In this document: piece by piece, positions 1-64,000 of the stretch
Layout: each line of letters opens with the position of its first letter
How positions within the stretch are numbered: the first letter of the stretch is position 1
From: Halorarum salinum
GTDB lineage: Archaea > Halobacteriota > Halobacteria > Halobacteriales > Haloferacaceae
Length of the DNA stretch: 64,000 nucleotides
NCBI RefSeq assembly: GCF_013402875.1
Contig: NZ_CP058579.1
Coordinates: 3,410,001-3,474,000 of the forward strand
Direction: 5' to 3'
The notes under the pieces: model-generated
Seen by the model: only the letters and a program-made list of their open reading frames with translations
Databases searched by the model: none
Told to the model about the DNA's origin: nothing
Translations under genes and position numbers: made by a program

Positions 1-364
1 TCACCTGGAACTCCCCCGTGAACGCCTCACCGCGGAGGGTGAACGCGGGCAGTGCCGCCCCCGCGGTCGGGGCCGCGAGCAGGATCAGGTAGCCGACCGA
101 CATCGCGACGAACGCCGGCACCAGCAGGTGGAGACGATCGGTCCGATCAGAGAGGATACCGAGTGGCGCCTGGAACAACCCGCCGGCGAAGAGGTAGACG
201 CTCACGAGCAGGCCGAGTTGCCAGAGCGTCGCGTTCAGGTCGACGACGAGAATGGGGATGAGCGGCGGGAGCAACCTGAGGAACACGTGCTGGCCGCCGT
301 GTACCGAGGAGATGAGCAGGCCGAAGAGCCACTCGCGTCTCCCCATCCCGAACGAGTATCCCAT
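1..364 (-). CDS. MFS transporter, N-terminal part (runs off the left edge)
   Basis: Only the first ~121 residues are present; the rest lies beyond base 1. Reading on the minus strand from the ATG at 364 gives a start MGYSFGMGRREWLFGLLISS followed by hydrophobic helices. Between helices 2 and 3 there is a loop reading GILSDRTDR, which matches the conserved G-x-L-x-D-R-x-x-R motif of major facilitator superfamily carriers. It is therefore an inner-membrane secondary transporter. The substrate cannot be inferred from this part. A gene on the other strand is not plausible because the helix pattern and the MFS motif appear only in this frame. Confidence 0.75.
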   Translation of the reverse strand, partial: MGYSFGMGRREWLFGLLISSVHGGQHVFLRLLPPLIPILVVDLNATLWQLGLLVSVYLFAGGLFQAPLGILSDRTDRLHLLVPAFVAMSVGYLILLAAPTAGAALPAFTLRGEAFTGEFQV

Positions 365-456
365 TGTGGGTCCGCTTCAACGGGACAATATTTAACGTAC
401 GTATTGGAACAATGGAAACCGGGAGTTGGGAATTCGGCCGGAGATGGGGTTCGGCC

Positions 457-882
457 CTAGTCGACGCGGAACGTCACGGTCAGCGGTGCGCCGCGCGCGA
501 GCGCCGTCACGAGTTTCCGATCGAGGTCCGCGGCCGCCTTGTTCGCGTTGATCAGTACGGTCCGCTCGTCCACGTAGTCGCTCGTCCGCCCGACGAGACT
601 CCGGTCGTCGGCGAACGTGAGGTCCGGGTGGCCTCGCCCCTCCACCACATCCTCGACGCCTGCCGCCTCGAACGTGACTGTGATGTGCGCGTCGGCGTCC
701 TGGCAGGCCGTAACGAATGCCTCGTCGAAGTCTGCGGGGGTCCGGTCGGCCTCCACCGCGAGGATACAGTCGCCCGCGGGGGTGAGCCAGTCGTCGCTCG
801 TGAGTTCGAACGTGCTCGCGTGCTCGGCACTGACGTGTTCGTGTCCCCGAGCCTGGACGACCTGCTCGCACTCGTGCGTCAC
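457..882 (-). CDS. DUF371 family protein
   Basis: A 141-residue protein starting at GTG 882. It opens with QARGHEHVSAEHASTFEL, typical of the archaeal DUF371 family (start of a small beta-rich domain around R-x-x-GH). It continues with GDCILAVEADRTPADF and a closing segment DRKLVTALARGAPLTVTFRVD-like. Length matches the family (~130-140 aa). DUF371 proteins are conserved across archaea without an established function; no catalytic motif is obvious. It stands alone between the MFS gene and a poorly conserved region, and would be cytosolic, as no signal peptide or membrane segment is seen. Confidence 0.8.
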   Translation of the reverse strand: MTHECEQVVQARGHEHVSAEHASTFELTSDDWLTPAGDCILAVEADRTPADFDEAFVTACQDADAHITVTFEAAGVEDVVEGRGHPDLTFADDRSLVGRTSDYVDERTVLINANKAAADLDRKLVTALARGAPLTVTFRVD

Positions 883-961
883 GGCCGGGGGAACGTCACC
901 CCCCGGGAAAGCCCCGACGATTCGGGATTTGGGTTGCGTCGCACGGAAGCGACGCCTACCT

Positions 962-1276
962 CTAACGCTCTTCCGAGCCGTTTTTGTCCTCGAGAACGTG
1001 CTTCGCGACGTCCGTCACGTGTTGCCGGTGAGACGCTGACGTCTGCACGCTTTGGGCGGCTTCGAGTTGGTCGTTGACGACAGCGTTCTGTTGTGGCCCC
1101 CAGGTCTCGGGTAGTTTCGACTTGATATAGTCGATCCACCGCTTGATCGCCTCGATGCGTTGCTCTCGGTCGCGTTCGTGCCCGCGAATATCGCGTTGAG
1201 AACCGCGCAACAGCACGGCGAGCCAATACAACAGCACGTTCGACGAATCGGAGGAGTCGTGACTTCGGGAGGGCAT
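962..1276 (-). CDS. hypothetical protein, possibly a remnant
   Basis: A 104-residue reading frame with a short hydrophobic stretch near the N-terminus (NVLLYWLAVLLRG) followed by a charged, helical tail (RDREQRIEAIKRWIDYIKSK). Composition is less acidic and less GC-rich than typical genes of this genome. It lies immediately beside the scrambled region at 1.3-2.7 kb, so it may be a fragment of a mobile-element or phage-derived gene. I do not recognise a family and assign no function. It could be a genuine small one-helix membrane protein. Confidence 0.4.
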   Translation of the reverse strand: MPSRSHDSSDSSNVLLYWLAVLLRGSQRDIRGHERDREQRIEAIKRWIDYIKSKLPETWGPQQNAVVNDQLEAAQSVQTSASHRQHVTDVAKHVLEDKNGSEER

Positions 1277-1531
1277 CCATCGTGGCCGAAGCTATTCTGT
1301 AGTCTTGTTAGTCAGAAAGGGTTTCAACAGGGCCATCTTTTCCTGTGAGGTGAAACGGATATTGCTGCGATAGAGGTACACTGACAAGCGAGTAGTGTCG
1401 TGTTTCCTTGACTGCACCTCGCATACTTGGATTCGACAGGTGGCTCGGCGACTCTACGATCGAGCGCCGCGTGAGCGGACATAATCGTTTTCTCGTTCCG
1501 TAGCATACCTCGATTATTGGGTCTTGTTACC
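1277..1531. other. gene-poor stretch with a possible decayed minus-strand gene end
   Basis: No intact gene. On the minus strand, a frame of about 57 codons ending at the TAG at 1292-1294 reads sensibly (contains SVYLYRSNIRF and KMALLKPFLTN) and may be the end of a lost gene. The 13-mer TTCAACAGGGCCA at 1323-1335 occurs again in the same orientation at 2257-2269 on the far side of the truncated genes. A repeat flanking rearranged DNA may mark former insertion-sequence ends or a recombination site. This is inference; no transposase is recognisable. Confidence 0.35.
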
Positions 1532-1819
1532 ATGAACCACCGTAATGGGAGCTCGGCGATCGTCGACATAGCGTATCTCACGCGGTCCGAACATCGCGTC
1601 CCGACGCTCGTCGCACTGACGGAGCGTCCCCGTAGCCGCGCCGAACTCTGCGAGTTGACCGGGGTTTCGTCTTCCACGATGCGCCGAACGTTGGACGAAT
1701 TCGGCGACCGACGCTGGATCCGCAAAGAGGAATACCAGTACGTGGCGACACGACTTGGCGAGGCGATCGCCTCCGGGATGGAGGTCTACCGTTCGATGAT
1801 GGCTCGTTCGACGCGGTGA
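1532..1819 (+). pseudogene. truncated winged-HTH transcriptional regulator (FilR1/DUF1724-like)
   Basis: Starts at ATG 1532 and encodes 95 residues. The first ~80 match the DNA-binding half of a large haloarchaeal regulator family: YLTRSEHRVPTLVALTERP, then AELCELTGVSSSTMRRTLDE (helix-turn-helix) and RKEEYQYVATRLGEAIASGM (wing and linker). Full-length members run to ~250 residues with a C-terminal ligand domain. Here homology stops near base 1785 and the frame runs 11 more codons into out-of-frame methyltransferase sequence. Without its sensor domain it is probably non-functional, although a free HTH domain could still bind DNA. It resulted from an illegitimate joining event. Confidence 0.7.
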
Positions 1820-2151
1820 TCTCGAACGGCGTGATCAACCTCTCGGCGGAGAAGGATCGTGTCTTCGAAGAGGCGAGCCGCGTGCTCAAGCCCGATGGTC
1901 GGTTAGCACTCTCGGATATCATCAGCGAGCGACGACTATCAGAGAGCATCAAAACCAACGCAGATCTCTGGGCGGCCTGTATCGGTGGCGCCGAACAGGT
2001 CGACGACTACACGGCGAAAATTGAAACACCTGGCTTTGAGCTCATCGACGTTCGTGACAACTTGGCGTACGAGTTCACCTCAGACCAAGCGCAGGGCGCG
2101 TGCCAGACGTACGGCGTGAAAAGCATCTCACTGGTCGCTCGAAAGCGCTAA
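1786..2151 (+). pseudogene. C-terminal fragment of an ArsM-type SAM methyltransferase
   Basis: In the frame offset from the upstream regulator, homology begins abruptly with LPFDDGSFDAVISNGVINLS, the post-motif-I part of class I SAM-dependent methyltransferases. It continues with VLKPDGRLALSDIISER, DLWAACIGGA and ACQTYGVKSISLVARK. The W-A-A-C-I-G-G-A and Q-G-A-C-Q segments are characteristic of arsenite methyltransferase (ArsM) relatives. The whole N-terminal SAM-binding half (GxGxG motif) is missing, so this cannot be an active enzyme. A GTG at 1816 could start a 111-residue product, but that lacks the cofactor site. Intact ArsM detoxifies arsenic by methylation; here only the scar remains. 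Confidence 0.75.
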
Positions 2152-2684
2152 CCCCCGCCCCCATTTTACTTGGCCAATTTGAAGCGTATGAAAGGCTTCA
2201 CCGTGCTGCATCGATGCTTCGGAACTCACGCGGTGTTTGTATCTGCCGTTGCGGGGTTCAACAGGGCCAGATATCTGCGAACACGTGCCCGTGGTCTTCG
2301 TGGTGATGGTCACACACCGGTGGGAACTTCTCTAGTTCTCCGGAGTCACCGTATCCATGCGGGACGAGTCGGACACCGAGGCAGTATCCGGAACAGCACA
2401 GCTGATTTGGTCGCTCGTCTCGAGACTGGAACCCTCATCAAGTCGTCCCCACGCTTTCGAATCGGCATTGGCGCGGTCACCCGTAGCCTGACACCGACGA
2501 TGACGATACTGAGTGACGCCAAGGCTGATGGCCGTTGGTAAACGCTACGAATCGAGACAGGACAACTCGTCGGTCAGTTCATCACCACTGTCGTCAACCC
2601 GCGAGAGGCAGTGACGTCCTGGTGCACTGTGAGTGCACGAGGAAGGCGAACTGCGTCGAACACTCGCGTCCGCGGTGGTTCCAC
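2152..2684. other. intergenic stretch, 533 bases, no confident gene
   Basis: Contains the second copy of the 13-mer TTCAACAGGGCCA (2257-2269; first copy at 1323-1335). A small possible frame of 44 residues runs from ATG 2357 to the TGA at 2489-2491 (MRDESDTEAVSGTAQLIWSL...), with haloarchaeal-like acidic content but no recognisable family. The rest looks like degenerate sequence with mixed codon use. The 3' end of the DUF368 gene lies at its right border. Confidence 0.4.
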
Positions 2685-3758
2685 CTAGAGTTCGATCCCG
2701 CCCGCGGCGCGATCGATCGCAAAGATGGCCAGCGCGCCGACGAGGCCGGCCACGACGAACAGCCCGACCGTCTCGGGCGTCCACCCGCGACCCAGTTCCG
2801 CGAGGTTCTCGCCGGCGCTCGACACTGGCGCGCGGAGCGCCCCGACGATGAGGCCGACGAGGAACGCCATCGTCGTCTCGCGGTCGCGTTCGAGCGCCCG
2901 CCGGATCAGGTGCGCGATCGAGAGCAGGCCGACGACGCCGCCGGCGATGAACGAGACGACCGTCGTCCCCGGCGCGACGAGCGTCGACGGGTCCGCACCC
3001 CCGGCGACCCCGATCACGGCGTCCTGGAACGCCGAGAGCGCGCCCGACATCCGCTCGTACTGCCCGAGGATGACGAGCACGAGCGACCCGGAGATGCCGG
3101 GCAGGATCATGGCGCTGACGGCGAATGCGCCCGCGAACGCGGTCGTCGCAGGCGAGTTTGGCAGGACCGCCGAGGCCTGCCCGGAGACGAGGAACGCAAG
3201 GGCGGCCCCGGTGACCGCCGCGGTGATTCGGCGCCGGGAGTCGAGGTGGAGTTCGTCCCGGAGCACGATCGCCGAGGCGGCGATGAGCCCGAAGAAGAAG
3301 CCGAACGTCGGCGCTGGCCGGGTCTCGATCGCGACGTGGAGCACGCGCGTGATGGTGAGCACTGCGGCGAGGATGCCGACTCCGAGGACGAGCAGGAACG
3401 TCGCGTCGGCCTCCCGCCACGCCTCGCGGAGGCTGTTCCGGTCGCCGGTCAACCCAGTGAGTGCGCGCCCGAGCAGGTCCGCGTCGAAGGCGGTCACGGC
3501 CGCGATGAGGCGGTCGTAGATGCCTGTGATGAGCGCGATGGTGCCACCCGAGACCCCGGGAACAGCGTCCGCGGTGCCCATACAGAGCCCGCGGAGGAAG
3601 ACGCCGGGCGTCGAGACGTCGTGACCGTCGACGACGTCGGTCTCGGCGGGGTTCGCTGACCCGTCGGCGGTCGCCGGCTCGCCGGCGTCCACGGGGCCCT
3701 CGCCGTCGGCGGCGCCGGTTCCTGCGGCCGTTCCGGAGTCGCCCGAGTCGCCCACCAT
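2685..3758 (-). CDS. DUF368 membrane protein, candidate polyprenyl-phosphate transporter
   Basis: A 357-residue polytopic membrane protein. After a Gly/Asp-rich cytosolic head (~55 residues) comes the DUF368 signature GLCMGTADAVPGVSGGTIAL, and a second GISGSLVLVILGQYE motif later, giving the inverted internal symmetry usual for this family. Bacterial DUF368 proteins (PopT) have been shown to carry polyprenyl phosphate across the membrane for lipid-carrier recycling. In this archaeon the natural substrate would be dolichyl phosphate. The start codon at 3758 directly abuts the stop of aglB (3759-3761), so the two are very likely co-transcribed. That fits reuse of the dolichyl phosphate released by oligosaccharyl transfer. 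Transport function is inferred. Confidence 0.8.
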   Translation of the reverse strand: MVGDSGDSGTAAGTGAADGEGPVDAGEPATADGSANPAETDVVDGHDVSTPGVFLRGLCMGTADAVPGVSGGTIALITGIYDRLIAAVTAFDADLLGRALTGLTGDRNSLREAWREADATFLLVLGVGILAAVLTITRVLHVAIETRPAPTFGFFFGLIAASAIVLRDELHLDSRRRITAAVTGAALAFLVSGQASAVLPNSPATTAFAGAFAVSAMILPGISGSLVLVILGQYERMSGALSAFQDAVIGVAGGADPSTLVAPGTTVVSFIAGGVVGLLSIAHLIRRALERDRETTMAFLVGLIVGALRAPVSSAGENLAELGRGWTPETVGLFVVAGLVGALAIFAIDRAAGGIEL

Positions 3759-6700
3759 CTACGGCCGCGCGAGGTGGCCCTCGGCCGCCCGGAGCGCGGG
3801 CGCGGTGGCGCCGTCGCCGGCGAGCGAGGCCGACTCGTTGCTGTCCGTCCCGTCGCCGGACGTTTCGTTGCCGGAGGTCCCGTTGCCGCCGGTCTCGTTC
3901 CCGATGGTTTCGTTGCCGCCCGCGCCGTCGCCGGTCGTCTCGTTCCCGGTGGTCTCGTTCCCGTCGGTGCCGTTCGCTCCCTCGGGTTCCTGGAGTACCG
4001 TCTCCTCCAGGGTGACCGAGACCGTGCCGTCGCCGTCGCCGTTCACGTCGCCCTCGGAGACGTCGAGCGACGCCTCGTTCCGGACGAGATGGGCGCTCTC
4101 GTTCGACTCCACCTCGCCGGCGATCGTGTACGCGCCGTCCGCGCGCACGCTGACGTTCGTGTGGCCGTTCTCGGGGCCGTACTCGTCGTACCCTTCGGTT
4201 GAGTACGGGAGGACGAACTCGAAGTTTCCGTCCTCGTCGGCGGTCGCCTGCTGCTCGTAGGTGAACGTCGAGGCGTTCTCGCCGGGCTCCATCTTCATCT
4301 CGACGCTCGCGGTGACCGTTTCGCCGGGCTCGGCGCCCGAGCCCTCGACGGTCGCGCCGGGGACGCGCTCGAACGTCTTCACCCAGTTGGGCGAGGTCTT
4401 CTGGAGCACTCCGGGCTGGATGCCCAGCGACTGTGACTCCTGGAGCACCGAGCGCTGGTACTGCTGTGAGGCGTACGCGGAGGTGTCGCTCGCGTCGACG
4501 AGTCGGTAGTGCTGGAGCGCGGGCACCGGCTCGCGCGGGAGGTCGCCCACGCCGCCGATCTGTGCCGTGCCGTCCTCCTCGACGAACTCCTCGGCGGCGG
4601 TCATGTTGGGGAACGTCCGGATGGCCGTCTCGTTCTCGCCGCTCGGCACCGCCTTGTAGTCGGGCGCCTGCTGTACCGGGTCGTAGTCGAAGACGATCAC
4701 CGCCTCGCCGAAGCCGGTGTTCACCGTCGGCTCGGCCCGGCTCCCGTGGTACTTGTACAGCCGGACCATCTGGCTGTCGTAGTAGCGCTGCGGGTGGTCG
4801 TAGAACGCGACCGCGTAGGGTTGCTGGCTCTGTCCGGTCTCGCGGAGGATGGGCGTCTGCCGGGAGTAGAGGTCGTTCGCCGAGAGGTTCCCCTCGTCGT
4901 AGAACACCGAGGGGGCGCTGAGCTTCGCGCCCTCGGTCACCATCTCCCAGTCGACCATCACGTACCGGGTCTCGGCGTCGTCCTCGCTGTTGCGCTCGAG
5001 AACCGACTCGGCCTGCGACTCGTTCGGCGCGAGGAGGTAGTTGGCCGCCTCGGACGCGCCCTGCTGGAACGGGTTCGCGTTCGGAATCCGTTCGCCGCGG
5101 ACGGTGATGTAGTGGCCGTAGTCCCACCAGGACTGGACGCCGTAGGCGCCCTCCGGGTAGTCGTAGTCGCCCTCGGGCGGTTGCTCGTAGTTGCCGTAGT
5201 ACTCCAGCTGGTCGGCGTTGTCCGCGCCGCCGTAGTCCCCCTGTGCGGGCGTGTTGTCGTTCATCCACTGGAGGCTCTCGTCCCAGTAGACGACCGAGCC
5301 CGGTCCGGTGCTGTTCCCGGTCTGCCAGGCCGTGTTCGTGCGGTCGATGCCCGGGCTGCCGGTATTGCCGAGCGAGAGCGGGACCATCAGGACCGGCGTG
5401 AGCACGAGAAGCACGACCATCGCGACCGTGATGGCCTGGTAGGTCTCGATCTCGGGGAGCGACTCCCGCGAGAGGTCGACGTCGATCGCCGCGAGGATCT
5501 CGCGGATGAAGTAGGCGTTGAACGCCGCGACCCCGAGCGCGAGGTAGTAGTTGAATCTCACCTGCGTGAACGCCGCTGCCGTGATGAAGACGACCCAGAC
5601 GAACGCGAACAGGTGCTCGGCGTCGTAGCGGACGCGGACGGTGGCGGCGAAGACGAGCGCCGCGACGATGGCCAATCCGAGGAGTTGCGGGTTGACGCCG
5701 AGGATACCCGCGAAGTCGTTGTACAGCGAGCGGCCGACGAACATGAACAGGACCAGCGCCGTCGCGACGCCGAGCAGGAGGTAGTCGTCCTCCTCGCCGC
5801 GCTTCCAGAGCGGCTTGACGAGCATCCAGATAGCGGCGACGAGCGCGGTGACGAACGCGAAGCCGTACTCGGCCATGACAACGCCCGTGCTGGAGTAGTA
5901 TTGGGCGAGACCGGACTGGAGGAAGGGTTGGGCCTCGCCGATGGTTCGTGTTGCAGCGCCGGCGCTGAAGCCGACGAAGCGGAGGAGGTTCCGTTCGATT
6001 CCACCGAGGAACGAGATCGGCGCCGTGACGAGGACGACGACGCCGACGAGTCCGAGTAGTGCAACCGTTCCCGGGAAGGCGTACCGTTCGGCCCGCGGGT
6101 CCTCGAAGGAACGGGCGTCGAACTGACGGGCCAGCCAGGCGAGCGTGACCGCCGCGACGGCGACCGAGAGCGCGACGAACGGCTGGAGGAATCCGAACGA
6201 ACTGGCGCCGAATGTCGTCTCGTGGAACCTCAGCATCGCCATCGCAGCGGTGACTGTCATCGAGATGGCCGCGACGAATGCGACGTGATCTGGCGACCGC
6301 CCACCCGTGTAGTCGCTGACGACCTGATAGACGACGTAGGCACCAAAGATGCCGACGAGGAGGACGCCGGGGGGCCATACCCAGATGTACAGCCCCGTTG
6401 CGACCCCGGCCAGTACGCTCCAGATTACCGGCCGTCGGAGGGCGTCCCACTCACGCGACTCGACGAGTTCCCAGATGGGTCGGTCCTCCTGGGCGACCGC
6501 CAGCGCGACCATGAGGGCGACGACCGCCATTCCCATGAAGAACGGCTCCGCGCCGTTGTGGTCCGCGAAGCCGACGAGGGTCCGCCGGAGGAAGGTTCCC
6601 GGCAGCAGCATGAGGATGACCGTCGCGAAGATGCCGCCGAGGCGGCCGCCGAGACGCTTGCCGAGGAGGTACGTCGGGATGACCGTCAGGGCACCGAAGA

Positions 6701-7136
6701 CGGCGGGCGCGACGAGGAGGGTTCGGGCGATCAGTTCCTGGGAAGGCGATCCGAGACCGACGACCAGTGCCGCAGTGGCGACGAGTTGGTCGTACAACGT
6801 CCCGAACTGGCCGGCGCTCGTCCCGTACGGGAAGTACGTCCACGGGTCGTACGGCATCGTGAACGGCCAGTTTTGGACGGCGTAGGTCGTCTCTCGAAGG
6901 TGGTACCAGGCGTCGTTGCCGTTGAAGTAGACCTCGCCGCCGCGTGTGAAGTTCGAGTACGACTGGAGGCGGATCCACAGCATGACGACTCCGACTACGA
7001 GGAGTGCGGGGACGTGGTAGAAGTCCTTGAGAATGTCGAGGACCGACTTCCCCTCGAAGTCGTAGTCGAGGCCCGGGACGGACGTGGAGGGTTCGCCGCC
7101 GTCGGGGGTCGCGTCACTATCGCTGCCGTTGCTCAT
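3759..7136 (-). CDS. aglB: dolichyl-phosphooligosaccharide-protein glycotransferase AglB
   Basis: 1125 residues, STT3/AglB/PglB family, transferring glycans from dolichol carrier to Asn in N-x-S/T sequons on the outer membrane face. The first ~600 residues hold about 13 hydrophobic helices. An early loop carries GNDAWYHLRETTYAVQNW (catalytic acidic residue, metal ligand) and another has ADHNGAEPFF. The signature WWDYG is at about residues 670-674 (SWWDYGHYITVRGERIP), followed by a beta-rich external domain. The C-terminal tail is unusual: Gly/Asn/Thr-rich with eight N-x-S/T sequons. It heads a transcript with DUF368, read from its own TATA-like element near 7164. The ATG at 7136 is supported by that spacing. 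Confidence 0.95.
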   Translation of the reverse strand: MSNGSDSDATPDGGEPSTSVPGLDYDFEGKSVLDILKDFYHVPALLVVGVVMLWIRLQSYSNFTRGGEVYFNGNDAWYHLRETTYAVQNWPFTMPYDPWTYFPYGTSAGQFGTLYDQLVATAALVVGLGSPSQELIARTLLVAPAVFGALTVIPTYLLGKRLGGRLGGIFATVILMLLPGTFLRRTLVGFADHNGAEPFFMGMAVVALMVALAVAQEDRPIWELVESREWDALRRPVIWSVLAGVATGLYIWVWPPGVLLVGIFGAYVVYQVVSDYTGGRSPDHVAFVAAISMTVTAAMAMLRFHETTFGASSFGFLQPFVALSVAVAAVTLAWLARQFDARSFEDPRAERYAFPGTVALLGLVGVVVLVTAPISFLGGIERNLLRFVGFSAGAATRTIGEAQPFLQSGLAQYYSSTGVVMAEYGFAFVTALVAAIWMLVKPLWKRGEEDDYLLLGVATALVLFMFVGRSLYNDFAGILGVNPQLLGLAIVAALVFAATVRVRYDAEHLFAFVWVVFITAAAFTQVRFNYYLALGVAAFNAYFIREILAAIDVDLSRESLPEIETYQAITVAMVVLLVLTPVLMVPLSLGNTGSPGIDRTNTAWQTGNSTGPGSVVYWDESLQWMNDNTPAQGDYGGADNADQLEYYGNYEQPPEGDYDYPEGAYGVQSWWDYGHYITVRGERIPNANPFQQGASEAANYLLAPNESQAESVLERNSEDDAETRYVMVDWEMVTEGAKLSAPSVFYDEGNLSANDLYSRQTPILRETGQSQQPYAVAFYDHPQRYYDSQMVRLYKYHGSRAEPTVNTGFGEAVIVFDYDPVQQAPDYKAVPSGENETAIRTFPNMTAAEEFVEEDGTAQIGGVGDLPREPVPALQHYRLVDASDTSAYASQQYQRSVLQESQSLGIQPGVLQKTSPNWVKTFERVPGATVEGSGAEPGETVTASVEMKMEPGENASTFTYEQQATADEDGNFEFVLPYSTEGYDEYGPENGHTNVSVRADGAYTIAGEVESNESAHLVRNEASLDVSEGDVNGDGDGTVSVTLEETVLQEPEGANGTDGNETTGNETTGDGAGGNETIGNETGGNGTSGNETSGDGTDSNESASLAGDGATAPALRAAEGHLARP

Positions 7137-7158
7137 TACGGGGAACGATTCGGAACGC

Positions 7159-7168
7159 GTGAATAAGC
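7159..7168 (-). promoter_or_regulatory. TATA-like element of aglB
   Basis: Minus-strand GCTTATTCAC centred about 28 bases before the aglB ATG (7136), the spacing expected for a leaderless haloarchaeal transcript. Confidence 0.55.
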
Positions 7169-7202
7169 CTTCTGAAGTCTGTCGCGCGCCCGGAAGCGGA
7201 AA

Positions 7203-7210
7203 CGATTAAC
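7203..7210 (+). promoter_or_regulatory. TATA-like element of the aglG-like gene
   Basis: CGATTAAC centred about 28 bases before ATG 7235; AT-rich island in GC-rich surroundings, divergent from the aglB promoter about 40 bases away. Confidence 0.5.
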
Positions 7211-7234
7211 GCCGCCGGTCGGAAGCCGGTTCCG

Positions 7235-8173
7235 ATGAAGGTCTCCGTCGTCGTCTGCACGTACGCGATGGACCGCTACGAGCCGTTCAGCGAGGCGGTC
7301 GAGAGCATCCTGGAGCAGACCTACGACCCCCTGGAGGTCGTGCTGGTAGTCGACGGGAACGGAGACGTGTACGAACGCGTGCGCGAGGACTTCGGGGACA
7401 AAGAGGACGTCGTACTCCACTGCAACGACGAGAATCGGGGCATCTCGTTCAGCCGGACGAAGGGGGCCGAACTGGCGTCGGGCGAGATCGTCGCGTTCAT
7501 CGACGACGACGCGACCGCGGAGTCAGATTGGGTCGAACAGCTGGTGTCGGTGTACGAGTCGACGGATGCGATCGCCGTCGGTGGGGACGTCCGTCCCGAC
7601 TGGCAGGTCGATCGGCCGGGCTTCTTCCCGGAGGAGTTCTACTGGCTCGTCGGCTGTGTGGAACCAGGCTTCGCCGAGGACGGCGAGGAGGTGCGGAACA
7701 CGTACGGGTCGAACATCTCGTATCGCCGCGAGGAGTTCCTGCGTGTGGGTGGGTACGACCCGAACACGGGTCGCAAGGGCGACAAGCACCTCCAGGCCCA
7801 CGAGGCTCCGGTGGGGATTCGGCTACTGAAGGAGTACGGTCGGGGAATGGTGTTCACCGAGGACGCCGTGGTGCATCACAAACTGTTCGGCTATCGCGGG
7901 GAGTTCGGATGGCTGGTGTCGCGCTCGTTCTGGCAGGGCTACTCGAAGCGCGTGATGGATCTGCTGTATCCGGACGCGCCCGATAGCAAGAATGCCTACC
8001 TGAAGCAGTTGCTGACGTACTTCGTTCCGGCCCGTGTGAAGCAGCTCGTTCGGTCACCATCTGTCGCCGCTCTGTTGCAGTTGGTGTCAATCTTCGTGTT
8101 TACGGGGGCGGTTGGACTGGGGTACTTGTACGCGATGGCGACACCGAACGTAGTTGCGAAGGCGAACACGTGA
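7235..8173 (+). CDS. aglG: GT2 glycosyltransferase, AglG-like (glucuronosyltransferase of N-glycan assembly)
   Basis: 312 residues, GT-A fold family 2. The N-terminal strand MKVSVVVCTYAMDRYEPF starts a nucleotide-binding domain; the metal-binding DxD is in VAFIDDDATAESDW (~residues 86-99). Then come the acceptor region with FYWLVGCVEPGF and the conserved SNISYRREEFLRVGGYD. Two hydrophobic segments near the C-terminus should anchor it to the membrane with a cytosolic active site. Length and sequence pattern match Haloferax volcanii AglG, which adds a glucuronic acid as second sugar on dolichol phosphate. The location divergent from aglB, with aglF and aglM in the same window, supports this. 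Exact sugar specificity is inferred. Confidence 0.75.
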   Translation: MKVSVVVCTYAMDRYEPFSEAVESILEQTYDPLEVVLVVDGNGDVYERVREDFGDKEDVVLHCNDENRGISFSRTKGAELASGEIVAFIDDDATAESDWVEQLVSVYESTDAIAVGGDVRPDWQVDRPGFFPEEFYWLVGCVEPGFAEDGEEVRNTYGSNISYRREEFLRVGGYDPNTGRKGDKHLQAHEAPVGIRLLKEYGRGMVFTEDAVVHHKLFGYRGEFGWLVSRSFWQGYSKRVMDLLYPDAPDSKNAYLKQLLTYFVPARVKQLVRSPSVAALLQLVSIFVFTGAVGLGYLYAMATPNVVAKANT

Positions 8174-8209
8174 GTTTATTTTTACTAGCTAGAAAACCAA
8201 TCTCTGGTG

Positions 8210-9190
8210 TCAGCGATATCCGAGATCGCGAAGGTGTTCTTCGACCTCAATCGTTGTTTGCTCCTCAAAATCAATGTCAGGCTCCCGCGTATGCTCGTCC
8301 GTTGCAGTCGTCTCAACCCATGGCACTCTCCGGACGACTGGATGTGGGAATCCCTCCGGATGCCCATATGCGTGCCACTCACCAAACGCTTCACCGTGGT
8401 CCGACGTGATGACGACCTTCCCTGCGTCGATGTTCTCCAAGAGTTCTTCCACGTCATCGAGCACCCATCTAAGCGTCTCCAGATAGTCATTGTATACGTC
8501 TTCACAGGACGCCCTTCCTTCCTGAAGTAGTTCGTATCCTCGCTCCTCGCGTTCGGTCGCTTTCCGCCCCTCTCTAAACGCTGTGCCGACGTACGGCAGG
8601 TGCGGCTGAGTATAGTGCGTTATGATCCGCTCAGAATTGCCGCGCCGTCCTACTTCAATTGTGTAATCGGTCATCGGTTCTGGTAGGACTGACCCGTACG
8701 TCTCGTCGTGGTATGTCTCCCAGACAGCGATATGAGACTGGAACTCGTATTCGTAGACGACCGACCACGACGCGAGGTCGAGTGGTGTAGTGTTGTTCGC
8801 GGGTGGGAAGTGACGGCCGGCAAGGACGGCGTCACTATACCCGTTTCCGGAGATGTACGTCGTGCCTTTGATTTCCTCCTTCCAGGACTCAGTGAACGTG
8901 TTCGCTATCCATTCCGCTGATTGGCTTCCGACAGACCACTTGCTCTCTACCTCCTCGATGAAATCGTACTCGTCAGCCACCTCCCTAAGCGCATCGACGC
9001 GACAGGCGTCTAGCACGAGAAGCACGTCCCAATCGAACTCGTAGATGCCTTCTCCGACCGGCCAACGAGACGTAATCGCGTACCAAACAGTGAGATAGAC
9101 CGTGAATACAAGATATAGTGGAGCCTTGCTCGGTTGTTCCCGAAGGTGCTCCACCATCTCCGAGAACCAATCACCGAAAGTGACGCTCAT
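8210..9190 (-). CDS. alkaline-phosphatase-superfamily (sulfatase-like) protein, membrane-anchored
   Basis: 326 residues from ATG 9190 (a GTG one codon earlier is less likely). One hydrophobic segment near residues 23-40 (APLYLVFTVYLTVWYAITS) should anchor it. Metal-site motifs of the superfamily are present: WDVLLVLDACRVDALREV near residue 55 and VITSDHGEAFGEWHAYGHPE near residue 270. The usual nucleophile region reads WSVGSQSAEWIANTF, without C-x-P-x-R, so it is not a classical formylglycine sulfatase. It ends in LRDLGYR, a tail shared with the two other such proteins nearby. In haloarchaea these genes cluster with surface-glycan loci, so a role in adding or removing a phospho- or sulfo-group is plausible but unproven. 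Confidence 0.7.
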   Translation of the reverse strand: MSVTFGDWFSEMVEHLREQPSKAPLYLVFTVYLTVWYAITSRWPVGEGIYEFDWDVLLVLDACRVDALREVADEYDFIEEVESKWSVGSQSAEWIANTFTESWKEEIKGTTYISGNGYSDAVLAGRHFPPANNTTPLDLASWSVVYEYEFQSHIAVWETYHDETYGSVLPEPMTDYTIEVGRRGNSERIITHYTQPHLPYVGTAFREGRKATEREERGYELLQEGRASCEDVYNDYLETLRWVLDDVEELLENIDAGKVVITSDHGEAFGEWHAYGHPEGFPHPVVRRVPWVETTATDEHTREPDIDFEEQTTIEVEEHLRDLGYR

Positions 9191-9250
9191 CACATGTGCG
9201 TAACCAGTATCGTATTAAGAATTCTGTGATGTAGACACCACTTCCCGAGG

Positions 9251-10630
9251 TTAGAGATACCCAAGTTCCTCGAGTTGGGATTCGACATCATCTGTGAGTT
9301 CTTGCGTCCGTCTGTTTTCCTTCAGGTCCGCTATATCGACTGAGAAAACGTCGGTCGCTTCTGCCGGAATATCACCGACATTGATCTCGGCTTTCGAACC
9401 GTACCCACCGTCCCGACGTTCGAAGCGGTAGGCAGCACCGAGTGAGTCCCAGACATATTTCACTTCGTCGAGATATATGCATCTCGAAGACCGGTTCCAG
9501 TACTCTAATTGCTCGTGGTCAGTCGGTGGGTGTGCAACTCCAAGGCCTGCGACTTCCGCGGCCAGCGGTCGTTTTCTTTCGAAAGATTTCTCAGTCGCAA
9601 TTGCCGTTATGAGCTGTCCAAGATCAAGATGCGAGATATACTCAGACTCATTGATATCCAGCGTCGCGTTGACCACTTCGAGAGGGACATGTAGGAGTGG
9701 TTCGGTCATATCAGGCGTCACGTGACCGAAATACTGGTCCTGTTCGTCATCGCCGAGCTGTTCACCGTGGTCTGCGGTGACCACAACGGCCGTATCCTTG
9801 TCTACCGACTCGCAAAACTCAGCCACTCGACGCGATATATACTCCACTGCTGCCGAATATAGCTCACGATAAGCCTCTATTTCCCGGGTATGTTCGTCAA
9901 TAGTTCCATCCATGTTCATCCGAAGTGCGTTCAGGTTTGGCGTTATTCTTCGGCTCCGATCAGAAAGCAGCGATTGGTCGTACCCGTGGACATTCGTCAA
10001 CGGTCCATGAGCGTCCATGACGTTAACAAAGAGAAACGTAGAGTCATCAGACCGATTCAGTTCGCGCTTTGCGCGCTTCAGAATTCTGCTGCAACCGTCG
10101 TCAAACGGCTTCGCCACAGGGAGTTTCCGGAATAGATTCTCAGATTGGGAGCGAACACCATTGGCGATGCTCTTTGCGGGATGGTCGTGAACGAGACATG
10201 AACGAAGGAACTCGAAATACCGTTTGAACCCATTCATATCTGATTCATGCCAGAACTTCGAGGGAGACAACCCATCGGGGTGCGGCATTGAGGACGTAAT
10301 ATGGAAGAAGTCGTCGAACAACTCATCGAATCCGAAGATGGGGCTGGCGTACGGGTTTGCACTGATCCCTACGGTTCGATAGTCGCCCAGTTCCTGCAGA
10401 AACGTCTCCTCCGGATCTAGTGTGTCTAACTCCGGGGTTGCGGTGAGAAACCCGTGTCGGTGCGGGAGTGATCCGGTAAACATGCTCGCGTGGCTCGAAA
10501 CGCTCCACGTGCTTGCAGTCCGACACTCGTCGAACGAGTGGTCAGATCGGGCTTTGAGCCGAGTTCCGTACTGTTCGAAGTAGTCGTGTCGTACTGTATC
10601 GAGACAGATTAGCACGACATTCCGAGTCAT
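9251..10630 (-). CDS. sulfatase family protein (Ser at the nucleophile position)
   Basis: 459 residues. The N-terminal motif VVLICLDTVRHDYFEQYG supplies metal ligands. The nucleophile region reads TASTWSVSSHASMFTGSLPH; where sulfatases have Cys/Ser-x-P-x-R, here a Ser (or the neighbouring Thr-Trp-Ser) precedes S-H-A-S-M-F-T-G. VVVTADHGEQLGDDEQDQYF provides the remaining metal site. No signal peptide is obvious. The tail is QLEELGYL. A Ser/Thr nucleophile is also found in phosphotransferases of this superfamily, so the protein may transfer or hydrolyse a phosphate group on surface glycans rather than sulfate. It lies downstream of no obvious partner and is divergent from the GT4 gene at 10774. 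Confidence 0.75.
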   Translation of the reverse strand: MTRNVVLICLDTVRHDYFEQYGTRLKARSDHSFDECRTASTWSVSSHASMFTGSLPHRHGFLTATPELDTLDPEETFLQELGDYRTVGISANPYASPIFGFDELFDDFFHITSSMPHPDGLSPSKFWHESDMNGFKRYFEFLRSCLVHDHPAKSIANGVRSQSENLFRKLPVAKPFDDGCSRILKRAKRELNRSDDSTFLFVNVMDAHGPLTNVHGYDQSLLSDRSRRITPNLNALRMNMDGTIDEHTREIEAYRELYSAAVEYISRRVAEFCESVDKDTAVVVTADHGEQLGDDEQDQYFGHVTPDMTEPLLHVPLEVVNATLDINESEYISHLDLGQLITAIATEKSFERKRPLAAEVAGLGVAHPPTDHEQLEYWNRSSRCIYLDEVKYVWDSLGAAYRFERRDGGYGSKAEINVGDIPAEATDVFSVDIADLKENRRTQELTDDVESQLEELGYL

Positions 10631-10773
10631 TGATTAGAAGTTTCGGGAGGACGTTAAGTAGGTAGCGGTGGAAAGCGACCCAATTAGTTCGAAGCTTTCT
10701 TTCTCGACTACATACTAATCATTCTCGTGGGCTTCCGTGATACCTTTGGCAACGTGTGCAACATGAGTAGACA

Positions 10774-11979
10774 ATGAGTTGTGGTGACGATCTGTTCGAG
10801 AATCTGGCTATCGCGCACTGGGGTGAACACGTCAATGGTGGTGGGGATAGAGTTGCATGGGAACTGGCCCGTGTGTTCGAAAATGCACCGTTGTACGTCG
10901 GCTGGCAAGACGAGAGCATCGAACCGAACGACATCGAAACTGAACAGGTAATCAGCAGTCGACTACTTGAGTGGGCACTCCGAAGAGGTGGCGCTCTCCG
11001 CATGTTCGCACACCTCCTCGGTTGGCAAAAGGCCGAACCGCTTCGTGACTACGACGTTCTCGTCACGAGTGGCAACGAACCACTGTTCTATGTGCCGCCG
11101 ACTGAGCAAGTGTGGGTTTCCTACGTCCACCATACGAACCGCCGGCAGTCCGACCAGATCGACGAAGTGGAAGACGGACTCTTGGGTTCGCTCAAACTCC
11201 TGTTCTACTATCTCGTTCGCGTTGCATTCGACCACAACACGCACAAGCCGGACCTGTTCCTGGCGAACTCGGAGCAAGTCAAACGCCGGATGATCCGATA
11301 CTGGGGCGTCCCAGAAGAGAAAATCGACGTCGTCTATCCACCTGTCGACACGGACGCCTACTCGCCCGATGACGCCGAGACCGGCGACTACTACCTCACG
11401 CTCTCACGACTGGACTGGCACAAGAACGTTGGCGAAATTGTCAAGGGGTTCAACGAACTTTCAGACGCAACGCTCGTCGTTGCCGGTGACGGCCCGGACC
11501 GGGCCAAACTTGAGGCGATGGCCGGCACCAACATTGAATTCCGTGGCTACGTCAGCGAAGAGGAGAAGAAGGAGTTGCTCGCTGGTGCGAAAGCTTTCAT
11601 CTTTAACGGTAGAGACGAGGACTTCGGGATATCGCCCGTCGAAGCGCTCGCTGCTGGTACTCCACTGCTCGGCGTTAGGGAGGGGATGACCCAGTATCAG
11701 GTGATCGACGGGAAAAATGGGTACGCGCACGTTCGTGATGGTGAAACTGGTCGATCCATCTCCGAGGCAGTTCACGAGCTCGAAGCGGAGGGTGTCCAGT
11801 GGAACGATGATGAGATCGCAACGTTCGCTGATCGATTCTCCGTCAAGTTGTTCCACGTCCGGATCAATGAAGCTGTCAGGAAGGCAATCGATTCTGCAGA
11901 CACCACGCCAGAGTGGTATAACGATCTCCTACACGAGTTATCGACTCAGCCCGTGGAACGGGGATATACCGACGAATGA
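10774..11979 (+). CDS. GT4 family glycosyltransferase
   Basis: 401 residues with a GT-B fold. The N-terminal half has NGGGDRVAWELARVF (acceptor-side glycine loop) and WVSYVHHTNRRQSDQ. The C-terminal half starts near ANSEQVKRRMIRYWGVPEEK, with LSRLDWHKNVGEIVKGF and the nucleotide-sugar E-x7-E motif in DFGISPVEALAAGTPLLGVR. No membrane segment is seen, so it would act on the cytosolic face. It is the only plus-strand gene in the middle of this cluster, with a 143-base divergent region upstream of it. Composition is nearer the genome norm than its right-hand neighbours. Sugar donor and acceptor are unknown. Confidence 0.85.
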   Translation: MSCGDDLFENLAIAHWGEHVNGGGDRVAWELARVFENAPLYVGWQDESIEPNDIETEQVISSRLLEWALRRGGALRMFAHLLGWQKAEPLRDYDVLVTSGNEPLFYVPPTEQVWVSYVHHTNRRQSDQIDEVEDGLLGSLKLLFYYLVRVAFDHNTHKPDLFLANSEQVKRRMIRYWGVPEEKIDVVYPPVDTDAYSPDDAETGDYYLTLSRLDWHKNVGEIVKGFNELSDATLVVAGDGPDRAKLEAMAGTNIEFRGYVSEEEKKELLAGAKAFIFNGRDEDFGISPVEALAAGTPLLGVREGMTQYQVIDGKNGYAHVRDGETGRSISEAVHELEAEGVQWNDDEIATFADRFSVKLFHVRINEAVRKAIDSADTTPEWYNDLLHELSTQPVERGYTDE

Positions 11980-12015
11980 GTTCATGGAATCGTGGCCCCA
12001 CCGGACAAAGTTCCT

Positions 12016-12960
12016 CTACCGGATGTAGTTTTTAGCCAACGTCAAAAGTTGTCCGTTCCTGTCAATACCCAATAGTGCAATCACGAACATCGCCCACGAA
12101 ATCGGTCTCACTGGGTATCGGAGAATTGCGAGGGCCAGGTGTTGTAGAGCTTTCCAGCGATTTCCGTTTGATTCGTAGTCACGACCGATGACGTGGTGGT
12201 GGTAGGACAAGACTCGAGTCCTTGTGAGGAAGTCTTGATTGGCTACACGCTCCCGAACCTTCTCAAATACGGTCAAATCTCCCTGGATTCGACTGTCAAA
12301 GTTCTTTGAAATGCTGTCTGACTGCTCGCGTTTCTCAACAAGTAGGTCATCTACGTATCCAACGTCATAGTGCTCCGTGATTCGAATCCACAGGTCGTAG
12401 TCTTGTCTGCTTGAAAGCGAAGAATCGAATACCCCAACGCTGTCTAAACACTCTCGCCGAATCATCACCGTTGACGTCGGGTGGATACGGTCTCGCTCCA
12501 ACTCCTTCAGGTATATGTCCCCCGCTTCTTCTGGATGTCGCACCCACTCGGTTCCGTCAATCTCTTTTTGTACGAAGCCCGTATAGACCAATCCGAGTTC
12601 CTCGTTGCTCTCCTCAAACACGGCATACTGTTTTTCCAGCTTCGTCGGATGCCACACGTCATCTGCGTCCAGAAAAGCGATGTAAGTGCCGTGAGAAGCC
12701 TCAATACCCGTGTTTCGAGCTTCCGCTGCACCTTCGTTCACGTCGTGGACAATCAATCGTGCCCAGTCCCCGTACCGGTCAACGATTGGTTGGATATTTG
12801 TATCAGAGTTGTCGTCTACAACGATAGCTTCGAAATTGTTGAATGTCTGGGCGCGGACGCTGTCGAGTGCTTCGGTGAGGAGATCCGGTTGTTCGTAAAC
12901 TGGAATGACGATGCTTACTCCGAGGAAATTCAACGAACCGCTACCTAACTCTGTATTCAT
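12016..12960 (-). CDS. GT2 family glycosyltransferase
   Basis: 314 residues. GT-A core motifs: VSIVIPVYEQPDLLTEALDS at the N-terminus, AIVVDDNSDTNIQPIVDRYG, the donor-binding GAAEARNTGIEASHGTYIAF and the metal-binding LDADDVWHPTKLEKQY. A conserved acceptor segment SSLSSRQDYDLWIRITEHYD follows near residue 185. A weakly hydrophobic C-terminal stretch (PISWAMFVIALLGI) may associate with the membrane. Its stop lies 37 bases beyond the convergent GT4 gene. Codon use is more AT-rich than the flanking genome. The sugar transferred cannot be told from sequence. Confidence 0.85.
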   Translation of the reverse strand: MNTELGSGSLNFLGVSIVIPVYEQPDLLTEALDSVRAQTFNNFEAIVVDDNSDTNIQPIVDRYGDWARLIVHDVNEGAAEARNTGIEASHGTYIAFLDADDVWHPTKLEKQYAVFEESNEELGLVYTGFVQKEIDGTEWVRHPEEAGDIYLKELERDRIHPTSTVMIRRECLDSVGVFDSSLSSRQDYDLWIRITEHYDVGYVDDLLVEKREQSDSISKNFDSRIQGDLTVFEKVRERVANQDFLTRTRVLSYHHHVIGRDYESNGNRWKALQHLALAILRYPVRPISWAMFVIALLGIDRNGQLLTLAKNYIR

Positions 12961-13049
12961 TTAAAGCTCCAACTGATCAGATGGGTCTTCTCCACATAAT
13001 CAAGCGGCAGTACATTAGTTGAATACATTCCGGACATATTGACTACTAT

Positions 13050-14303
13050 CTATCTATATCCAAGATTCTCTAGGCGGCGTCGACGCTCAGCTTCTTCGAT
13101 ACCGATTGCATCACCTTTTGAATTCCGACACTCTGGTGAATTGAGTTTTTTGGCAAAATCCTTCCCATCTTCTGAAACCTCGCCATATTCGTCCTCGCTA
13201 CCGTCTCGTCGTATGAGGTATACACCGTCATTCTCTTTCAGGCGTTTGACCGTGTTCGAAACACTCACGACGTGCCGACCTGACTCCTCGCTGAGTGGGG
13301 TCGTGTGTTCTGGCGGATCAAGCGAGTGAGTTTCGAGCACGTCGGCGACGGTAGCTATTATGTCGCCATGGCCGACTACGTGGTTGAATACGTCGCCAGC
13401 GTCCTCTTGACCCGGATACTTCACCCAGAGAGGAGTGTGAACAGCCTCGTCATAGGGGTCGATATCCCAGGTATGGAACAGTTGGCCGTGTTCGCCGAAA
13501 TACTCGCCGTGATCAGAGACGACTACAATTAGCGCGTCATCATACCAATGCTGTTTTTTCATCCAGCTGAGTAAGTTCGAGAAGTATCTGTCGTAGTAGC
13601 GTACATTGGCGTCATAGAGCTCACGAGAAAGTCTGAGTTCACTCTCAGTGAGCGCACTGGCATCAGCGGCAGAAATTCGGTCTCTGATGTCTTCTAGCTC
13701 CTCAAGACTGGGTACGTCCTCCGGTGGGTCGATAGCCGTTTCAGGATGGTACGGTAAGTGGGGATCCATCCAATGACCCCAGATGAACTCGTTAGACTCG
13801 CCCTCAAGGGCGTTCTTAACCAATTTTGTCATCCCGTCAGCGGGCACGGAGGATAACGGGAGGGGGTCACGAAGATAGCGATTGTAGACGGTTTTCGCTA
13901 TCATCGACTCACGAACCACGGTGATTTTTTGTAATCGTCTCGCGACGCGGTCAACGAAGGAGATACCGCCTTTTCCGTCTATAGAGGGATTCTCATCGAA
14001 ATATGTAAATCCCTGGGCATAACCTCGGTCTTCGCGTAGGTATCCATTGTTCCCGTAGCCAGTTGACTCTCCGGGGATACCCTCAGCTAACGTGGTAGCG
14101 TCAGTTGGAATTTTTCCGTTGCCCTCAGGGTGAGTGCCGGCGATGATTCCCGGAAATGCAAACGGAGTCGCGACACCGTATGAATAGGCATTTTCGAATT
14201 TTGTATAATCTTTCTCAAGAATATTGAGTGACTCGCTTAGGCAATCAGGGGTTGCTCTATCTGCCCGGAGTGAGTCAACCGTGAGAAGAATCACGGAGTT
14301 CAT
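13050..14303 (-). CDS. sulfatase family protein with an atypical nucleophile region
   Basis: 417 residues from ATG 14303; the frame extends 38 codons upstream but the family N-terminus begins exactly at MNSVILLTVDSLRADRATPD, so the shorter start is chosen. Metal motifs: LTVDSLRAD and IVVVSDHGEYFGEHGQLFHT. The nucleophile region reads YGVATPFAFPGIIAGTHPEG. By eye the position that is Cys, Ser or Thr in relatives aligns with the Ala in FAFPG, so activity is doubtful or uses another residue. Tail: RRRLENLGYR, shared with the two other family members here. The presumed setting is a cytosolic or peripheral enzyme acting on glycan intermediates; no signal peptide is visible. Confidence 0.75.
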   Translation of the reverse strand: MNSVILLTVDSLRADRATPDCLSESLNILEKDYTKFENAYSYGVATPFAFPGIIAGTHPEGNGKIPTDATTLAEGIPGESTGYGNNGYLREDRGYAQGFTYFDENPSIDGKGGISFVDRVARRLQKITVVRESMIAKTVYNRYLRDPLPLSSVPADGMTKLVKNALEGESNEFIWGHWMDPHLPYHPETAIDPPEDVPSLEELEDIRDRISAADASALTESELRLSRELYDANVRYYDRYFSNLLSWMKKQHWYDDALIVVVSDHGEYFGEHGQLFHTWDIDPYDEAVHTPLWVKYPGQEDAGDVFNHVVGHGDIIATVADVLETHSLDPPEHTTPLSEESGRHVVSVSNTVKRLKENDGVYLIRRDGSEDEYGEVSEDGKDFAKKLNSPECRNSKGDAIGIEEAERRRRLENLGYR

Positions 14304-14541
14304 TGATACGGGTAAAGTTTGGCCCGGTCTAACAATTTTCGGTTCGCATCCGAGATGATTAGAAGAAGCTGTATGGTGTAAAGGTTCCAGAATTGTGTGC
14401 GTCCATGAGAATTGCATTGTGTCGGATTGAAGTGTTACAGAGATTTTTACTGCCAGATATAGTTTGTAGACATAGAACCAAGGTCAATTAGCGCCAACAG
14501 GCTATATACTCGGTGCAGAGCAACATAACTACCTGATCGCC
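14304..14541. other. AT-rich intergenic region, 238 bases
   Basis: No gene seen. It holds the upstream region of the sulfatase-like gene and the 3' flank of the GT4 gene. Markedly AT-rich relative to the rest of the window, in keeping with foreign origin of this part of the cluster. Confidence 0.4.
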
Positions 14542-15732
14542 TTACTTCAAAGTCTGGGTCGCCTGGAAAGTGTTTTCTAGTTTGCACACCTCTTTTTTGA
14601 TATTGAACTCTCTCGTAATTTTTCTAGATGCTGACTCCGCGTATGCATTCCATTTAAATTCGTCTTGTAGCAACTTAAGTAGAGCATCGGCTAATGCTTC
14701 CGCATTCTCTGGTTCAGTCAGAAGACCGTTTTGGCCGTGGTCAACCAATTCAGGAATTCCTGAAATAGATGTTGACACTGGTGGTGTCTTCATCGCCATT
14801 GCCTCCATGAGAGAAACAGGTATTCCATCTCTATCTCCTGAATTTGGAATTATACACGGTAATAAGTAACATCGGGCTTCGTCTAGCTCTATAATCAACC
14901 TTTGATCAGTAACCTTGTTTAGAAAGTCTACATTTTCCCCGATCCCGAGCTGTTCTACCTTTCGAATGAGTTCATCCTCCATTTCACCCGATCCAATGAT
15001 ATGGTATTCTAGTTCCGGTATCTCATCCGAAACCATTTCAACTGCCTCGAGCGCATATGGCAATCCTTTCTTCTCAACAAAGCGTGAGATTGTCAGAACC
15101 CTGTTTTGCTGTGAAGATTGTGTTGAGGCGAATTTCTCCGGTCGAATTCCAGCATGTATGACGTCTATCGGAGTATTCGATGTAAACCGATCTTGAATAT
15201 AACGTTTATTGTATTCTGAAATCGTCACAATTCTATCGGACTGTTGTAGTAATTGTTTGGTATATGTGCCAATCGGTTCCTTATAGAGATCGTATGCGTG
15301 GGTTGTTATCGTAAATGGCTCATTATAGTAATTTGACGCATATAATGCTCCGAATTTTGAAATAGTCGCGAAATGTGAATGGAAGTGTTCAGGATCCCAC
15401 TTAAGTGAATCCACGAATTCAATGCATTGCTTTGCTCGAAAGAAGTTTGCGGCATGGTCCAGTGGGGAGGCATAATAGAAGGAATCTTTGAACATTTGAA
15501 GATTCCACACTTTTTTGGAAAGAAGCTGTGTGATATCTTTATATGTTGGAGTCTTTACGTATGATATTGGAACGTTTAATTCGTCAAATTCATTGTGTTC
15601 AATTTTGCATTCTGGCTTCTGCAGAGCACATACCGCAACGTTATGGCCAAGTTGACTCAGTTCATAAATTTCGTTGAGGATAAAGCTCTCAGAGAGTTTC
15701 GGAAAATCATCAACATAATATACGATGTTCAT
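14542..15732 (-). CDS. GT4 family glycosyltransferase (colanic-acid-type), AT-rich
   Basis: 396 residues, GT-B fold. N-terminus YYVDDFPKLSESFILNEIYE matches the group of transferases that begin with F-P-x-x-S-E-T/S-F. Further motifs: FHSHFATISKFGALYAS, ITTHAYDLYKEPIGTY, VLTISRFVEKKGLPYALEA and the donor-site E-x7-E in RDGIPVSLMEAMAMKTPPV. It is Lys/Asn/Ile-rich and AT-rich, unlike the acidic GC-rich style of this genome, which points to horizontal transfer. It follows the pyruvyltransferase-family gene in the same direction and probably belongs to the same transcript. Specificity is unknown. Confidence 0.85.
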   Translation of the reverse strand: MNIVYYVDDFPKLSESFILNEIYELSQLGHNVAVCALQKPECKIEHNEFDELNVPISYVKTPTYKDITQLLSKKVWNLQMFKDSFYYASPLDHAANFFRAKQCIEFVDSLKWDPEHFHSHFATISKFGALYASNYYNEPFTITTHAYDLYKEPIGTYTKQLLQQSDRIVTISEYNKRYIQDRFTSNTPIDVIHAGIRPEKFASTQSSQQNRVLTISRFVEKKGLPYALEAVEMVSDEIPELEYHIIGSGEMEDELIRKVEQLGIGENVDFLNKVTDQRLIIELDEARCYLLPCIIPNSGDRDGIPVSLMEAMAMKTPPVSTSISGIPELVDHGQNGLLTEPENAEALADALLKLLQDEFKWNAYAESASRKITREFNIKKEVCKLENTFQATQTLK

Positions 15733-15830
15733 CTTGGGTATCTATTTATGGTGAGTTCATATATAAGGGACGGAATTATCTCAGTCATCACGAAGCCCAT
15801 AGGTTGATTTAGGATTAGATTCGCGAATTG

Positions 15831-17093
15831 CTAATTCAGATTCAAGTAGTCATGGATAACCTTTGCACTCTTTTTCGATTTGTCTCGAATATTAGGCAGA
15901 TTTGCTTCAATACTATCAGATATTACCCCACGGTTGCTGAGGGCATGCTCAACGGTCTTATATAACTCGTCTGGGGCAAGTCCATCAATATCGAGATAGT
16001 ACTCACTCATCTCAAATTGCGACATTAGCTCCTCAGTTTTAAACTGGTAGCCGATCGCGACAAATGGAGTGCCAGCCAGTATTGAGAGAATATTTGAGTG
16101 CATTCGAGTACCAATGTGGCAGTCAACAGTCTCATAGACTCCTACAAGTTGCTGAGGCGTATATTCCCCGGATAAGATATGCGTTTGTTCAATATTCGTA
16201 TCGTTCATCCGGTTTATTACTTGCTGTGCCGCAACACGGTCATCAGTATGGTAGCCAGCAAACCCTGTACAGGTAGACGCAAAGAGAATATCTGCGGAAC
16301 GATCCTCAATGAGCCTGTCCGCAACGTCAGCCACGGCCTGCATGTACTGGTTTTCCCCTCCTTCAGACTCAAAATGAGACCAGTTTCGGACTGATATGCT
16401 TACAACTGGCCCTGAGTCCGAATAAACCGGTTGATATTCTTCTCCAATTTTCTGTTCAATCGGCTTGTCCCCTTGGTTTAATGGCATCGAGAATGCTGCA
16501 TCAGTGAGTGCGTGAATAGGCGTCTCATTGACACCTAAAGCCTCCAGATTCCTTTTCGATTTCTCGTCTCTTGTTGTGATTAAATCAACGCTATTTAGCA
16601 CGCGTCGTGCGAGTCTATTATACGGTTTTCGGTCAAAAGGACCGAGGCTCTGAGCATAGAGAACAACTGGTTTCTCAAGAAGTTTCCCGAGCCAAAGTTC
16701 GGCAAGAACTCCTATTTTTGTCGGGAAGTAAATGTCCGTAATATATTGTCCACCGGTTGAGATGATGAGGTCCGCGTCATAGTATGGCTGTAGATCAAGT
16801 CTATCAATCATAATCGAGATAAATGGAAGTTTGTGGCCATGACGTTGAAGGGCTGCATCAAGTAGAATTGACGCGATCACGCCATTCTTTGGTAAATTGA
16901 AAACTTCAAATGGGACAAGACGCTGTGGAACAGCGTCTACGCCATGGATAAGATTGGCTGCATCCGGATACTCCGTCATAACGGTAATTGATGCATCCGG
17001 AAATTGCTCTTTGAGCGTTGCCAGTTCCCCTTCCAAAATAGCGGCATCTCCACGGTTTGATGCGCAATGATAGTCTGTTATGAGGATATCCAT
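15831..17093 (-). CDS. polysaccharide pyruvyl transferase family protein
   Basis: 420 residues from ATG 17093, where the domain begins (MDILITDYHCASNRGDAAIL). A GTG at 17126 would add 11 residues. The N-x-G-D motif typical of the family is present as SNRGDAAILEGEL. Later come LIISTGGQYITDIYF, LYAQSLGPFDRKPYNRLARR, ITTRDEKSKRNLEALG and the C-terminal ETVDCHIGTRMHSNILSILA with H-x-x-x-R-x-H, all matching the PS_pyruv_trans domain (CsaB/WcaK group). Such enzymes add ketal-linked pyruvate from phosphoenolpyruvate to sugars, giving the glycan a negative charge. AT-rich like its neighbours. Substrate is inferred to be a surface-glycan sugar. Confidence 0.85.
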   Translation of the reverse strand: MDILITDYHCASNRGDAAILEGELATLKEQFPDASITVMTEYPDAANLIHGVDAVPQRLVPFEVFNLPKNGVIASILLDAALQRHGHKLPFISIMIDRLDLQPYYDADLIISTGGQYITDIYFPTKIGVLAELWLGKLLEKPVVLYAQSLGPFDRKPYNRLARRVLNSVDLITTRDEKSKRNLEALGVNETPIHALTDAAFSMPLNQGDKPIEQKIGEEYQPVYSDSGPVVSISVRNWSHFESEGGENQYMQAVADVADRLIEDRSADILFASTCTGFAGYHTDDRVAAQQVINRMNDTNIEQTHILSGEYTPQQLVGVYETVDCHIGTRMHSNILSILAGTPFVAIGYQFKTEELMSQFEMSEYYLDIDGLAPDELYKTVEHALSNRGVISDSIEANLPNIRDKSKKSAKVIHDYLNLN

Positions 17094-17126
17094 TTCAGGG
17101 TACTGTGATCGTTTTTCAAGACTCAC

Positions 17127-17247
17127 TAATAAGATTGTCTTCTACTCAGAATCATCTTCCAAACGGACCCCATGAGCTAATATTTATGAGCGATGTTTAA
17201 GTATCCCATACAAATATTTAGGTTAATTGCTAACTAAGTATGTAGAT
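17127..17247. other. AT-rich intergenic spacer
   Basis: 121 bases with the sequence CTTATTAGTG (minus strand, about 17125-17134) as a possible TATA-like element for the pyruvyltransferase-family gene. Nothing else recognisable. Confidence 0.3.
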
Positions 17248-18675
17248 CTACTTGAAGCCAGGAACTGATACTACTCCAGGAAGGTTGTCCTCAACTGTCG
17301 TCCGGAACTCTTGGGAAAGTGCGAGTAGCGCCGCGAGGTATACGACTGCGCCAACACCGATGAGAACTAGGACGATGGGGAGGGAGTCTTCTATGGCAAC
17401 TCGCCCTACGAAAACCACCGCGGCCATGATCCCAGCGGCAAGCCATTGTTTGGTTATTTCCCCCACTGGAACAATCACGTCCATAATGTTTGTCGCGTAG
17501 TAGTATCCCAGCCCGAGACCCACCGCAGCTGAAGCAGTTGTCGCGGTCGCAGCACCGTACCAGCCGAATTGCGCGGTGAGGAGAATATTCAGAGTGAGGT
17601 TTATCGCCACGAACACAGCGTTGATGCGAAAGGTGAGATCGGGACGGTCGACCGCGTCAATCGTATTCATGAACTGGCTCTGATAGCCGTACAGGAGGCG
17701 GGCAAACGTGAGGACAAGCAAAATGTAGTACCCAGTCTCGAATCCAGATCCATAGACTGTCAATACGACGTCACCAACGAGAATAGCCCCGGCGAAACCA
17801 GGGATGATGATCAATCCTGTGTACGCCAGACTCACCCGCAACAGCCCTGAGACGTGTCCGTCGACGCCCCTTTCTGATGAAATCTTGCTCATCTCGGGAA
17901 AGAGTGTACGCGTGATAGACGATCCGAAGATGGCGAATAAAGAAGCAAGATTCCATGCTACTTCGTAGACACCAATTAGGCTGTTGGTGACAAAGAATGC
18001 CAAAATTATCGTATCCATCGAGAGAAACGTACGTCCTTTGACTGACGCGAGCCAAGAGAACTGCGCGTACGACCGAAGTTGTCGAAAGTCCTCACGAGTC
18101 GGAGTAGCATAGTCGACTGAAACTAAGCATGAGCCAATTACTATTGCGACAATCGCACCGACGACATAACCGGCGAACGCTCCAGCAATGCCGAAACCAG
18201 CCAACACTAACGTGACCTGAACGATACTTCGGATTGTCCATTCAACAGGTGAGAGAATACTTGAAACGTGTACGAGGTGTTGTCCTTGGAGAACGGCGCG
18301 TACCAGATTAACACCGAGGCTCACACCCAACATTACAATAAGTATTGAGGTCGCTTCAATCTCCATATACGAATTCAGGTATGGACGAGCGAACCAGAGA
18401 CAGATGGCTACAATGGCATAAAGCGCGATTTGAGCGAGAATCCCCGAGACGACAAAATTTCCCTCAGTGGCCTCACTTACTCGCTTTCTCACCGCCGCAG
18501 TGAGTCCTAAGTTTCCTGCAATAGCGGCCCACGCAAGCACAGACAGAACGACAACGTACGCCCCGTACTGCTCCTGCCCGAGGGTTCGCGTAAGAACGAT
18601 AGTTGCGAGGAACCCCGAGATCGACATTGCAAACTGCGAGAGAAAGCTTACCATCGAAGTTCGTCCGTATCTCAT
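17248..18675 (-). CDS. oligosaccharide flippase family protein (Wzx/AglR-like)
   Basis: 475 residues with about 14 hydrophobic helices spread over the full length, the pattern of the MATE/MOP-superfamily polysaccharide exporters. The N-terminal MRYGRTSMVSFLSQFAMSI followed by TIVLTRTLGQEQYGAYVV is the typical start (L-x-R-x-L-G-x-x-x-Y-G). It would move a dolichol-linked saccharide across the membrane before transfer to protein, as AglR is proposed to do in Haloferax volcanii. It is first in the minus-strand run of cluster genes and divergent from aglF, matching export of the glycan built by the neighbouring transferases. Substrate not determinable. Confidence 0.85.
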   Translation of the reverse strand: MRYGRTSMVSFLSQFAMSISGFLATIVLTRTLGQEQYGAYVVVLSVLAWAAIAGNLGLTAAVRKRVSEATEGNFVVSGILAQIALYAIVAICLWFARPYLNSYMEIEATSILIVMLGVSLGVNLVRAVLQGQHLVHVSSILSPVEWTIRSIVQVTLVLAGFGIAGAFAGYVVGAIVAIVIGSCLVSVDYATPTREDFRQLRSYAQFSWLASVKGRTFLSMDTIILAFFVTNSLIGVYEVAWNLASLFAIFGSSITRTLFPEMSKISSERGVDGHVSGLLRVSLAYTGLIIIPGFAGAILVGDVVLTVYGSGFETGYYILLVLTFARLLYGYQSQFMNTIDAVDRPDLTFRINAVFVAINLTLNILLTAQFGWYGAATATTASAAVGLGLGYYYATNIMDVIVPVGEITKQWLAAGIMAAVVFVGRVAIEDSLPIVLVLIGVGAVVYLAALLALSQEFRTTVEDNLPGVVSVPGFK

Positions 18676-18762
18676 CTGAAAGTCACCAAAGGTCGTGGCT
18701 ATGATTCGGTTTCCATTCCCACCGTATCAATACGACGCTTCGCCGCGAGATTACTCACTCTC

Positions 18763-18773
18763 AAAGTATTTAC
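18763..18773 (+). promoter_or_regulatory. TATA-like element of aglF
   Basis: AAAGTATTTAC about 28 bases before ATG 18798, consistent with a leaderless start. Confidence 0.55.
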
Positions 18774-18797
18774 CTCCCCAGTCAAGTCTCACGAACC

Positions 18798-19535
18798 ATG
18801 CAAGCTGTTGTCCTCGCCGCGGGGAAGGGCACGCGACTCCGCCCCCTAACAGACGACAAACCGAAGGGGATGGTCGAAGTCGCCGGCCAACCCATCCTCA
18901 CCCACTGCTTCGACGAACTCGTCGACCTCGGGGCCACCGAACTCATCGTCGTCGTCGGCTACAAGAAGCAGAACATCATCGAACACTACGGCGACGAGTA
19001 CGAGGGCGTCCCAATCACGTACGCCCACCAGCGCGAGCAGAAGGGCCTCGCCCACGCCCTCCTCACCGTCGAGGAGCACATCGACGACGACTTCATGCTC
19101 ATCCTCGGCGACAACGTCTTCCAGGCGAACCTCGCCGACGTCGTCCAGCGCCAGCAGGAGGACCGCGCGGACGCGGCGTTCCTCGTCGAGGAGGTCCCGT
19201 GGGACGAGGCCTCACGATACGGCGTCTGTGACACCAACAAGTACGGCGAGATCGTCGACGTCGTCGAGAAGCCCGAGGACCCGCCCTCCAACCTCGTCAT
19301 GACCGGCTTCTACACGTTCACGCCCGCCATCTTCCACGCCTGCCACCTCGTCCAGCCCTCCAACCGGAACGAGTACGAGATCTCGGACGCGGTCGGCCTG
19401 CTCATCGAGAGCGGGCGCACCATCGACGCCATCCCACTCGACGGTTGGCGCATGGACATCGGCTACCCCGAGGATAGGGACGAGGCCGAGCGGCGCCTCT
19501 CAGGGAAGGTCGAGGATGTTGAAGCGGACGCATAG
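18798..19535 (+). CDS. aglF: sugar-1-phosphate nucleotidyltransferase, AglF-like (UDP-glucose pyrophosphorylase)
   Basis: 245 residues. The N-terminal MQAVVLAAGKGTRLRPLTDD has the nucleotide-binding G-x-G-T-R-L-x-P-L-T signature, followed by KPKGMVEVAGQPILTH (sugar-phosphate Lys), LILGDNVFQ (metal Asp) and VVEKPEDPPSNLVMTGFYTF. It lacks the C-terminal acyltransferase repeat of GlmU-type enzymes. Size and motifs match Haloferax volcanii AglF (243 aa), which makes UDP-glucose from glucose-1-phosphate and UTP for the N-glycan pathway. With aglM at 44.2 kb it would supply UDP-glucuronate. Codon use returns to the GC-rich genome norm here. dTDP- rather than UDP-sugar synthesis is possible. Confidence 0.75.
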   Translation: MQAVVLAAGKGTRLRPLTDDKPKGMVEVAGQPILTHCFDELVDLGATELIVVVGYKKQNIIEHYGDEYEGVPITYAHQREQKGLAHALLTVEEHIDDDFMLILGDNVFQANLADVVQRQQEDRADAAFLVEEVPWDEASRYGVCDTNKYGEIVDVVEKPEDPPSNLVMTGFYTFTPAIFHACHLVQPSNRNEYEISDAVGLLIESGRTIDAIPLDGWRMDIGYPEDRDEAERRLSGKVEDVEADA

Positions 19536-20289
19536 GTCGAGGACGGTGGACTCTCGACGCTCGATAACAGACCAGACCTACTTTGTCACTGAGAATGAGT
19601 CCTCGTAAGCCACGGCTCGACCGACACCCAGCCTCGATCCTTCCAAACACGGTTTGACTCGCTCCGTATACACGAGATTCGCTCTTGGGGTGTGAGAACG
19701 CTCGGAGGGTCGTCCAGAGTCGGGCCAACTCCCGCAAGGAACACAGCCTCAACTGTGATGAGTCAGGTAGGAAGATTCAGTCGACGCGCGTGGAGTCACG
19801 CTCAACCGGTTCGTCGGCCCTCAGGGGGGACATGCGGGACAGTTATCGTTCTGGTCACTGAACGCGCCCGGAGAAAACGGATATCTTAGTTTCAAAACCA
19901 CCAGCAAGCGACCGTGTTTGGAAATCCGGCTGTGAGTCGCTTCGAATGGAAACGGGTTCGAGAGAATTGGCGTATCGTCTGAGAGAGCGCCCCCCGACGA
20001 TTCCGACCAATTCGTCAGCTCGACCTGAACCGTGTACCCCCAACTGCAATTCCTAACTCCCCCACGAACGACGACCCCAAGGTACCTTGCAGACCGAGAT
20101 GGTCGCCATGGACGATGACCGAGACTCACTAACGACACGAGATAGCGTCTGCCCGACTCTCACACCACCGAACCGACTTTGGAACCAAGAGACCTACCAG
20201 AATCCGTGGTGAGAGAGACTTCCAAGTACCGATCACTGCCCGACAGCGTGGAGATGGAGGCCCCTACGAGACGAGCCCGCCCTGAACCC
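19536..20289. other. gene-poor region, 754 bases
   Basis: No confident gene on either strand. Several minus-strand frames of 60-116 codons exist (for example 19821-20138, containing NCSWGYTVQVELTNWSES) but they have mixed codon use, no recognised family and no promoter at the usual spacing. Base composition is intermediate. The stretch separates the glycan locus from the regulators at 20.3-22.5 kb and is probably decayed sequence at the locus border. Confidence 0.4.
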
Positions 20290-21018
20290 TCACCCCGAAT
20301 CCAGCAACTTCGCCTCCGCCTTCCGCAAATGCTCCAGCACAGTCGCCTTCGAGACGTCCAGTTCACACGCCAACTCGGCCGCGGAAACCCCGCGCGGCCA
20401 CCCGTAGTACCCCCGACCCCGAGCTAACTCGAACACTTCCCGCTGGCGGTCCGACAGGGGGTCCTCCGGGAACAGGGGCGTCGGCCCCGCGTCGGGCGCG
20501 GTGATCCGCACCACCTCCACCGCAGCATCGGCCTCCTCGCGAACCTCCTCGAGTCGGTTGAAGACGGTCTCGCGCAGCTCGTCGGACAGCACCGCCCACC
20601 GCTCCCGGCCGTCGCGAATGCGCACCGGTGCGTCCGGAATCAGCCCCCGCGAGACCAGCGGGGACGCGATGCTCCGCGTCGGTTCGTACGTCACCAGCAG
20701 CCCGCAACTGGCGTTGCCCGGCGCGAGGTTACCCTGCTCCCAGACCGGCGAGGGCCGTCGGTCCGGAACCACCCGCACGGACGACGTCAGCGGCGAGGCT
20801 TCGATCCCGTCGACCAGTTCGGACACCGCTGCGGTCGTGTCGCCGAACGCCGTAAACCGGCCGATGGCGAGCCTGTCCACATCGTACACGCCGTGGCCGA
20901 GCAGGCTCCCCTCGGTCCGCTCGGTGACCTCGAGCGTCCAGCAGTCGGGGTGCCAGATGTCGAGGACGAGGCGGAGACACGTCTCCTCGCCCGCCCGATC
21001 CAGCGACGATTCGGCCAT
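20290..21018 (-). CDS. HTH_10 (bacterio-opsin-activator type) transcriptional regulator
   Basis: 242 residues. The C-terminal ~55 residues form the HTH_10 domain: PLSDRQREVFELARGRGYYG, PRGVSAAELACELDVSKATV, LEHLRKAEAKLL. This domain is typical of the many Bat-like regulators of haloarchaea. The N-terminal ~170 residues form a poorly conserved sensor region (LRLVLDIWHPDCWTLEVTER at the start) without a recognisable PAS or GAF motif. A TATA-like GTTTTATC lies about 27 bases before the ATG (21018). It is divergent from the gene pair at 21503. Its targets cannot be named. Confidence 0.85.
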   Translation of the reverse strand: MAESSLDRAGEETCLRLVLDIWHPDCWTLEVTERTEGSLLGHGVYDVDRLAIGRFTAFGDTTAAVSELVDGIEASPLTSSVRVVPDRRPSPVWEQGNLAPGNASCGLLVTYEPTRSIASPLVSRGLIPDAPVRIRDGRERWAVLSDELRETVFNRLEEVREEADAAVEVVRITAPDAGPTPLFPEDPLSDRQREVFELARGRGYYGWPRGVSAAELACELDVSKATVLEHLRKAEAKLLDSG

Positions 21019-21040
21019 GTATGTCAGTTAGTAACACACT

Positions 21041-21053
21041 GATAAAACGTTTT
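21041..21053 (-). promoter_or_regulatory. promoter of the HTH_10 gene with palindrome AAAACGTTTT
   Basis: Minus-strand ACGTTTTATC provides a TATA-like box about 27 bases upstream of ATG 21018. The 10-bp palindrome AAAACGTTTT (21044-21053) overlaps it and could be an operator. Confidence 0.45.
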
Positions 21054-21470
21054 GCCGATCCTGCCCCGGTCGACATGGGTGTGTAGCGGTGTTGGTCGCA
21101 TGGGTGCGAAAATCGTGGCGCGCGCCTCGCCTCTCAGTCGCCCCGAATGCCGAAATCCGTGCAGTTGGACGATGTCACTTTGAAGGAGAGAATAGAAACT
21201 CGAGTGCATGCGTTGGCTGCGGACGTATCTGTGGCTCCGGAGGTATCTGTCAGCAAATACCACTGGTAGGGTGCTGAGCTATAGAATCGTGCGTGTATCG
21301 TGAGCGAGCACAATGAGTGGCCGCTGAGGGTGGACGCCTGTTGGATCTCGTGCCCGGCAAACGGTTCCTGCTGACTGTGTACTCGTTCATCCGCCACAAT
21401 CGTCTTCCAGTTCTGCGAACTCGCAGATTCGGGGATGGCACCGAGGAAGCACGGATAGTTTTTTCAGGAA
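21054..21470. other. intergenic stretch, no gene recognised
   Basis: About 420 bases between the HTH_10 promoter and the promoter of the next gene. A frame continuous with the downstream gene runs back to 21317, but the residues before ATG 21503 are not haloarchaeal in style and the promoter spacing supports 21503. Nothing else recognisable. Confidence 0.35.
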
Positions 21471-21480
21471 ATTATTTGTT
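21471..21480 (+). promoter_or_regulatory. TATA-like element deciding the start at 21503
   Basis: AATTATTTGT within an AT-rich run (21460-21482) about 28 bases before ATG 21503. This placement argues for a leaderless start there and against the 62-codon upstream extension. Confidence 0.5.
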
Positions 21481-21502
21481 TCTCGGCGGCGTACTGACGC
21501 TG

Positions 21503-22021
21503 ATGACCGACGACACCAACTGGACAGACATCAACGAACGCGTAACCGAGGAGTGGAAGGCCGAGACGACGCCATTCGAGCGCATCTACGAGGTCCTCGA
21601 ACAGACTCATACCGGACAGTCTGCCGCCGAGATCGCCGAGCGCGCGCTCATGAGCGAACCAACCGCTCGCCGCCATCTGGACGCCCTCGTCTCGACCGGG
21701 TTCGCGGCCACCGAACAGGACGGCCGCACTACACTCTACCGGCGTGACGACGATCGCGTGCTGATGACACGAATCCGTGAGCTCCGAAACGAGGCCACCC
21801 GAGACGAGATTCTCGACGGCATCAGACGAATGAAAGCAGGGATTCGGGAATACGAAGCAGAGTACGATGCACTCTCGCCCGAAGAGCTGGCACGGCAATT
21901 ACCTACCGAAGCGACTGAGGAGTGGGAAGACGTCACAGCGTGGAAGACGACACGGCAGAACCTCGCAGTCGCGCAGGCGGCCCTCGCCTACGACGAGGCT
22001 AGCGAGCAGCTCACAGCGTGA
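21503..22021 (+). CDS. winged-HTH protein (DUF7342-like), likely antitoxin/regulator partner
   Basis: 172 residues from ATG 21503. An ArsR-like winged helix occupies about residues 28-85: FERIYEVLEQTHTGQSAAEI, ALMSEPTARRHLDALVSTGF, DGRTTLYRRDDDRVLM. The second half is helical and charged (MKAGIREYEAEYDALSPEEL), suited to dimerisation or partner binding. Its stop overlaps the start of the next gene by four bases (GTGA at 22018-22021), implying translational coupling. Haloarchaea carry many copies of such small HTH genes paired with a short downstream gene. An antitoxin-type autoregulator role is inferred from that architecture. Confidence 0.75.
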   Translation: MTDDTNWTDINERVTEEWKAETTPFERIYEVLEQTHTGQSAAEIAERALMSEPTARRHLDALVSTGFAATEQDGRTTLYRRDDDRVLMTRIRELRNEATRDEILDGIRRMKAGIREYEAEYDALSPEELARQLPTEATEEWEDVTAWKTTRQNLAVAQAALAYDEASEQLTA

Positions 22022-22467
22022 GCACCGACCGCTCCGGCGAGTTCGGAACAATCTACCTTCCCGCACTTCAACGCGTTCGGACGCTCTGGCTGGATCTCGA
22101 ACCAGAGGTCGCGGAAACGGGCTACGACGATCCTGTTCACCCCACGGAACTCCGAATCGAACTGACTGACGGACTCGGCGATGCCGACTCGGCGCGGTTC
22201 GACATCCAGTGGAGTACACTGGATAACTACTCCTTCCACTACGTCGACAGCACGGACGTCAACTGGCGATTCGATCGACATCCCAACACCCATTCTCCCG
22301 ACCGGCACTTCCATCCACCACCGGACGCTCGAACTGTCGACGCCGAACCGTCCAGTATCCACGTTCGAGAAGTCTCACTCGTCACGCGTGCAGTTCACAA
22401 AATGTGGCGTGTTGCCTACGAGAACGAGGATCGAAATCGACTCAACAGTGCTTCGAATCCTCCCTGA
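22018..22467 (+). CDS. hypothetical protein resembling TumE/DUF6516 toxins
   Basis: 149 residues from GTG 22018, overlapping the HTH gene by four bases. The central part FDIQWSTLDNYSFHYVDSTD, then NWRFDRHPNTHSPDRHFHPP and DAEPSSIHVREVSL follows the DUF6516 layout: a Y-x-F/Y-H-Y strand, a Trp/Arg-x-D-x-H/N-P segment, an F-H-x-H/P segment and a closing S-S/L-x-x-V turn. DUF6516 proteins (TumE) act as toxins next to HTH antitoxins in bacteria. It has no membrane segment. The assignment rests on this motif order by eye and on gene pairing; it could equally be a conserved partner of the regulator without toxicity. Confidence 0.6.
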   Translation: MSTDRSGEFGTIYLPALQRVRTLWLDLEPEVAETGYDDPVHPTELRIELTDGLGDADSARFDIQWSTLDNYSFHYVDSTDVNWRFDRHPNTHSPDRHFHPPPDARTVDAEPSSIHVREVSLVTRAVHKMWRVAYENEDRNRLNSASNPP

Positions 22468-22522
22468 ACCGGGGGAGCGTGAAACGACTGAACACGAAAG
22501 CGGTGTAACGGAGCCCTTCGAC

Positions 22523-23740
22523 CTACGCTCGACTCCAGAACTCCCGCTTCCACTCGGGGTCGACCAGCCGAATGAGCCCGACGGTCAGGGTGGGGATCGC
22601 GAACAGCGCGATGAAGAAGTACGCCATGATGGTGTATCCCTGCGCGACGAGCGCGATGATGCCGAACTGCGAGAGCAGCGTCGCGACGACCAGGATGCCC
22701 ACGCCGATGGCGCCGCTCTGGAGCGGCGTGAGCCCGTCGACTTTCTCGAAGCGTCCGGCGTCGATCTCCTCCAGGTCGGCGTCGACGCGGTGGATGATGG
22801 CGTGGATCGCCCCGACCGCCGTCTCGACGAGCGTCCACCCGATGACGACGCCGTAGAAGCCGATCAGCAGCGGGCCGCCGACCGAACTCAGCATGGGCAG
22901 CCACGGCACCTCCGCGCCCATCACCGACTCGTTCGGATAAAAGCCCATCAGACAGAGGTAGGTGAGCAGGAACGGGAGCGTCATCATGAGGCCGGCGAGC
23001 ACGCCCGAGACGACCGTCTCCTTGCGGGTCTCCTGCCTATGGAGCGCGAAGAACACCGCCGGGAAGATCGCCAGGTTGTAGCCGACGTAGAGGACGCCCG
23101 ACTCGAGCACCGCGCCCGTGCTCGCGTCGTCGACGTAGGCGGTGTTTCCGTTCGCCATGACGGTCGTCACGTCGCCCCAGACGGCCGAGAGGACGAGAAC
23201 GCCGAAGACGACGTACGCGAGGTAGAGAAAGCCCGTCCCGGCGGTCTTGAACCGCTCGATGAGGCTCGCCCCGAAGTAGGTGAGCACGCCGACGACGGCG
23301 ATGATCGCGACGATGCCCGCCAGGTAGGGGACGCCGAGCGTCTGTTGCATGATCTCCCCCGCGGCCGAGGCCATCACCGCGATGACGACGGTCGCCATCA
23401 CCACGAACAGGAGGTCGAACAGCGGCCACCCCTTCCAGATGATCTCGCGCATGTAGCTCTTGTAGTCGTACGTCCCGAACGTCCGGGAGAGGTCGAACAC
23501 GAGGATGGACATCACGGTGAACCCGAGGAAGATCGCCGCGACCGCGAGCAGTCCGGCCGAACCGAACTTCGCGCCGTAGGTGACGACCTCGCGGCCGCTC
23601 GCGTAGCCGCCGCCGATCAGCAGCGACTGCAGAATGATCGCCGGGAGGACGATCGACCCGAACCGCCCCTGCAACAGGCGGGCGAAGATGCTGATTGTGC
23701 GCTGGTCGCGTACCCCGTCCCCTCCTTCGTTTCGTGACAT
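22523..23740 (-). CDS. YkvI-family membrane protein (APC-superfamily permease)
   Basis: 405 residues with about 10-11 hydrophobic helices. The first helix region reads IVLPAIILQSLLIGGGYASG, with the unwound G-G-G-Y-A-S-G break typical of LeuT/APC-fold carriers; the next is REVVTYGAKFGSAGLLAVAA. Similar to Bacillus YkvI-type proteins, whose substrates are not established. It is divergent from the DgcN-like gene and shares with it a 26-bp perfect palindrome, so uptake of an amino acid or amino-acid derivative handled by that pathway is likely (inference). A minus-strand TATA-like GGTTATTACC about 28 bases upstream of the ATG supports the start. Confidence 0.75.
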   Translation of the reverse strand: MSRNEGGDGVRDQRTISIFARLLQGRFGSIVLPAIILQSLLIGGGYASGREVVTYGAKFGSAGLLAVAAIFLGFTVMSILVFDLSRTFGTYDYKSYMREIIWKGWPLFDLLFVVMATVVIAVMASAAGEIMQQTLGVPYLAGIVAIIAVVGVLTYFGASLIERFKTAGTGFLYLAYVVFGVLVLSAVWGDVTTVMANGNTAYVDDASTGAVLESGVLYVGYNLAIFPAVFFALHRQETRKETVVSGVLAGLMMTLPFLLTYLCLMGFYPNESVMGAEVPWLPMLSSVGGPLLIGFYGVVIGWTLVETAVGAIHAIIHRVDADLEEIDAGRFEKVDGLTPLQSGAIGVGILVVATLLSQFGIIALVAQGYTIMAYFFIALFAIPTLTVGLIRLVDPEWKREFWSRA

Positions 23741-23762
23741 GTGTTATCGTCTCCCGATGAAG

Positions 23763-23772
23763 GCGGTAATAA
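23763..23772 (-). promoter_or_regulatory. TATA-like element of the YkvI-like gene
   Basis: Minus-strand GTTATTACCG about 28 bases before ATG 23740; directly adjacent to the palindrome at 23773-23798. Confidence 0.5.
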
Positions 23773-23798
23773 CCACCCCCTCTCATGAGAGGGGGTGG
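23773..23798. promoter_or_regulatory. 26-bp perfect palindrome, candidate operator
   Basis: The sequence is self-complementary over 26 bases, with half-site CCACCCCCTCTCA and centre CATG. It lies almost midway between the YkvI-like start (23740) and the DgcN-like start (23830), just upstream of the TATA element of the former. A dimeric regulator bound here could control both genes. The Lrp-type protein at 27751 or the HTH_10 protein at 20290 are the nearest candidate regulators. Confidence 0.6.
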
Positions 23799-23829
23799 GA
23801 CTTTGGCCGGCACGCGACCAACACCCCTC

Positions 23830-24873
23830 ATGGACCTACGGGGCGCGTTCGACCCGCCGACGCCGGCCGTCGTCCTCGCGGAGGGCGCGTTCGGCGAGAC
23901 GGCGGGCAAGACGGCCAACGGCGTCGTGATGCACAGCGAACTGTTCGACGTGGGGGCCGTCGTCGACTCCGAGCAAGCCGGTCGATCGGCCGCGGACGTG
24001 CTCGGCCGGGCCGACGTGGCCGACGTGCCGGTCGTCGATTCGATGGCGGACGCCCTCGAGCGGGCCCCCGAGGCGGAGGCGCTCGTGATCGGCGTCGCGC
24101 CCGCCGGCGGCGCGCTCCCCGAGGAGTGGGTCGACGACATCCGGGAGGCGATGCGCGCGGGCTGTGACGTCGTCTCCGGGCTCCACGTCTTCCTGAGCGA
24201 GCGCGAGGACTGGGTCGAACTGGCCGAAGAGTGCGGAGTCCGGCTGTTCGACGTGCGCAAACCCCCGGCCGAGGACGACCTCAGGGTCGCGGACGGTCGG
24301 GTCGACGAGGTCAACGCCGACGTGGTGCTCACGGTCGGTACCGACTGCGCGGTCGGCAAGCGCACGACGACGTTCGAACTGTACCGGGCCGCCAAGCGAG
24401 AGGGGTTCGACGCGGGGTGGGTCGCGACCGGCCAGACCGGCATCATGGTCGGCGCCCACCGGGGGACCGTCGTCGACCGCGTCCCCGCCGACTTCGCGGC
24501 CGGCGTCGTCGAGGACGACGTCGCCGCGGTCGGTGCCGACCACGACCTCGTCTTCGTCGAGGGGCAGGGGGCGCTCACCCACCGGGCCTACTCGAGCGTA
24601 ACACTCGCGCTGCTGCACGGCGCCTGGCCGGACGCAGTGGTTCTCGTCGACGACCCCGACCGGGACAGTCGTACCCACTTCGAACAGTTCCCCATCCGGG
24701 GCGTCGGGACGGAGCGCGACCTCGTCGAGCGACTCTCCGAGGCCCGCGTCGCCGCGCTCTCGACCTGGGGCGACCCGGCGACGGAGAGCGACCGACACGA
24801 CCTCCCGACGGCGAACGTCTACTACGAGGACGGGCCGGCCGAGTTGCTGGCGGCGGTCAGGGAGGCGCTGTGA
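23830..24873 (+). CDS. dgcN: DUF1611 family protein, DgcN-like (D-glutamate N-acetyltransferase homologue)
   Basis: 347 residues from ATG 23830; 15 upstream codons in the same frame are ignored because the family start is MDLRGAFDPPTPAVVLAEGA. The DUF1611 layout is clear: an N-terminal Rossmann-like domain (ALVIGVAPAGGALPEEWVDD, GCDVVSGLHVFLSE) and a C-terminal P-loop-like domain (VVLTVGTDCAVGKRTTTFEL, with G-T-D-C-A-V-G-K-R/M-T-T; VFVEGQGALTHRAYSSVTLA). In marine bacteria DgcN acetylates D-glutamate for racemisation by DgcA. The next gene overlaps by four bases and encodes the DgcA-type enzyme, so the pair is conserved. Substrate in this archaeon is inferred. Confidence 0.8.
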   Translation: MDLRGAFDPPTPAVVLAEGAFGETAGKTANGVVMHSELFDVGAVVDSEQAGRSAADVLGRADVADVPVVDSMADALERAPEAEALVIGVAPAGGALPEEWVDDIREAMRAGCDVVSGLHVFLSEREDWVELAEECGVRLFDVRKPPAEDDLRVADGRVDEVNADVVLTVGTDCAVGKRTTTFELYRAAKREGFDAGWVATGQTGIMVGAHRGTVVDRVPADFAAGVVEDDVAAVGADHDLVFVEGQGALTHRAYSSVTLALLHGAWPDAVVLVDDPDRDSRTHFEQFPIRGVGTERDLVERLSEARVAALSTWGDPATESDRHDLPTANVYYEDGPAELLAAVREAL

Positions 24874-25997
24874 CCGGGGACGACGCCGTCGAGGATGAAG
24901 CCGCTGCGGACGAATCCACGGGGAAGGACGCGACGGCAGCGGGGGACCGCATCGTCACCGTCGACGTGGAACCGCTCGACCTCCGGATGGACGAGCCGTT
25001 CGAGATCGCGCTCGGCACCCAGCACCGCGCGCGAAACGTCATCGTTCGCGTGGAGACCGAAGCGGGAACGGTCGGCTGGGGCGAGGGATCGCCCATCCCA
25101 CCCGTGACGGGTGAGACGCAGGAGGCGGCGCTGGCGTCGGCCCGTGCGGCCGCGGAACTTCTCGAAGGGGAATCGGTGGCCGAGTACCACCGACTCGTGG
25201 ACGCGGTGCGCTCGACTGTCCCGGGGATGGTCTCGGCCTCGTTCGCCGTTGAGACCGCGCTGCTCGACGCCTACTGCCGGGCGAGGGACGTCCCGATGTC
25301 GGAACTGTTCGGCGGGCCCCCTGAGCCGGTCGAAACCGACCTCACTATCCCTATCGTCCCCCCGGAGGCAGCAGGTGAAGCGGCCGCCGAAGCCACAGAG
25401 GCCGGGTTCACCCACCTGAAGGTGAAGACGGGCGGGGCGGTGGACGCCGACGTGGAGCGGGTCGCCGCCGTGGCCGAGGCGGCGCCGGAGGCCGAACTGA
25501 AGGTGGACGCCAACCAGGGGTGGACGGTCGCTGAATCGGTCCGGTTCGCCCGCGCGGTCCGCGATCGGGACGTCGACCTCGCGCTCCTCGAACAGCCGGT
25601 GCGGGCTGACGACGTAGCCGGACTCGCGCGGGTCCGCGACGCTGTCGCCGTCCCGGTCGCGGCCGACGAGGCGGTATTCACCCCGGGGGACGCGCTGTCG
25701 GTCGTGCATGCGGACGCCGCGGACGTGATCAACGTCAAACTCGGCAAGTCCGGCCCCCTCGCTGCCGCCGAGATCGTCGCCATCGCGGAGGCCGCCAACC
25801 TGGAGCTAATGGTCGGCTGCATGCTCGAGTCGGCCGTGGGTATTCACGCGAGCGCACACCTCGTCGCCGGGTCGGGCGCGTTCTCGTACGTCGACCTCGA
25901 CGGGAACTTGCTGCTCGCCGAGGACGTCGTCGACGTGGAATACGGGCCAATCGTGGAGATCGACGGGCCCGGTCATGGCGTCGTTCCGAGAACGTAG
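24870..25997 (+). CDS. dgcA: enolase-superfamily epimerase, DgcA-like (dipeptide epimerase / N-acetyl-D-glutamate racemase type)
   Basis: 375 residues from GTG 24870, overlapping dgcN (GTGA). The first ~25 residues are acidic and low-complexity; family homology starts at VTVDVEPLDLRMDEPFEIAL. Active-site signatures of the Ala-Glu epimerase branch are present: catalytic K-x-K in HLKVKTGGAV, metal ligands in LKVDANQGW, LLEQPV and AADEAVF, and the second-base Lys in INVKLGKSGPL. GCMLESAVGI follows. Enzymes of this branch epimerise the glutamate moiety of dipeptides or racemise N-acetyl-glutamate; the coupling to DgcN favours the latter. Metal-dependent and cytosolic. Confidence 0.85.
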   Translation: MTGDDAVEDEAAADESTGKDATAAGDRIVTVDVEPLDLRMDEPFEIALGTQHRARNVIVRVETEAGTVGWGEGSPIPPVTGETQEAALASARAAAELLEGESVAEYHRLVDAVRSTVPGMVSASFAVETALLDAYCRARDVPMSELFGGPPEPVETDLTIPIVPPEAAGEAAAEATEAGFTHLKVKTGGAVDADVERVAAVAEAAPEAELKVDANQGWTVAESVRFARAVRDRDVDLALLEQPVRADDVAGLARVRDAVAVPVAADEAVFTPGDALSVVHADAADVINVKLGKSGPLAAAEIVAIAEAANLELMVGCMLESAVGIHASAHLVAGSGAFSYVDLDGNLLLAEDVVDVEYGPIVEIDGPGHGVVPRT

Positions 25998-26024
25998 TCG
26001 TGCCGTGACCGCCGAGGAACTGGC

Positions 26025-27398
26025 CTACTGGGAAGCCTCGGCCGCGTGCTGGCTGATGCCGTCGGTGATGACGTCGAGCCCGTTGTCGGCCTGCTCCTCG
26101 GTCATCACGAGCGGCGGCAGCAGCCTGAGCACGTTCTTCTCCCGGCCGGCGTTCCAGACGAGCACGCCCCGGTCGTAACAGTACTGCTGGATCCACTCGA
26201 CTGCATCTGAGTCCAGCGCACCGTTCCCGTCGACGAACTCGACGCCGATGAACAGCCCCCGTCCGCGCACCTCGGCCACGAACGGGGAATCTTCGGCGGC
26301 CTCACGAAGCCGCCCGCGGATGTGTTCGCCAAGGTCGGTCGCGTGCGAGAGCAGGTCGTGCGACTGGATGTACTCGATGGCCCGGATGCCGCCGCGCATG
26401 GCCGGGACGTTCCCGCGGAACGTCCCGATGTGACCGCCCGGCCCCCAGGTGTCGAGGTCCTCGTCGTACATGAGCGCCCCGAGCGGCAACCCGGCACCGC
26501 CCAGCCCCTTCGCCATCGGCATGGCGTCGGGGGTCACGTCGGACCACTCGGAGGCGAACCACTTCCCGGTCCGCCCGAACCCCGACTGGATCTCGTCGAC
26601 GACGAGCGGGACGTCGTTCGCCTCGGCGAGCTCCTTCAGTCCGGGGAGGAACCCCTCCGGGGGGACGACGACCCCGCCCTCCCCCTGGATCGGCTCGACC
26701 CAGATCCCAGCCGGGTTGGTCATCCCACCGTACGGGTCCTCGAGTGTCTTTCGAACCTCCTCGAGTACGCGCCGGGACGTCGCCTCGGAGTCCTCGCTCC
26801 GGAGCGGATACGGGTAGGGAACGTGGACGACGTCCGCGAGCAGCGGGGTGTAGTCCTTCTTGTACTTGCGGCCGCTCGTCAGCGAAAGCGCGCCCGACGT
26901 CGACCCGTGGTAGGCACCTTTGAACGAGATGAGGCCGTGGCCGCCGGTGTTGTACTTCGCGAGCTTGATCGAGCCTTCGATGGCGTCGCTCCCGCACGGC
27001 CCGCCGAAGATGACCCGGTTGTTGTCCGTCAGGTCGCCCGGCGCGATCTCGTTCAGCTTCTCGATGAGTTCGAGGCGTGTCTCGGTCGGGAAGTCGATCG
27101 TGTGGACCAGCCGCTCGGTCTGTTCGTTGACCCCCTCGACGACGTACGGGTTCGAGTGGCCGACGTTGAGCACGCCGATGCCCGCGAAGAAGTCGAGGTA
27201 GACGTTCCCGTCGATGTCCTTCACCGTCGCGCCCCTCGCCTCGTCGAGCGCGATGGGGACAGACCGGGGGTACGCGACCGCGCTGCTGTCGATCTCCCGC
27301 TGCCGCTCGAGGAGTTTCCGGGACTCCGGACCGGGGACGTCGGTCGTCATCCGTGGTTCCTGGGCGAAGTGAACGTCGTGGATCGGTGGGCCCGTCAT
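26025..27398 (-). CDS. class III PLP-dependent aminotransferase or amino-acid racemase
   Basis: 457 residues from ATG 27398, chosen over ATGs at 27410 and 27425 because a TATA-like box lies 28 bases upstream of 27398. Fold type I motifs: [40 protein letters not shown] (cofactor phosphate site), [40 protein letters not shown] (PLP Asp) and the Schiff-base Lys in [18 protein letters not shown]. The family covers 4-aminobutyrate/ornithine aminotransferases and archaeal broad-range amino-acid racemases, which cannot be separated by eye. It converges with dgcA and is next to the Lrp regulator, so it probably feeds on D- or omega-amino acids from this cluster. Confidence 0.85.
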
Positions 27399-27420
27399 TG
27401 GTTCCCGCATGGACCTCGGG

Positions 27421-27430
27421 ACCAAATATC
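27421..27430 (-). promoter_or_regulatory. TATA-like element of the class III PLP enzyme gene
   Basis: Minus-strand GATATTTGGT centred about 28 bases before ATG 27398. An AATATT-centred sequence (GTTCGAATATTTCTC, plus strand from 27470) lies further upstream and resembles one beside the hydrolase promoter at 29532. Confidence 0.5.
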
Positions 27431-27750
27431 TTGCCCCGAGTCCTAGCTTGGCTTCAGAAGTCGAACAGGGTTCGAATATTTCTCTTCGAAGTAGACGTCG
27501 TACGGTCCGGTCGCCGACGGCCCCGCGGCGACGGCCGGCGAGCGCCCGGCGAGAGCCCCGCGGGTAGCTCGGCGGTCCCTCCTCGAGCGTGCCGTACCCG
27601 GGAACGCGGCGTGGATCACCATCGGTGGCGTCGGCGAACGCGGCACTTCGAGAAAGAGGGGGTGAGGGCGATCGAAGTCGAGCACCGCAGGCGGGTCCGC
27701 GTCCGCTGGCGGGAGCCGCGTGATCGGGATCCGGGACCGCGTCCCCGAGG
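27431..27750. other. intergenic region, 320 bases
   Basis: Holds the upstream regulatory region of the PLP enzyme gene (AATATT-centred element at 27470-27491) and the 3' flank of the Lrp gene. A minus-strand frame of 80 codons (27443-27685) is Arg/Pro-rich and overlaps the promoter region; I do not regard it as a gene. Confidence 0.4.
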
Positions 27751-28251
27751 TCAGGGGTCCGGCGAGAGGTCGAGCTGCTTCAGGGTCTCGATGTCGTAGT
27801 TCCGGAGCGGGTTCGGCTCCTCCTTGATCGTCGAGATGACGAATTTCGAGCTGGTCCGTTCGACGCCGTCGACGGCCTCGTACGACTCGACGAGGTCCTG
27901 GACGAACGAGCTGTTGGGGAGGTGGGCGGTGACGATGAAGTCCGTATCGCCCATCGTGAAGTAGACGCCCGAGACGCCGTCGATCGCGGCCAGCTGCGAG
28001 CCGACGGTCTCGTGGTACCCCTCCTCGTACTCGGCCATCACCTCCGAGATGACAGTGACCGAGAGGCCGAGGGACTTCGGATCGACCTCGAACAGGTCGT
28101 TCTCGATGACGCCGTCCTCCCGGAGGTTCTGCAGCCGGTAGTGGACGGTGGACTTCGGCGTGTCCGTCTCGTCGGCGAGGCGTTTGGGGCTGGCCTCCCC
28201 GATGTCGGCGATGGTCTTCAGTATCTCGAGGTCCCGGTCGTCGAGGCTCAC
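27751..28251 (-). CDS. Lrp/AsnC family transcriptional regulator
   Basis: 166 residues from GTG 28251, overlapping the stop of the hydrolase gene (GTGA), so it is the second gene of that transcript. N-terminal HTH_Asn[49 protein letters not shown]-terminal RAM effector domain: [40 protein letters not shown]. Lrp-type proteins sense amino acids and bind palindromic operators as dimers and octamers. Its position among amino-acid catabolism genes suggests it controls them. Candidate sites are the AATATT-centred elements at 27470 and 29532 and the palindrome at 23773. Confidence 0.9.
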
Positions 28252-29498
28252 CGTCGACCCCCCTCGCCGTCGCCTGTTCCCGCGAGCCGGCGCGTCGTCC
28301 GGGCGAACACCTCGGCGCCCGCGACCGCGTCCTCCCACTCGGTGAACTCCCGCTCGTTGTGCGTCCGCCCGTCGACGCTCGGGACGAAGATCATCCCCGC
28401 GTCGGTCAGCTCCGCGAGATAGGACGCGTCGTGGCCGGCGCCGCTCGTCATCCGCATCGCGGGGCTGTCGCTCCCGGCCGCGGCGGCCTCGACGGCGTCG
28501 GCGACCCGCGGGGCGAACTCCGTGCGGGGGATGCGCCACAGCTCCGACAGCTCGAACTCGGTCCCCTCGCGCCCGCAGGCCGCCCGGAGTTCCTCCTCGA
28601 CCCGGTCGACGGCGCCCGCCACCACCTCGTCGTCGTACGACCGGACGTCCACGGTGAACGTCGCCTCCGCGGGGATCACATTCACCGAGTTCGGCTCGAC
28701 CGTCAGCTCCCCGACGGTCGTGACGACGTCGTCGTCCAGCCGTCCGGCCATGCGCCGGACCGCGGTCACGACGTCCGCGGCGGCCACCAGCGCGTCCGAG
28801 CGCGTGTGCATCGGCGAGGGCCCCGCGTGGTCGGCGTCCCCGCGGACCGTCGCCTCGAGCCAGACCATCCCGAGCACCCCCTCGACGACGCCGATCCGCC
28901 GGTCCGCCTCCTCGAGCGCGGGACCCTGTTCGACGTGCAGTTCGAGCGCGGAGTCGGGGACCTCGTCCGGGCCCACGGGTTCGGTCCCGCGATAGCCGAT
29001 CTCCTCCAGCGCCTCCTCGACGGTGGTCCCGTTCTCGTCGGTCTCCGCGAGGACGGTCTCGACGTCGTGGGCGCCCACGTACGCGCCGCTCCCCGTCAGA
29101 GCCGGTTTGAACCGGGACCCCTCCTCGTTCGTCCAGTTGACGATCTCGATCGGCCGCTCCGTCTCGACGCCCTCGTCCTCGAACGTCCGGAGCGTCTCGA
29201 GCGCCGAGAGCACGCCGAGTTGGCCGTCGTAGCGGCCGCCCTTCGGCTGGGAGTCGAGGTGCGAGCCGATCAGCACCGGCGCGAGGTCCTCCGTTCCCGG
29301 TCGCCGCCCGAAGACGTTGCCGAGTTCGTCGACGCGCACGGAGAGCCCAAGCTCCTCCAGGTCGGCGACGAACTCGTCGCGGACGCGGCCGTCCGCCTCC
29401 GAGAGCGCCAGCCGGTGGAGCCCCTCGCGGTCGGTCGCGCCGATCGAGGAGTAGCGCTCGAACGACTCGCGGAACCTGTCGGGGTCGATGAGTCCCAT
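28248..29498 (-). CDS. Zn-dependent M20-type hydrolase (N-carbamoyl-L-amino-acid hydrolase / allantoate amidohydrolase family)
   Basis: 416 residues from ATG 29498; a TATA box 28 bases upstream rejects the 13-codon extension. Metal ligands: VLIGSHLDSQPKGGRYDGQL (H-x-D and the bridging D), NWTNEEGSRFKPALTGSGAY (E-E), ELHVEQGPALEEADRRIGVV (H-x-E-Q-G-P), SGAGHDASYLAEL (H). These identify the hydantoinase/carbamoylase branch (AtzC/HyuC). It would remove a carbamoyl or related group from an N-substituted amino acid or ureide, releasing ammonia and CO2. Divergent from the ABC importer's binding protein and co-transcribed with the Lrp gene. Precise substrate unknown. Confidence 0.85.
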   Translation of the reverse strand: MGLIDPDRFRESFERYSSIGATDREGLHRLALSEADGRVRDEFVADLEELGLSVRVDELGNVFGRRPGTEDLAPVLIGSHLDSQPKGGRYDGQLGVLSALETLRTFEDEGVETERPIEIVNWTNEEGSRFKPALTGSGAYVGAHDVETVLAETDENGTTVEEALEEIGYRGTEPVGPDEVPDSALELHVEQGPALEEADRRIGVVEGVLGMVWLEATVRGDADHAGPSPMHTRSDALVAAADVVTAVRRMAGRLDDDVVTTVGELTVEPNSVNVIPAEATFTVDVRSYDDEVVAGAVDRVEEELRAACGREGTEFELSELWRIPRTEFAPRVADAVEAAAAGSDSPAMRMTSGAGHDASYLAELTDAGMIFVPSVDGRTHNEREFTEWEDAVAGAEVFARTTRRLAGTGDGEGGRR

Positions 29499-29520
29499 GT
29501 GACCCCATGTGAACCGCCGC

Positions 29521-29530
29521 ACATATACCT
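29521..29530 (-). promoter_or_regulatory. TATA-like element of the carbamoylase-type hydrolase gene
   Basis: Minus-strand AGGTATATGT about 28 bases before ATG 29498. The adjacent GTTCAATATTCTTC (plus strand from 29532) is a candidate Lrp-type site. Confidence 0.6.
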
Positions 29531-29604
29531 TGTTCAATATTCTTCAGGAAAGTCAGACTCCGTTCCTAACTTTATTTTCAAATCGGACAGCAGCCAGCTT
29601 TCCC

Positions 29605-29614
29605 GTTAACTATA
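29605..29614 (+). promoter_or_regulatory. TATA-like element of the binding-protein gene
   Basis: GTTAACTATA about 31 bases before ATG 29641; AT-rich island in a divergent 142-base promoter region shared with the hydrolase gene. Confidence 0.5.
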
Positions 29615-29640
29615 TCCGTGCGCTATCAATTGGCCTTCCC

Positions 29641-30999
29641 ATGGTAGAGGAAACCATTCACCACGCATCACCCCCGGGGAGCGACGAGGCGTCGCCGGGA
29701 CACGACGGGGCCCCCACCGGGAGCGGGGCAGCGGCCACGAGCCGTCGGCGGTTCGTGCGGGCGGCCGGCGCGAGCGTCTCGCTGGGGGCGCTCGCCGGCT
29801 GTATCGACCTCGGCGGGGGAGGAGGAGGGAACGGCGGCCTCTCCATCGGGATCGTCCAGCCCCTGTCCGGGCCGGCGTCGAACATCGGCGAGCAGAAGCG
29901 GATGGCCGCCGAGCTCTCCCGCGACCTGATCAACGACGGCGGCGGGGTCCACGGCGAGGACGTCGAACTCGTCTTCGGGGACTCCGAGTCGGAGCCGTCG
30001 GCGGGCCGGAACGAGGTGAACCGGCTCATCTCACAGGAGAACGTCGACGCGGTCGGCGGCGGGTTCCACAGCGACGTCGCGCTGGCGACCGTCGAGGTGA
30101 CCTCGCAGAACGAGACGCCCCACGTCCTCGACGAACCGGTCTCGAGCGACATCGTCGACAAGATAAACGAGCAGGAGCTGTGGAACGTCTTCAAGACGAC
30201 GCCCCCCTCCCAGGCGTACGCGGTCGGCTGGCGCCAGCTGATCTCCCGGTTCCAGGAGGACGAGGTCGGCTACTTCCCCTACGAGGATCAGACCATCGCG
30301 CTGATCGGCGAGGACACCTCCTACGGGCTCTCGATCATGGACCTCATGCAGGAGGAGATGGCCGAGATCGGCTGGGAGGTCGTCTCGCAGGACGAGGTGG
30401 GCCTCGACGAGACCGACTTCACCTCGCTTCTGGCCCGGATCGAGGAGAACGACCCCGACGTCGTCTGGGCGGTCCAGACCTCCTCCTCGGGCGCCGGCAA
30501 CCTGGCGAGGCAGTTCGCGGAGACGGGGTTCCAGGGGACGCACTTCTTCCACAACTACGGGCTCACCATCGCCGACGCGCGCGAAACCGCGGGGGACGCG
30601 GCCGACGGGGCGATGACGCTGCTCAACGCCGGCCGTGTCGACCCGTTGCTCGAGGAGCAGGGCGTGCTCTCGGCGTGGGACGACGAGTACGACGCCGACA
30701 TGACCGGGAGCGCCGCGCTCTCCTACCAGAACGTCAAGATCATCGCCGAGTACGTCCGGTCGTTCGACGGCCTGGACGCCTTCCGGTCCGCGAGCGTGAG
30801 CGACTGGGAGGAGACCGTCATCTCCCACGACCCGATCCCCGGCGGCACCGGCCACATCGACTTCCAGGAAAACCACGCCGCGGCCTGGGGAAGCACCGAT
30901 ACCCAGCCCGCGCTCGGCTACCAGGTGCTGAGCGGCGAACTCAACCTCGTCTGGCCGGGGGAGGTCGCGACGACCGAGATCGACGGGAGCGTGTACTGA
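29641..30999 (+). CDS. ABC transporter substrate-binding lipoprotein (HAAT family: branched-chain amino acid/urea/amide)
   Basis: 452 residues. A twin-arginine signal SRRRFVRAAGASVSLGALAG ends in a lipobox LAGC, so it is exported by Tat and lipid-anchored outside. A Gly-rich spacer follows, then the Peripla_BP_6/5 domain: LSIGIVQPLSGPASNIGEQK, LVFGDSESEPSAGRNEVNRL, VDAVGGGFHSDVALATVEVT, IALIGEDTSYGLSIMDLMQE. It supplies substrate to the Liv-type permease encoded at 33-36.5 kb, from which it is separated by the GNAT and amidase genes. The mix with amidase and hydrolase genes suggests amide- or N-substituted amino-acid substrates rather than plain leucine (inference). Confidence 0.9.
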   Translation: MVEETIHHASPPGSDEASPGHDGAPTGSGAAATSRRRFVRAAGASVSLGALAGCIDLGGGGGGNGGLSIGIVQPLSGPASNIGEQKRMAAELSRDLINDGGGVHGEDVELVFGDSESEPSAGRNEVNRLISQENVDAVGGGFHSDVALATVEVTSQNETPHVLDEPVSSDIVDKINEQELWNVFKTTPPSQAYAVGWRQLISRFQEDEVGYFPYEDQTIALIGEDTSYGLSIMDLMQEEMAEIGWEVVSQDEVGLDETDFTSLLARIEENDPDVVWAVQTSSSGAGNLARQFAETGFQGTHFFHNYGLTIADARETAGDAADGAMTLLNAGRVDPLLEEQGVLSAWDDEYDADMTGSAALSYQNVKIIAEYVRSFDGLDAFRSASVSDWEETVISHDPIPGGTGHIDFQENHAAAWGSTDTQPALGYQVLSGELNLVWPGEVATTEIDGSVY

Positions 31000-31086
31000 C
31001 GTGGCCGGCAGCGTTCACCCGCACCCGGTCGCGACCCGGGGGGACCCGTCCGGATCCCGATCGAACGCGGCCATCGCGGCGGACCC

Positions 31087-31509
31087 ATGACCGTCCGGGA
31101 AGTCGAGACGGCCGCCGAGCGCGCGGCCGCGTTCCCCGTGCTCGCCGAGCTCCGCTCGCACCTCGACGAGGAGCAGTTCGAACGCCTGTACGCGGAGATG
31201 GCCGATGAGGGGTACCGGCTCTTCGCCGCCTACGACGACGGCGAACCGATCGCGGTCGCCGGCGTCACGCTCTCGACGAACTTCTACCTCGGCGGGCACG
31301 CCTACGTGTACGACCTCGTCACGACGGCCGACCGGCGGTCGGAGGGACACGGGAAACGGCTGCTGGAGCACGTTCACGAGTGGGCCAGGGACCGGGGCTG
31401 TGAGGCCGTCGAACTCGAGTCGGGGCTGTGGCGCGAGGACGCCCACCGATTCTACGAGGAGATGGGATACGAGAAGTACTGCTACTCGTTCAAGCATGAC
31501 CTCCAGTGA
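31087..31509 (+). CDS. GNAT family N-acetyltransferase
   Basis: 140 residues. The acetyl-CoA pyrophosphate loop is RRSEGHGKRLLEHVHEWARD (R/Q-x-x-G-x-G/A variant, about residues 84-103). It is preceded by the strand AYVYDLVTTAD and followed by the C-terminal RFYEEMGYEKYCYSFKHDL, standard GNAT topology. Located between the binding-protein gene and the amidase gene, all in one direction. It may acetylate an amine generated in the pathway or detoxify an intermediate; the acceptor is unknown. It overlaps no neighbour. Confidence 0.85.
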   Translation: MTVREVETAAERAAAFPVLAELRSHLDEEQFERLYAEMADEGYRLFAAYDDGEPIAVAGVTLSTNFYLGGHAYVYDLVTTADRRSEGHGKRLLEHVHEWARDRGCEAVELESGLWREDAHRFYEEMGYEKYCYSFKHDLQ

Positions 31510-31626
31510 GACCAGCGAACGACTGAGTACAGCGCGCTCGGGACGGTCGGTCGGTCGCCGCGAATCGGCCCCACGCCACCGTCCCACGAGTCGAGACGGC
31601 GGGGAACGCCGACGTGGAGGGGGACG

Positions 31627-33090
31627 GTGACCGGCGGCGTTCCATACGCGTCGGCGCGCTCGATCGCCGACGGGGTTCGGACCGGGGAGCTCTCGCCCGT
31701 CGACGTGGTGGAGACGTACCTCGACCGCATCGAGCGGTTCAACCCCGACCTCAACGCGCTCGTCACCGTCTCGGCGGAGTCGGCCCGCGAGGCCGCGGCG
31801 GAGGCCGAGCGGGCGGTCGAACGCGGCGACGACCTCGGCCCGCTCCACGGCGTGCCGGTCGCCATCAAGGACCTCAACCGCACCCGCGGGGTCCGGACGA
31901 CGTTCGGCTCGACCGCGTTCGCCGATAACGTCCCCGAGGAGGACGACACGGTCGTCGCCCGACTCCGCGAGGCGGGCGCCGTCGTCGTCGGGAAGACGAA
32001 CACGCCGGAGTTCGGCCGCAAGACCGTCACGGACAACCCCCTGTTCGGCGCGTCGGCCAACCCGTGGGACCTCGACCGGACGACCGGCGGCTCCTCGGGC
32101 GGCAGCGCCGCGGCGGTCGCGGCGGGGCTCGTCCCGCTCGCGCTCGGCTCGGACGCCGCCGGCTCGATCCGGATCCCGTCGAGCGCCTGCGGCGTCTTCG
32201 GACTCCTCCCCGACTTCGGTCGCGTCCCCGACGGCCCCGACCGGCCGGACGCCTTCGAGAACGTCCTGCCGTACACGTTCCTGGGACCCATCGCGCGGAC
32301 GGTCGGCGACGCCGCGCTCATGCTCGACGTGATGGCCGGCCCCGACGTCGGTGAACCGTACGGCCTCCCCGCGCCGGAGGGGTCGTACCTCGACGCGCTG
32401 GACGCGCCGGTCTCGGACCTGACGATCGGCTACTCGCCGACGTTCGGCGGGTTCCAGGTCGACCCCGCGGTCCGCGACGCGGTCGAGGACGCGCTCGACG
32501 CGCTCTCGGCCGCGGGCGCGACCGTGACCGAACTCGACCTCTCCTTCGCGGACTCGTGGGACGATCGCCACGATGCGCTGGAGTGGATCCTCCAGCAGCG
32601 GTACGTGGGGCTGTACGAGAACCTCAAACGGACGGCGAGCGTGGACCTGCTCGACGCGGACCGGGAGATCACGCCGGAGGTCGTCTCGCGCATCGAAGCG
32701 GGCCTCGACCTCGACGCGGGGACGATGGCGGCGGCGAGGCGACGCCGGACCGCGGTGTACGAGACGGTCCAGCGCGGGCTGGAGGGGGTCGACGTGCTCG
32801 CGACGCCGACGCTCTCCCGGACCGCCCCCGAACTGGGGACGACCGACCCGACCGTAGACGGGGAGCCGGTCCACCCGATGCACGGCTGGACGCTCACCTG
32901 GCCGCTCAACCTCAGCGGCAACCCCGCGGGATCGATCCCCGTGGGCTTCGACGACGGGCTGCCCGTCGGGATGCAACTCGTCGGCGACCGGCTCGACGAC
33001 CGGACGGTCGTCGCCGCCTGTGCCGCCGTCGAGCGCGAGCTCCCGTGGATCGGGTCGTACCCGCCCGCGGGGCTGGAGGGGGGAGCATGA
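31627..33090 (+). CDS. amidase (amidase signature family)
   Basis: 487 residues from GTG 31627. The Ser-cisSer-Lys triad is visible: Lys in LHGVPVAIKDLNRTRGVRTT (~residue 80), cis-Ser and nucleophile Ser in DLDRTTGGSSGGSAAAVAAG (~155) and GSDAAGSIRIPSSACGVFGL (~178). The closing segment LNLSGNPAGSIPVGFDDGLP is also family-typical. It hydrolyses an amide to acid plus ammonia. GatA is a relative, but no gatB/gatC neighbours exist and the C-terminal part matches catabolic amidases. Its stop overlaps the next gene (ATGA at 33087-33090), so it is translationally coupled to the ABC importer; the amide is probably imported by that transporter. Confidence 0.9.
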   Translation: MTGGVPYASARSIADGVRTGELSPVDVVETYLDRIERFNPDLNALVTVSAESAREAAAEAERAVERGDDLGPLHGVPVAIKDLNRTRGVRTTFGSTAFADNVPEEDDTVVARLREAGAVVVGKTNTPEFGRKTVTDNPLFGASANPWDLDRTTGGSSGGSAAAVAAGLVPLALGSDAAGSIRIPSSACGVFGLLPDFGRVPDGPDRPDAFENVLPYTFLGPIARTVGDAALMLDVMAGPDVGEPYGLPAPEGSYLDALDAPVSDLTIGYSPTFGGFQVDPAVRDAVEDALDALSAAGATVTELDLSFADSWDDRHDALEWILQQRYVGLYENLKRTASVDLLDADREITPEVVSRIEAGLDLDAGTMAAARRRRTAVYETVQRGLEGVDVLATPTLSRTAPELGTTDPTVDGEPVHPMHGWTLTWPLNLSGNPAGSIPVGFDDGLPVGMQLVGDRLDDRTVVAACAAVERELPWIGSYPPAGLEGGA

Positions 33091-33818
33091 CCGACGAGGG
33101 GGCCACGACCGGGGACGTGCTCGTCACGGACGGGCTCACGAAGTCCTTCGGCGGCATCACGGCGGTCGACGGTCTCGACCTGTCGATCGGGTCGGGCGAG
33201 CTCGTCGGGCTGATCGGCCCGAACGGCGCCGGGAAGACGACGACGCTCAACCTCGTCACGGGGTTCCTCCTGCCGTCCGGGGGGATGATTCGGTTCAACG
33301 GCGAGGACGTGACGGGCGAGCGGCCGAACGAGCTCTCGCGGCGGGGGGTCGGCCGCACCTTCCAGATCTCGAAGCCGTTCGGCCGGCTGAGCGTGTACGA
33401 GAACATGCTCGTCCCGAACGTCCCCTACGGCCCGGCCGAGCGGGAGGAGCGCATCCGCACGCTGCTCGCGGAGCTGAGCCTGGATCACGTGGCCGAGAAC
33501 CGCGCGGACGAGATCAGCGGCGGTCAGAAGAAGCTGCTGGAACTCGCGCGCGTGCTCATGCTCGATCCGGACCTGGTGCTCCTGGACGAACCCGCCGCGG
33601 GGGTGAACCCCGCGCTCATGGACGAGATCATGGAGGACATCAAACGCATCAACGCCGGGGGGACCGCCATCCTCGTCATCGAGCACGACATGTCCGTCAT
33701 CGAGGAACTGTGCGAACGGGTCGTCGTGATGAACGCCGGTCGGAACATCATGACGGGCACGTTCGAGGAAGTTCGCGCCGACGAGCGCGTCCGGGACGCG
33801 TACCTGGGGGGAACCTGA
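33087..33818 (+). CDS. livG: HAAT-type ABC transporter ATP-binding protein, LivG-like
   Basis: 243 residues, overlapping the amidase gene by four bases. Walker A GLIGPNGAGKTTTLNLVTGF (~residues 43-62), signature ADEISGGQKKLLELARVLML, Walker B LVLLDEPAAGVN and the switch His in LVIEHDMSVIEEL. The insertion typical of LivG (GVGRTFQISKPFGRLSVYEN) separates it from LivF. It powers uptake together with the LivF-, LivH- and LivM-like proteins that follow. No regulatory domain. Confidence 0.9.
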   Translation: MTDEGATTGDVLVTDGLTKSFGGITAVDGLDLSIGSGELVGLIGPNGAGKTTTLNLVTGFLLPSGGMIRFNGEDVTGERPNELSRRGVGRTFQISKPFGRLSVYENMLVPNVPYGPAEREERIRTLLAELSLDHVAENRADEISGGQKKLLELARVLMLDPDLVLLDEPAAGVNPALMDEIMEDIKRINAGGTAILVIEHDMSVIEELCERVVVMNAGRNIMTGTFEEVRADERVRDAYLGGT

Positions 33819-33819
33819 G

Positions 33820-34539
33820 ATGAGCCTGATCGAACTGACCGACGTGGACACCGGATACGACGAGAACCAGGTCCTGTACGACCTGTCGATGCGCATCGAA
33901 CCCGACCGCGTGAACTGCATCATCGGTCCGAACGGCTCCGGGAAGTCTACCACGCTCAAGGCGATCTACGGGCTGGTCGACGTGTGGGACGGGTCCGTCA
34001 CCGTCCGCGACGAGGAGGTGACGAACAGCCACCCGCGCGAGGTGCTAGAGCGGGGGGTCGTGATGTTGCCCCAGGACGGCAACGTGTTCCCGGAGATGAC
34101 CGTGAAGGAGAACCTCCGGATCGGGGGGTACCTCATCGACGACCAGGAGGTGCTCGAGCGGCGATACGAGCAGGTGTACGAGATGTTCCCCGTGCTGGAG
34201 GAGCGACGCGACCAGCGTGCTGGCCAGTTGAGCGGCGGCCAGCAGATGATGGTCGCGTTCGGGCGGGCGCTCGTGCCCGACCCGGACATCCTGCTGCTCG
34301 ACGAACCGAGCGCCGGCCTCGCGCCCGACCTGGTCGCCGACGTGTTCGAACAGGTGGAGATGCTGAAGGAACGGGGGGAGGACATGGTCATCGTCGAACA
34401 GAACGTCAGGGCCGTGCTCGAGATCGCGGACCACGTGTACGTCCTGGATCAGGGGCGTCTCGAGTACGAGGGCGATACCGAACAGCTCCGGGACGAGAGC
34501 GACATCATGGAGATGTACATCGGGGAGCGCCACCGATGA
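33820..34539 (+). CDS. livF: HAAT-type ABC transporter ATP-binding protein, LivF-like
   Basis: 239 residues, starting two bases after the stop of the LivG-like gene. Walker A CIIGPNGSGKSTTLKAIYGL, signature AGQLSGGQQMMVAFGRALVP, Walker B ILLLDEPSAGLAPDL, switch region VIVEQNVRAVLEIADHVYVL. The segment VMLPQDGNVFPEMTVKENLR is characteristic of LivF (Q-x-x-x-x-F/I-P-x-L/M-T-V). A following small frame (ATG 34536 to about 34646, 36 residues, Arg-rich) overlaps its stop and the LivH start; it is probably spacer, not a gene. Confidence 0.9.
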   Translation: MSLIELTDVDTGYDENQVLYDLSMRIEPDRVNCIIGPNGSGKSTTLKAIYGLVDVWDGSVTVRDEEVTNSHPREVLERGVVMLPQDGNVFPEMTVKENLRIGGYLIDDQEVLERRYEQVYEMFPVLEERRDQRAGQLSGGQQMMVAFGRALVPDPDILLLDEPSAGLAPDLVADVFEQVEMLKERGEDMVIVEQNVRAVLEIADHVYVLDQGRLEYEGDTEQLRDESDIMEMYIGERHR

Positions 34540-34638
34540 CCCGGGACGAGAGCGACCGGGCCCGGCGACCCCTTCGACCGGCGAACCGCCAGCGGACCGT
34601 GACGTCACGCCCGGTCGCCTGCCGGGTGGAGGGCCGCC

Positions 34639-35514
34639 ATGGTTAGCCTCGAACTGCTCGCCCAGCAGTTCGTCAACGGGCTGTTCTTCGGCGGGCAACT
34701 CGCGCTCATCGCCATCGGGCTCACGCTCATCTGGGGGGTCGCCCGGGTGCTCAACTTCTCCCACGGCGCGATGTTCATGGTCGGCGGGTTCGTCGGCTAC
34801 TACACGCTGGGGGCGACGGGAAGCGTCCTCCTCGCGTCGGTGCTGGCCGTCGTCGTCGTGTTCGCGCTCGGGTACGTCATCGAGCACTCGTTGCTGGAGC
34901 CGATGCGCGATCGCGAGGAGTTCGACATCGCGTCGATGGTCGTGACGCTCGGGCTCGCCATCTTCCTCGAGAACGCCATCCTCGTGGGGGTCGGCTCCCA
35001 GCGGAAGTCGTTCCCGCTTCTCACCGACGTCGTCTGGAACGTCGCGGGCCTGACGATCAGCGCCCAGCGGCTCGTCATCTTCGTCATCTCCCTGGTCGCG
35101 CTCGGGCTGTTGTTCCTGGTCATCACCGGGACGAAGCTCGGGCTCGCGATCAGGGCGGTGTCGCAGGACAGCGACACGGCGCTTCTCATGGGCGTGCGAC
35201 CGAAGCGCGTCTACTCGATCACGTTCGGAGCCAGCGCGGCGCTCGCGGGGCTCGCGGGCGTGCTGTTGGCACCGATGTTCTCGGTCTACCCCTCCGTGGG
35301 GTGGTACCCGTTCCTGCTCGCGTTCATCGTGGTGATGGTCGGCGGGCTCGGGAGCGTCCGCGGGACGCTCGTCGCCGCGCTGGGACTGGCAGTCGTCAGG
35401 AGTATCAGCATGATCTGGATCGCAAGCGAGACGGCGATGATGGTACTGTTCGCGATCATGGTGGGGGTCCTGGTCGTCAACCCCGACGGCATCGGGGGGT
35501 GGCTCGACGGATGA
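34639..35514 (+). CDS. livH: HAAT-type ABC transporter permease, LivH-like
   Basis: 291 residues with about eight hydrophobic helices. N-terminal LLAQQFVNGLFFGGQLALIA, then the conserved LIWGVARVLNFSHGAMFMVG (N-F-A/S-H-G motif of LivH) and the late GGLGSVRGTLVAALGLAVVR (G-G-x-G-S/N-x-x-G). It forms the membrane channel with the LivM-like subunit, whose start overlaps its stop (ATGA at 35511-35514). Confidence 0.9.
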   Translation: MVSLELLAQQFVNGLFFGGQLALIAIGLTLIWGVARVLNFSHGAMFMVGGFVGYYTLGATGSVLLASVLAVVVVFALGYVIEHSLLEPMRDREEFDIASMVVTLGLAIFLENAILVGVGSQRKSFPLLTDVVWNVAGLTISAQRLVIFVISLVALGLLFLVITGTKLGLAIRAVSQDSDTALLMGVRPKRVYSITFGASAALAGLAGVLLAPMFSVYPSVGWYPFLLAFIVVMVGGLGSVRGTLVAALGLAVVRSISMIWIASETAMMVLFAIMVGVLVVNPDGIGGWLDG

Positions 35515-36536
35515 CCGGCTCGACGCTCGGCCGGTCGCTCGGGCGTGCCCGCAAACGGCTCCTCGAGGACGCGCGGGGCAGGAACGGGCGCCTGCTCGCG
35601 GTCGGCACCGCGCTCGCGCTTCTCGCCCCGCTCGCGCTGACGGCGTACGCCCTGGACATCGTCATGCAGCTGTTCGTCGCGATACTCGTCGTCGGCAGCT
35701 GGATCTTCGTCGCGGGCTACTTCGGCATGTTCACCTTCGCGCACGCCGCGCTGTACGGCGTCGGCGCCTACGCCGCGGTGCTGCTCGTGGCGGAGGCGGG
35801 CGTGAACCCGATCGCCTCCATCCTGCTGGGCGGCGTCGTCGCGGGGCTGTTCAGCCTCCCCATCGCCTACCCGGTGTTGCGGCTCTCGGGGGCGTACGTC
35901 GGCATGGTCACGCTCGCGTACGCGGAGATCATCTACCGCGCGACCATCCTCCTGCGCGAGATCACCGGCGGACCGACCGGCTACACCGGGTTCCCGCATC
36001 TGTTCGACGGCGACAGCGTCGCGATGTACTACTTCGTCCTGTTCGTCGTCGCGGCGCTCATGCTCGTGATGTACGTGCTCCTCGTGAACCGATTCGGGCT
36101 CGTCGCCCGGGCCATCCGCGAGTCGCCCGACGCCGCGCGGATGCTCGGGAACGACGTCTCCCGGCACAAGCTGATCGGCTTCGTCGTCGGCTCGTCGATC
36201 GCCGGCGTCGCCGGGGCGCTGCAGGCGTACAGCATCCTCATCATCTCGCCGCCGATGCTCGAGATCGAGCGGATGATCGAGTTCATGGCGATGGGCATCA
36301 TCGGCGGCCTCCGGACCCTCAGCGGCGGGGTGTTCGGCGTCGTCGTCGTCTTCGGCCTCAACGAACTCCTGCGCGACTACGGCGAGATGCGGCTCGTCGT
36401 CTGGGGGGCGATGCTCGTCGTCGTCACCCTCTACTTCCCGGACGGGATCGCCGACAGCGACTTCGACGTCCGGGAGCGCCTCGCCGGCGGCGACGTCCCC
36501 GTCCGCGAGCGGATCAGGGAGGCGATCGGTCGATGA
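35511..36536 (+). CDS. livM: HAAT-type ABC transporter permease, LivM-like
   Basis: 341 residues, start overlapping the LivH-like stop. About nine hydrophobic helices after a short basic N-terminus. Motifs: YFGMFTFAHAALYGVGAYAA (F-x-H-A/G-A/G), RAIRESPDAARMLGNDVSRH (cytosolic coupling loop, E-S-x-x-A-A) and FMAMGIIGGLRTLSGGVFGV. Together with the preceding four components it completes a full importer: lipoprotein, two ATPases, two permeases. The following M20 gene starts 85 bases later in the same direction and may be on the same transcript. Confidence 0.9.
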   Translation: MTGSTLGRSLGRARKRLLEDARGRNGRLLAVGTALALLAPLALTAYALDIVMQLFVAILVVGSWIFVAGYFGMFTFAHAALYGVGAYAAVLLVAEAGVNPIASILLGGVVAGLFSLPIAYPVLRLSGAYVGMVTLAYAEIIYRATILLREITGGPTGYTGFPHLFDGDSVAMYYFVLFVVAALMLVMYVLLVNRFGLVARAIRESPDAARMLGNDVSRHKLIGFVVGSSIAGVAGALQAYSILIISPPMLEIERMIEFMAMGIIGGLRTLSGGVFGVVVVFGLNELLRDYGEMRLVVWGAMLVVVTLYFPDGIADSDFDVRERLAGGDVPVRERIREAIGR

Positions 36537-36620
36537 CGGTCGCCGGCGGACCGAGGGCGGGCGGACCCTCGCGGGGCATCGACGGACGAACGACGACGCG
36601 CGGACGCACCACCGAAACCA

Positions 36621-37910
36621 ATGGACGCAACTGAGACCGTCGGGAACGCGATCGAATCGAAGCGGGACGACCTCGTCGACCTCGTCACCGACCTCGTCGA
36701 GGCGAAGACGGTGACCGGGACCGAGGAGCCGGGACAGGCCGTCGTGGTCGACAAGCTCGAATCGCTCGGGCTCGAACCCGACGTCTGGGAGCCCTCGGCC
36801 GAGTCGCTGGCCGGCCACGAGGGGCACTTCGAGACGTCGTCGTACGCGGAGTACGGCTACGATGACCGGCCGAACGTCGTCGCGCGCCGCGAGGGCGGCG
36901 ACGGGCCGACGCTCACCGTCGGCGGCCACGTCGACGTGGTCGACGTCACCGAAGCCGAGTGGGAGCGGGAGCCGTGGACGGTGACCCGCGAGGGCGACAC
37001 CCTGTACGGGCGCGGCGTCGCCGACATGAAGGGCGGCCTCGCCGCGGTCCTGATCGCCGTGGAGGCGCTGGACGAGGCGGGGATCGACCTCGGGGGCGAT
37101 CTCCTCTTCCAGAGCACGATCGAGGAGGAGGACGGCGGCGTCGGCGGGGCACTGTCCGTCCTCGAGCGCGGCTACGTCCCCGACGCGGCGGTCATCGCGG
37201 AGCCGTTCGCGCTCCCGAACGTCGGCGTCGCCAGCGCCGGCGTGATGTACTTCCGGGTCCGCGTTCCCGGGAAGAGCGTCCACGCGGCGTGGGGCCACCA
37301 GGGCGTCAACGCCATCGGCAACGCGGCCACCGTGTACCGGGCGCTCGAACGGCTCGACGACGAGCGGAAGGCCAGCATCGACTACCCGCCCGCCTATCGG
37401 GGGGAACCCGACCTCGAGGGGAACGTGACGAACCTCAACGTCGGCACGATCGAGGCGGGCGACTGGCCCTCGACGCTGCCGAGCGAGACGTTCATGGAGG
37501 GCCGCATCGGCTGGCCGCCCGGCGAGAGCCGCGCGGAGGTGCGGGCGCAGATCGAGGACGCCGTGGCCGACGCTGCGGCCGAGGACGAGTGGCTGGCCGA
37601 CCACCCGCCCGAGGTGGAGTGGTTCGGCTGGCAGGCCGAACCCCACGAGGTCGACCCCGACTGCGAGATCGCGACGGTCGCGTCGCGCGTCTCCGAGGAG
37701 GTAGCCGGGCGGACCGGCTCGTTCGTCGGCGGGAACGCGGGGCTCGACGAGCGGTTCTTCGAACTCTACTACGACGTCGACGCCGTGTCGGTCGGCCCGA
37801 CCGGGTCGGGCCTGCACGGCGCCGACGAGCACACCACGCTCACGTCGCTGCTGGAGACGTCGAAGGCCATCGCGGGGATCGCCATCGAGTACTGCGGGAT
37901 CGACGACTGA
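36621..37910 (+). CDS. M20 family metallohydrolase (ArgE/DapE-like deacylase or dipeptidase)
   Basis: 429 residues. Metal ligands: LTVGGHVDVVDVTEAEWERE (H-x-D), TLYGRGVADMKGGLAAVLIA (bridging D), LFQSTIEEEDGGVGG (catalytic E-E/D), VIAEPFALPNVGVASAGVMY (D/E). A dimerisation domain occupies about residues 205-325 (MYFRVRVPGKSVHAAWGHQG). This branch contains acetylornithine deacetylase and related N-acyl-amino-acid hydrolases. In a DgcN/DgcA setting it could remove acetate from N-acetyl-L-glutamate, completing D-glutamate catabolism; that is inference. It is distinct from the carbamoylase-type hydrolase at 28248. Confidence 0.85.
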   Translation: MDATETVGNAIESKRDDLVDLVTDLVEAKTVTGTEEPGQAVVVDKLESLGLEPDVWEPSAESLAGHEGHFETSSYAEYGYDDRPNVVARREGGDGPTLTVGGHVDVVDVTEAEWEREPWTVTREGDTLYGRGVADMKGGLAAVLIAVEALDEAGIDLGGDLLFQSTIEEEDGGVGGALSVLERGYVPDAAVIAEPFALPNVGVASAGVMYFRVRVPGKSVHAAWGHQGVNAIGNAATVYRALERLDDERKASIDYPPAYRGEPDLEGNVTNLNVGTIEAGDWPSTLPSETFMEGRIGWPPGESRAEVRAQIEDAVADAAAEDEWLADHPPEVEWFGWQAEPHEVDPDCEIATVASRVSEEVAGRTGSFVGGNAGLDERFFELYYDVDAVSVGPTGSGLHGADEHTTLTSLLETSKAIAGIAIEYCGIDD

Positions 37911-38012
37911 ACCGGCTCCCGGTTCGGGCCCGGCCGAACCGCCGGGCCGCGGGGACCGCCGACCCGACCGCCCACCGAAACGACTGAGACCACGCCGCCG
38001 ACAGACACGACC

Positions 38013-39143
38013 ATGACCGACGACGAGATCACCGTCTTCTGGCACGACCGCATGCTCGACCACGAACCGCCCGCGGGGACGTACAAGTACCCCGCCTCGC
38101 CCATCGTCGCGGGCGAGGAGCGCCACCCGGACCGCCGGGAGCGCGTGGAGAACATCAAAGCGATGCTCGATCACGCGTTTACCGAGGCCACGGGGTACGA
38201 GTCGCCGGAACGCGCCACGCGCGAGGAACTCGAACGGGTCCACGACCCGGAGTACCTCGACTGGCTCGAGGCGTTCTGCGCGGACGGCGGCGGACGCATC
38301 GAGGACACGACGACGGGGGCGAACGAGGCCACGTTCGACGCCGCCCGGGTGGCCGCGGGTGCGGCGATGGCCGCCGCGCGGGCGGCGCTCGACGACGGGG
38401 ATTCGGTCCCGTACGCGCTGTGTCGCCCCAGCGGCCACCACGCCCAGCCGGACCGCGCCGACGGGTTCTGCTTCCTCAACAACGTCGCCATCGCCGCCGA
38501 GGAGGCGCTCTCCCGGGGAGCCGACAGCGTCGCCATCGTCGACTGGGACGTCCACCACGGCAACGGCACGCAGGAGGCGTTCTACGGCCGCGAGGACGTG
38601 CTCTTCGTGAGCGCCCACGCGGACCACGGCTCCTGGCACCCCGAGTACCACCCGCAGGAGGGCTCGCTCGGGGAGGTCGGCAACGGCGCCGGCGAGGGCT
38701 ACACCGTGAACGTCCCGCTCCCGCCGGGGACGGGCGACCGGGGCTACGACGCCCTCTTCGAGCGCGTCGTGAACCCCGTCGTCCGGGAGTACGACCCCGA
38801 CCTCGTCCTCGTGAGCGCCGGCCAGGACGCCGGCGCCGCGGACCCGAATGCGCGAAACCTCGCCACCCGCGACGGCTTCCTGCGGCTCGGCGAGCACGTG
38901 CGCCGCCTCGCCGACGGGACCGCGGACGGCCGCCTCGCGCTCGTCCAGGAGGGCGGCTACCAGCAGTCGCACCTGTCGTTCGCGACGCTCGGCGTGTTCG
39001 AGGGGCTCCTCGACCGCCGGGTCGAACTGGAGCAGTTCGGTACCGACGACCCGTTCGCCTGGCTCGACGAGCCGACCGAACTCGTCGACGCCTGGCTGGA
39101 CGAGGCAGTCGACCACCATCGGACGTACTGGAACCTCGAGTGA
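38013..39143 (+). CDS. histone-deacetylase-fold amidohydrolase (class II HDAC / acetylpolyamine amidohydrolase family)
   Basis: 376 residues. Zn-site and catalytic motifs: LCRPSGHHAQPDRADGFCFL (H-H dyad), NNVAIAAEEAL, VAIVDWDVHHGNGTQEAFYG (D-x-H ligands) and LVLVSAGQDAGAADPNARNL (third ligand D in S-A-G-x-D). QEGGYQQSHLSFATLGVFEG follows. Prokaryotic members remove acetyl groups from polyamines or other N-acetylated amines; some act on protein lysines. Its place at the end of a cluster rich in amide hydrolases favours a small-molecule substrate. It starts 102 bases after the M20 gene, same strand. Cytosolic. Confidence 0.85.
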   Translation: MTDDEITVFWHDRMLDHEPPAGTYKYPASPIVAGEERHPDRRERVENIKAMLDHAFTEATGYESPERATREELERVHDPEYLDWLEAFCADGGGRIEDTTTGANEATFDAARVAAGAAMAAARAALDDGDSVPYALCRPSGHHAQPDRADGFCFLNNVAIAAEEALSRGADSVAIVDWDVHHGNGTQEAFYGREDVLFVSAHADHGSWHPEYHPQEGSLGEVGNGAGEGYTVNVPLPPGTGDRGYDALFERVVNPVVREYDPDLVLVSAGQDAGAADPNARNLATRDGFLRLGEHVRRLADGTADGRLALVQEGGYQQSHLSFATLGVFEGLLDRRVELEQFGTDDPFAWLDEPTELVDAWLDEAVDHHRTYWNLE

Positions 39144-39201
39144 CGACCCGGTAACCGGGGCGGGGACGGACACGTCCGCCTCGGAGTCGTCCCGAAGGTG
39201 T

Positions 39202-39208
39202 TAACCCC
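39202..39208 (+). promoter_or_regulatory. TATA-like element of aglJ
   Basis: GGTGTTAACC around 39197-39206 centred about 28 bases before ATG 39231; it supports that start over an in-frame codon at 39198. Confidence 0.45.
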
Positions 39209-39230
39209 CATCCATCTCACCGAACGGGTG

Positions 39231-40142
39231 ATGAACAGGGACGCCGTCACCGTCCTCCTCCCGGCCTACGACGAGGCCGAGACCGTCGGCGACGTCGTGG
39301 CCGACTTCCGGGAACACGGCTTCGAGCGGGTCCTCGTCGTGGACGGCGAGTCGACCGACGGGACGAGGGCCCGCGCCGAGGCGGCCGGCGCGCGCGTGAT
39401 GATCCAGTCGGGCAGGGGGAAGGGCCAGGCGATCCGCGAGGCGGTCCGCGAGCGCGTCGACACCGAGTTCGTCCTCATGGCCGACGCCGACGGCACGTAC
39501 CGCCCGGAGGACGCCGACGCGATGCTCGAACCCCTCTTCGAGGGGCGGGCCGAACACGTCGTCGGCGACCGCTTCGCGAACATGCACGAGGACGCGATGA
39601 CGGCGTTTAACCGGGTCGGCAACCGGGCGTTCAACTGGCTCTTCGGCCTGATCCACCGCGAGGACTTCGGCGACATCCTCTCGGGCTACCGCGCGTTCAC
39701 CCGCGACTCCTTCCGGCGGCTGGCGCTCTCGGCGGACGGGTTTGGCATCGAGACGGAGCTGTCGGTCGAGTGTGCGCGCCACGGCGTCCCGACGGCGGTC
39801 GTCCCCGTCACGTACCTCCCGCGGCCGAACGGGTCGAACACGAACCTCCACCCCGTGAAGGACGGCGGCATCATCCTCATGGCCATCTACCGGCAGGCGA
39901 AGACCTCCAACCCGCTGTTCTACTTCGGCAGCGCGGGGATGCTCACCGGCCTGTTCGGCGTGGCCGTCGCGGCCTTCGTCGCCTACGACTGGTTCGTGAA
40001 CGGCGTTCCCCACGAGGTGCTCGCGGTGGTCTCGGGCGTCTCGCTCATCTTCGGCGTCCAGTTGCTCATCTTCGGCGTGCTCTCGGACCTGATCGTGACG
40101 CTCCACCGGGAGACGCTCGACCGCATCGAGAACGACGATTAG
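39231..40142 (+). CDS. aglJ: GT2 glycosyltransferase AglJ-like (dolichol-phosphate hexosyltransferase)
   Basis: 303 residues. Dpm1-like GT-A core: VTVLLPAYDEAETVGDVVAD, VLVVDGESTDGTRARAEAAG, VMIQSGRGKGQAIREAVRER, LMADADGTYRPEDADAMLEP (metal D-A-D), SGYRAFTRDSFRRLALSADG, FGIETELSVEC. Two C-terminal hydrophobic helices anchor it in the membrane. In Haloferax volcanii AglJ adds the first glucose to dolichol phosphate in N-glycan assembly; length and motif order match. It would act before AglG. The gene is 20 kb away from the aglB locus, between the catabolic block and small conserved genes. Another polyprenol-P hexosyltransferase role is possible. Confidence 0.75.
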   Translation: MNRDAVTVLLPAYDEAETVGDVVADFREHGFERVLVVDGESTDGTRARAEAAGARVMIQSGRGKGQAIREAVRERVDTEFVLMADADGTYRPEDADAMLEPLFEGRAEHVVGDRFANMHEDAMTAFNRVGNRAFNWLFGLIHREDFGDILSGYRAFTRDSFRRLALSADGFGIETELSVECARHGVPTAVVPVTYLPRPNGSNTNLHPVKDGGIILMAIYRQAKTSNPLFYFGSAGMLTGLFGVAVAAFVAYDWFVNGVPHEVLAVVSGVSLIFGVQLLIFGVLSDLIVTLHRETLDRIENDD

Positions 40143-40465
40143 AACGGCAACAGCGCCCGGATCCGACCGATCACGGAGTTCGCGGCCCGCTCGCGCCGCG
40201 CCTCGAACACCGGGTGCAACTGGTCGAGCAGTTCCGACTCGCTCCCGAACCGGTCCTGCGGGAGGTTCGCGATCGCCTCCTCCAGTTCGAGCGTGTTGCC
40301 CGACGCGTCGTACGGGACCGCCGTCTCGTCCACCGCGGCGAGCACCTCCTCGGTCGTCGCCGGGAACGTCACGCCTGCCTCGTCGAGTCGGGCGTTCAGC
40401 GCCGCGATGCCGAACTCGACGGCGTCCGGACTCCCGGAGTTCCCCTGCGGCGGTCTGATGGCCAT
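40139..40465 (-). CDS. DUF5789 family protein
   Basis: 108 residues from ATG 40465. Contains GSPDAVEFGIAALNARLDEA, GVTFPATTEEVLAAVDETAV, PYDASGNTLELEEAIANLPQ, RFGSESELLDQLHPVFEARR, the layout of the haloarchaeal DUF5789 family (small, all-helical, no known role). Its stop codon and the stop of the convergent aglJ gene overlap by three to four bases (40139-40142). The ATG is chosen because upstream in-frame sequence is Arg-rich non-coding style. Confidence 0.8.
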   Translation of the reverse strand: MAIRPPQGNSGSPDAVEFGIAALNARLDEAGVTFPATTEEVLAAVDETAVPYDASGNTLELEEAIANLPQDRFGSESELLDQLHPVFEARRERAANSVIGRIRALLPF

Positions 40466-40663
40466 CACCGACGGCTTTGCCCCCCGGGAACTAAAACGCC
40501 GGGGCGACGCGACGCGGGGAGCGGGATCGGGGCGATCGATCCGACCGACGGGGAACCGGACCGGAGTGGCAGCCACGCCGGACCGACGAGGCGACCGCGC
40601 CGAACCGCCGAGACGGTCACGTCGGGCGCCGCGCTTATGCCGGCGTCGCCCCCACCGGACGGT

Positions 40664-40873
40664 ATGACCGAGTACACCACCGTCTCCATCCCGAAGGACC
40701 TCGCCGAGCGGGTCGAACAGACCATCGAGGGGACCAGCTTCTCCTCGACGAGCGACCTGGTCCGGTTCCTGCTGCGCAGCATCGTCATCCAGCACCAGAA
40801 GCAGGGGACGCTGACGGAGGCCGAGTTCGACGAGATCACCGACCAGCTTCGGGATCTGGGCTACCTGGAGTAG
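40664..40873 (+). CDS. ribbon-helix-helix (CopG family) DNA-binding protein
   Basis: 69 residues. The N-terminal strand TEYTTVSIPKDLAERVEQTI and helix pair SFSSTSDLVRFLLRSIVIQH are the RHH fold used by small dimeric repressors. The tail (GTLTEAEFDEITDQLRDLGY) is helical and acidic. No toxin-like partner adjoins it: the next gene is convergent. Probably a stand-alone transcription factor; targets unknown. High conservation in haloarchaea is likely from the recognisable sequence style. Confidence 0.85.
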   Translation: MTEYTTVSIPKDLAERVEQTIEGTSFSSTSDLVRFLLRSIVIQHQKQGTLTEAEFDEITDQLRDLGYLE

Positions 40874-40883
40874 CTCGGCCGGG

Positions 40884-41300
40884 TCAAGGCTCCCCGAGGC
40901 GTTCCTCGGGCGGTTCGGCGTCGACGATCGCGAGGTCGACGCCCCGCCCGCGCCGGTCGTAGGCGTACACGTCCCCCTCCTCGTAGGGGGGCACGGCGAC
41001 GAGCACCGCGCCGGCGAGGTCGTCCGCCTCGGTGAGCGCCGGATCGCCGTCGGTGTGGGAGACGAACCGTGCGCGCCCCGTGGGCGTCCCGAGATCCATC
41101 CCGAAGACGGCGCGGACCGACCCGCCGGCCTCCGGGAGGTAAAAGTGCGTGAGCACGGGCGTCTCCGGGTCGGCGCCGCCCGTGTCCCCGCCCAGTTCGC
41201 CGGCGGGCGTCGTATCGAGCAGCACGTTCACCGGTTCGGGGTCCTCCGCGGACGCCCGCTCCAGCAACACCGTCAGCAACCCGCGCGTGAGGAGTACCAC
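40884..41300 (-). CDS. conserved haloarchaeal hypothetical protein
   Basis: 138 residues from GTG 41300, chosen because coherent sequence begins at VVLLTRGLLTVLLERASAED. Further segments: PETPVLTHFYLPEAGGSVRA, VFGMDLGTPTGRARFVSHTD, LVAVPPYEEGDVYAYDRRGR. The composition is acidic and typical of a real cytosolic haloarchaeal protein; no membrane segment, metal site or catalytic motif is recognised. The stop lies 11 bases beyond the convergent RHH gene. Function unknown. Confidence 0.65.
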   Translation of the reverse strand: MVLLTRGLLTVLLERASAEDPEPVNVLLDTTPAGELGGDTGGADPETPVLTHFYLPEAGGSVRAVFGMDLGTPTGRARFVSHTDGDPALTEADDLAGAVLVAVPPYEEGDVYAYDRRGRGVDLAIVDAEPPEERLGEP

Positions 41301-41403
41301 GGACCACCTGTGGACGGGCTGACCAATGAATCCGCCGGCCGTCGGCCGACGTAGGTTCCTCCCCGTGGCGGAACGGACGGACCGCGGGGTCCCCGAACCC
41401 GGA

Positions 41404-42084
41404 TCAGCCGAGCAGCGACCGGAGGGTCCGCAGGTACAGCCCCGGCGCGTTCGTCCGCGCCCCGCGGAGCGCCGTCTCCAGGGCCCCGGTCGCACCCTCG
41501 TGGACGCCGACGCCGTGGCCCACGAGCACCCGGTCGGGGGATCGACCGCCCAGCGTGGCGCGCGGGGGCGTCAATCGGAGCATCGGGTGGACGCCGAGCC
41601 GTTCCCCCCGCGCGAGGAAGTACGGCGAGGTGCCGACGGCCTCGGGCACGTACAGCGTCCCCGACCGCTCGTCGACGAGCCCCACCTCCTGCCACGGCGG
41701 GAACGACGCGTCACGGACCCGGAACGCCTCCAGCCCGCCGAGTTCCCGCCCGAAGCGCCGGACGGGCGCGTCGAGGTCCGCGGCGACGCCCGTCATCCAG
41801 TCCGGGACGTACACGGGGACGTCGTGGCGGGTCGCCACCGCGACGGCGTCGCGCCGGTGGCGGTCCAGACAGACGACCGTCCCCGCGACCTCCCCGTCCA
41901 GGTCCGCGAGCAGATCGTCGACGCCGGGCGCGTCGACCGGGTCCAGGACCCACACGTCGCCCTCGACCGAGAGCGCGTGGCTCGCCCGTCGCATCGACTC
42001 CTCGGGGTGGGCGAGCCAGCCGACGCCGCCGTCGAACCGGTCCACCGCGGTCAGGTCGGGCTCGTCGGACGCTTTCATCGGCAT
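41404..42084 (-). CDS. conserved hypothetical protein (metallo-beta-lactamase-like fold suspected)
   Basis: 226 residues from ATG 42084; an ATG at 42120 would add 12. Sequence blocks DEPDLTAVDRFDGGVGWLAH, VEGDVWVLDPVDAPGVDDLL, GTVVCLDRHRRDAVAVATRH, DVPVYVPDW and PDRVLVGHGVGVHEGATGAL follow the strand-turn order of a beta-lactamase-like hydrolase (R-H-x-x-D and G-H-G turns), but the canonical H-x-H-x-D-H is replaced by L-D-R-H-R-R-D. It may be a degenerate, non-catalytic member. It is divergent from the VOC gene, 54 bases apart. Function not assigned. Confidence 0.65.
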   Translation of the reverse strand: MPMKASDEPDLTAVDRFDGGVGWLAHPEESMRRASHALSVEGDVWVLDPVDAPGVDDLLADLDGEVAGTVVCLDRHRRDAVAVATRHDVPVYVPDWMTGVAADLDAPVRRFGRELGGLEAFRVRDASFPPWQEVGLVDERSGTLYVPEAVGTSPYFLARGERLGVHPMLRLTPPRATLGGRSPDRVLVGHGVGVHEGATGALETALRGARTNAPGLYLRTLRSLLG

Positions 42085-42138
42085 GGGCGCGCAGTCGGTC
42101 GCCGCGGGCTTAAGTGCCATCGCCGCGGACCTCCACGG

Positions 42139-42879
42139 GTGAACCGGACCCCCGCGCTCGCACACCTGGCGCTGGAGGTGTGTGATCTCGACCGGGCCGC
42201 CCGCTTCTACGCGGATCGGCTCGGGCTGACGCCCGGACGTCGAAACGGGACGGAACTGGCGTTCGACGTCGGCGGGACGGACCTCGTCTGCCGGCGGCCG
42301 GACTCGGTTCCCCGCGGCGGCCTCCACGTCCACTTCGCCTTCGAGACGCCGGGATCGGAGTACGACGCCTGGCGGGCGCGCTTTCCAGACGCCGAGGAGG
42401 TCGAGTTCGGCTCGTTCCGGTCGGTGTACCCCTTCGACGAGGACGGCCACTGCGCCGAGATCGGCGGACTGGCGGACGGGGGCGAGGGGATCGTCGGCGT
42501 GTTCGAGGTGGTCCTCGAGGTCGCGAACGTCGACGCGGCCGAACGGTCCTACCGCGCGCTGGGATTCGAACCGGTCGACCGCGGCGTCGAGCGGCGACGC
42601 GTGCGGCTCCGCGGGCCGGCGGCGCCGGACGTGGAGGGGGACGACGCCACGGGCGACGGCCCCCGGCCGTTCGACCTGGAACTCTGGGAGCCGCAACTCG
42701 GCCTCGCGGGCGCCCGCGGGGGCGTGCACGTCGACCTGGGTATCCGGGTGGCCGACCCGGCCGCCGCCGCAGAGCGGGCGTTCGGCGACCTACCGTCGGT
42801 CCGGACGCTGGAGCGCGAGGACGGCAGGGTCGAACTGTACGACCCCGACGGCCACCACCTCGTGCTGATTCCGGCCTGA
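42139..42879 (+). CDS. VOC (glyoxalase/dioxygenase) superfamily protein
   Basis: 246 residues from GTG 42139. Two vicinal-oxygen-chelate modules. First: ALAHLALEVCDLDRAARFYA, DRLGLTPGRRN, GGLHVHFAFETP, YPFDEDGHCAEIG. Second: VFEVVLEVANVDAAERSYRA, LGFEPVDRGVERR, GVHVDLGIRVADPAAAAERA, and the closing VELYDPDGHHLVLIPA. His/Glu residues at the paired metal positions (H in LAHLAL, E in CAEIG, H in GGVHVD, E in RVELYD) suggest a metal site. Catalysed reaction cannot be named; glyoxalase-I, dioxygenase and resistance roles are all possible. Confidence 0.8.
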   Translation: MNRTPALAHLALEVCDLDRAARFYADRLGLTPGRRNGTELAFDVGGTDLVCRRPDSVPRGGLHVHFAFETPGSEYDAWRARFPDAEEVEFGSFRSVYPFDEDGHCAEIGGLADGGEGIVGVFEVVLEVANVDAAERSYRALGFEPVDRGVERRRVRLRGPAAPDVEGDDATGDGPRPFDLELWEPQLGLAGARGGVHVDLGIRVADPAAAAERAFGDLPSVRTLEREDGRVELYDPDGHHLVLIPA

Positions 42880-43103
42880 GTGAGGTCGCGTTCGAACCGG
42901 CGGTCCGTCGGCTCGCGGAGCTCCGGTCCCGATCGGGTCGGTTCGTTCGAATCGACCGTTCCGTAGGTCCCGAATCGACCATCGCGTATTACGTCGAGGG
43001 AAACATGTTCTCGGACCCGTGCTGAATGCGTACCGAGCATCCCGCGGAGGATCGCTCCCGGGAAGAGCCACACCGATCCCGCGTATCCATCAGTGCCGAG
43101 CGG

Positions 43104-43319
43104 CTAAATCACGAACTCGACCCAGTCAGCGGTGACGAACTTGTAGCGACATCCCTCGCAGAGATCCATCTCGAGGGCCTGGCCCGTGGAAAGGTGAACG
43201 TGATACTGTTCGACCGGGTACTCCTCCTCCCCGCAGTTACTGCATGTCACAGGTGGATCGCTCCGTTGGGTGCGAGAGCTACGACTACCACCGACATAAC
43301 TATCACGCGCATCGTTCAC
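43104..43319 (-). CDS. small zinc-ribbon protein
   Basis: 71 residues. Two Cys pairs, C-S-N-C (VTCSNCGEEEYPVEQYHVHL) and C-E-G-C (MDLCEGCRYKFVTADWVEFV), separated by about 30 residues, form a probable structural zinc site. An Arg/Ser-rich N-terminal arm precedes them. Haloarchaeal genomes encode many such short zinc-finger proteins, some affecting growth or biofilm formation, most uncharacterised. It stands alone; no partner is suggested by the neighbours. Confidence 0.75.
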   Translation of the reverse strand: MNDARDSYVGGSRSSRTQRSDPPVTCSNCGEEEYPVEQYHVHLSTGQALEMDLCEGCRYKFVTADWVEFVI

Positions 43320-43523
43320 GGGGCACGTCCGGTCGGTACGGTCCGTTACCTCCTTGCTCTGATCACCCCGAACCCCCGAATTCAGCCTCTGTGTCCAGCA
43401 ACCGGTTCCTAGTACTTCCGTAGTAGAACGTTCTGACGCTTCCTCAGAGAAGGTACGTACTCACCGGATCGGTGCAACCGGCAGGGCGTTCTCCCGTTCA
43501 CACCGAAAGAACGGTGGGTCGGA

Positions 43524-43958
43524 TCACGTTCCGGGTCGGTCGACGGCCCCGAGTTGCTGCAGCAACCCGAGCGTATCTGGCTGGACCCACCGTTCGACGA
43601 TCTTCCCGCCGTCGATGCGGGTGAAGACCATGTTTCCGACCTCGAACTCCCGGCCGGTCGGCTCGACGCCCATGAATTCGCCCTCGTGGATCCCCCGCAG
43701 GGTCACCCGCATCGCGACGGTGTCCCCCTCGGAGACGACGTCCTCGACGGTCGCCGAGAACCCCCCGAATGCAGTGCGAAGGGATTCGATCCGTTCCGTG
43801 AGGGCTTCGCGGCCCCGCGCCTCCCCGAACGGGCTGTGGTCGACGACGTCCTCGGCGCAGATCTCGTCGATGACGTCGATCCGCCCCTCCGTCGCTACGT
43901 CTTCCGGAAAGCGGCGGGCGAGTCGCGCGTTCTCCTCTCTCGTGGTCGTGACTACCAT
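43524..43958 (-). CDS. SnoaL-like polyketide-cyclase/ester-cyclase family protein
   Basis: 144 residues from ATG 43958 (GTG and TTG codons lie just upstream). A cone-shaped alpha+beta barrel is indicated by NARLARRFPEDVATEGRIDV, DEICAEDVVDHSPFGEARGR, LRTAFGGFSATVEDVVSEGD, VAMRVTLRGIHEGEFMGVEP, TGREFEVGNMVFTRIDGGKI and VERWVQPDTLGLLQQLGA. The D-H near residue 36 and E-R-W near the end match the SnoaL group widely annotated as ester cyclases. Actual substrate is unknown; many members have no known enzyme activity. Monocistronic. Confidence 0.8.
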   Translation of the reverse strand: MVVTTTREENARLARRFPEDVATEGRIDVIDEICAEDVVDHSPFGEARGREALTERIESLRTAFGGFSATVEDVVSEGDTVAMRVTLRGIHEGEFMGVEPTGREFEVGNMVFTRIDGGKIVERWVQPDTLGLLQQLGAVDRPGT

Positions 43959-44147
43959 ATCTGTCACCAACCATCAGTAGGTTCCGCGAGGACATAAGAT
44001 AGTGAGCGACGTGTTCGCGGGGAGACGGGTTCGGAAACGACGAATCACCGTGTCGGCGGCCGGCCGTGGGTTGGCCGAATCTCATCCCACGGAGATTCAC
44101 GTGCAGTCCGAGTCGATCCGACGATCGATCCGACCGATGGCGGAAGA

Positions 44148-44156
44148 CCGATTACC
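44148..44156 (+). promoter_or_regulatory. TATA-like element of aglM
   Basis: ACCGATTACC (44147-44156) about 27 bases before ATG 44179. Confidence 0.4.
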
Positions 44157-44178
44157 CACCGGGCGATAGCCACCCCCA

Positions 44179-45477
44179 ATGGACGTCAGCGTCATCGGCT
44201 GCGGCTACGTCGGGGCGAGCGTCGCGGCCTGCTTCGCGGATCTGGGCCACGACGTCGTCGCCGTCGACGTCGACGAGGAGCGCGTCGAAGCCATCGAGGA
44301 CGGGCGGCCGCCGCTCCACGAACCGGGGCTCGACGAACTCGTCGCTGCGAACGCCGGCGAGCGCCTCCGGGCGACGACCGACTACGACGCCGTCCCGGAC
44401 ACCGACCTGACGTTCCTCGCCGTCCAGACGCCCTCCAACGACGACGGGAGCATCGACACCTCCGTCGTGGAAGCGGCGGCGGGGATGCTCGGCGAGGCGC
44501 TCGCCGGGACCGACGAGCACGCGGTGGTCGTGAAGAGCACGGTGATCCCGGGGACGACGGCCGATCTCGTGGCGCCCGCGGTCGCGGACGCGGCCGGGAT
44601 GACCGTCGGCGAGGACCTCCACGTCGGGATGAACCCCGAGTTCCAGCGCGAGGGCTCCGCCGTGGGGGACTTCCTCGACCCCGACAAGATCGTCCTCGGC
44701 GCGGACGGGGACGTCGAGGCCTACGCCGCGCTCCACGAGGCGTACGACCCCCTCCGCGAGGCTCTCGACCACGAGGTGCCGGTCGTGGAGACCGGGACGC
44801 GCGAGGCGGAGATGATCAAGTACGCCAACAACGCGTTCCTCGCGGCGAAGGTGTCGCTGGCGAACGACCTGGGGAACGTCTGCAAGGAGTACGGCGTCGA
44901 CGCCTACGAGGTGACCGACGCCATCGGGCTCGACCACCGCATCGGCGCCCCGTTCCTCCGCAGCGGCGTCGGCTGGGGCGGCTCCTGCTTCCCGAAGGAC
45001 GTCGCCGCCATCATCGCCGCCGCGCGGGCGAAGGGGTACGAGCCGGAGCTCCTCGCGGCCGCGGTGTCGATCAACGACCGCCAGCCCGAACGGTTGCTCT
45101 CGCTGCTCGACCGCCACGTCGACGTGGCCGGCGAGCGCGTCGCAGTGCTCGGCCTCGCGTTCAAGCCCGGCACCGACGACGTCCGCAACTCCCGCGCCGT
45201 CCCGACCGTCGAGGGACTCCGGGAGCGGGGGGCGGAGGTCGTCGCGTACGACCCCGTCGCGGCCGGGAACATGCGCGAGCGCTTCCCCGGGATCGAGTAC
45301 GCCGAGTCGGCGGCGGCGGCGCTCGAGGGGGCGAGCGGCGCCGTCGTCGTCACGGACTGGCCGGAGTTCGCGGACCTCGACGGGGAGTTCGACGCGATGG
45401 CCGACCCGATCGTCGTCGACGGCCGGCGGGTCGTCGAGCGCCGGGAGGGGATCACCTACGAGGGCCTGACCTGGTGA
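44179..45477 (+). CDS. aglM: UDP-glucose 6-dehydrogenase, AglM-like
   Basis: 432 residues. N-terminal NAD site [20 protein letters not shown] with G-x-G-x-x-G; central domain with [33 protein letters not shown] (catalytic Glu), [20 protein letters not shown] (Lys/Asn); the catalytic Cys in [20 protein letters not shown] (~residue 270). C-terminal UDP-binding domain [20 protein letters not shown]. The enzyme oxidises UDP-glucose twice to UDP-glucuronate. In Haloferax volcanii AglM works with AglF to supply UDP-glucuronate for the N-glycan; length (430 aa there) matches. UDP-mannose/GlcNAc-type dehydrogenases are close relatives, so sugar identity rests on context. Confidence 0.85.
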
Positions 45478-45537
45478 ACGCCGAAATCGACGGGTGAGCG
45501 GGGGACAGGTCGGGTTCCAGCGGGCGTCGGGGGGAGA

Positions 45538-45828
45538 TCAGCTTCCGAGCCGATCGGTGTTGATCGGGACGTTCGGCGGGGTGACGACGAGGAAGCCCCG
45601 GAAGTGCGAGAGCTCCCCGCCCATGTCGTTCACCTCGCGGGCGAACCCGGCGGCGAGTTCGTTCAGGTCGCCCGTCACCGCCAGCACGAGCACGTTGCCG
45701 TACTCGACGTTCCTGATCCAGACGGTCGGGTCGGTGGTGCCGTCGAGCACCCCGAGGACGACCTCGCCCGCGACCTCCTCGTCGAGCAGTTCCTCCGCAC
45801 CCTGGAGGTCGAGGCCGAACTCGCTCAT
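45538..45828 (-). CDS. DUF5779 family protein
   Basis: 96 residues from ATG 45828. Sequence blocks SEFGLDLQGAEELLDEEVAG, EVVLGVLDGTTDPTVWIRNV, EYGNVLVLAVTGDLNELAAG and FRGFLVVTPPNVPINTDRLG fit the small haloarchaeal DUF5779 family. Cytosolic, no motif suggesting catalysis. Convergent with aglM. Role unknown. Confidence 0.75.
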   Translation of the reverse strand: MSEFGLDLQGAEELLDEEVAGEVVLGVLDGTTDPTVWIRNVEYGNVLVLAVTGDLNELAAGFAREVNDMGGELSHFRGFLVVTPPNVPINTDRLGS

Positions 45829-45986
45829 ACCCGCCCCTCGGAGTGACCGGCCAAAAGCGTTCGGTCGTCGCGGGACGGCGTCGGGAGGTCCGGCGGGGAC
45901 CGGTCGCCAGGTCGTCCACGTCGGGCCTGACCGTTCTCGGCCCCACCGTGGAAAGGTACTTGCCGGGTGACCGTGAGCCCACACGC

Positions 45987-46688
45987 GTGCCACCCTCCAC
46001 CGAAGTACCCCGCGTCGCCATCGCCCTCCTCTTCGTCGTCGGCGCCCTCCTCGTCGGCGTCCTCGCGGTCCCGGCCGCAGTCGACGCCCGCGCTCCGCCC
46101 CAGGCCGCCTGCGGAGTGTGTACGGACGCGCTCGACGACGCTGCCGGCGACCGCGGCGTCGCGCTCGAGCGCGCCTCCTCGGAGATGACGATCCGGGTCG
46201 ACGGGAACGGCTCCGCGGCCTGGACGGCCCGCGTCGCGCTCGCCGAGGGAGCGGACGCCCTCCGAGACAATTCGGTCCGCGAGGCCGTCGTCGCGGACGC
46301 CCGACACGGGACCCTCGCGGACCCGGACGCCGTGAGGAGTCGGATGGAGGGCGACACGCTCGTCGTCTCCTACCGGACGGACGACGACGCCGAGCGCGAG
46401 GCCGGCGTCCTCCTGTTCACCGGGTTCCACGCGACCGGCCCCACGATGCCGTTCGCCATGGGCGGCCCGGGGCCGGCGTATCCGGGCGCCGACGAACTCA
46501 CGCTCCGGGGCCCCCCGAACACCGCCGTCGAGGGCGAGTACGACGGGGCGGCGAACGGCGGGGCCGAGGTCCGCTGGACCGATGCCGACGCGGACGTCGA
46601 CCGGTCGACGGTCGTCGCGTTCGCGCCCGAGGAGGCCCGGTTCGCCGGCGTCCGAACGCGGCTCGCGCGCCTCCTGTTCCGGCTCTGA
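45987..46688 (+). CDS. conserved secreted or membrane-anchored hypothetical protein
   Basis: 233 residues from GTG 45987. An N-terminal hydrophobic segment PRVAIALLFVVGALLVGVLA is either an uncleaved anchor or a signal peptide, followed by AACGVCTDALDDAAGDRGVA with two close Cys. The remainder looks like an extracellular beta-rich domain (MTIRVDGNGSAAWTARVALA, DTLVVSYRTDDDAEREAGVL, PGADELTLRGPPNTAVEGEY). Similar anchored proteins are common in haloarchaea and uncharacterised. It starts about 160 bases from the divergent DUF5779 gene and is followed in the same direction by the sugar dehydrogenase. Confidence 0.65.
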   Translation: MPPSTEVPRVAIALLFVVGALLVGVLAVPAAVDARAPPQAACGVCTDALDDAAGDRGVALERASSEMTIRVDGNGSAAWTARVALAEGADALRDNSVREAVVADARHGTLADPDAVRSRMEGDTLVVSYRTDDDAEREAGVLLFTGFHATGPTMPFAMGGPGPAYPGADELTLRGPPNTAVEGEYDGAANGGAEVRWTDADADVDRSTVVAFAPEEARFAGVRTRLARLLFRL

Positions 46689-46762
46689 GGGCGGCGCCGA
46701 CCCGTTCCACGGCCGACGGGTCGACGTCCACGTATTTCCGTCCGGCGTGCGTACTGTCGTCG

Positions 46763-48136
46763 ATGTCCCCCACCACCCGCAGACGGCTGCTCGAATCGGC
46801 GCTCGCCGGCGGACTGGTCGGTCTGACGGGCTGCAGCGGCGTTTCGAATCCGGCGTCGGGGACGACCGGGGCCCCCTCGACCGGGTCGACGCCGACGACC
46901 GCGACGGACGAGGACGAGGAGAGCGGGGCCGGCCGGCCCGCGCCGCTCCCGGAGTCGGTCGCGCTCGAACGGCTGGCCACCGGCCTGGAGGCACCGGTGG
47001 ACGTGGCGTTCGCGCCCGATGCGGACCGTCGATACGTCGTGGACCAGCCCGGCCGGATCCTCGTCCACGAGTCGGGGACGCTCCGCGACGAGCCGTTCCT
47101 CGACCTCGGCGACGCGGTCGAGGCGGGCGGCGAGAAGGGGTTGCTCGGGCTCGCACTCCACCCGGGGTTTGCGGGGAACCGGCGGCTGTTCGTCCGGTAC
47201 AGCGCCCCGGTGCGCGAGGGGACGCCGTCCTCGTACAGCCACACGTTCGTGCTCGCGGAGTTCACCGCGACCGAGGACGGCACGCGGGCCCCGCTCGAGG
47301 GCGAGCGGACGGTCCTCGAGATCCCCCAGCCCCAGCCGAACCACAACGCCGGCTCCGTCGCGTTCGGGCCGGACGGCTACCTCTACGTCGGGGTCGGCGA
47401 CGGCGGCGGGAGCGACGACCAGGGAGAGGGACACGTCGAGGACTGGTACGACCCCGTCGAGGGCGGGAACGGCCAGGACGTGACCGGGAACCTGCTGGGG
47501 GGCGTCCTCCGCATCGACGTCGACGGTCGCGCGGACGGGAAGGGGTACGCCGTCCCCGACGACAACCCGCTCGTGGGCCGGGAAGGGTTCGACGAGCAGT
47601 ACGCCTGGGGGCTCAGGAACCCGTGGCGGCTCTCGTTCGACGACGGGGACTGCTTCGTCGCCGACGTGGGCCAGGACGAGTACGAGGAGGTGAACCTGCT
47701 CGAACGCGGCGGCAACTACGGGTGGAACGTGAAGGAGGGGACCCACTGTTTCGAGGCCGACGACTGCCCGGACGAGACGCCGTCCGACGTCAGGGGCGGC
47801 GAGTCGCTCATCGACCCCATCGTCGAGTACCCCCACTCGGGGGATGACGTCAGCGGCGTCTCGGTCATCGGCGGCCACGTCTACCGCGGCGCGGCGATTC
47901 CGGGGCTCCGGGGGCGATACGTCTTCGGCGACCTCGAGGCGGATGGCCGGCTGTTCGTCTCGACCCGAGCCGAGGGCGACGGCTCCTGGTCGACGGACGT
48001 CGTCCCGCTCGGCGGGGACGGCGACGACGCCCTCGAACGCCTCCTGTCGTTCGGCCGCGACGGCGAAGGCGAGGTGTACGCGCTCGGGAGGGGCGAGGAC
48101 GGCGGCGGCGTGTATCGGCTGACCCCCGACGGATAG
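46763..48136 (+). CDS. PQQ-dependent sugar dehydrogenase family lipoprotein
   Basis: 457 residues from ATG 46763. Signal TTRRRLLESALAGGLVGLTG ends in lipobox L-T-G-C, giving a lipid-anchored external protein; a Thr/Gly/Ser-rich linker follows. The six-bladed GSDH domain begins at LERLATGLEAPVDVAFAPDA and contains GGEKGLLGLALHPGFAGNRR, PQPNHNAGSVAFGPDGYLYV, GVGDGGGSDDQG, DEQYAWGLRNPWRLSFDDGD and VADVGQDEYEEVNLLERGGN, the hallmark of aldose sugar dehydrogenases (Asd/GdhB-like). It would oxidise external aldoses to lactones using PQQ. Whether this archaeon makes or imports PQQ is not visible here. Confidence 0.85.
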   Translation: MSPTTRRRLLESALAGGLVGLTGCSGVSNPASGTTGAPSTGSTPTTATDEDEESGAGRPAPLPESVALERLATGLEAPVDVAFAPDADRRYVVDQPGRILVHESGTLRDEPFLDLGDAVEAGGEKGLLGLALHPGFAGNRRLFVRYSAPVREGTPSSYSHTFVLAEFTATEDGTRAPLEGERTVLEIPQPQPNHNAGSVAFGPDGYLYVGVGDGGGSDDQGEGHVEDWYDPVEGGNGQDVTGNLLGGVLRIDVDGRADGKGYAVPDDNPLVGREGFDEQYAWGLRNPWRLSFDDGDCFVADVGQDEYEEVNLLERGGNYGWNVKEGTHCFEADDCPDETPSDVRGGESLIDPIVEYPHSGDDVSGVSVIGGHVYRGAAIPGLRGRYVFGDLEADGRLFVSTRAEGDGSWSTDVVPLGGDGDDALERLLSFGRDGEGEVYALGRGEDGGGVYRLTPDG

Positions 48137-48225
48137 CCAGACGCCCCCGACGCGTAGCCGGGAGGTCGACCCGGCGGGTCGGGTCCGGCGGCGGGGTCGG
48201 TCCGGTTCGGCCGCCCAACCCGTAG

Positions 48226-48234
48226 CGTTTTACG
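48226..48234 (+). promoter_or_regulatory. TATA-like element of mutS
   Basis: GCGTTTTACG (48225-48234) about 28 bases before ATG 48258. Confidence 0.5.
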
Positions 48235-48257
48235 GACCCCCGGCCCCACTCACAACC

Positions 48258-50957
<2,700 letters not shown>

Positions 50958-50986
50958 ACGGCGGCCGGGACGAGGTGGGAGCCTGG

Positions 50987-51096
50987 CCTAACTACAGGCC
51001 GGCAACCACGGCACATAGTTAACTTTTCCCGGATGCTCCGACCTGACGCGTCTATTCCATACCAGTAGTTAGGGAAAGAATCGTTAGGTTAACTTG
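50987..51096 (+). promoter_or_regulatory. promoter/operator region of the fic gene with repeats
   Basis: An AT-rich island after mutS. CCTAACTAC (50987-50995) has its exact reverse complement GTAGTTAGG at 51065-51073. GTTAACTT occurs twice in direct orientation (51018-51025 and 51088-51095), the second about 33 bases before the Fic start ATG (51126) at the expected TATA position. Such a layout suits autoregulation, for example by the helix-turn-helix at the Fic C-terminus; that is inference. Confidence 0.5.
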
Positions 51097-51125
51097 CGTG
51101 GCGTTCGACCCGGTCCACGTTAGCC

Positions 51126-52265
51126 ATGGATCCAGCGGACTTCGCGGACGGCCCGGGCAGCGTCGACGACCACGACGGGCTGCCGTGCTACCGGCCGCCG
51201 AGCCTGCCGCCGGACCTGGAGCACGGCGACGACCTGCTCCGGGTGTACGGCGACGCCCAGTACGCGCTTGGCAGACTGGCGACGCTCCATCGCGACCTGG
51301 ACAACCCAAACCTCCTCATCGCGCCGTTCGTCCACCGCGAGGCCGCGATGAGCTCGCAGGTCGAGGGGACGAACGTCACCATCTCGGACATCTACCAGCA
51401 CGAGGTCGGCGCGACGCCGGCGCGCTCGGCCGCGGAGGGGACCGACGTGCGCGAGGCGTACAACTACGTCGACGCCGTGAAGCAGGGGTTCGCCCGACTC
51501 GACGCCGGCGAGTCCATCGACGTCGACCTCGTCCGCGACCTGCACGAGGTCCTGCTGGGCGGCGTCCGGGGCGAGGAGGACCGGCCGGGCGAACTCCGCG
51601 ACGTGCCCGTCTACATCGGGGCGCGCGGGAGCGACCCGGAGTCGGCGACGTTCATCCCCGCGAAACCGGACCTGGTGGAACTGCTGCTCGAACAGCTGTT
51701 CTCGTACGCGCGCCGGGGGGAGTACCCGGCCCTCGTCGACGCCGCGCTGTGTCACTACCAGTTCGAGGCGATCCACCCGTTCCGGGACGGCAACGGCCGG
51801 CTCGGCCGGCTGCTCATCATGCTCCAGCTGTACGACGCGGGGCTGCTCCCGGGGCCGTACCTCTATCTCAGCGCGTACTTCAGGCAGTTCGGGCAGGGGT
51901 ACCGCGAGCGGCTCCTCGCGGTGAGCACGGAGGGCGCGTGGGACGACTGGATCACGTTCGTGCTGAACGCGGTCGCCGAGCAGGCGATCGACGCCCACGA
52001 CTGCGGCGTCCGGCTGAAGGAACTGCGGGCGGAGTACCGGGCGCAGTTCCCCGGGTCGGCGACGACCCGGGAGCTGGTGGACTACCTGTTCGAACAGCCG
52101 TACCTGACGGGACCGCGGGCCGTCGAGGCGACCGGCCGGTCGAAGCCGTCGGTCTACGACGCGATCGACTCGCTGGAGTCCGCGGGGATCGTCGCGGAGA
52201 CGACCGGCAAACAGCGGAACAGGGTGTACGAGGCGCCCGAGATCCTGTCGGTACTGAGTTCGTGA
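51126..52265 (+). CDS. Fic family protein (AMPylase-type, with inhibitory helix and C-terminal HTH)
   Basis: 379 residues. An N-terminal Fic_N-like part (LPPDLEHGDDLLRVYGDAQY, RLATLHRDLDNPNLLIAPFV) carries S-x-x-x-E-G at residues 76-81 (AMSSQVEGTNVTISD), the self-inhibitory motif. The Fic core follows with LVRDLHEVLLGGVRGEEDRP and the active site HPFRDGNGRLGRLLIMLQLY beginning at H217. The C-terminal ~60 residues form a winged helix (TRELVDYLFEQPYLTGPRAV, ATGRSKPSVYDAIDSLESAG). Fic proteins with this layout transfer AMP to target proteins and often regulate their own gene. It sits between mutS and mutL with its own repeat-containing promoter. Target unknown; prophage or toxin-like behaviour is possible. 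Confidence 0.9.
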   Translation: MDPADFADGPGSVDDHDGLPCYRPPSLPPDLEHGDDLLRVYGDAQYALGRLATLHRDLDNPNLLIAPFVHREAAMSSQVEGTNVTISDIYQHEVGATPARSAAEGTDVREAYNYVDAVKQGFARLDAGESIDVDLVRDLHEVLLGGVRGEEDRPGELRDVPVYIGARGSDPESATFIPAKPDLVELLLEQLFSYARRGEYPALVDAALCHYQFEAIHPFRDGNGRLGRLLIMLQLYDAGLLPGPYLYLSAYFRQFGQGYRERLLAVSTEGAWDDWITFVLNAVAEQAIDAHDCGVRLKELRAEYRAQFPGSATTRELVDYLFEQPYLTGPRAVEATGRSKPSVYDAIDSLESAGIVAETTGKQRNRVYEAPEILSVLSS

Positions 52266-52645
52266 GGGTTCTGTTGGTGCATCGATCGTAGGTTCGCTGT
52301 CAGTCTGAACATAGAGACGTGGATTCGGAACAGCTCGAAAGCCCCGTGGCGCTGGACGACGGCGCGGACCGACAAGCACCACAGCGCGACCGAAGTGAGC
52401 GCGAGGAGCACGGCGGCCGCACCGACCCGAGCCCCGTGGGGGCTTTCGGGGCCTACTCCACGGCTCACGCACCGAACACCGCATGAGCGATTTCGAGCCG
52501 TTCTCGGCCGACGCCACGCCGTTCGAATCCGAGCCGACCGATCGTTCCCCGAACCTGCAACACTGGATTCATAGGGACCACCCGCCACGGTACTGACAAT
52601 GAGCAGTCGCGGTCGGAGCCACACCCCCGACGCAGGAGGCGACCG
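52266..52645. other. 380-base region between fic and mutL with GC-rich inverted repeat
   Basis: No confident gene. CGAAAGCCCC (52336-52345) pairs with GGGGCTTTCG (52439-52448), enclosing a segment with CGACCGAAGTGAGCGCGAGG, wording typical of intergenic GC-rich repeats in haloarchaea. A 37-codon frame (ATG 52483 to TGA 52594-52596) is too short and featureless to call. A Shine-Dalgarno-like AGGAGG lies 8 bases before the mutL ATG. Confidence 0.4.
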
Positions 52646-54838
52646 ATGAGCGACCGCACGAACCGGACCGCGGACGAGATCCGATCGCTCGACGACCAGA
52701 CCGTCCGCGAAATAGCCGCCGGCGAGGTGGTCGAGCGCCCGGCCTCGGTCGTGAAGGAACTCGTCGAGAACGCGCTCGACGCCGGCGCCGACAGGGTCGC
52801 CGTCGCCGTGGAGAACGGCGGCATCGACGGCGTCCGCGTGAGGGACGACGGGGCGGGGATGCCCCCCGAGCAGCTCCCGAAGGCAGTCGCGAAGCACGCG
52901 ACGAGCAAACTCGGCGGCGTCGACGACCTCGACTCGGGCGTCGCCACCCTCGGCTTCCGCGGCGAGGCGCTCCACACCGTCGGCGCCGTGGCGGAGTTGA
53001 CCGTTCGCTCGCGCCCGCCAGCGGCCGACGCGGGCGCGGAGTTGACCGTGAACCACGGCGACGAGGGGACGGTCGAACCGGCCGGCTGCCCCGTCGGGAC
53101 GACCGTCGAGGTCCGGGACCTGTTCGGCGAGACCCCGGCACGCCGGAAGTTCCTCGGGACGCCCGCGACGGAGTTCGACCGGATCAACGCGGTCGTCTCG
53201 GCGTACGCGCTCGCCAACCCCGACGTGGCCGTCTCGCTGGAGCACGGCGGCCGCGAGGTGTTCGCCTCGAACGGCGACGGGCACCTGCGCTCGGCCGTGC
53301 TCGCGGTGTACGGCCGCGAGGTCGCGGAGTCGATGGTGGACGTGGACCGTGGCGCGGAAGCAAGCGGTGATTCGAACGAGGGCGGCGAGGGAACCGTCTC
53401 CGTCTCGGGGCTCGTCTCGCACCCCGAGACGACCCGCGCGGGCCGGGAGTACCTCACGACGTTCGTGAACGGCCGGTGGGTGCGCGAGAGCGACCTCCGC
53501 GGCGCGGTCGTCGACGCCTACGGCGGCCAGCTGGCACCCGACCGCTACCCGTTCGCCGCCCTCTTCGTCGACGTCCCCGCCGACGCCGTCGACGTGAACG
53601 TCCACCCGCGCAAGACGGAGGTCCGGTTCGACGACGACGCCGGCGTGGTGGGGTCGGTCCACGAGGCCGTTCGGGAGGCCCTGCTGGATCACGGGCTGCT
53701 CCGAAGCTCCGCCCCCCGGGGGCGCTCGGCGCCCGACGAGGCCACGGTCGACCCGGAGGTCGTCGGCGGCGCGGGAACCGAGCACGAACGGGCGGCCGCG
53801 GACGCGCGGGCCGACGAGGGGGTCGACGCGGACGACGCGGGCGACGGCGAGGAACCGGACACGACGGCGTCGGTGCTCGACGCGTGGGGAGGGTCCTCCG
53901 CTTCAGAACCCGAGGCCGACGCCGAAGCGGACCGGACGGCCGACGAGGGGGGCACCTCCGGGGCGACCGGGCCGGCGGGCGAATCGGCGGCGGATTCGCC
54001 CGCCGACTCGCCGGAGGACCCGACCGAACCCGAGGCGACCGACCGACCCACGGACCACCCGGTCCGTCGGCCGACCCACGACGCGCCGTGGAGCGGACGC
54101 CCCTCGCCGCGCGGGTGGCAGGAGGGGGCCGACGAGGGCGCCCGGGACGACGGCCCGCCCCGGTCTACTCCCCGGCAGTCGACGCTCGCCGGCGGTACCA
54201 CGGACGAGCGGACCGAACACGACTCCCTGCCGTCGATGCGGGTGCTGGGACAGTACGGGGGGACCTACGTCGTCTGCGAGACCGACGAGGGGCTGGTGCT
54301 CGTCGACCAGCACGCCGCCGACGAGCGGGTGAACTACGAGCGCCTCCGGGCGGCCGCGCGGCGCGACGCGCCCGCACAGACGCTCGCGCGCCAGGTCGAA
54401 CTCGAACTGACCGCGCGGGAGGCGGAGCTGTTCGGGACCTTCAGGGACGCGTTACTGGAGGTCGGGTTCGCGGCCGAGCGCGCCGGCGATCGGACCGTCG
54501 CCGTCACCGCCGTCCCGGCCGTCTTCGACGCGACGCTCGATCCGGACCTCCTGCGGGACGTGCTCGCGGCCTTCGCCGACGAGGTCGCCGCGGACGACCG
54601 GCCAGTCGCGGAGGTGGCCGACGCCCTGCTCGCGGACCTGGCGTGCTACCCCTCGGTCACCGGAAACACCTCGCTCACCGAGGGCTCGGTGGCGGACCTG
54701 CTCTCGGCGCTCGACGGCTGCGAGAACCCCTACGCCTGCCCCCACGGGCGGCCGGTGCTCGTGGAGTTCGGACGCGGCGAGATCGAGGACCGCTTCGAGC
54801 GGGACTACCCCGGGCACGCCGGTCGACGCGAGGAGTAG
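52646..54838 (+). CDS. mutL: DNA mismatch repair endonuclease MutL
   Basis: 730 residues. N-terminal GHKL ATPase: EIAAGEVVERPASVVKELVE, NALDAGADRV, VRDDGAGMPPEQLPKAVAKH, TLGFRGEALHTVGAVAELTV; the transducer region has FVNGRWVRESDLRGAV and DVNVHPRKTEVRFDDDA. A long acidic, Pro/Asp/Glu-rich linker covers about residues 345-525. The C-terminal domain has the endonuclease motif DQHAADERVNYE (D-Q-H-A-x2-E-x4-E) near residue 553 and a final ENPYACPHGRPVLVEFGRGE (C-P-H-G-R-P), so it is a nicking-type MutL rather than the E. coli kind. Acts with MutS; no mutH exists here. Translation is probably initiated from the AGGAGG just upstream. Confidence 0.95.
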   Translation: MSDRTNRTADEIRSLDDQTVREIAAGEVVERPASVVKELVENALDAGADRVAVAVENGGIDGVRVRDDGAGMPPEQLPKAVAKHATSKLGGVDDLDSGVATLGFRGEALHTVGAVAELTVRSRPPAADAGAELTVNHGDEGTVEPAGCPVGTTVEVRDLFGETPARRKFLGTPATEFDRINAVVSAYALANPDVAVSLEHGGREVFASNGDGHLRSAVLAVYGREVAESMVDVDRGAEASGDSNEGGEGTVSVSGLVSHPETTRAGREYLTTFVNGRWVRESDLRGAVVDAYGGQLAPDRYPFAALFVDVPADAVDVNVHPRKTEVRFDDDAGVVGSVHEAVREALLDHGLLRSSAPRGRSAPDEATVDPEVVGGAGTEHERAAADARADEGVDADDAGDGEEPDTTASVLDAWGGSSASEPEADAEADRTADEGGTSGATGPAGESAADSPADSPEDPTEPEATDRPTDHPVRRPTHDAPWSGRPSPRGWQEGADEGARDDGPPRSTPRQSTLAGGTTDERTEHDSLPSMRVLGQYGGTYVVCETDEGLVLVDQHAADERVNYERLRAAARRDAPAQTLARQVELELTAREAELFGTFRDALLEVGFAAERAGDRTVAVTAVPAVFDATLDPDLLRDVLAAFADEVAADDRPVAEVADALLADLACYPSVTGNTSLTEGSVADLLSALDGCENPYACPHGRPVLVEFGRGEIEDRFERDYPGHAGRREE

Positions 54839-54891
54839 CCGACCGCCGAAGGGGAGTCGTTCCCCTCACGACTCCCCTCACGCCGTTCGCC

Positions 54892-55437
54892 TCACCACAG
54901 TTCCCGCACGCGAGCGGGCCCTCCGACGTCGTCGAGCACGGCGACGACCGCGTCCGGCACGTCCTCCCGCCAGGAGTCGTCGCCCGCGGCCATCCGCCGG
55001 CGGATCGCGGTCCCGCTCACGGTTCGCTCGGCGCGGACCGTCCGCACCTCCCGTCCGTGCTCGCGCAGGCGGTCTGCCTTCACCTCGTGCCAGTCCTCCA
55101 GCACCCTGAGGAAGTGGACCGCGTCGGCGGGCGCGTAGTGCTCCCAGAGTTCGGGCCGGTTCACCGGGAACGGGAGCACGCGAACTGGAACGCCGAGGTC
55201 GGCGTCGGCGACGGCCGCCCGGACCGTCCGGTCGCGCTCGTGGTACCGGAAGGGGTTGTTCCGGGGCTCGCTGCGCTCCGGGTCGGCCGACTCGTCGCGG
55301 ACGTGCGAGGGATCGGCGTTCGTCACCCCGACGAGCAGTTCGTCGCACTCGCCGGCCGCCCACCGGAGGTACGCGAGGTGGCCCCCGTGGAACGGCTGGA
55401 AGCGCCCGTGGACGTGTCCGACGGTCCTCCGAGTCAC
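54892..55437 (-). CDS. nicotinamide-nucleotide adenylyltransferase-like nucleotidyltransferase
   Basis: 181 residues from GTG 55437. The nucleotidyltransferase H-x-G-H motif is in VGHVHGRFQPFHGGHLAYLR (~residues 7-26) and the second signature is TVSGTAIRRRMAAGDD (I/V-S-G-T-x-I-R). In between are VGVTNADPSHVRD and FRYHERDRTVRAAVADADLG. These match the archaeal NadM family, which makes NAD from NMN and ATP, but the insertion around residues 45-60 and the extra N-terminal G-H-V-H-G distinguish it from the canonical ~170-residue NadM, so it may be a paralogue acting on another nucleotide. Its start overlaps the stop of the SelD-like gene (GTGA), placing it last in a three-gene operon. Confidence 0.75.
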   Translation of the reverse strand: MTRRTVGHVHGRFQPFHGGHLAYLRWAAGECDELLVGVTNADPSHVRDESADPERSEPRNNPFRYHERDRTVRAAVADADLGVPVRVLPFPVNRPELWEHYAPADAVHFLRVLEDWHEVKADRLREHGREVRTVRAERTVSGTAIRRRMAAGDDSWREDVPDAVVAVLDDVGGPARVRELW

Positions 55438-56753
55438 GCGGAATCACGCTCCCCGGGCTCCCCGTCCCACCGCGCCGCGCGCTCGACGTACCGGGCGGCC
55501 TCGCACCCCGGTGCGGCGGACAGCCGCGGGCCGTCCCTGGCGATCGTCCCGAGTCGCCTCGGTCGGGAACCCGGTATCTCGCCCAGTCGGTCGGCCACCC
55601 GATCGAGGACGCCGGGCCTCGCGACGACCGCCAGCGGGCCGTTCGTCTCGACGGTGACGTCCGGCACGGTCCACGCGTCCGCGATCTCGTCGACGCCGGG
55701 GAGCGGCGGAAGCGCCTCGACCCGCAGGGACCGCCCGGCGTCGGCGACGACCCGCCCGATGCCCGCGACCCCCTCGCCGGACACGTCCGTGACGCGGGCG
55801 ACGTGGCGGTCGGGGTCGAACGGCTCGCCGGGATCGGGTCGGAACGGTGCCAGCGCCTCCGCGATCGGTCGCGTGTCGGTCCGAAGCCGTTCGAGTCCGC
55901 GCTCGCGAAACTCCCCGTCGTCGGATGCCACGCCGTGGGCGTAGAGCGCCAGCCCGCCGAGCGGGCGCGTGAGCAGGACCCCGAACCCGGGTTCGAGCGA
56001 GGGGGTAGCCGGCGCACGCAGCGCGACCGCGCGGACGCTCGCGCCGAACAGCCACCCCTCGCCGTCGTGTTCGACGGTCGCCGGCGGAAGCGCCGTCGCG
56101 TCCACCGGAACCGAGTCCGCCGCCCACGTCGCCACGGAGGCGTCCGCGGGTAGTTCACGGCGCGGTGCGGCGACGAGCGGTCGGACCTCGCGGTCGGCGA
56201 CGGCGCCGACGGCGTGGAGGTCGTTGCAGGCGTTCAGGATCGCGATCCGAAGCGACTCGGCGGGCGACAGCCCGGGGAAACCGTGGATCGCGTCGACGTT
56301 CGCCGCCAGCACGCCGTCGCGTCGCGGCCCCCGCGGGCGGAGGTGTTCGAGCCAGAGCGCACCGTCGTCGGCACCCGGAACCTGCACTGCGTGCCCCTTA
56401 CCGACCGTGACCGGCCGGCCGTCGAGGGCGGCGTACGCCTCGCCCACCGCCTCGGAGAACCGCTCGGGGTCCGCGAGTCGGTCGCCGGCGAACGCGGCGG
56501 CGAGGCTCCACGTCTCCCCGCCGTCCGTCGGCCCGGTCGGCGCTCGACCGTTCAGGGCCACCGCCTCGGCGTCCGACTCGATGCGGTCGTGTCGCGGGAG
56601 CAGGGCGGCGTCCCGGTCGGGGCCGAGCGACACCGACGTGTCCGAGAGTCGGGAGCGGATGCGCTCGCGGGCGGGGAGCACGACCCGGTCGAGCGGCGTC
56701 TTGCCCGCACAGCCGCACCGCACGGCGGCCTCGCGGTTCACTCCTCGGGCCAT
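55434..56753 (-). CDS. SelD/PurM-superfamily (AIR synthase-related) protein
   Basis: 439 residues from ATG 56753. N-terminal CGCAGKTPLDRVVLPARERI recalls the Cys/Lys segment of selenophosphate synthetase; then VSLGPDRDAALLPRHDRIES (D-A-A metal/phosphate turn), LAANVDAIHGFPGLSPAESL, ILNACNDLHAVGAVADREVR (N-D-L-x-A-x-G-A typical of PurM/SelD). The C-terminal half has LLTRPLGGLALYAHGVASDD and VTDVSGEGVAGIGRVVADAG. The fold binds ATP and transfers phosphate to an activated substrate. No other selenocysteine gene is seen, so a sulfur-related or unknown phosphorylation is likelier than selenium use. Start overlaps the preceding ApgM-like gene by 16 bases. Confidence 0.75.
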   Translation of the reverse strand: MARGVNREAAVRCGCAGKTPLDRVVLPARERIRSRLSDTSVSLGPDRDAALLPRHDRIESDAEAVALNGRAPTGPTDGGETWSLAAAFAGDRLADPERFSEAVGEAYAALDGRPVTVGKGHAVQVPGADDGALWLEHLRPRGPRRDGVLAANVDAIHGFPGLSPAESLRIAILNACNDLHAVGAVADREVRPLVAAPRRELPADASVATWAADSVPVDATALPPATVEHDGEGWLFGASVRAVALRAPATPSLEPGFGVLLTRPLGGLALYAHGVASDDGEFRERGLERLRTDTRPIAEALAPFRPDPGEPFDPDRHVARVTDVSGEGVAGIGRVVADAGRSLRVEALPPLPGVDEIADAWTVPDVTVETNGPLAVVARPGVLDRVADRLGEIPGSRPRRLGTIARDGPRLSAAPGCEAARYVERAARWDGEPGERDSA

Positions 56754-58036
56754 AGCGGTCGAACCTCCCGCGTCGGGTGGTCGGGAACTCGCGGCGACCG
56801 CCGGAGGCCGTCGAGCAGCACCCGGTCGGCCGCCGACCGTGCGATCCGGAGGAAGTCGCGTCCCCGAATGCGGCCCAGTCCGCCCCTCGCGGCGGGGCGC
56901 TCGCCCGTCGCGGTCACGTCGTCGGTCCGGACCGACTCGGCCGCCACCGTCAGCGGCACGGGCTCGCCCGAGTGGACCACGTCCTCGGTGCTCGGGGTCG
57001 TGTGGTCGGCCGTGACGACCGTGACGAGCCCCGGGTCGGAGAGGGCGCGCTCGACGACCGGGTCCAGCGACGCGTCGATGGCCTCGAGTTCGTCGCGCTT
57101 GGCCGCCGGGCCGGCCGAGTGGGATGTCTCGTCCGGCTCGGGGTAGTGGACGTGGACGAACTCGTGCGCCCCGACGGCCGCGAGCGCGGCGTCCGCCCGG
57201 GCGTCGTATCCCTCGGGCGGGTCCTCGTGGACGATGCCGAGAGTCCGCGCGAGTCCGGTCAGCACCGGCTTCGGCGTGAGACTCGCCGCGTCGAGGCCGT
57301 GTCGCTCGTGGAAGGGCTCGGGTTCGGTCGGAGCGCCCGCCCACTTGGAGAGTACCACGTCCGCGGGTGACCTCCCGGTTCGGTCGCGGGGTTCGCCGGC
57401 GTCGGCGAGCGCCTCGCGCGTTCGACGGGTGTACGTCCGGAGCGCAGACGCGGTTCGCTCGGCGGCGTCGGGGTCGGCGGCGTCCGCGAGCGGTTCGGCC
57501 GCGAGGACGGGCAAGCCCGTGGCGAACGGGTCCACGTCGGTCACGTCGGACGAGAGCGAGTTCGTCGATTCGACGGTCACCAGTCCGCGGTTCTTCCAGG
57601 TGTACTCGAACGAGACGGTCGCCTCCGCCGTCTCGACGCGCGCGACGTCCTCGCGCTCGGCCAGCGCCGGGAAGTCGGCGGCGTCGTCCGGGAGGTGACG
57701 GTCGACGACGCGGCCGCCGTCGAGTTCCGCGAAGGAGGCCGAGCAGACGACTCTCCCCGGGGTCGGGTCGCGGCCGAATCCTCTCGCCTCCAGCACGCCG
57801 CGACCCGGCACCTCCGCGAGGTCGTAGCCGAACAGGATCGAGTGGGCACGGTCGCTCGACAGGGGCGTCCCCGGCGTCGAGACGTCCATCCGGCCGTTGA
57901 TGCCCGCGGCCGCCAGGCGGTCGAGGTTCGGCGTGTCGGCCGCCTCCAGGGGCGTCTGCCCGTCCAGGGCCGGTGCCGGGCGGTCGGCCGCGCCGTCGAG
58001 CAGCAGCAGGAGGATCCGTCGGTCCTTCCCGCGCAT
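56738..58036 (-). CDS. alkaline-phosphatase-superfamily phosphoglycerate-mutase-like protein (ApgM family)
   Basis: 432 residues. N-terminal RRILLLLLDGAADRPAPALD (metal Asp in D-G-A/M-x-D), QTPLEAADTPNLDRLAAAGI (T-P/A-N-x-D-x-L-A) and TPLSSDRAHSILFGYD (nucleophile Ser in S-S-D) match the archaeal cofactor-independent phosphoglycerate mutase family. Later metal ligands: FVHVHYPEPDETSHSAGPAA and VTVVTADHTTPSTEDVVHSG. Active enzymes interconvert 3- and 2-phosphoglycerate. It is first in a minus-strand operon with the SelD-like and nucleotidyltransferase genes, which is unusual for a glycolytic gene, so another phosphotransfer may be involved. Confidence 0.8.
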   Translation of the reverse strand: MRGKDRRILLLLLDGAADRPAPALDGQTPLEAADTPNLDRLAAAGINGRMDVSTPGTPLSSDRAHSILFGYDLAEVPGRGVLEARGFGRDPTPGRVVCSASFAELDGGRVVDRHLPDDAADFPALAEREDVARVETAEATVSFEYTWKNRGLVTVESTNSLSSDVTDVDPFATGLPVLAAEPLADAADPDAAERTASALRTYTRRTREALADAGEPRDRTGRSPADVVLSKWAGAPTEPEPFHERHGLDAASLTPKPVLTGLARTLGIVHEDPPEGYDARADAALAAVGAHEFVHVHYPEPDETSHSAGPAAKRDELEAIDASLDPVVERALSDPGLVTVVTADHTTPSTEDVVHSGEPVPLTVAAESVRTDDVTATGERPAARGGLGRIRGRDFLRIARSAADRVLLDGLRRSPRVPDHPTREVRPLWPEE

Positions 58037-58083
58037 CTCAGTTCTCCCCCCGGCGGGTCCCGCGTAGCGTCACGCTCCGCATC

Positions 58084-59346
58084 TCACTCCAGCCCGAGGG
58101 TGCGCGCGATGGTTCGCTTCTGCACCTCGGTCGTGCCGGCCGGGATGCGCAGGTTCCGCGCGACCCGGAACACGCGCTCGACGCCGCCGGCGCGCATCAG
58201 GCCGTAGCCGCCGAGCACCTGAATCGCCCGGTCGGACCAGTCGAACAGGCGGTCCTCGGGGTAGTACTTCAGCATCGAGAGCCGGCGCCTGGCCGCCTCG
58301 GGCTGGCGGAGGTCCGCGAGGTCGGCCATCCCCTCGTACTCCGCGAGCATCGTCGTCGCCATGTTGCGGACCGCGTGGATCTCGGTGGCCGTGTCGGCGA
58401 TGGGCCACTGGATCGCCTGGTTGCTCCCGATGGGCTCGCCGAACGTCTCGCGCTCCTTCGCGTACGAGAGCATCCTGTCGAGGAGGTACCGACCCATCCC
58501 GACGCACATGCCGGGGCGGCACGCCCGCCGCCAGTTCACCCAGGAGAGCGCCAGCGGGAGGCCGTCGCCGATCCCACCGACCATCTGGTCGTCGCCCACC
58601 CGGCAGTCCTCGAGGTGGACGTCGGCGGTGATGCCGTCCATCATGATGTTCTCGTTCATCCGTCCGACCTCGTAGCCGGGGTTCTCCGTGTCGACGAGGA
58701 ACATCGCCATCCCCTCGGTCCCGTCGGCCCGATCGGTTCTCGCGAGCACCTGTGCGGTGTCGGCGTACACCGCGTTCGTGATGTAGCGCTTGTGCCCGTC
58801 GATGACCCACTCGTCGCCGTCCTTCTTCGCCTCCGTCTCGATGGCCGTCACGTCGGAGCCTGCGTTCGGCTCCGTGATGCAGATGCACGCGGACTCCGTC
58901 CCGTCGATGAGTGGATCGAGCCACTCCCCCCGCTGGCCCTCGTCGAGGTGGAGCAACGCGGGCGAGGGGCCCTCGGTCCAGGCCATGACCGCCCGCGCGA
59001 GGCTCGACCCGAAGCCGGTGCCGTGGCGGAACACGGCCTCCTGAACGTAGAAGTGCTCCAGCGGGGAGAGCCCGCCGCCGCCCACCTCCTCGGGCATGTG
59101 GAGCGCGTAGATGCCGGCCTCGCCGGCCCGCTCCTGGATCTCGTCGCGCAGCGCCCGGGCCTCGGGGGTCATCCGGCCGTCCTCGTCGAGGTACTCGAGC
59201 GGGCCGCCGACGTGTTCGGCGTGCTCCTCCTCGTACGGGAGCACCTCCCCCTCGATGAACGTCAGCACGCGGTCGACGACCGGTCGAACGCCCTCCGGCA
59301 CCGCGAACTCGTCGGCGAGTACGTCGTCCTCAGGGATGCCCGTCAT
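58084..59346 (-). CDS. acyl-CoA dehydrogenase family protein
   Basis: 420 residues. N-terminal helical domain; FAD/acyl-binding CICITEPNAGSDVTAIETEA (T-E-P-x-A-G-S-D) and DEWVIDGHKRYITNAVYADT (G-x-K-x-x-I-T-N); C-terminal SYAKERETFGEPIGSNQAIQ (R-x-x-F-G) and IQVLGGYGLMRAGGVERVFR. It oxidises an acyl-CoA thioester with electron transfer flavoprotein as acceptor. At the usual catalytic Glu position (Y-E-G-T in medium-chain enzymes) the sequence is RIPAGTTEVQK, with Ala. Isovaleryl-type enzymes also lack it and use a Glu elsewhere. Monocistronic; 47 bases from the ApgM-like gene. Confidence 0.9.
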   Translation of the reverse strand: MTGIPEDDVLADEFAVPEGVRPVVDRVLTFIEGEVLPYEEEHAEHVGGPLEYLDEDGRMTPEARALRDEIQERAGEAGIYALHMPEEVGGGGLSPLEHFYVQEAVFRHGTGFGSSLARAVMAWTEGPSPALLHLDEGQRGEWLDPLIDGTESACICITEPNAGSDVTAIETEAKKDGDEWVIDGHKRYITNAVYADTAQVLARTDRADGTEGMAMFLVDTENPGYEVGRMNENIMMDGITADVHLEDCRVGDDQMVGGIGDGLPLALSWVNWRRACRPGMCVGMGRYLLDRMLSYAKERETFGEPIGSNQAIQWPIADTATEIHAVRNMATTMLAEYEGMADLADLRQPEAARRRLSMLKYYPEDRLFDWSDRAIQVLGGYGLMRAGGVERVFRVARNLRIPAGTTEVQKRTIARTLGLE

Positions 59347-59483
59347 TGTCTACCGTGGCCCGTCGTCCGGCATAAGCCCACCGTCGCCCCTCGTCGGTCG
59401 CCGGAACCGTCAGCCCGTGCTCGGGGTCGCCCGTGTCGCCGGAGTCCACCGGGTTCATGTACGCCGGCGGCGACCCACCCGAC

Positions 59484-60443
59484 ATGACCGACCTCGTCAC
59501 GTTCGGGGAGACGATGCTCCGGCTCTCGCCGCCGGAAGGCGTCCGCCTGGAGACCGCCCAGCGGTTCGACGTCCGCGTCGGCGGCGCCGAGAGCAACGTC
59601 GCCGTCGCGGCCGCCGCGCTGGGGCTGGACGCCGCGTGGCTCTCGAAGCTCCCGCGCTCCCCGCTCGGCCGCCGGGTGGTTCACGAACTCCGGGGGTACG
59701 GCGTCGACGCCGGGATCGCGTGGGACGACGGGGAGGGCTCCCGGCTCGGAACGTACTACCTCGAACCCGGCGGCGAACCGCGCGGGACGGACGTCGTCTA
59801 CGACCGCGCGGGCGCGGCCATCACGACCGTCTCGTTCGACGAACTGCCGGCCGACGCGCTCGAGGGGGCCGACTACGCCTACACGAGCGGCATCACGCCG
59901 GCGCTCTCGGACGCGGCGGCGGGCGCGGCCCGCGACCTGCTGTGCGAGGCCCGGTCGACGGGGACGACGACCGCGTTCGACCTGAACTACCGGAGCAAGC
60001 TCTGGGACCCCCGGGAGGCCCGCGAGGGGTACGAGGCCCTGTTCCCCCACGTCGACGTGCTCGTCGCGGCGCGGCGCGACGCGGAGGCGGTGCTCGGCCG
60101 GGACGGGGACGCCGCCGAGATGGCTCGCGGGCTGGCCGGCGACCACGGCTTCGAGACGGTCGTCGTCACTCGGGGCGAGCGCGGCGCGCTCGCGGTCCAC
60201 GACGGCGAGGTCCACGAGCGGGCCGCCTACGGGGCGGAGACGCTCGACCCCATCGGCACCGGCGACGCGTTCGTCGGCGGGTTCCTGGCCAAGCGGATGC
60301 GGGGCGGCGACGTCCCCGCGGCCCTGGAGTGGGGGGCAGCGACGGCCGCGCTCAAGCGGACGGTCGCGGGCGACCTCGCGGTCGTGACGCCCGAGGAGGT
60401 CGAGCGCGTCGTCTCGGAGGAGGACGCGGACATCTCGCGGTAG
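59484..60443 (+). CDS. kdgK: 2-keto-3-deoxygluconate kinase (PfkB family)
   Basis: 319 residues from ATG 59484; the frame extends 17 codons upstream but the family start is [20 protein letters not shown]. PfkB signatures: [20 protein letters not shown] (G-G-A-x-x-N), substrate segment [29 protein letters not shown] and the ATP/anion-hole motif [20 protein letters not shown] with catalytic Asp. The sequence closely follows haloarchaeal KDG kinases, which phosphorylate 2-keto-3-deoxygluconate (and often the galacto form) in the semi-phosphorylative Entner-Doudoroff pathway. It converges with the J-domain gene. Divergent from the acyl-CoA dehydrogenase gene. Confidence 0.85.
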
Positions 60444-60459
60444 CGAGGGGGACGCCCCG

Positions 60460-61068
60460 TCAGTCCCCATCGACGTGGTTCAGCGCGGTCGCGTACGCCT
60501 CCCGGACGCGCGAGAACTCCTCGCGGTTGCCGCCACGGTCCGGGTGGGCGTCCTTCACCCGATCGCGGTAGGCCGACTCGACGGCCTCCTCGTCGGCGCC
60601 GGCCGGCAGTCCCAGCGTCTCGAACGCCGCCCGGATCGGGTCGGGGCCGCCCGCGGGGCCGAGGTCCACGTCGGGCACGTCGAACGGGAGGCGGCGGCCG
60701 AGCTGGGTGCCCGGCATCTCGTGCTCGCAGAGCACGACGTGGAGGTCGCCCTCGGCGGCGCGGAGCCGGAAGTACGCCCGCGCGTCGAAGGTGATGGCGA
60801 CCCGCCGTTCGGGGAGGTAGAAGGCGACCTCGTGTCCGTCGACGTCGTACCGCTCGAGGAACGGCTCGCCGACGTCCCTGAGGAACCCCCGGATCTCGGT
60901 GCGGCGGCGGAGCGGGCCGACGGACTCCGCGGCCGTGTCGGCGGGCGGGTCCGGGAACCACCGGTTCGCCGCGAGGAAGACGGCCGCGACCGCGACGGAG
61001 GCGGACGCCCCGAGCCCAAGCCCCAGGACCAGCCAGGCTGGCAGGCCGGCGAGCGACTGGTCGAACAC
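60460..61068 (-). CDS. membrane-anchored J-domain protein
   Basis: 202 residues from GTG 61068. An N-terminal hydrophobic helix LPAWLVLGLGLGASASVAVA, then a cytosolic middle region (EIRGFLRDVGEPFLERYDVD, HEVAFYLPERRVAITFDARA, YFRLRAAEGDLHVVLCEHEM) and a C-terminal J domain with ADEEAVESAYRDRVKDAHPD and RGGNREEFSRVREAYATALN; H-P-D is intact. J domains stimulate Hsp70 (DnaK) ATPase, so this protein may bring DnaK to the membrane. The frame continues upstream for 56 Arg-rich codons that are unlikely to be translated. Partner and client unknown. Confidence 0.75.
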   Translation of the reverse strand: MFDQSLAGLPAWLVLGLGLGASASVAVAAVFLAANRWFPDPPADTAAESVGPLRRRTEIRGFLRDVGEPFLERYDVDGHEVAFYLPERRVAITFDARAYFRLRAAEGDLHVVLCEHEMPGTQLGRRLPFDVPDVDLGPAGGPDPIRAAFETLGLPAGADEEAVESAYRDRVKDAHPDRGGNREEFSRVREAYATALNHVDGD

Positions 61069-61250
61069 ACCCCCCGTTCGACGCCGGCGGATTTGAACCC
61101 CTCGGCGGACCGGGGTTCCCGACGGGCGGGCACCGTTTCGAGTGGGAGGTGCTCGTCGACGGGCTACGTCCGTCGCACTCGATGGAAGAGCCACGTTCGT
61201 CGCACTCGGCCGAAGGCCCCTTCTCCTGGTGGACATAAAAAGGGTGACGA

Positions 61251-61284
61251 GCGTGCCGGCGGCGCTCCAGCGCCGCCGGCACGC
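61251..61284. terminator. strong hairpin with flanking T runs, probable bidirectional terminator
   Basis: A perfect 16-bp stem (GCGTGCCGGCGGCGCT paired with its complement) with a two-base loop. On the minus strand it follows the stop of the MTH865 gene and precedes CACCCTTTTTAT; on the plus strand it precedes GGGCTTTTTAG. Stem plus T run on each side suggests termination in both directions, or a transcript-end stabiliser. Confidence 0.6.
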
Positions 61285-61296
61285 AAGGAGGGCTTT

Positions 61297-61557
61297 TTAG
61301 ACTAGACCCTCGGCCTTCAGCCCCTCCATCACGTCGTCGACGAGCGTCTCGACGTCGTCGTAGGGGAACTCCTGGTGGGAGCCGAGCTTCGCGGCCATCT
61401 CCATCGCCGTGAAGGAGGCGTCGCCCGCCTCGAAGCGCGTCCCGGGCCCGTTCGGGAGCGCCGGGACGAGGTCCATCTGGTTCGAGACCGGGTAGTCGGC
61501 GCCCTCGAACGCCTCGGTCAGCTGCGAGCGGAGTTCGGCTTCCACGTCGTCGCTCAT
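61297..61557 (-). CDS. MTH865 family protein
   Basis: 86 residues from ATG 61557. Blocks SDDVEAELRSQLTEAFEGAD, YPVSNQMDLVPALPNGPGTR, ASFTAMEMAAKLGSHQEFPY and DVETLVDDVMEGLKAEGLV match the MTH865 family, an EF-hand-like four-helix fold known from a structure in Methanothermobacter, without assigned function. Upstream in-frame sequence is not family-like, so the ATG is preferred. Followed by a hairpin terminator. Confidence 0.8.
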   Translation of the reverse strand: MSDDVEAELRSQLTEAFEGADYPVSNQMDLVPALPNGPGTRFEAGDASFTAMEMAAKLGSHQEFPYDDVETLVDDVMEGLKAEGLV

Positions 61558-61731
61558 GGCTGTCACCCCGGCCGACGGCTGGAAAAGCGTTCCGGAACAA
61601 CGAACAACCCCGGGAAGGTTTCGCCCGGCCGCCGGTCCGACCGCAGTCGTCACGCCCCCGGCCGCGTCGGCGGCTCGTCGCGGCGGACCCTCCTCCGGCG
61701 TCGACACGCGACCGGCCCGGCCGGAACTCGT

Positions 61732-61740
61732 GGGTTTAAC
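61732..61740 (+). promoter_or_regulatory. TATA-like element of the M42 peptidase gene
   Basis: GGGTTTAAC (61732-61740) about 28 bases before ATG 61765; decides that start over in-frame codons further upstream. Confidence 0.5.
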
Positions 61741-61764
61741 CGGAGCGACCCGGGAGAGGCGGGC

Positions 61765-62823
61765 ATGGGATTCGACTTCGAGTTCGACCTGCTACGCGAA
61801 CTGACGGAGACGAGCGGCGTTCCCGGCTACGAGGACCGCGTCCGCGACGTGGTGAAACGCGAACTCGCCGAACGGACCGACGAGGTGCGGACCGACGCGA
61901 TGGGCAACGTGGTCGGCACCGTCCACGGGGCCGCCGACCCGGACTACGAGGTCGCCGTCGCGGCCCACATGGACGAGATCGGCTTCATGGTGAAACACGT
62001 CACCGACGGGGGGTTCCTGAAACTCGACGCGCTCGGCGGCTGGGACGCCCGGGTGCTGCGCGCCCAGCGGGTCCGCGTCCACGCCGAGGACGGCGACCTC
62101 GCAGGCGTCATCGGCTCGGTCCCGCCCCACACGCTCACCGAGGAGGAGCGGGAGAGGGACGACTCGGTCGATGGAGTCGTCGTCGACCTCGGCATGGGAA
62201 GCGAGGACGTCGAGGCGGCCGTCTCCGTCGGCGACCTCGTGACGATGGAACAGTCGACCGTCGAACTCGGCGACTGCGTGACGGGGAAGGCGCTCGACGA
62301 CCGCGTCTGTCTGTTCGCGATGCTCGAGGCGGCCGCCCGGGTCGAGGAGCCGGACGTGACGGTCCGCTTCTGTGCCACCGTCCAGGAGGAGGTCGGCCTC
62401 CGCGGCGCGACCGCGCTCGGCGTCGACGTCGACCCGGACCTCGCGGTGGCGCTCGACGTGACCGTCGCGAGCGACGTCCCCGGCGTCGACGAGGACAAGC
62501 AGGTCACCGAACTCGGCGAGGGCGCCGCCATCAAGCTGAAGGACTCCTCGGTCATCACGACGCCGAAGGTCCACCGGCGCCTCCGCGCGGTCGCGGAGGA
62601 GGAGGGGATCGACCACCAGCTCGAGGTGCTCCCGTCGGGCGGCACCGACACGGCGGGGTTCCAGAACACGAACGGCGCAAAGCCCGTCGGGGCCATCTCC
62701 GTCCCGACGCGGTACCTCCACACCGTGACGGAGACGGCCAACGGCGACGACATCGCGGCGACGGTCGACCTCCTGACCGCGTTCCTCGGCAGCGAGACGG
62801 GCGAGCACGACTACTCGCTGTAA
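61765..62823 (+). CDS. M42 family metallopeptidase (glutamyl aminopeptidase / tetrahedral aminopeptidase type)
   Basis: 352 residues from ATG 61765. N-terminal LLRELTETSGVPGYEDRVRD, then metal and catalytic motifs: EVAVAAHMDEIGFMVKHVTD (H-x-D), VTGKALDDRVCLFAMLEAAA (bridging D), VRFCATVQEEVGLRGATALG (E-E), LAVALDVTVASDVPG (D) and LEVLPSGGTDTAGFQNTNGA, VGAISVPTRYLHTVTETANG (H). M42 enzymes form dodecameric TET particles that trim peptides released by the proteasome. Cytosolic. Endoglucanase names for this family are historical. Confidence 0.9.
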   Translation: MGFDFEFDLLRELTETSGVPGYEDRVRDVVKRELAERTDEVRTDAMGNVVGTVHGAADPDYEVAVAAHMDEIGFMVKHVTDGGFLKLDALGGWDARVLRAQRVRVHAEDGDLAGVIGSVPPHTLTEEERERDDSVDGVVVDLGMGSEDVEAAVSVGDLVTMEQSTVELGDCVTGKALDDRVCLFAMLEAAARVEEPDVTVRFCATVQEEVGLRGATALGVDVDPDLAVALDVTVASDVPGVDEDKQVTELGEGAAIKLKDSSVITTPKVHRRLRAVAEEEGIDHQLEVLPSGGTDTAGFQNTNGAKPVGAISVPTRYLHTVTETANGDDIAATVDLLTAFLGSETGEHDYSL

Positions 62824-62935
62824 ACCGATCCGCCGCCACACGGCGTTCACGGTCGAACCGCGCACCGGGGGCCCACGATTTCGGCCGCCAGGCCCCCTTG
62901 CGGGAGGCACCAGCACGCTCACCGCGAGGGAGGGA

Positions 62936-63050
62936 GGCGGGGCGAAGCCCCGCCGACCGAGCGAGCGGCCGTTTTGGCATGAACGGGTTGTGCGGGGGGT
63001 TCGACGAGCGAGCGCGCCTCCGGCGCGCGAGCGAGGAGCGACCCCCCGCA
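62936..63050. repeat. two GC-rich hairpin-forming inverted repeats
   Basis: GGCGGGGC-GAA-GCCCCGCC (62936-62954) is an 8-bp stem with a three-base loop. A longer imperfect palindrome runs from TGCGGGGGGT (62991-63000) to ACCCCCCGCA (63041-63050), with an inner stem GCGCGCC/GGCGCGC around TCC. They fill the gap between the M42 gene and the halocyanin-like gene. Possibly terminator structures or copies of a haloarchaeal intergenic repeat; GAGCGAGCG wording recurs in both. Confidence 0.6.
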
Positions 63051-63105
63051 AAAGAGGTTCGTCGTAATCGACGGATTCACCTTGGGGAGGCGCCAACCCG
63101 CGTGC

Positions 63106-63786
63106 ATGAGCGATCAGATGGACCGCCGGAGTTTCATCCGCGCCGCCGCGGGCGCGGCGGCGCTCTCGGCCGGCGCCGGGGCCGCGTCCGCGCAGGAGGA
63201 CGGCACCGGAACGCCGTCCGGGACCGGGACCCCGAGCGGAACCGGAACGGGAACGTCGGGCGGGGACGGGACGGGTACCGCGGGCGGGAACGAGACTGGA
63301 ACCGGCGGCGGTGATGGCGGCGGTGGCGGCGGTGGCGGCGGCAGCGAGACGGTCGCCGTCGGTCCGAACGGCGACTTCGTGTTCGCGCCCGGCACCGACG
63401 AGCCGCTCAACGTCCTCCCGGGCACGACGGTGACGTTCGTCTGGGAGTCCGACAACCACAACGTCGTCGTCGACAGCCAGCCGGACGAGGCGAACTGGGA
63501 GGGCCACGAGCCCCTCGAGAACTCCGGGTTCGAGTACGAGCACACGTTCGAGACGCTCGGCACCTACGACTACTACTGTGACCCCCACCAGCAGCAGGGG
63601 ATGGTCGGCACCATCGAGGTGATGGAGGAGCTCCCCACGGAGACGGAGGCAGCCAGCGGCCCGCCGCAGCTCCCCGACTCCGCCAAGAGCCTCGGGGTCG
63701 CCGCCTTCACGGCGATGTGCGCGACGCTCGGGTTGACGTACTTCTTCACCAAGTACGGCGGGGACTACAACGTCCCCGAGGAGTAG
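63106..63786 (+). CDS. halocyanin/plastocyanin-like copper protein with C-terminal membrane helix
   Basis: 226 residues from ATG 63106. Tat-type signal DRRSFIRAAAGAAALSAGAG ending at ASAQ-E, with no lipobox Cys. A long Gly/Thr/Ser linker (~residues 28-85) follows. The cupredoxin domain has the type I copper ligands: His in SDNHNVVVDSQPDE, Cys and His in YDYYCDPHQQQGMVGTIEV and the Met downstream. A hydrophobic helix near the end (LGVAAFTAMCATLGLTYFFT) anchors it with a short cytosolic tail. It would carry electrons on the outer membrane face, probably to a terminal oxidase. No oxidase genes are visible in this window. Confidence 0.85.
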   Translation: MSDQMDRRSFIRAAAGAAALSAGAGAASAQEDGTGTPSGTGTPSGTGTGTSGGDGTGTAGGNETGTGGGDGGGGGGGGGSETVAVGPNGDFVFAPGTDEPLNVLPGTTVTFVWESDNHNVVVDSQPDEANWEGHEPLENSGFEYEHTFETLGTYDYYCDPHQQQGMVGTIEVMEELPTETEAASGPPQLPDSAKSLGVAAFTAMCATLGLTYFFTKYGGDYNVPEE

Positions 63787-63933
63787 CGGACCGGCCACTC
63801 GTTCTTCGGCGCCCGCCGGGTCCAACGGCCGGGCCACCCGGCTGATCGTCGACCGCCCTCCGGGAGCCGAGCGACGGTTCCGCGACCGTCGCCGCACGGG
63901 TCGGCGTGCGGACCGCCGCGTCGTCCCGCGGGG

Positions 63934-64000
63934 TCAGTCGAGCACCAGCCAGGGGACGTCCACGAGCGCCGGGATGTGGGTCTCGACGTGGTGTTCCCAC
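63934..64000 (-). CDS. C-terminal end of a gene running off the right edge
   Basis: Only about 22 residues are present on the minus strand, reading EHHVETHIPALVDVPWLVLD before a TGA at 63934-63936. The residue pattern (amphipathic, typical codon use) is gene-like, but too short to identify. The 147 bases between it and the halocyanin-like gene hold nothing recognisable. Confidence 0.45.
   Translation of the reverse strand, partial: WEHHVETHIPALVDVPWLVLD

Follow-up and report, generated by a model that had tools for sequence, protein, structure and literature searches.

Introduction

HTH_10 proteins are carried in large numbers by haloarchaea, in which leaderless transcripts are usual. The published consensus of the upstream activating sequence (UAS) of one of them, Bat, is ACCcnactagTTnGG. 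In marine bacteria, the dgcN-dgcA genes are under a LysR-type regulator. Bat and DmsR, the HTH_10 proteins whose roles have been reported, are transcription activators, and Bat has a PAS/GAF domain (PMC1447603); the UAS itself lies 5' to bop (PMC1502140). The locus described here was found in a 64,000-nucleotide stretch of the Halorarum salinum genome (contig NZ_CP058579.1, positions 3,410,001 to 3,474,000; the window), where the original prediction had singled out a long palindrome between two divergent genes as a strong operator candidate and had named an Lrp-type protein as its possible binder.

Identity and rarity of the palindrome

The sequence CCACCCCCTCTCATGAGAGGGGGTGG, at positions 23773..23798, is a perfect palindrome of 26 bp that reads identically on either strand. 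Its arms, CCACCCCCTCTCA and TGAGAGGGGGTGG, are complementary at 13/13 pairs with zero spacer, so that every base does pair with its mirror, as had been claimed. No other perfect palindrome in the 64-kb window reaches 20 bp (the runner-up has 18 bp); base composition predicts 0.0035 palindromes of 26 bp there, and none of this length arose in 60 first-order Markov copies (0/60). The palindrome is thus not a product of chance. In the 4.26-Mb genome, the full palindrome occurs at a single place, even when 3 mismatches are allowed. Its inner 16 bp have one exact place and three others with 3 mismatches each, which lie inside an ORF, over the start of a hisH-like ORF, and upstream of an ABC-transporter ORF. 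The full pattern is found at four places in the same genome, two of the four being the palindrome at 23773–23798, and a search of the window for the half-site, allowing 2 mismatches, gave no further match.

Flanking genes and predicted core promoters

The palindrome is flanked on the right by a dgcN-like gene (DUF1611; 23830..24873, plus strand; Pfam PF07755/PF17396), which is probably leaderless and whose ATG at 23830 matches the start annotated by RefSeq for the Haladaptatus orthologue. The same operon contains a dgcA-like gene of the enolase superfamily (24870..25997, plus strand; PF13378/PF02746). The names dgcN and dgcA denote family-level similarity only, since neither protein comes near the curated cut-offs of NCBIfam: the scores are 190.9 bits against a cut-off of 480 for the DgcN family and, for the dgcA-like protein, 282.5 against 500 for L-Ala-D/L-Glu epimerase and 175.9 against 400 for DgcA as the best matches. 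On the left is a divergent gene for a permease-like membrane protein (22523..23740, minus strand), whose promoter is the second one at the palindrome and which is kept beside the site in three related loci (L050, L032 and L033). This protein could not be placed in any Pfam or NCBIfam family, and a PDB search with it gave no significant relative. A coding reading of the palindrome, with an in-frame ATG at its centre, was rejected: the dgcN start does not keep a constant frame relative to the dyad from locus to locus, and the ATG chosen by RefSeq for the Haladaptatus orthologue is the corresponding downstream one.

The dyad is centred at 23785/23786, in keeping with its predicted location midway between the two start codons: 45 bp separate the centre from the ATG of the permease gene (23740), and 44 bp from that of dgcN. 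Reading outward from the centre, TGAGAGGGGGTGG is seen on both sides and leads into a TATA-like element whose TT occupies +17/+18. On the dgcN side, the putative TATA element is ACTTTG (23800..23805, plus strand; outward reading GACTTT), which contains this TT; on the permease side, at equal spacing, it is TTATTA (23767..23772, minus strand), which directly adjoins the palindrome and corresponds to the TATA box of the original prediction. TTATTA is also found in L032 and L033 and is degenerate in L050. The outer GGTGG bases of the palindrome adjoin both TATA boxes and differ between loci; the symmetry in the window extends to the full 26 bp because these flanking bases are symmetric too.

As the start codons are so near to the TATA elements, leaderless transcripts are implied, and the palindrome would therefore lie outside both of them. 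This bears on the idea that the palindrome arose by chance or acts as a terminator-like element or RNA hairpin. Its perfect, G+C-rich arms could fold; against this, it is located upstream of both predicted TATA elements, lacks a T-run, occupies a single genomic place at a very low chance expectation (see above), and is held at a fixed distance from TATA across genera (see below), which makes such an explanation extremely improbable. An intrinsic terminator or dispersed repeat was likewise rejected for an element that lies between two start codons, has no T-run and is present in one copy, and the palindrome is clearly not one of a widespread set of terminator-like repeats.

Conservation at dgcN orthologue promoters

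Orthologues of the dgcN-like gene (64–86% identity) were collected at 41 loci from 170 genomes of the same family together with named haloarchaeal genomes; as these genomes are related, the counts across loci are not independent. A CC-N10-GG frame centred 43–50 bp before the start is present in 40/41 of the orthologue promoters, and the more complete CC-N3-YATR-N3-GG in 38/41. All of the latter (38/38 sites) share an invariant CC and GG, an invariant AT in the middle, and an invariant TT at +17/+18 downstream of the centre. At shifted offsets in the same promoters, CCN10GG is found in only 0.6% of cases on average. The dyad itself is also maintained, with 5.9 of 8 matches at the centre compared with about 2 elsewhere, and the arms covary, as in CCCTTTCATGAAAGGG of L041 and ACCTCTCATGAGAGGT of L032; 0.8% of the permutations that re-pair the arms reach the observed dyad score, which is a modest test as the loci are related. 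The motif was absent from all 20 promoters (0/20) of DUF1611 paralogues, which are more distant at about 50% identity.

The conserved core in the window is CC-N3-CATG-N3-GG, CCTCTCATGAGAGG, at 23779..23792 (no strand assigned). The conserved unit is therefore the inner 14–16 bp and not the 26 bp originally put forward, whereas the candidate operator itself holds up, with a site that is kept in relatives upstream of the predicted core promoters. The proposed comparison with other dgcN homologues recovered the site at nearly all of the orthologous loci, rather than revealing its absence in relatives with the same gene pair. Taken together, these sequence comparisons strongly support the reading of the palindrome as an operator.

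Variant sites were observed upstream of dgcN in L065 and L067, where they read CCGGACATGTGTGG and CCGGATATGTACGG, respectively. The HTH_10 protein linked to them diverges in the last helix (SKTTLHEHLRKVE versus SKATVLEHLRKAE), a possible change of specificity.

Linkage to an HTH_10 regulator

Clustering of the neighbouring genes at the dgcN loci yielded one recurrent regulator family, HTH_10 (PF04967), with proteins of about 240 residues. The member in the window, a Bat-type regulator gene at 20290..21018 (minus strand; PF04967, E=1.7e-17), is the proposed binder of the palindrome. True orthologues score at least 266 bits against the profile, and other HTH_10 paralogues 162 or less. An orthologue is present within the fetched stretch at 21/41 dgcN loci, and in 10 of these it is adjacent to and divergent from dgcN. 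In L032, L033 and L050, the HTH_10 gene instead follows the divergent permease gene, adjacent and co-directional. At the genome level, a strong HTH_10 match occurs in 21/26 genomes with a dgcN orthologue, compared with 16/144 of the others. In the window, the promoter of the regulator gene itself lacks the motif.

A DUF7342 winged-helix gene (21317–22021) and further sequence (to 22467) separate the permease and HTH_10 genes in the window. The stretch 21317–22467 looks like an insertion in the lineage of the window, as the two genes are adjacent in L050, L032 and L033.

The five dgcN genomes without a strong HTH_10 orthologue (G053, G095, G126, G082 and G084) could point to another binder, either the Lrp-type protein (27751–28251) or an unlinked regulator. 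The site is kept in at least four of them (G126, G053, G082 and G084); the fifth, G095, without an HTH_10 match at E<=1e-55, contains the single locus that lacks CC-N10-GG (L054). Moreover, Lrp-type proteins bind palindromes, and the Lrp gene is less than 2 kb from the end of dgcA. However, its only close homologue (87%) is in the locus of a congener, L050, beside aminotransferase and M20 hydrolase genes, and a single further match was found at the other dgcN loci (L047; 23% identical, E 2e-6). The Lrp-type protein originally suggested as the binder is thus an unlikely regulator of this site, and an Lrp/AsnC operator was rejected as the Lrp gene is not conserved with the site. More generally, the motif is found again next to the HTH_10 gene in genomes without dgcN, and any binder other than the HTH_10 protein appears quite unlikely.

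This recurrence was identified by a family-wide search, in which HTH_10 orthologues (at least 345 bits) were also found in genomes without a dgcN orthologue. In 19 genomes, 12 of them without a dgcN orthologue, the regulator gene is located beside an amino-acid permease gene (PF13520). The dyad is present upstream of this permease gene, centred at -45 in 18 genomes and at -44 in one, with a TATA element likewise placed. The regulator lies between two sites, one per target, in 4/19 of these genomes, while in G032 and G024 dgcN is on a different contig from the regulator and the site is still present. A blind scan of the 170 genomes for CCCTCTCATGAGAGGG with at most 1 mismatch gave matches in 22 genomes, at one place each; 20/22 of these places belong to dgcN or adjoin the HTH_10 gene. 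The motif therefore follows the regulator. The remaining two matches are at G021:C11:205175 and G071:C7:1102498. The former (205175–205190, or L110 1501–1516) reads CCCTCTCATGGGAGGG and is located just after a PII-like (GlnB) ORF, a possible extra target; an HTH_10 orthologue is present elsewhere in the G021 genome.

Proposed mechanism

The palindrome is probably the UAS of the HTH_10 regulator encoded at 20290–21018, serving both the permease and the dgcN-dgcA promoters, to judge from sequence conservation and gene linkage. We infer that an HTH_10 dimer would bind CC-N3-CATG-N3-GG, with one half per subunit. The bound dimer would help TBP/TFB at the TATA element 17–19 bp away on each side, and would thereby activate both units at once, the permease gene to the left and dgcN-dgcA to the right.

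The same protein may instead act as a repressor, which, bound at the palindrome, would block TFB or RNA polymerase at both promoters until released by an inducer. At both predicted TATA elements, the BRE region borders directly on the site and is touched by its outer arms, so that a bound protein could exclude TFB. On the other hand, the site has one fixed position directly upstream of TATA, both at the 38 full-motif dgcN sites (38/38) and at the 19 amino-acid permease promoters (-44/-45), which fits contact with the core machinery, and the HTH_10 proteins with reported function, Bat and DmsR, are activators (PMC1447603). Repression is therefore considered unlikely, and an activator that contacts the basal machinery is favoured because of the rigid spacing between dyad and TATA.

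The AlphaFold model of the regulator (mean pLDDT 79) consists of two beta-alpha-beta units, followed by a C-terminal HTH. A fold search of the PDB with this model gave one significant but weak match, Ta1207 (5m86), on which a literature search found no paper. The tandem beta-alpha-beta N-terminal part of the model is probably the sensing domain. From the targets, the ligand might be guessed to be an amino acid or an N-acyl amino acid.

Implications and comparison with known systems

These results link a well-defined, conserved DNA site and a few genes of amino-acid transport and catabolism to an uncharacterised HTH_10 group, such that the inducer and the mechanism become directly testable in genetically tractable haloarchaea. 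We tentatively propose that HTH_10 proteins may share a simple site code, CC-N3-[four-base centre]-N3-GG placed some 17 bp ahead of TATA, in which specificity would be set by the centre, CATG for the present regulator and CTAG/CTGG for the Bat type. The present regulator would then be an amino-acid-sensing activator of transport and D-glutamate-type catabolism. If such a code is real, the binding sites of many uncharacterised HTH_10 regulators would be predictable.

Among known systems, the DgcN-DgcA D-glutamate pathway of marine bacteria has the same tandem DUF1611 and enolase superfamily families, but both proteins in the window are far below the NCBIfam cut-offs, and the archaeal substrate is only putative. 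DmsR, an HTH_10-like activator of the dms operon, has a C-terminal HTH similar to that of Bat and exerts positive control of a metabolic operon (PMC1447603), although the pathway is different.

Another close parallel is the Bat/bop UAS of Halobacterium, which also involves an HTH_10 regulator and a site immediately upstream of TATA. Many rhodopsin (bop-type) promoters of relatives (L131–L160) carry CCTGACTGGGTTGG-like sites, CC-N3-CTRG-N3-GG, about -48 from the start. The palindrome shares the CC-N10-GG frame with these sites, at -44/-45 instead of about -48. In contrast, the window has CATG at the centre (and 38/41 dgcN promoters have YATR there), compared with CTAG/CTGG in the Bat consensus and at the rhodopsin genes of relatives; since the CTAG centre is absent, the palindrome is not assigned to the Bat UAS proper. 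The symmetry is also much better here, the regulator at 20290–21018 has no PAS or GAF domain detected by Pfam, unlike Bat, and its targets are amino-acid genes rather than phototrophy genes. The present site also suggests that the layout of Bat-type sites is a general one, not confined to bacteriorhodopsin genes.

What the first reader, a model, noticed from the sequence alone, without database searches (positions are those of the whole stretch)
54892..58036. Overlapping operon of ApgM-like, SelD/PurM-like and NMN-adenylyltransferase-like genes
Three phosphate-chemistry enzymes overlap by 16 and 4 bases, so they are made together. None of the usual partners (selenium, purine or NAD synthesis genes) are nearby. 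The SelD-like protein keeps a Cys-Gly-Cys...Lys N-terminus. This may be an undescribed pathway making a nucleotide-linked or thio/phosphorylated cofactor.
Basis: partly seen in the sequence, partly recalled or inferred. Interest (0 to 1): 0.55.

Follow-up and report, generated by a model that had tools for sequence, protein, structure and literature searches.

The report
SelD-linked four-enzyme operon shared across domains
A salt-loving archaeon carries four side-by-side enzyme genes, one related to the enzyme that makes activated selenium, and the same four enzyme types sit together in soil bacteria (Rhodococcus), which points to an uncharacterised selenium- or sulfur-phosphate pathway.

Summary
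The triplet is real and conserved, and it is really a quartet. In 14 haloarchaeal genomes the SelD-like gene is always followed by the NMNAT-like gene; an aPGM-like gene lies upstream in 11, plus one where a contig end splits it off. A fourth gene, an acyl-CoA-dehydrogenase-fold (ACAD) protein, precedes aPGM wherever aPGM occurs. The same four enzyme types form one operon on 5 Rhodococcus plasmids, there with a true SelD. Among 72,556 plasmids, the Rhodococcus ACAD, aPGM-like and NMNAT-like proteins match the haloarchaeal operon copies best outside Rhodococcus. SelD-like, NMNAT-like and aPGM-like fall below the curated cut-offs of their nearest families. The ACADs lack the usual catalytic Glu; the aPGMs keep metal ligands but lose mutase motifs; all 14 genomes have a separate canonical NadM. 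Best reading: SelD (or SelD-like) makes seleno- or thiophosphate, the NMNAT-like enzyme nucleotidylates it or a derivative, and the aPGM-like and ACAD-like enzymes complete an unknown small molecule. Element, nucleotide and product are not shown. Ten paper searches found no description.

The parts
   Evidence: Pfam PF00441/PF02770/PF02771; upstream of aPGM in 12 of 12 haloarchaeal genomes with the aPGM; 44% identical to the Rhodococcus operon ACAD; tree 99/98; motif
56738..58036 (-). aPGM-like (AlkP superfamily, PF01676/PF10143) phosphotransferase, 432 aa; metal ligands and Ser nucleophile kept, phosphoglycerate-mutase motifs lost
   Evidence: 35% identical to the Rhodococcus operon AlkP
55434..56753 (-). 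SelD-like protein of the PurM/SelD/HypE fold, 439 aa (alternative start GTG 56741)
56700..56717 (-). codons of C13-G-C15-A-G-K18, the Cys-x-x-Lys motif; C13, C15 and K18 invariant in 12 of 12 aligned homologues
   Evidence: motif importance from PMC4210487 (section 6 read)
54892..55437 (-). NMNAT-like nucleotidyltransferase (PF01467), 181 aa, with an about 14-residue insert and W116/K120 not found in canonical NadM
   Evidence: 41% identical to the Rhodococcus operon enzyme
56738..56753 (-). aPGM-like / SelD-like gene overlap (16 bases with the ATG start, 4 with GTG 56741)
55434..55437 (-). SelD-like / NMNAT-like gene overlap (4 bases)

Best explanation
A four-enzyme operon for a dedicated, uncharacterised pathway. 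SelD-like (in Rhodococcus, true SelD) uses ATP to make a chalcogen-phosphate (selenophosphate, or thiophosphate in haloarchaea). The NMNAT-like enzyme transfers a nucleotidyl group from an NTP to this compound or a direct product of it. The aPGM-like metalloenzyme then transfers or removes a phosphoryl-type group, and the ACAD-fold flavoprotein does a redox step on an anionic intermediate. Shown here: the gene linkage in two domains of life, shared operon-specific residues, kept catalytic residues in SelD-like, NMNAT-like and aPGM-like, loss of the usual ACAD Glu and of the mutase motifs. Inferred: every substrate, the order of steps, the element, and that the product is a small molecule.
For: SelD-like and NMNAT-like adjacent in 14 of 14 haloarchaeal genomes and selD next to NMNAT-like in 5 of 5 Rhodococcus operons, even where aPGM and the operon ACAD are absent (G123, G176), so these two form the core. 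Cross-domain matches: of 777 plasmid records with the ACAD at E<=1e-30, the first 11 rows are the 5 Rhodococcus and 6 Halobaculum operon copies (41% or more, next 36%); aPGM-like: 6 Halobaculum operon copies (32-35%) come before all other genera (30% or less); NMNAT-like: Halobaculum/Halorussus operon copies come next after Rhodococcus. Trees: ACAD operon clade 99/98, aPGM operon clade SH-aLRT 99. Cys-x-x-Lys and Asp positions kept; hhalign to true SelD 97.6%. A true SelD (371.6 bits, cut-off 125) fills this slot in Rhodococcus. No SelU at E<=1e-5 and no SelD over cut-off in 14 genomes. A bona fide NF038049 relative (30% identity) sits beside rhodanese and TusA-like genes.
Against: No substrate or product evidence. 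SelD-like is below the cut-off of both SelD families and its direct BLASTP match to Rhodococcus SelD is insignificant. The model is mediocre (pLDDT 62) and VIA-align ties HypE (Z 15.9) with SelD (15.5). In the NMNAT tree Rhodococcus groups with PPS-linked relatives, not with the haloarchaeal copies. In Halobaculum halobium the operon is flanked by an ABC importer, a KAS III-like gene and a 2-oxoacid dehydrogenase, which could mean catabolism.
Confidence: 0.45

Rival explanations
1. A catabolic operon: the dikinase-fold SelD-like enzyme phosphorylates an imported organic compound (not selenide or sulfide), the NMNAT-like and aPGM-like enzymes process the phosphorylated intermediate, and the ACAD oxidises a CoA-type derivative.
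For: In Halobaculum halobium the operon lies next to a Liv-type ABC importer, a KAS III-like gene and a 2-oxoacid dehydrogenase; KAS III-like and importer genes are near it in 6 of 8 Halobaculum loci by my gene calls. In Rhodococcus it follows a TetR regulator and, further up, a carbon-nitrogen hydrolase.
Against: These neighbours are not seen in the window, in L025, L026 or in Halorientalis. Cys-x-x-Lys is invariant and Rhodococcus has a true SelD. The ACAD lacks the usual catalytic Glu.
Confidence: 0.2
2. A nucleotide-analogue (antimicrobial or defence-type) pathway: the nucleotidyltransferase subfamily builds an unusual nucleotide from a dikinase product, with SelD-type or PEP-synthase-type dikinases as interchangeable partners.
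For: NMNAT-like relatives on 4 other plasmids lie beside PPDK_N (water/phosphate dikinase) proteins, two of them near viperin-like radical SAM proteins. The two haloarchaeal variants without ACAD/aPGM carry adenylate-kinase-like genes, one also a MATE exporter.
Against: PADLOC gives no hit for the SelD-like, NMNAT-like or aPGM-like protein. The PPS-type modules have other partners and the tree grouping rests on long branches.
Confidence: 0.15
3. SelD-like is not a chalcogen kinase in haloarchaea: the Cys pair has another role and the enzyme phosphorylates another small molecule, as ThiL or PurM do.
For: Scores under both SelD cut-offs; structural tie with HypE; about 100 extra residues between the first two Asp positions; the residue aligned with E. 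coli Asn87 is not Asn in several homologues.
Against: Cys-x-x-Lys invariant; the true SelD in the same slot of the Rhodococcus operon.
Confidence: 0.15
4. Three ordinary paralogues (glycolytic PGM, NAD synthesis, selenium supply) that happen to be neighbours.
For: Family resemblance to aPGM, NadM and SelD.
Against: Conserved linkage in two domains; canonical NadM present in 14 of 14 genomes; mutase motifs lost; no SelU or SelD over cut-off.
Confidence: 0.03

Closest known systems
SelD-like family of Sulfolobales/Thermoproteales (NF038049; Li et al. 2014, PMC4210487)
   Same: Closest sequence relatives of the SelD-like protein: 30% identity over the length to a bona fide member, same extra GKGH-containing region, same Cys-x-x-Lys.
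   Different: 84-205 bits against a cut-off of 250 in six haloarchaeal proteins scored. No TusA, rhodanese or acylphosphatase neighbour seen; partners are NMNAT-like, aPGM-like and ACAD-like. The paper reported the family only from two crenarchaeal orders.
Selenophosphate synthetase SelD and orphan-SelD traits (Se-dependent Mo hydroxylases, PMC2276186/PMC2432076; unexplained orphan SelDs, PMC5029168; sen cluster, PMC9814287)
   Same: The Rhodococcus operon has a true SelD in the same slot; genes overlapping selD are the hallmark by which the sen cluster was found (PMC9814287).
   Different: The other three genes (ACAD, NMNAT-like, aPGM-like) are not the candidates named in the passages of these papers that I read.
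PhpF/PhpG of phosphinothricin biosynthesis (PhpG = NF038358; that PhpF is NMNAT-like is recalled, from no call)
   Same: Similar chemistry by analogy: an NMNAT-like enzyme makes a CMP-activated phosphonate, an aPGM-like enzyme transfers it.
   Different: aPGM-likes score 171-184 bits against the PhpG cut-off of 545 and higher with apgM; no phosphonate gene was noticed in the operon.
Archaeal NMN adenylyltransferase NadM (TIGR01527)
   Same: Same fold: the top 13 Foldseek hits are archaeal NMNATs.
   Different: 72.6 bits against 181.2; insert and W116/K120 absent from 14 NadM rows.

Membership tests
SelD (TIGR00476) | score over the curated cut-off (125 bits) | tested here: not met
   22.8 bits for the window protein; 0 of 14 genomes over cut-off. 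Met by the Rhodococcus operon SelD, 371.6 bits
SelD (TIGR00476) | Cys-x-x-Lys active-site motif | tested here: met
   C15..K18, invariant in 12 of 12 aligned
SelD (TIGR00476) | four metal-binding Asp | tested here: met
   window D48, D154, D178, D323 by alignment; the first is Glu in 1 of 12 rows (L028); position equivalence partly by eye
SelD (TIGR00476) | fold closest to SelD rather than HypE/ThiL/PurM | tested here: inconclusive
   Foldseek ranks SelD first, VIA-align ties HypE 15.9 and SelD 15.5; model pLDDT 62
SelD-like sulfur family NF038049 | score over the curated cut-off (250 bits) | tested here: not met
   128.2; 84.1-204.6 in five other haloarchaeal proteins
SelD-like sulfur family NF038049 | sulfur-transfer neighbours (TusA/SirA, rhodanese) | tested here: not met
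   none seen by eye around the haloarchaeal loci; present beside the bona fide member L057
NadM (TIGR01527) | score over the curated cut-off (181.2 bits) | tested here: not met
   72.6 bits; operon copies in all 14 genomes below it, canonical copy above it in 14 of 14
NadM (TIGR01527) | NMN adenylyltransferase activity | not testable with these tools
   -
aPGM (TIGR00306) | score over the curated cut-off (320 bits) | tested here: not met
   253.6 bits; Rhodococcus 244.9
aPGM (TIGR00306) | AlkP-type metal ligands | tested here: met
   D14, D302, H306, D344, H345, H355 invariant in 40 of 40 rows; ligand roles recalled
aPGM (TIGR00306) | mutase-type motifs (RCN, N211, GATGxxxTN region) | tested here: not met
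   columns invariant in 27 other rows are changed in all 13 operon rows; substrate role of these motifs is inferred
PhpG (NF038358) | score over the curated cut-off (545 bits) | tested here: not met
   171.5 bits, 184.1 bits Rhodococcus
Acyl-CoA dehydrogenase | three-domain ACAD architecture | tested here: met
   PF02771, PF02770, PF00441 over cut-off
Acyl-CoA dehydrogenase | catalytic Glu in the YEGT motif | tested here: not met
   Ala in 12 haloarchaeal and 2 Rhodococcus operon ACADs; another position for the base not excluded
sen (selenoneine) cluster | SenA and SenB beside SelD | not tested
   no SenA/SenB search was run; none of the four operon proteins was named so by NCBIfam

The most novel reading that the evidence does not exclude
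A new SelD-dependent trait shared by archaea and bacteria: a seleno- (or thio-) phosphate is nucleotidylated by a dedicated NMNAT-like enzyme to give a nucleoside diphosphate analogue with Se or S, from which an aPGM-derived transferase and an ACAD-fold flavoenzyme without the usual base build an unknown selenium- or sulfur-containing metabolite. It would be one answer to what some orphan SelDs do.
Probability: 0.3. Interest if true: 0.85.

Novelty: new variant of a known kind. Interest (0 to 1): 0.6.

Why it matters
Orphan SelDs without a known use are an open question (PMC5029168, section 12 read). Here a SelD slot is tied, in two domains of life, to the same three enzyme types, two of which (ACAD, aPGM-like) carry operon-specific changes shared by archaeal and bacterial copies. 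That gives four concrete proteins to express, named culturable hosts (Halobaculum, Halorientalis, Rhodococcus) and a clear labelling test for a new selenium or thiophosphate metabolite.

Tried and rejected
NAD synthesis, glycolysis and the tested known selenium routes were considered and put aside: canonical NadM in 14 of 14 genomes, no SelU at E<=1e-5 and no SelD over cut-off, mutase motifs lost. SelA/SelB were not searched. Reading the genes as PhpF/PhpG members was put aside on PhpG scores. Defence: no PADLOC hit for the SelD-like, NMNAT-like and aPGM-like proteins. PHROGs gave only weak cytidylyltransferase-type hits for NMNAT-like and one for ACAD. A viral-contig scan with the Rhodococcus NMNAT-like protein found no relative. 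Bacterial chromosomes could not be reached: the single genome-contig scan found 4 haloarchaeal loci, two of them contigs already held (same lengths as G294:C2 and G063:C10). Ten paper searches found no description of the operon; the library lacks most subscription papers, and supplements were not read.

Rows dropped before counts: 3 of 38 ACAD rows (three further L108 ACADs) before the ACAD tree; 1 of 41 aPGM rows (L143, stops in my extraction) before the aPGM tree and residue counts. The ACAD signature used 8 of 21 non-operon rows. The comparison rows were chosen by similarity, not at random. A first extraction read six ACAD loci on the wrong strand and was redone; the motif rows for those loci are void. 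The hypergeometric value ignores relatedness of genomes and is not used as evidence.
Full report
What is there. The three reported ORFs are real, on the minus strand, at the stated coordinates, with overlaps of 16 and 4 bases; the SelD-like gene also has a GTG start at 56741 that would give a 4-base overlap, and the relative G312 has an ATG there. Third-position GC is 0.89-0.92. In a gene call of the whole window, read by eye, I saw no selenium, purine or NAD synthesis gene.

A fourth gene. An acyl-CoA-dehydrogenase-fold (ACAD) gene at 59346-58084 lies 47 bases upstream of the aPGM-like gene. It precedes aPGM in all 12 haloarchaeal genomes that have the aPGM: 10 from the class search, Halorientalis marina and the MAG QS_5_70_17, where ACAD (72.6% identity) and aPGM run off one contig end and SelD-like plus NMNAT-like start at another.

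Distribution. The SelD-like protein was found in 12 of 391 Halobacteria genomes, 4 of 86 genera; one same-genus genome (G026) lacks it. A genome-contig scan added Halorientalis marina and the MAG, so 14 genomes. SelD-like and NMNAT-like are adjacent in 14 of 14. aPGM-like is directly upstream in 11 of 14, on another contig end in 1, and not found in the genome in 2 (G123, G176). The aPGM-like protein was found in 10 of 391 Halobacteria genomes, all among the 12 with SelD-like. In plasmid records, six Halobaculum and one Halorussus plasmid carry the SelD-like gene.

Across domains. Of 16 plasmid records matching the NMNAT-like protein, 5 are Rhodococcus records where it overlaps a gene annotated selD. 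All five have ACAD, selD, NMNAT-like and an AlkP-type gene in that order, with a TetR gene before; in strain GD02 the last gene is shortened beside an IS3 element (match covers 376 of 444 residues). Identities between window and Rhodococcus: ACAD 44%, NMNAT-like 41%, aPGM-like 35%; the SelDs do not match significantly by BLASTP (E 0.021). The Rhodococcus SelD is a true SelD, 371.6 bits against 125. Searching 72,556 plasmid records, the Rhodococcus ACAD matches 777 records at E<=1e-30 and the first 11 rows are the 5 Rhodococcus and 6 Halobaculum operon copies (41% identity or more; next 36%). The AlkP/aPGM protein matches 18 records: 5 Rhodococcus operons, 6 Halobaculum (32-35%), 6 others (30% or less), and a 52-residue Rhodococcus fragment. 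The NMNAT-like protein matches 17 records, with Halobaculum and Halorussus operon copies next after Rhodococcus.

Trees. Operon ACADs of haloarchaea (12) and Rhodococcus (2) form one side of a branch against 21 others, support 99/98. Operon aPGMs (11 and 2) split from 27 others with SH-aLRT 99. The NMNAT-like tree separates operon copies plus PPS-linked relatives from 14 canonical NadM (SH-aLRT 100), but places Rhodococcus with the PPS-linked group (95), on long branches: this is against a simple four-gene transfer.

Active sites. SelD-like: C13, C15, K18, GKxH, and the Asp positions are invariant or nearly so in 12 aligned proteins; L028 has Glu for the first Asp, and the residue at the place of E. 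coli Asn87 varies. hhalign to three true SelDs gives 97.6% over the C-terminal part; a bona fide NF038049 protein is 30% identical over the length. The model (pLDDT 62, pTM 0.66) matches SelD best in Foldseek and ties HypE and SelD in VIA-align. NMNAT-like: the model (pLDDT 84) is closest to archaeal NMNAT; R55, P103, W116 and K120 are in all 20 operon and PPS-linked rows and in none of 14 NadM, and an insert of about 14 residues is shared. aPGM-like: metal ligands are invariant in 40 of 40 rows, while RCN, N211 and the GATGxxxTN region are changed in all 13 operon rows. ACAD: the YEGT Glu is Ala in all 14 operon rows, and W269, W272, R273, R277, G279, M280 and N398 are invariant in these and absent from 8 compared ACADs.

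What it probably does. SelD slot and NMNAT-like gene are the constant core, so the simplest idea is that the nucleotidyltransferase acts on the SelD product or its next derivative. Whether the element is selenium or sulfur is open: Rhodococcus has a true SelD; the haloarchaeal protein is nearest to a family proposed to make thiophosphate (Li et al. 2014, PMC4210487: abstract and sections 6 and 7 read), reported there only from Sulfolobales and Thermoproteales. None of the 14 genomes has SelU at E<=1e-5 or SelD over cut-off; SelA and SelB were not searched. The analogy to PhpF/PhpG (CMP-activated phosphonate and its transfer by an aPGM-like enzyme) comes from the NF038358 title and recall; the scores do not make these proteins PhpG.

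Variants. G123 and Halorussus salilacus lack the aPGM and the operon ACAD and instead have an adenylate-kinase-like gene (56% identical to each other) and a protein of about 630 residues without Pfam match (26%). Other NMNAT-like relatives pair with PPDK_N proteins, another ATP-consuming dikinase type, two of them near viperin-like proteins. A common rule, dikinase product then nucleotidylation, is my inference.

Literature. Orphan SelDs are described in PMC2276186 (abstract read), PMC2432076 (passages), PMC5029168 (section 12 and passages: 26 organisms, candidates isochorismatase-like, ABC ATPase, cysteine desulfurase-like), PMC9312934 (passages) and the sen cluster in PMC9814287 (whole text). 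None of what I read names this gene set; searches are listed under Tried and rejected.

Verdict. The function is unproven; a SelD-linked nucleotide-activated seleno- or thiophosphate pathway is the best-supported reading.

Noticed in passing
L095, L096, L097, L098 (plasmids of Rhodococcus opacus, Enterococcus gilvus, Treponema saccharophilum, R. pyridinivorans): Relatives of the NMNAT-like protein lie directly before a PPDK_N (PEP-synthase-type dikinase) gene; viperin-like radical SAM genes are nearby in L095 and L097, a cysteine-desulfurase-like gene in L097.
   Followed up: partly
L028 10813-13548 and L099 10621-24036: SelD-like/NMNAT-like variants without ACAD and aPGM carry an adenylate-kinase-like gene and a no-Pfam protein of about 630 aa; the Halorussus plasmid region also has a DHH-DHHA2 protein, a methyltransferase, a glycosyltransferase and a MATE exporter.
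   Followed up: partly
L098 8211-9137 and L030 10950-11921: A DHH-DHHA2 protein lies close downstream of the NMNAT-like gene in both an actinobacterial plasmid (two genes on, after PPDK_N) and a haloarchaeal plasmid (next gene).
   Followed up: no
54850-54878: Perfect 11-base inverted repeat (aggggagtcgt, 7-base loop, acgactcccct) between the convergent mutL and NMNAT-like genes; possible terminator (read).
   Followed up: no
L158 4780-19001: In Halobaculum halobium the operon is flanked by a 2-oxoacid dehydrogenase set on one side and a KAS III-like gene plus Liv-type ABC importer on the other.
   Followed up: partly
8174-18869: Stretch of the window with no gene called by my codon-usage model trained on nearby genes, between a glycosyltransferase and a nucleotidyltransferase gene; probably a region of other composition.
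   Followed up: no
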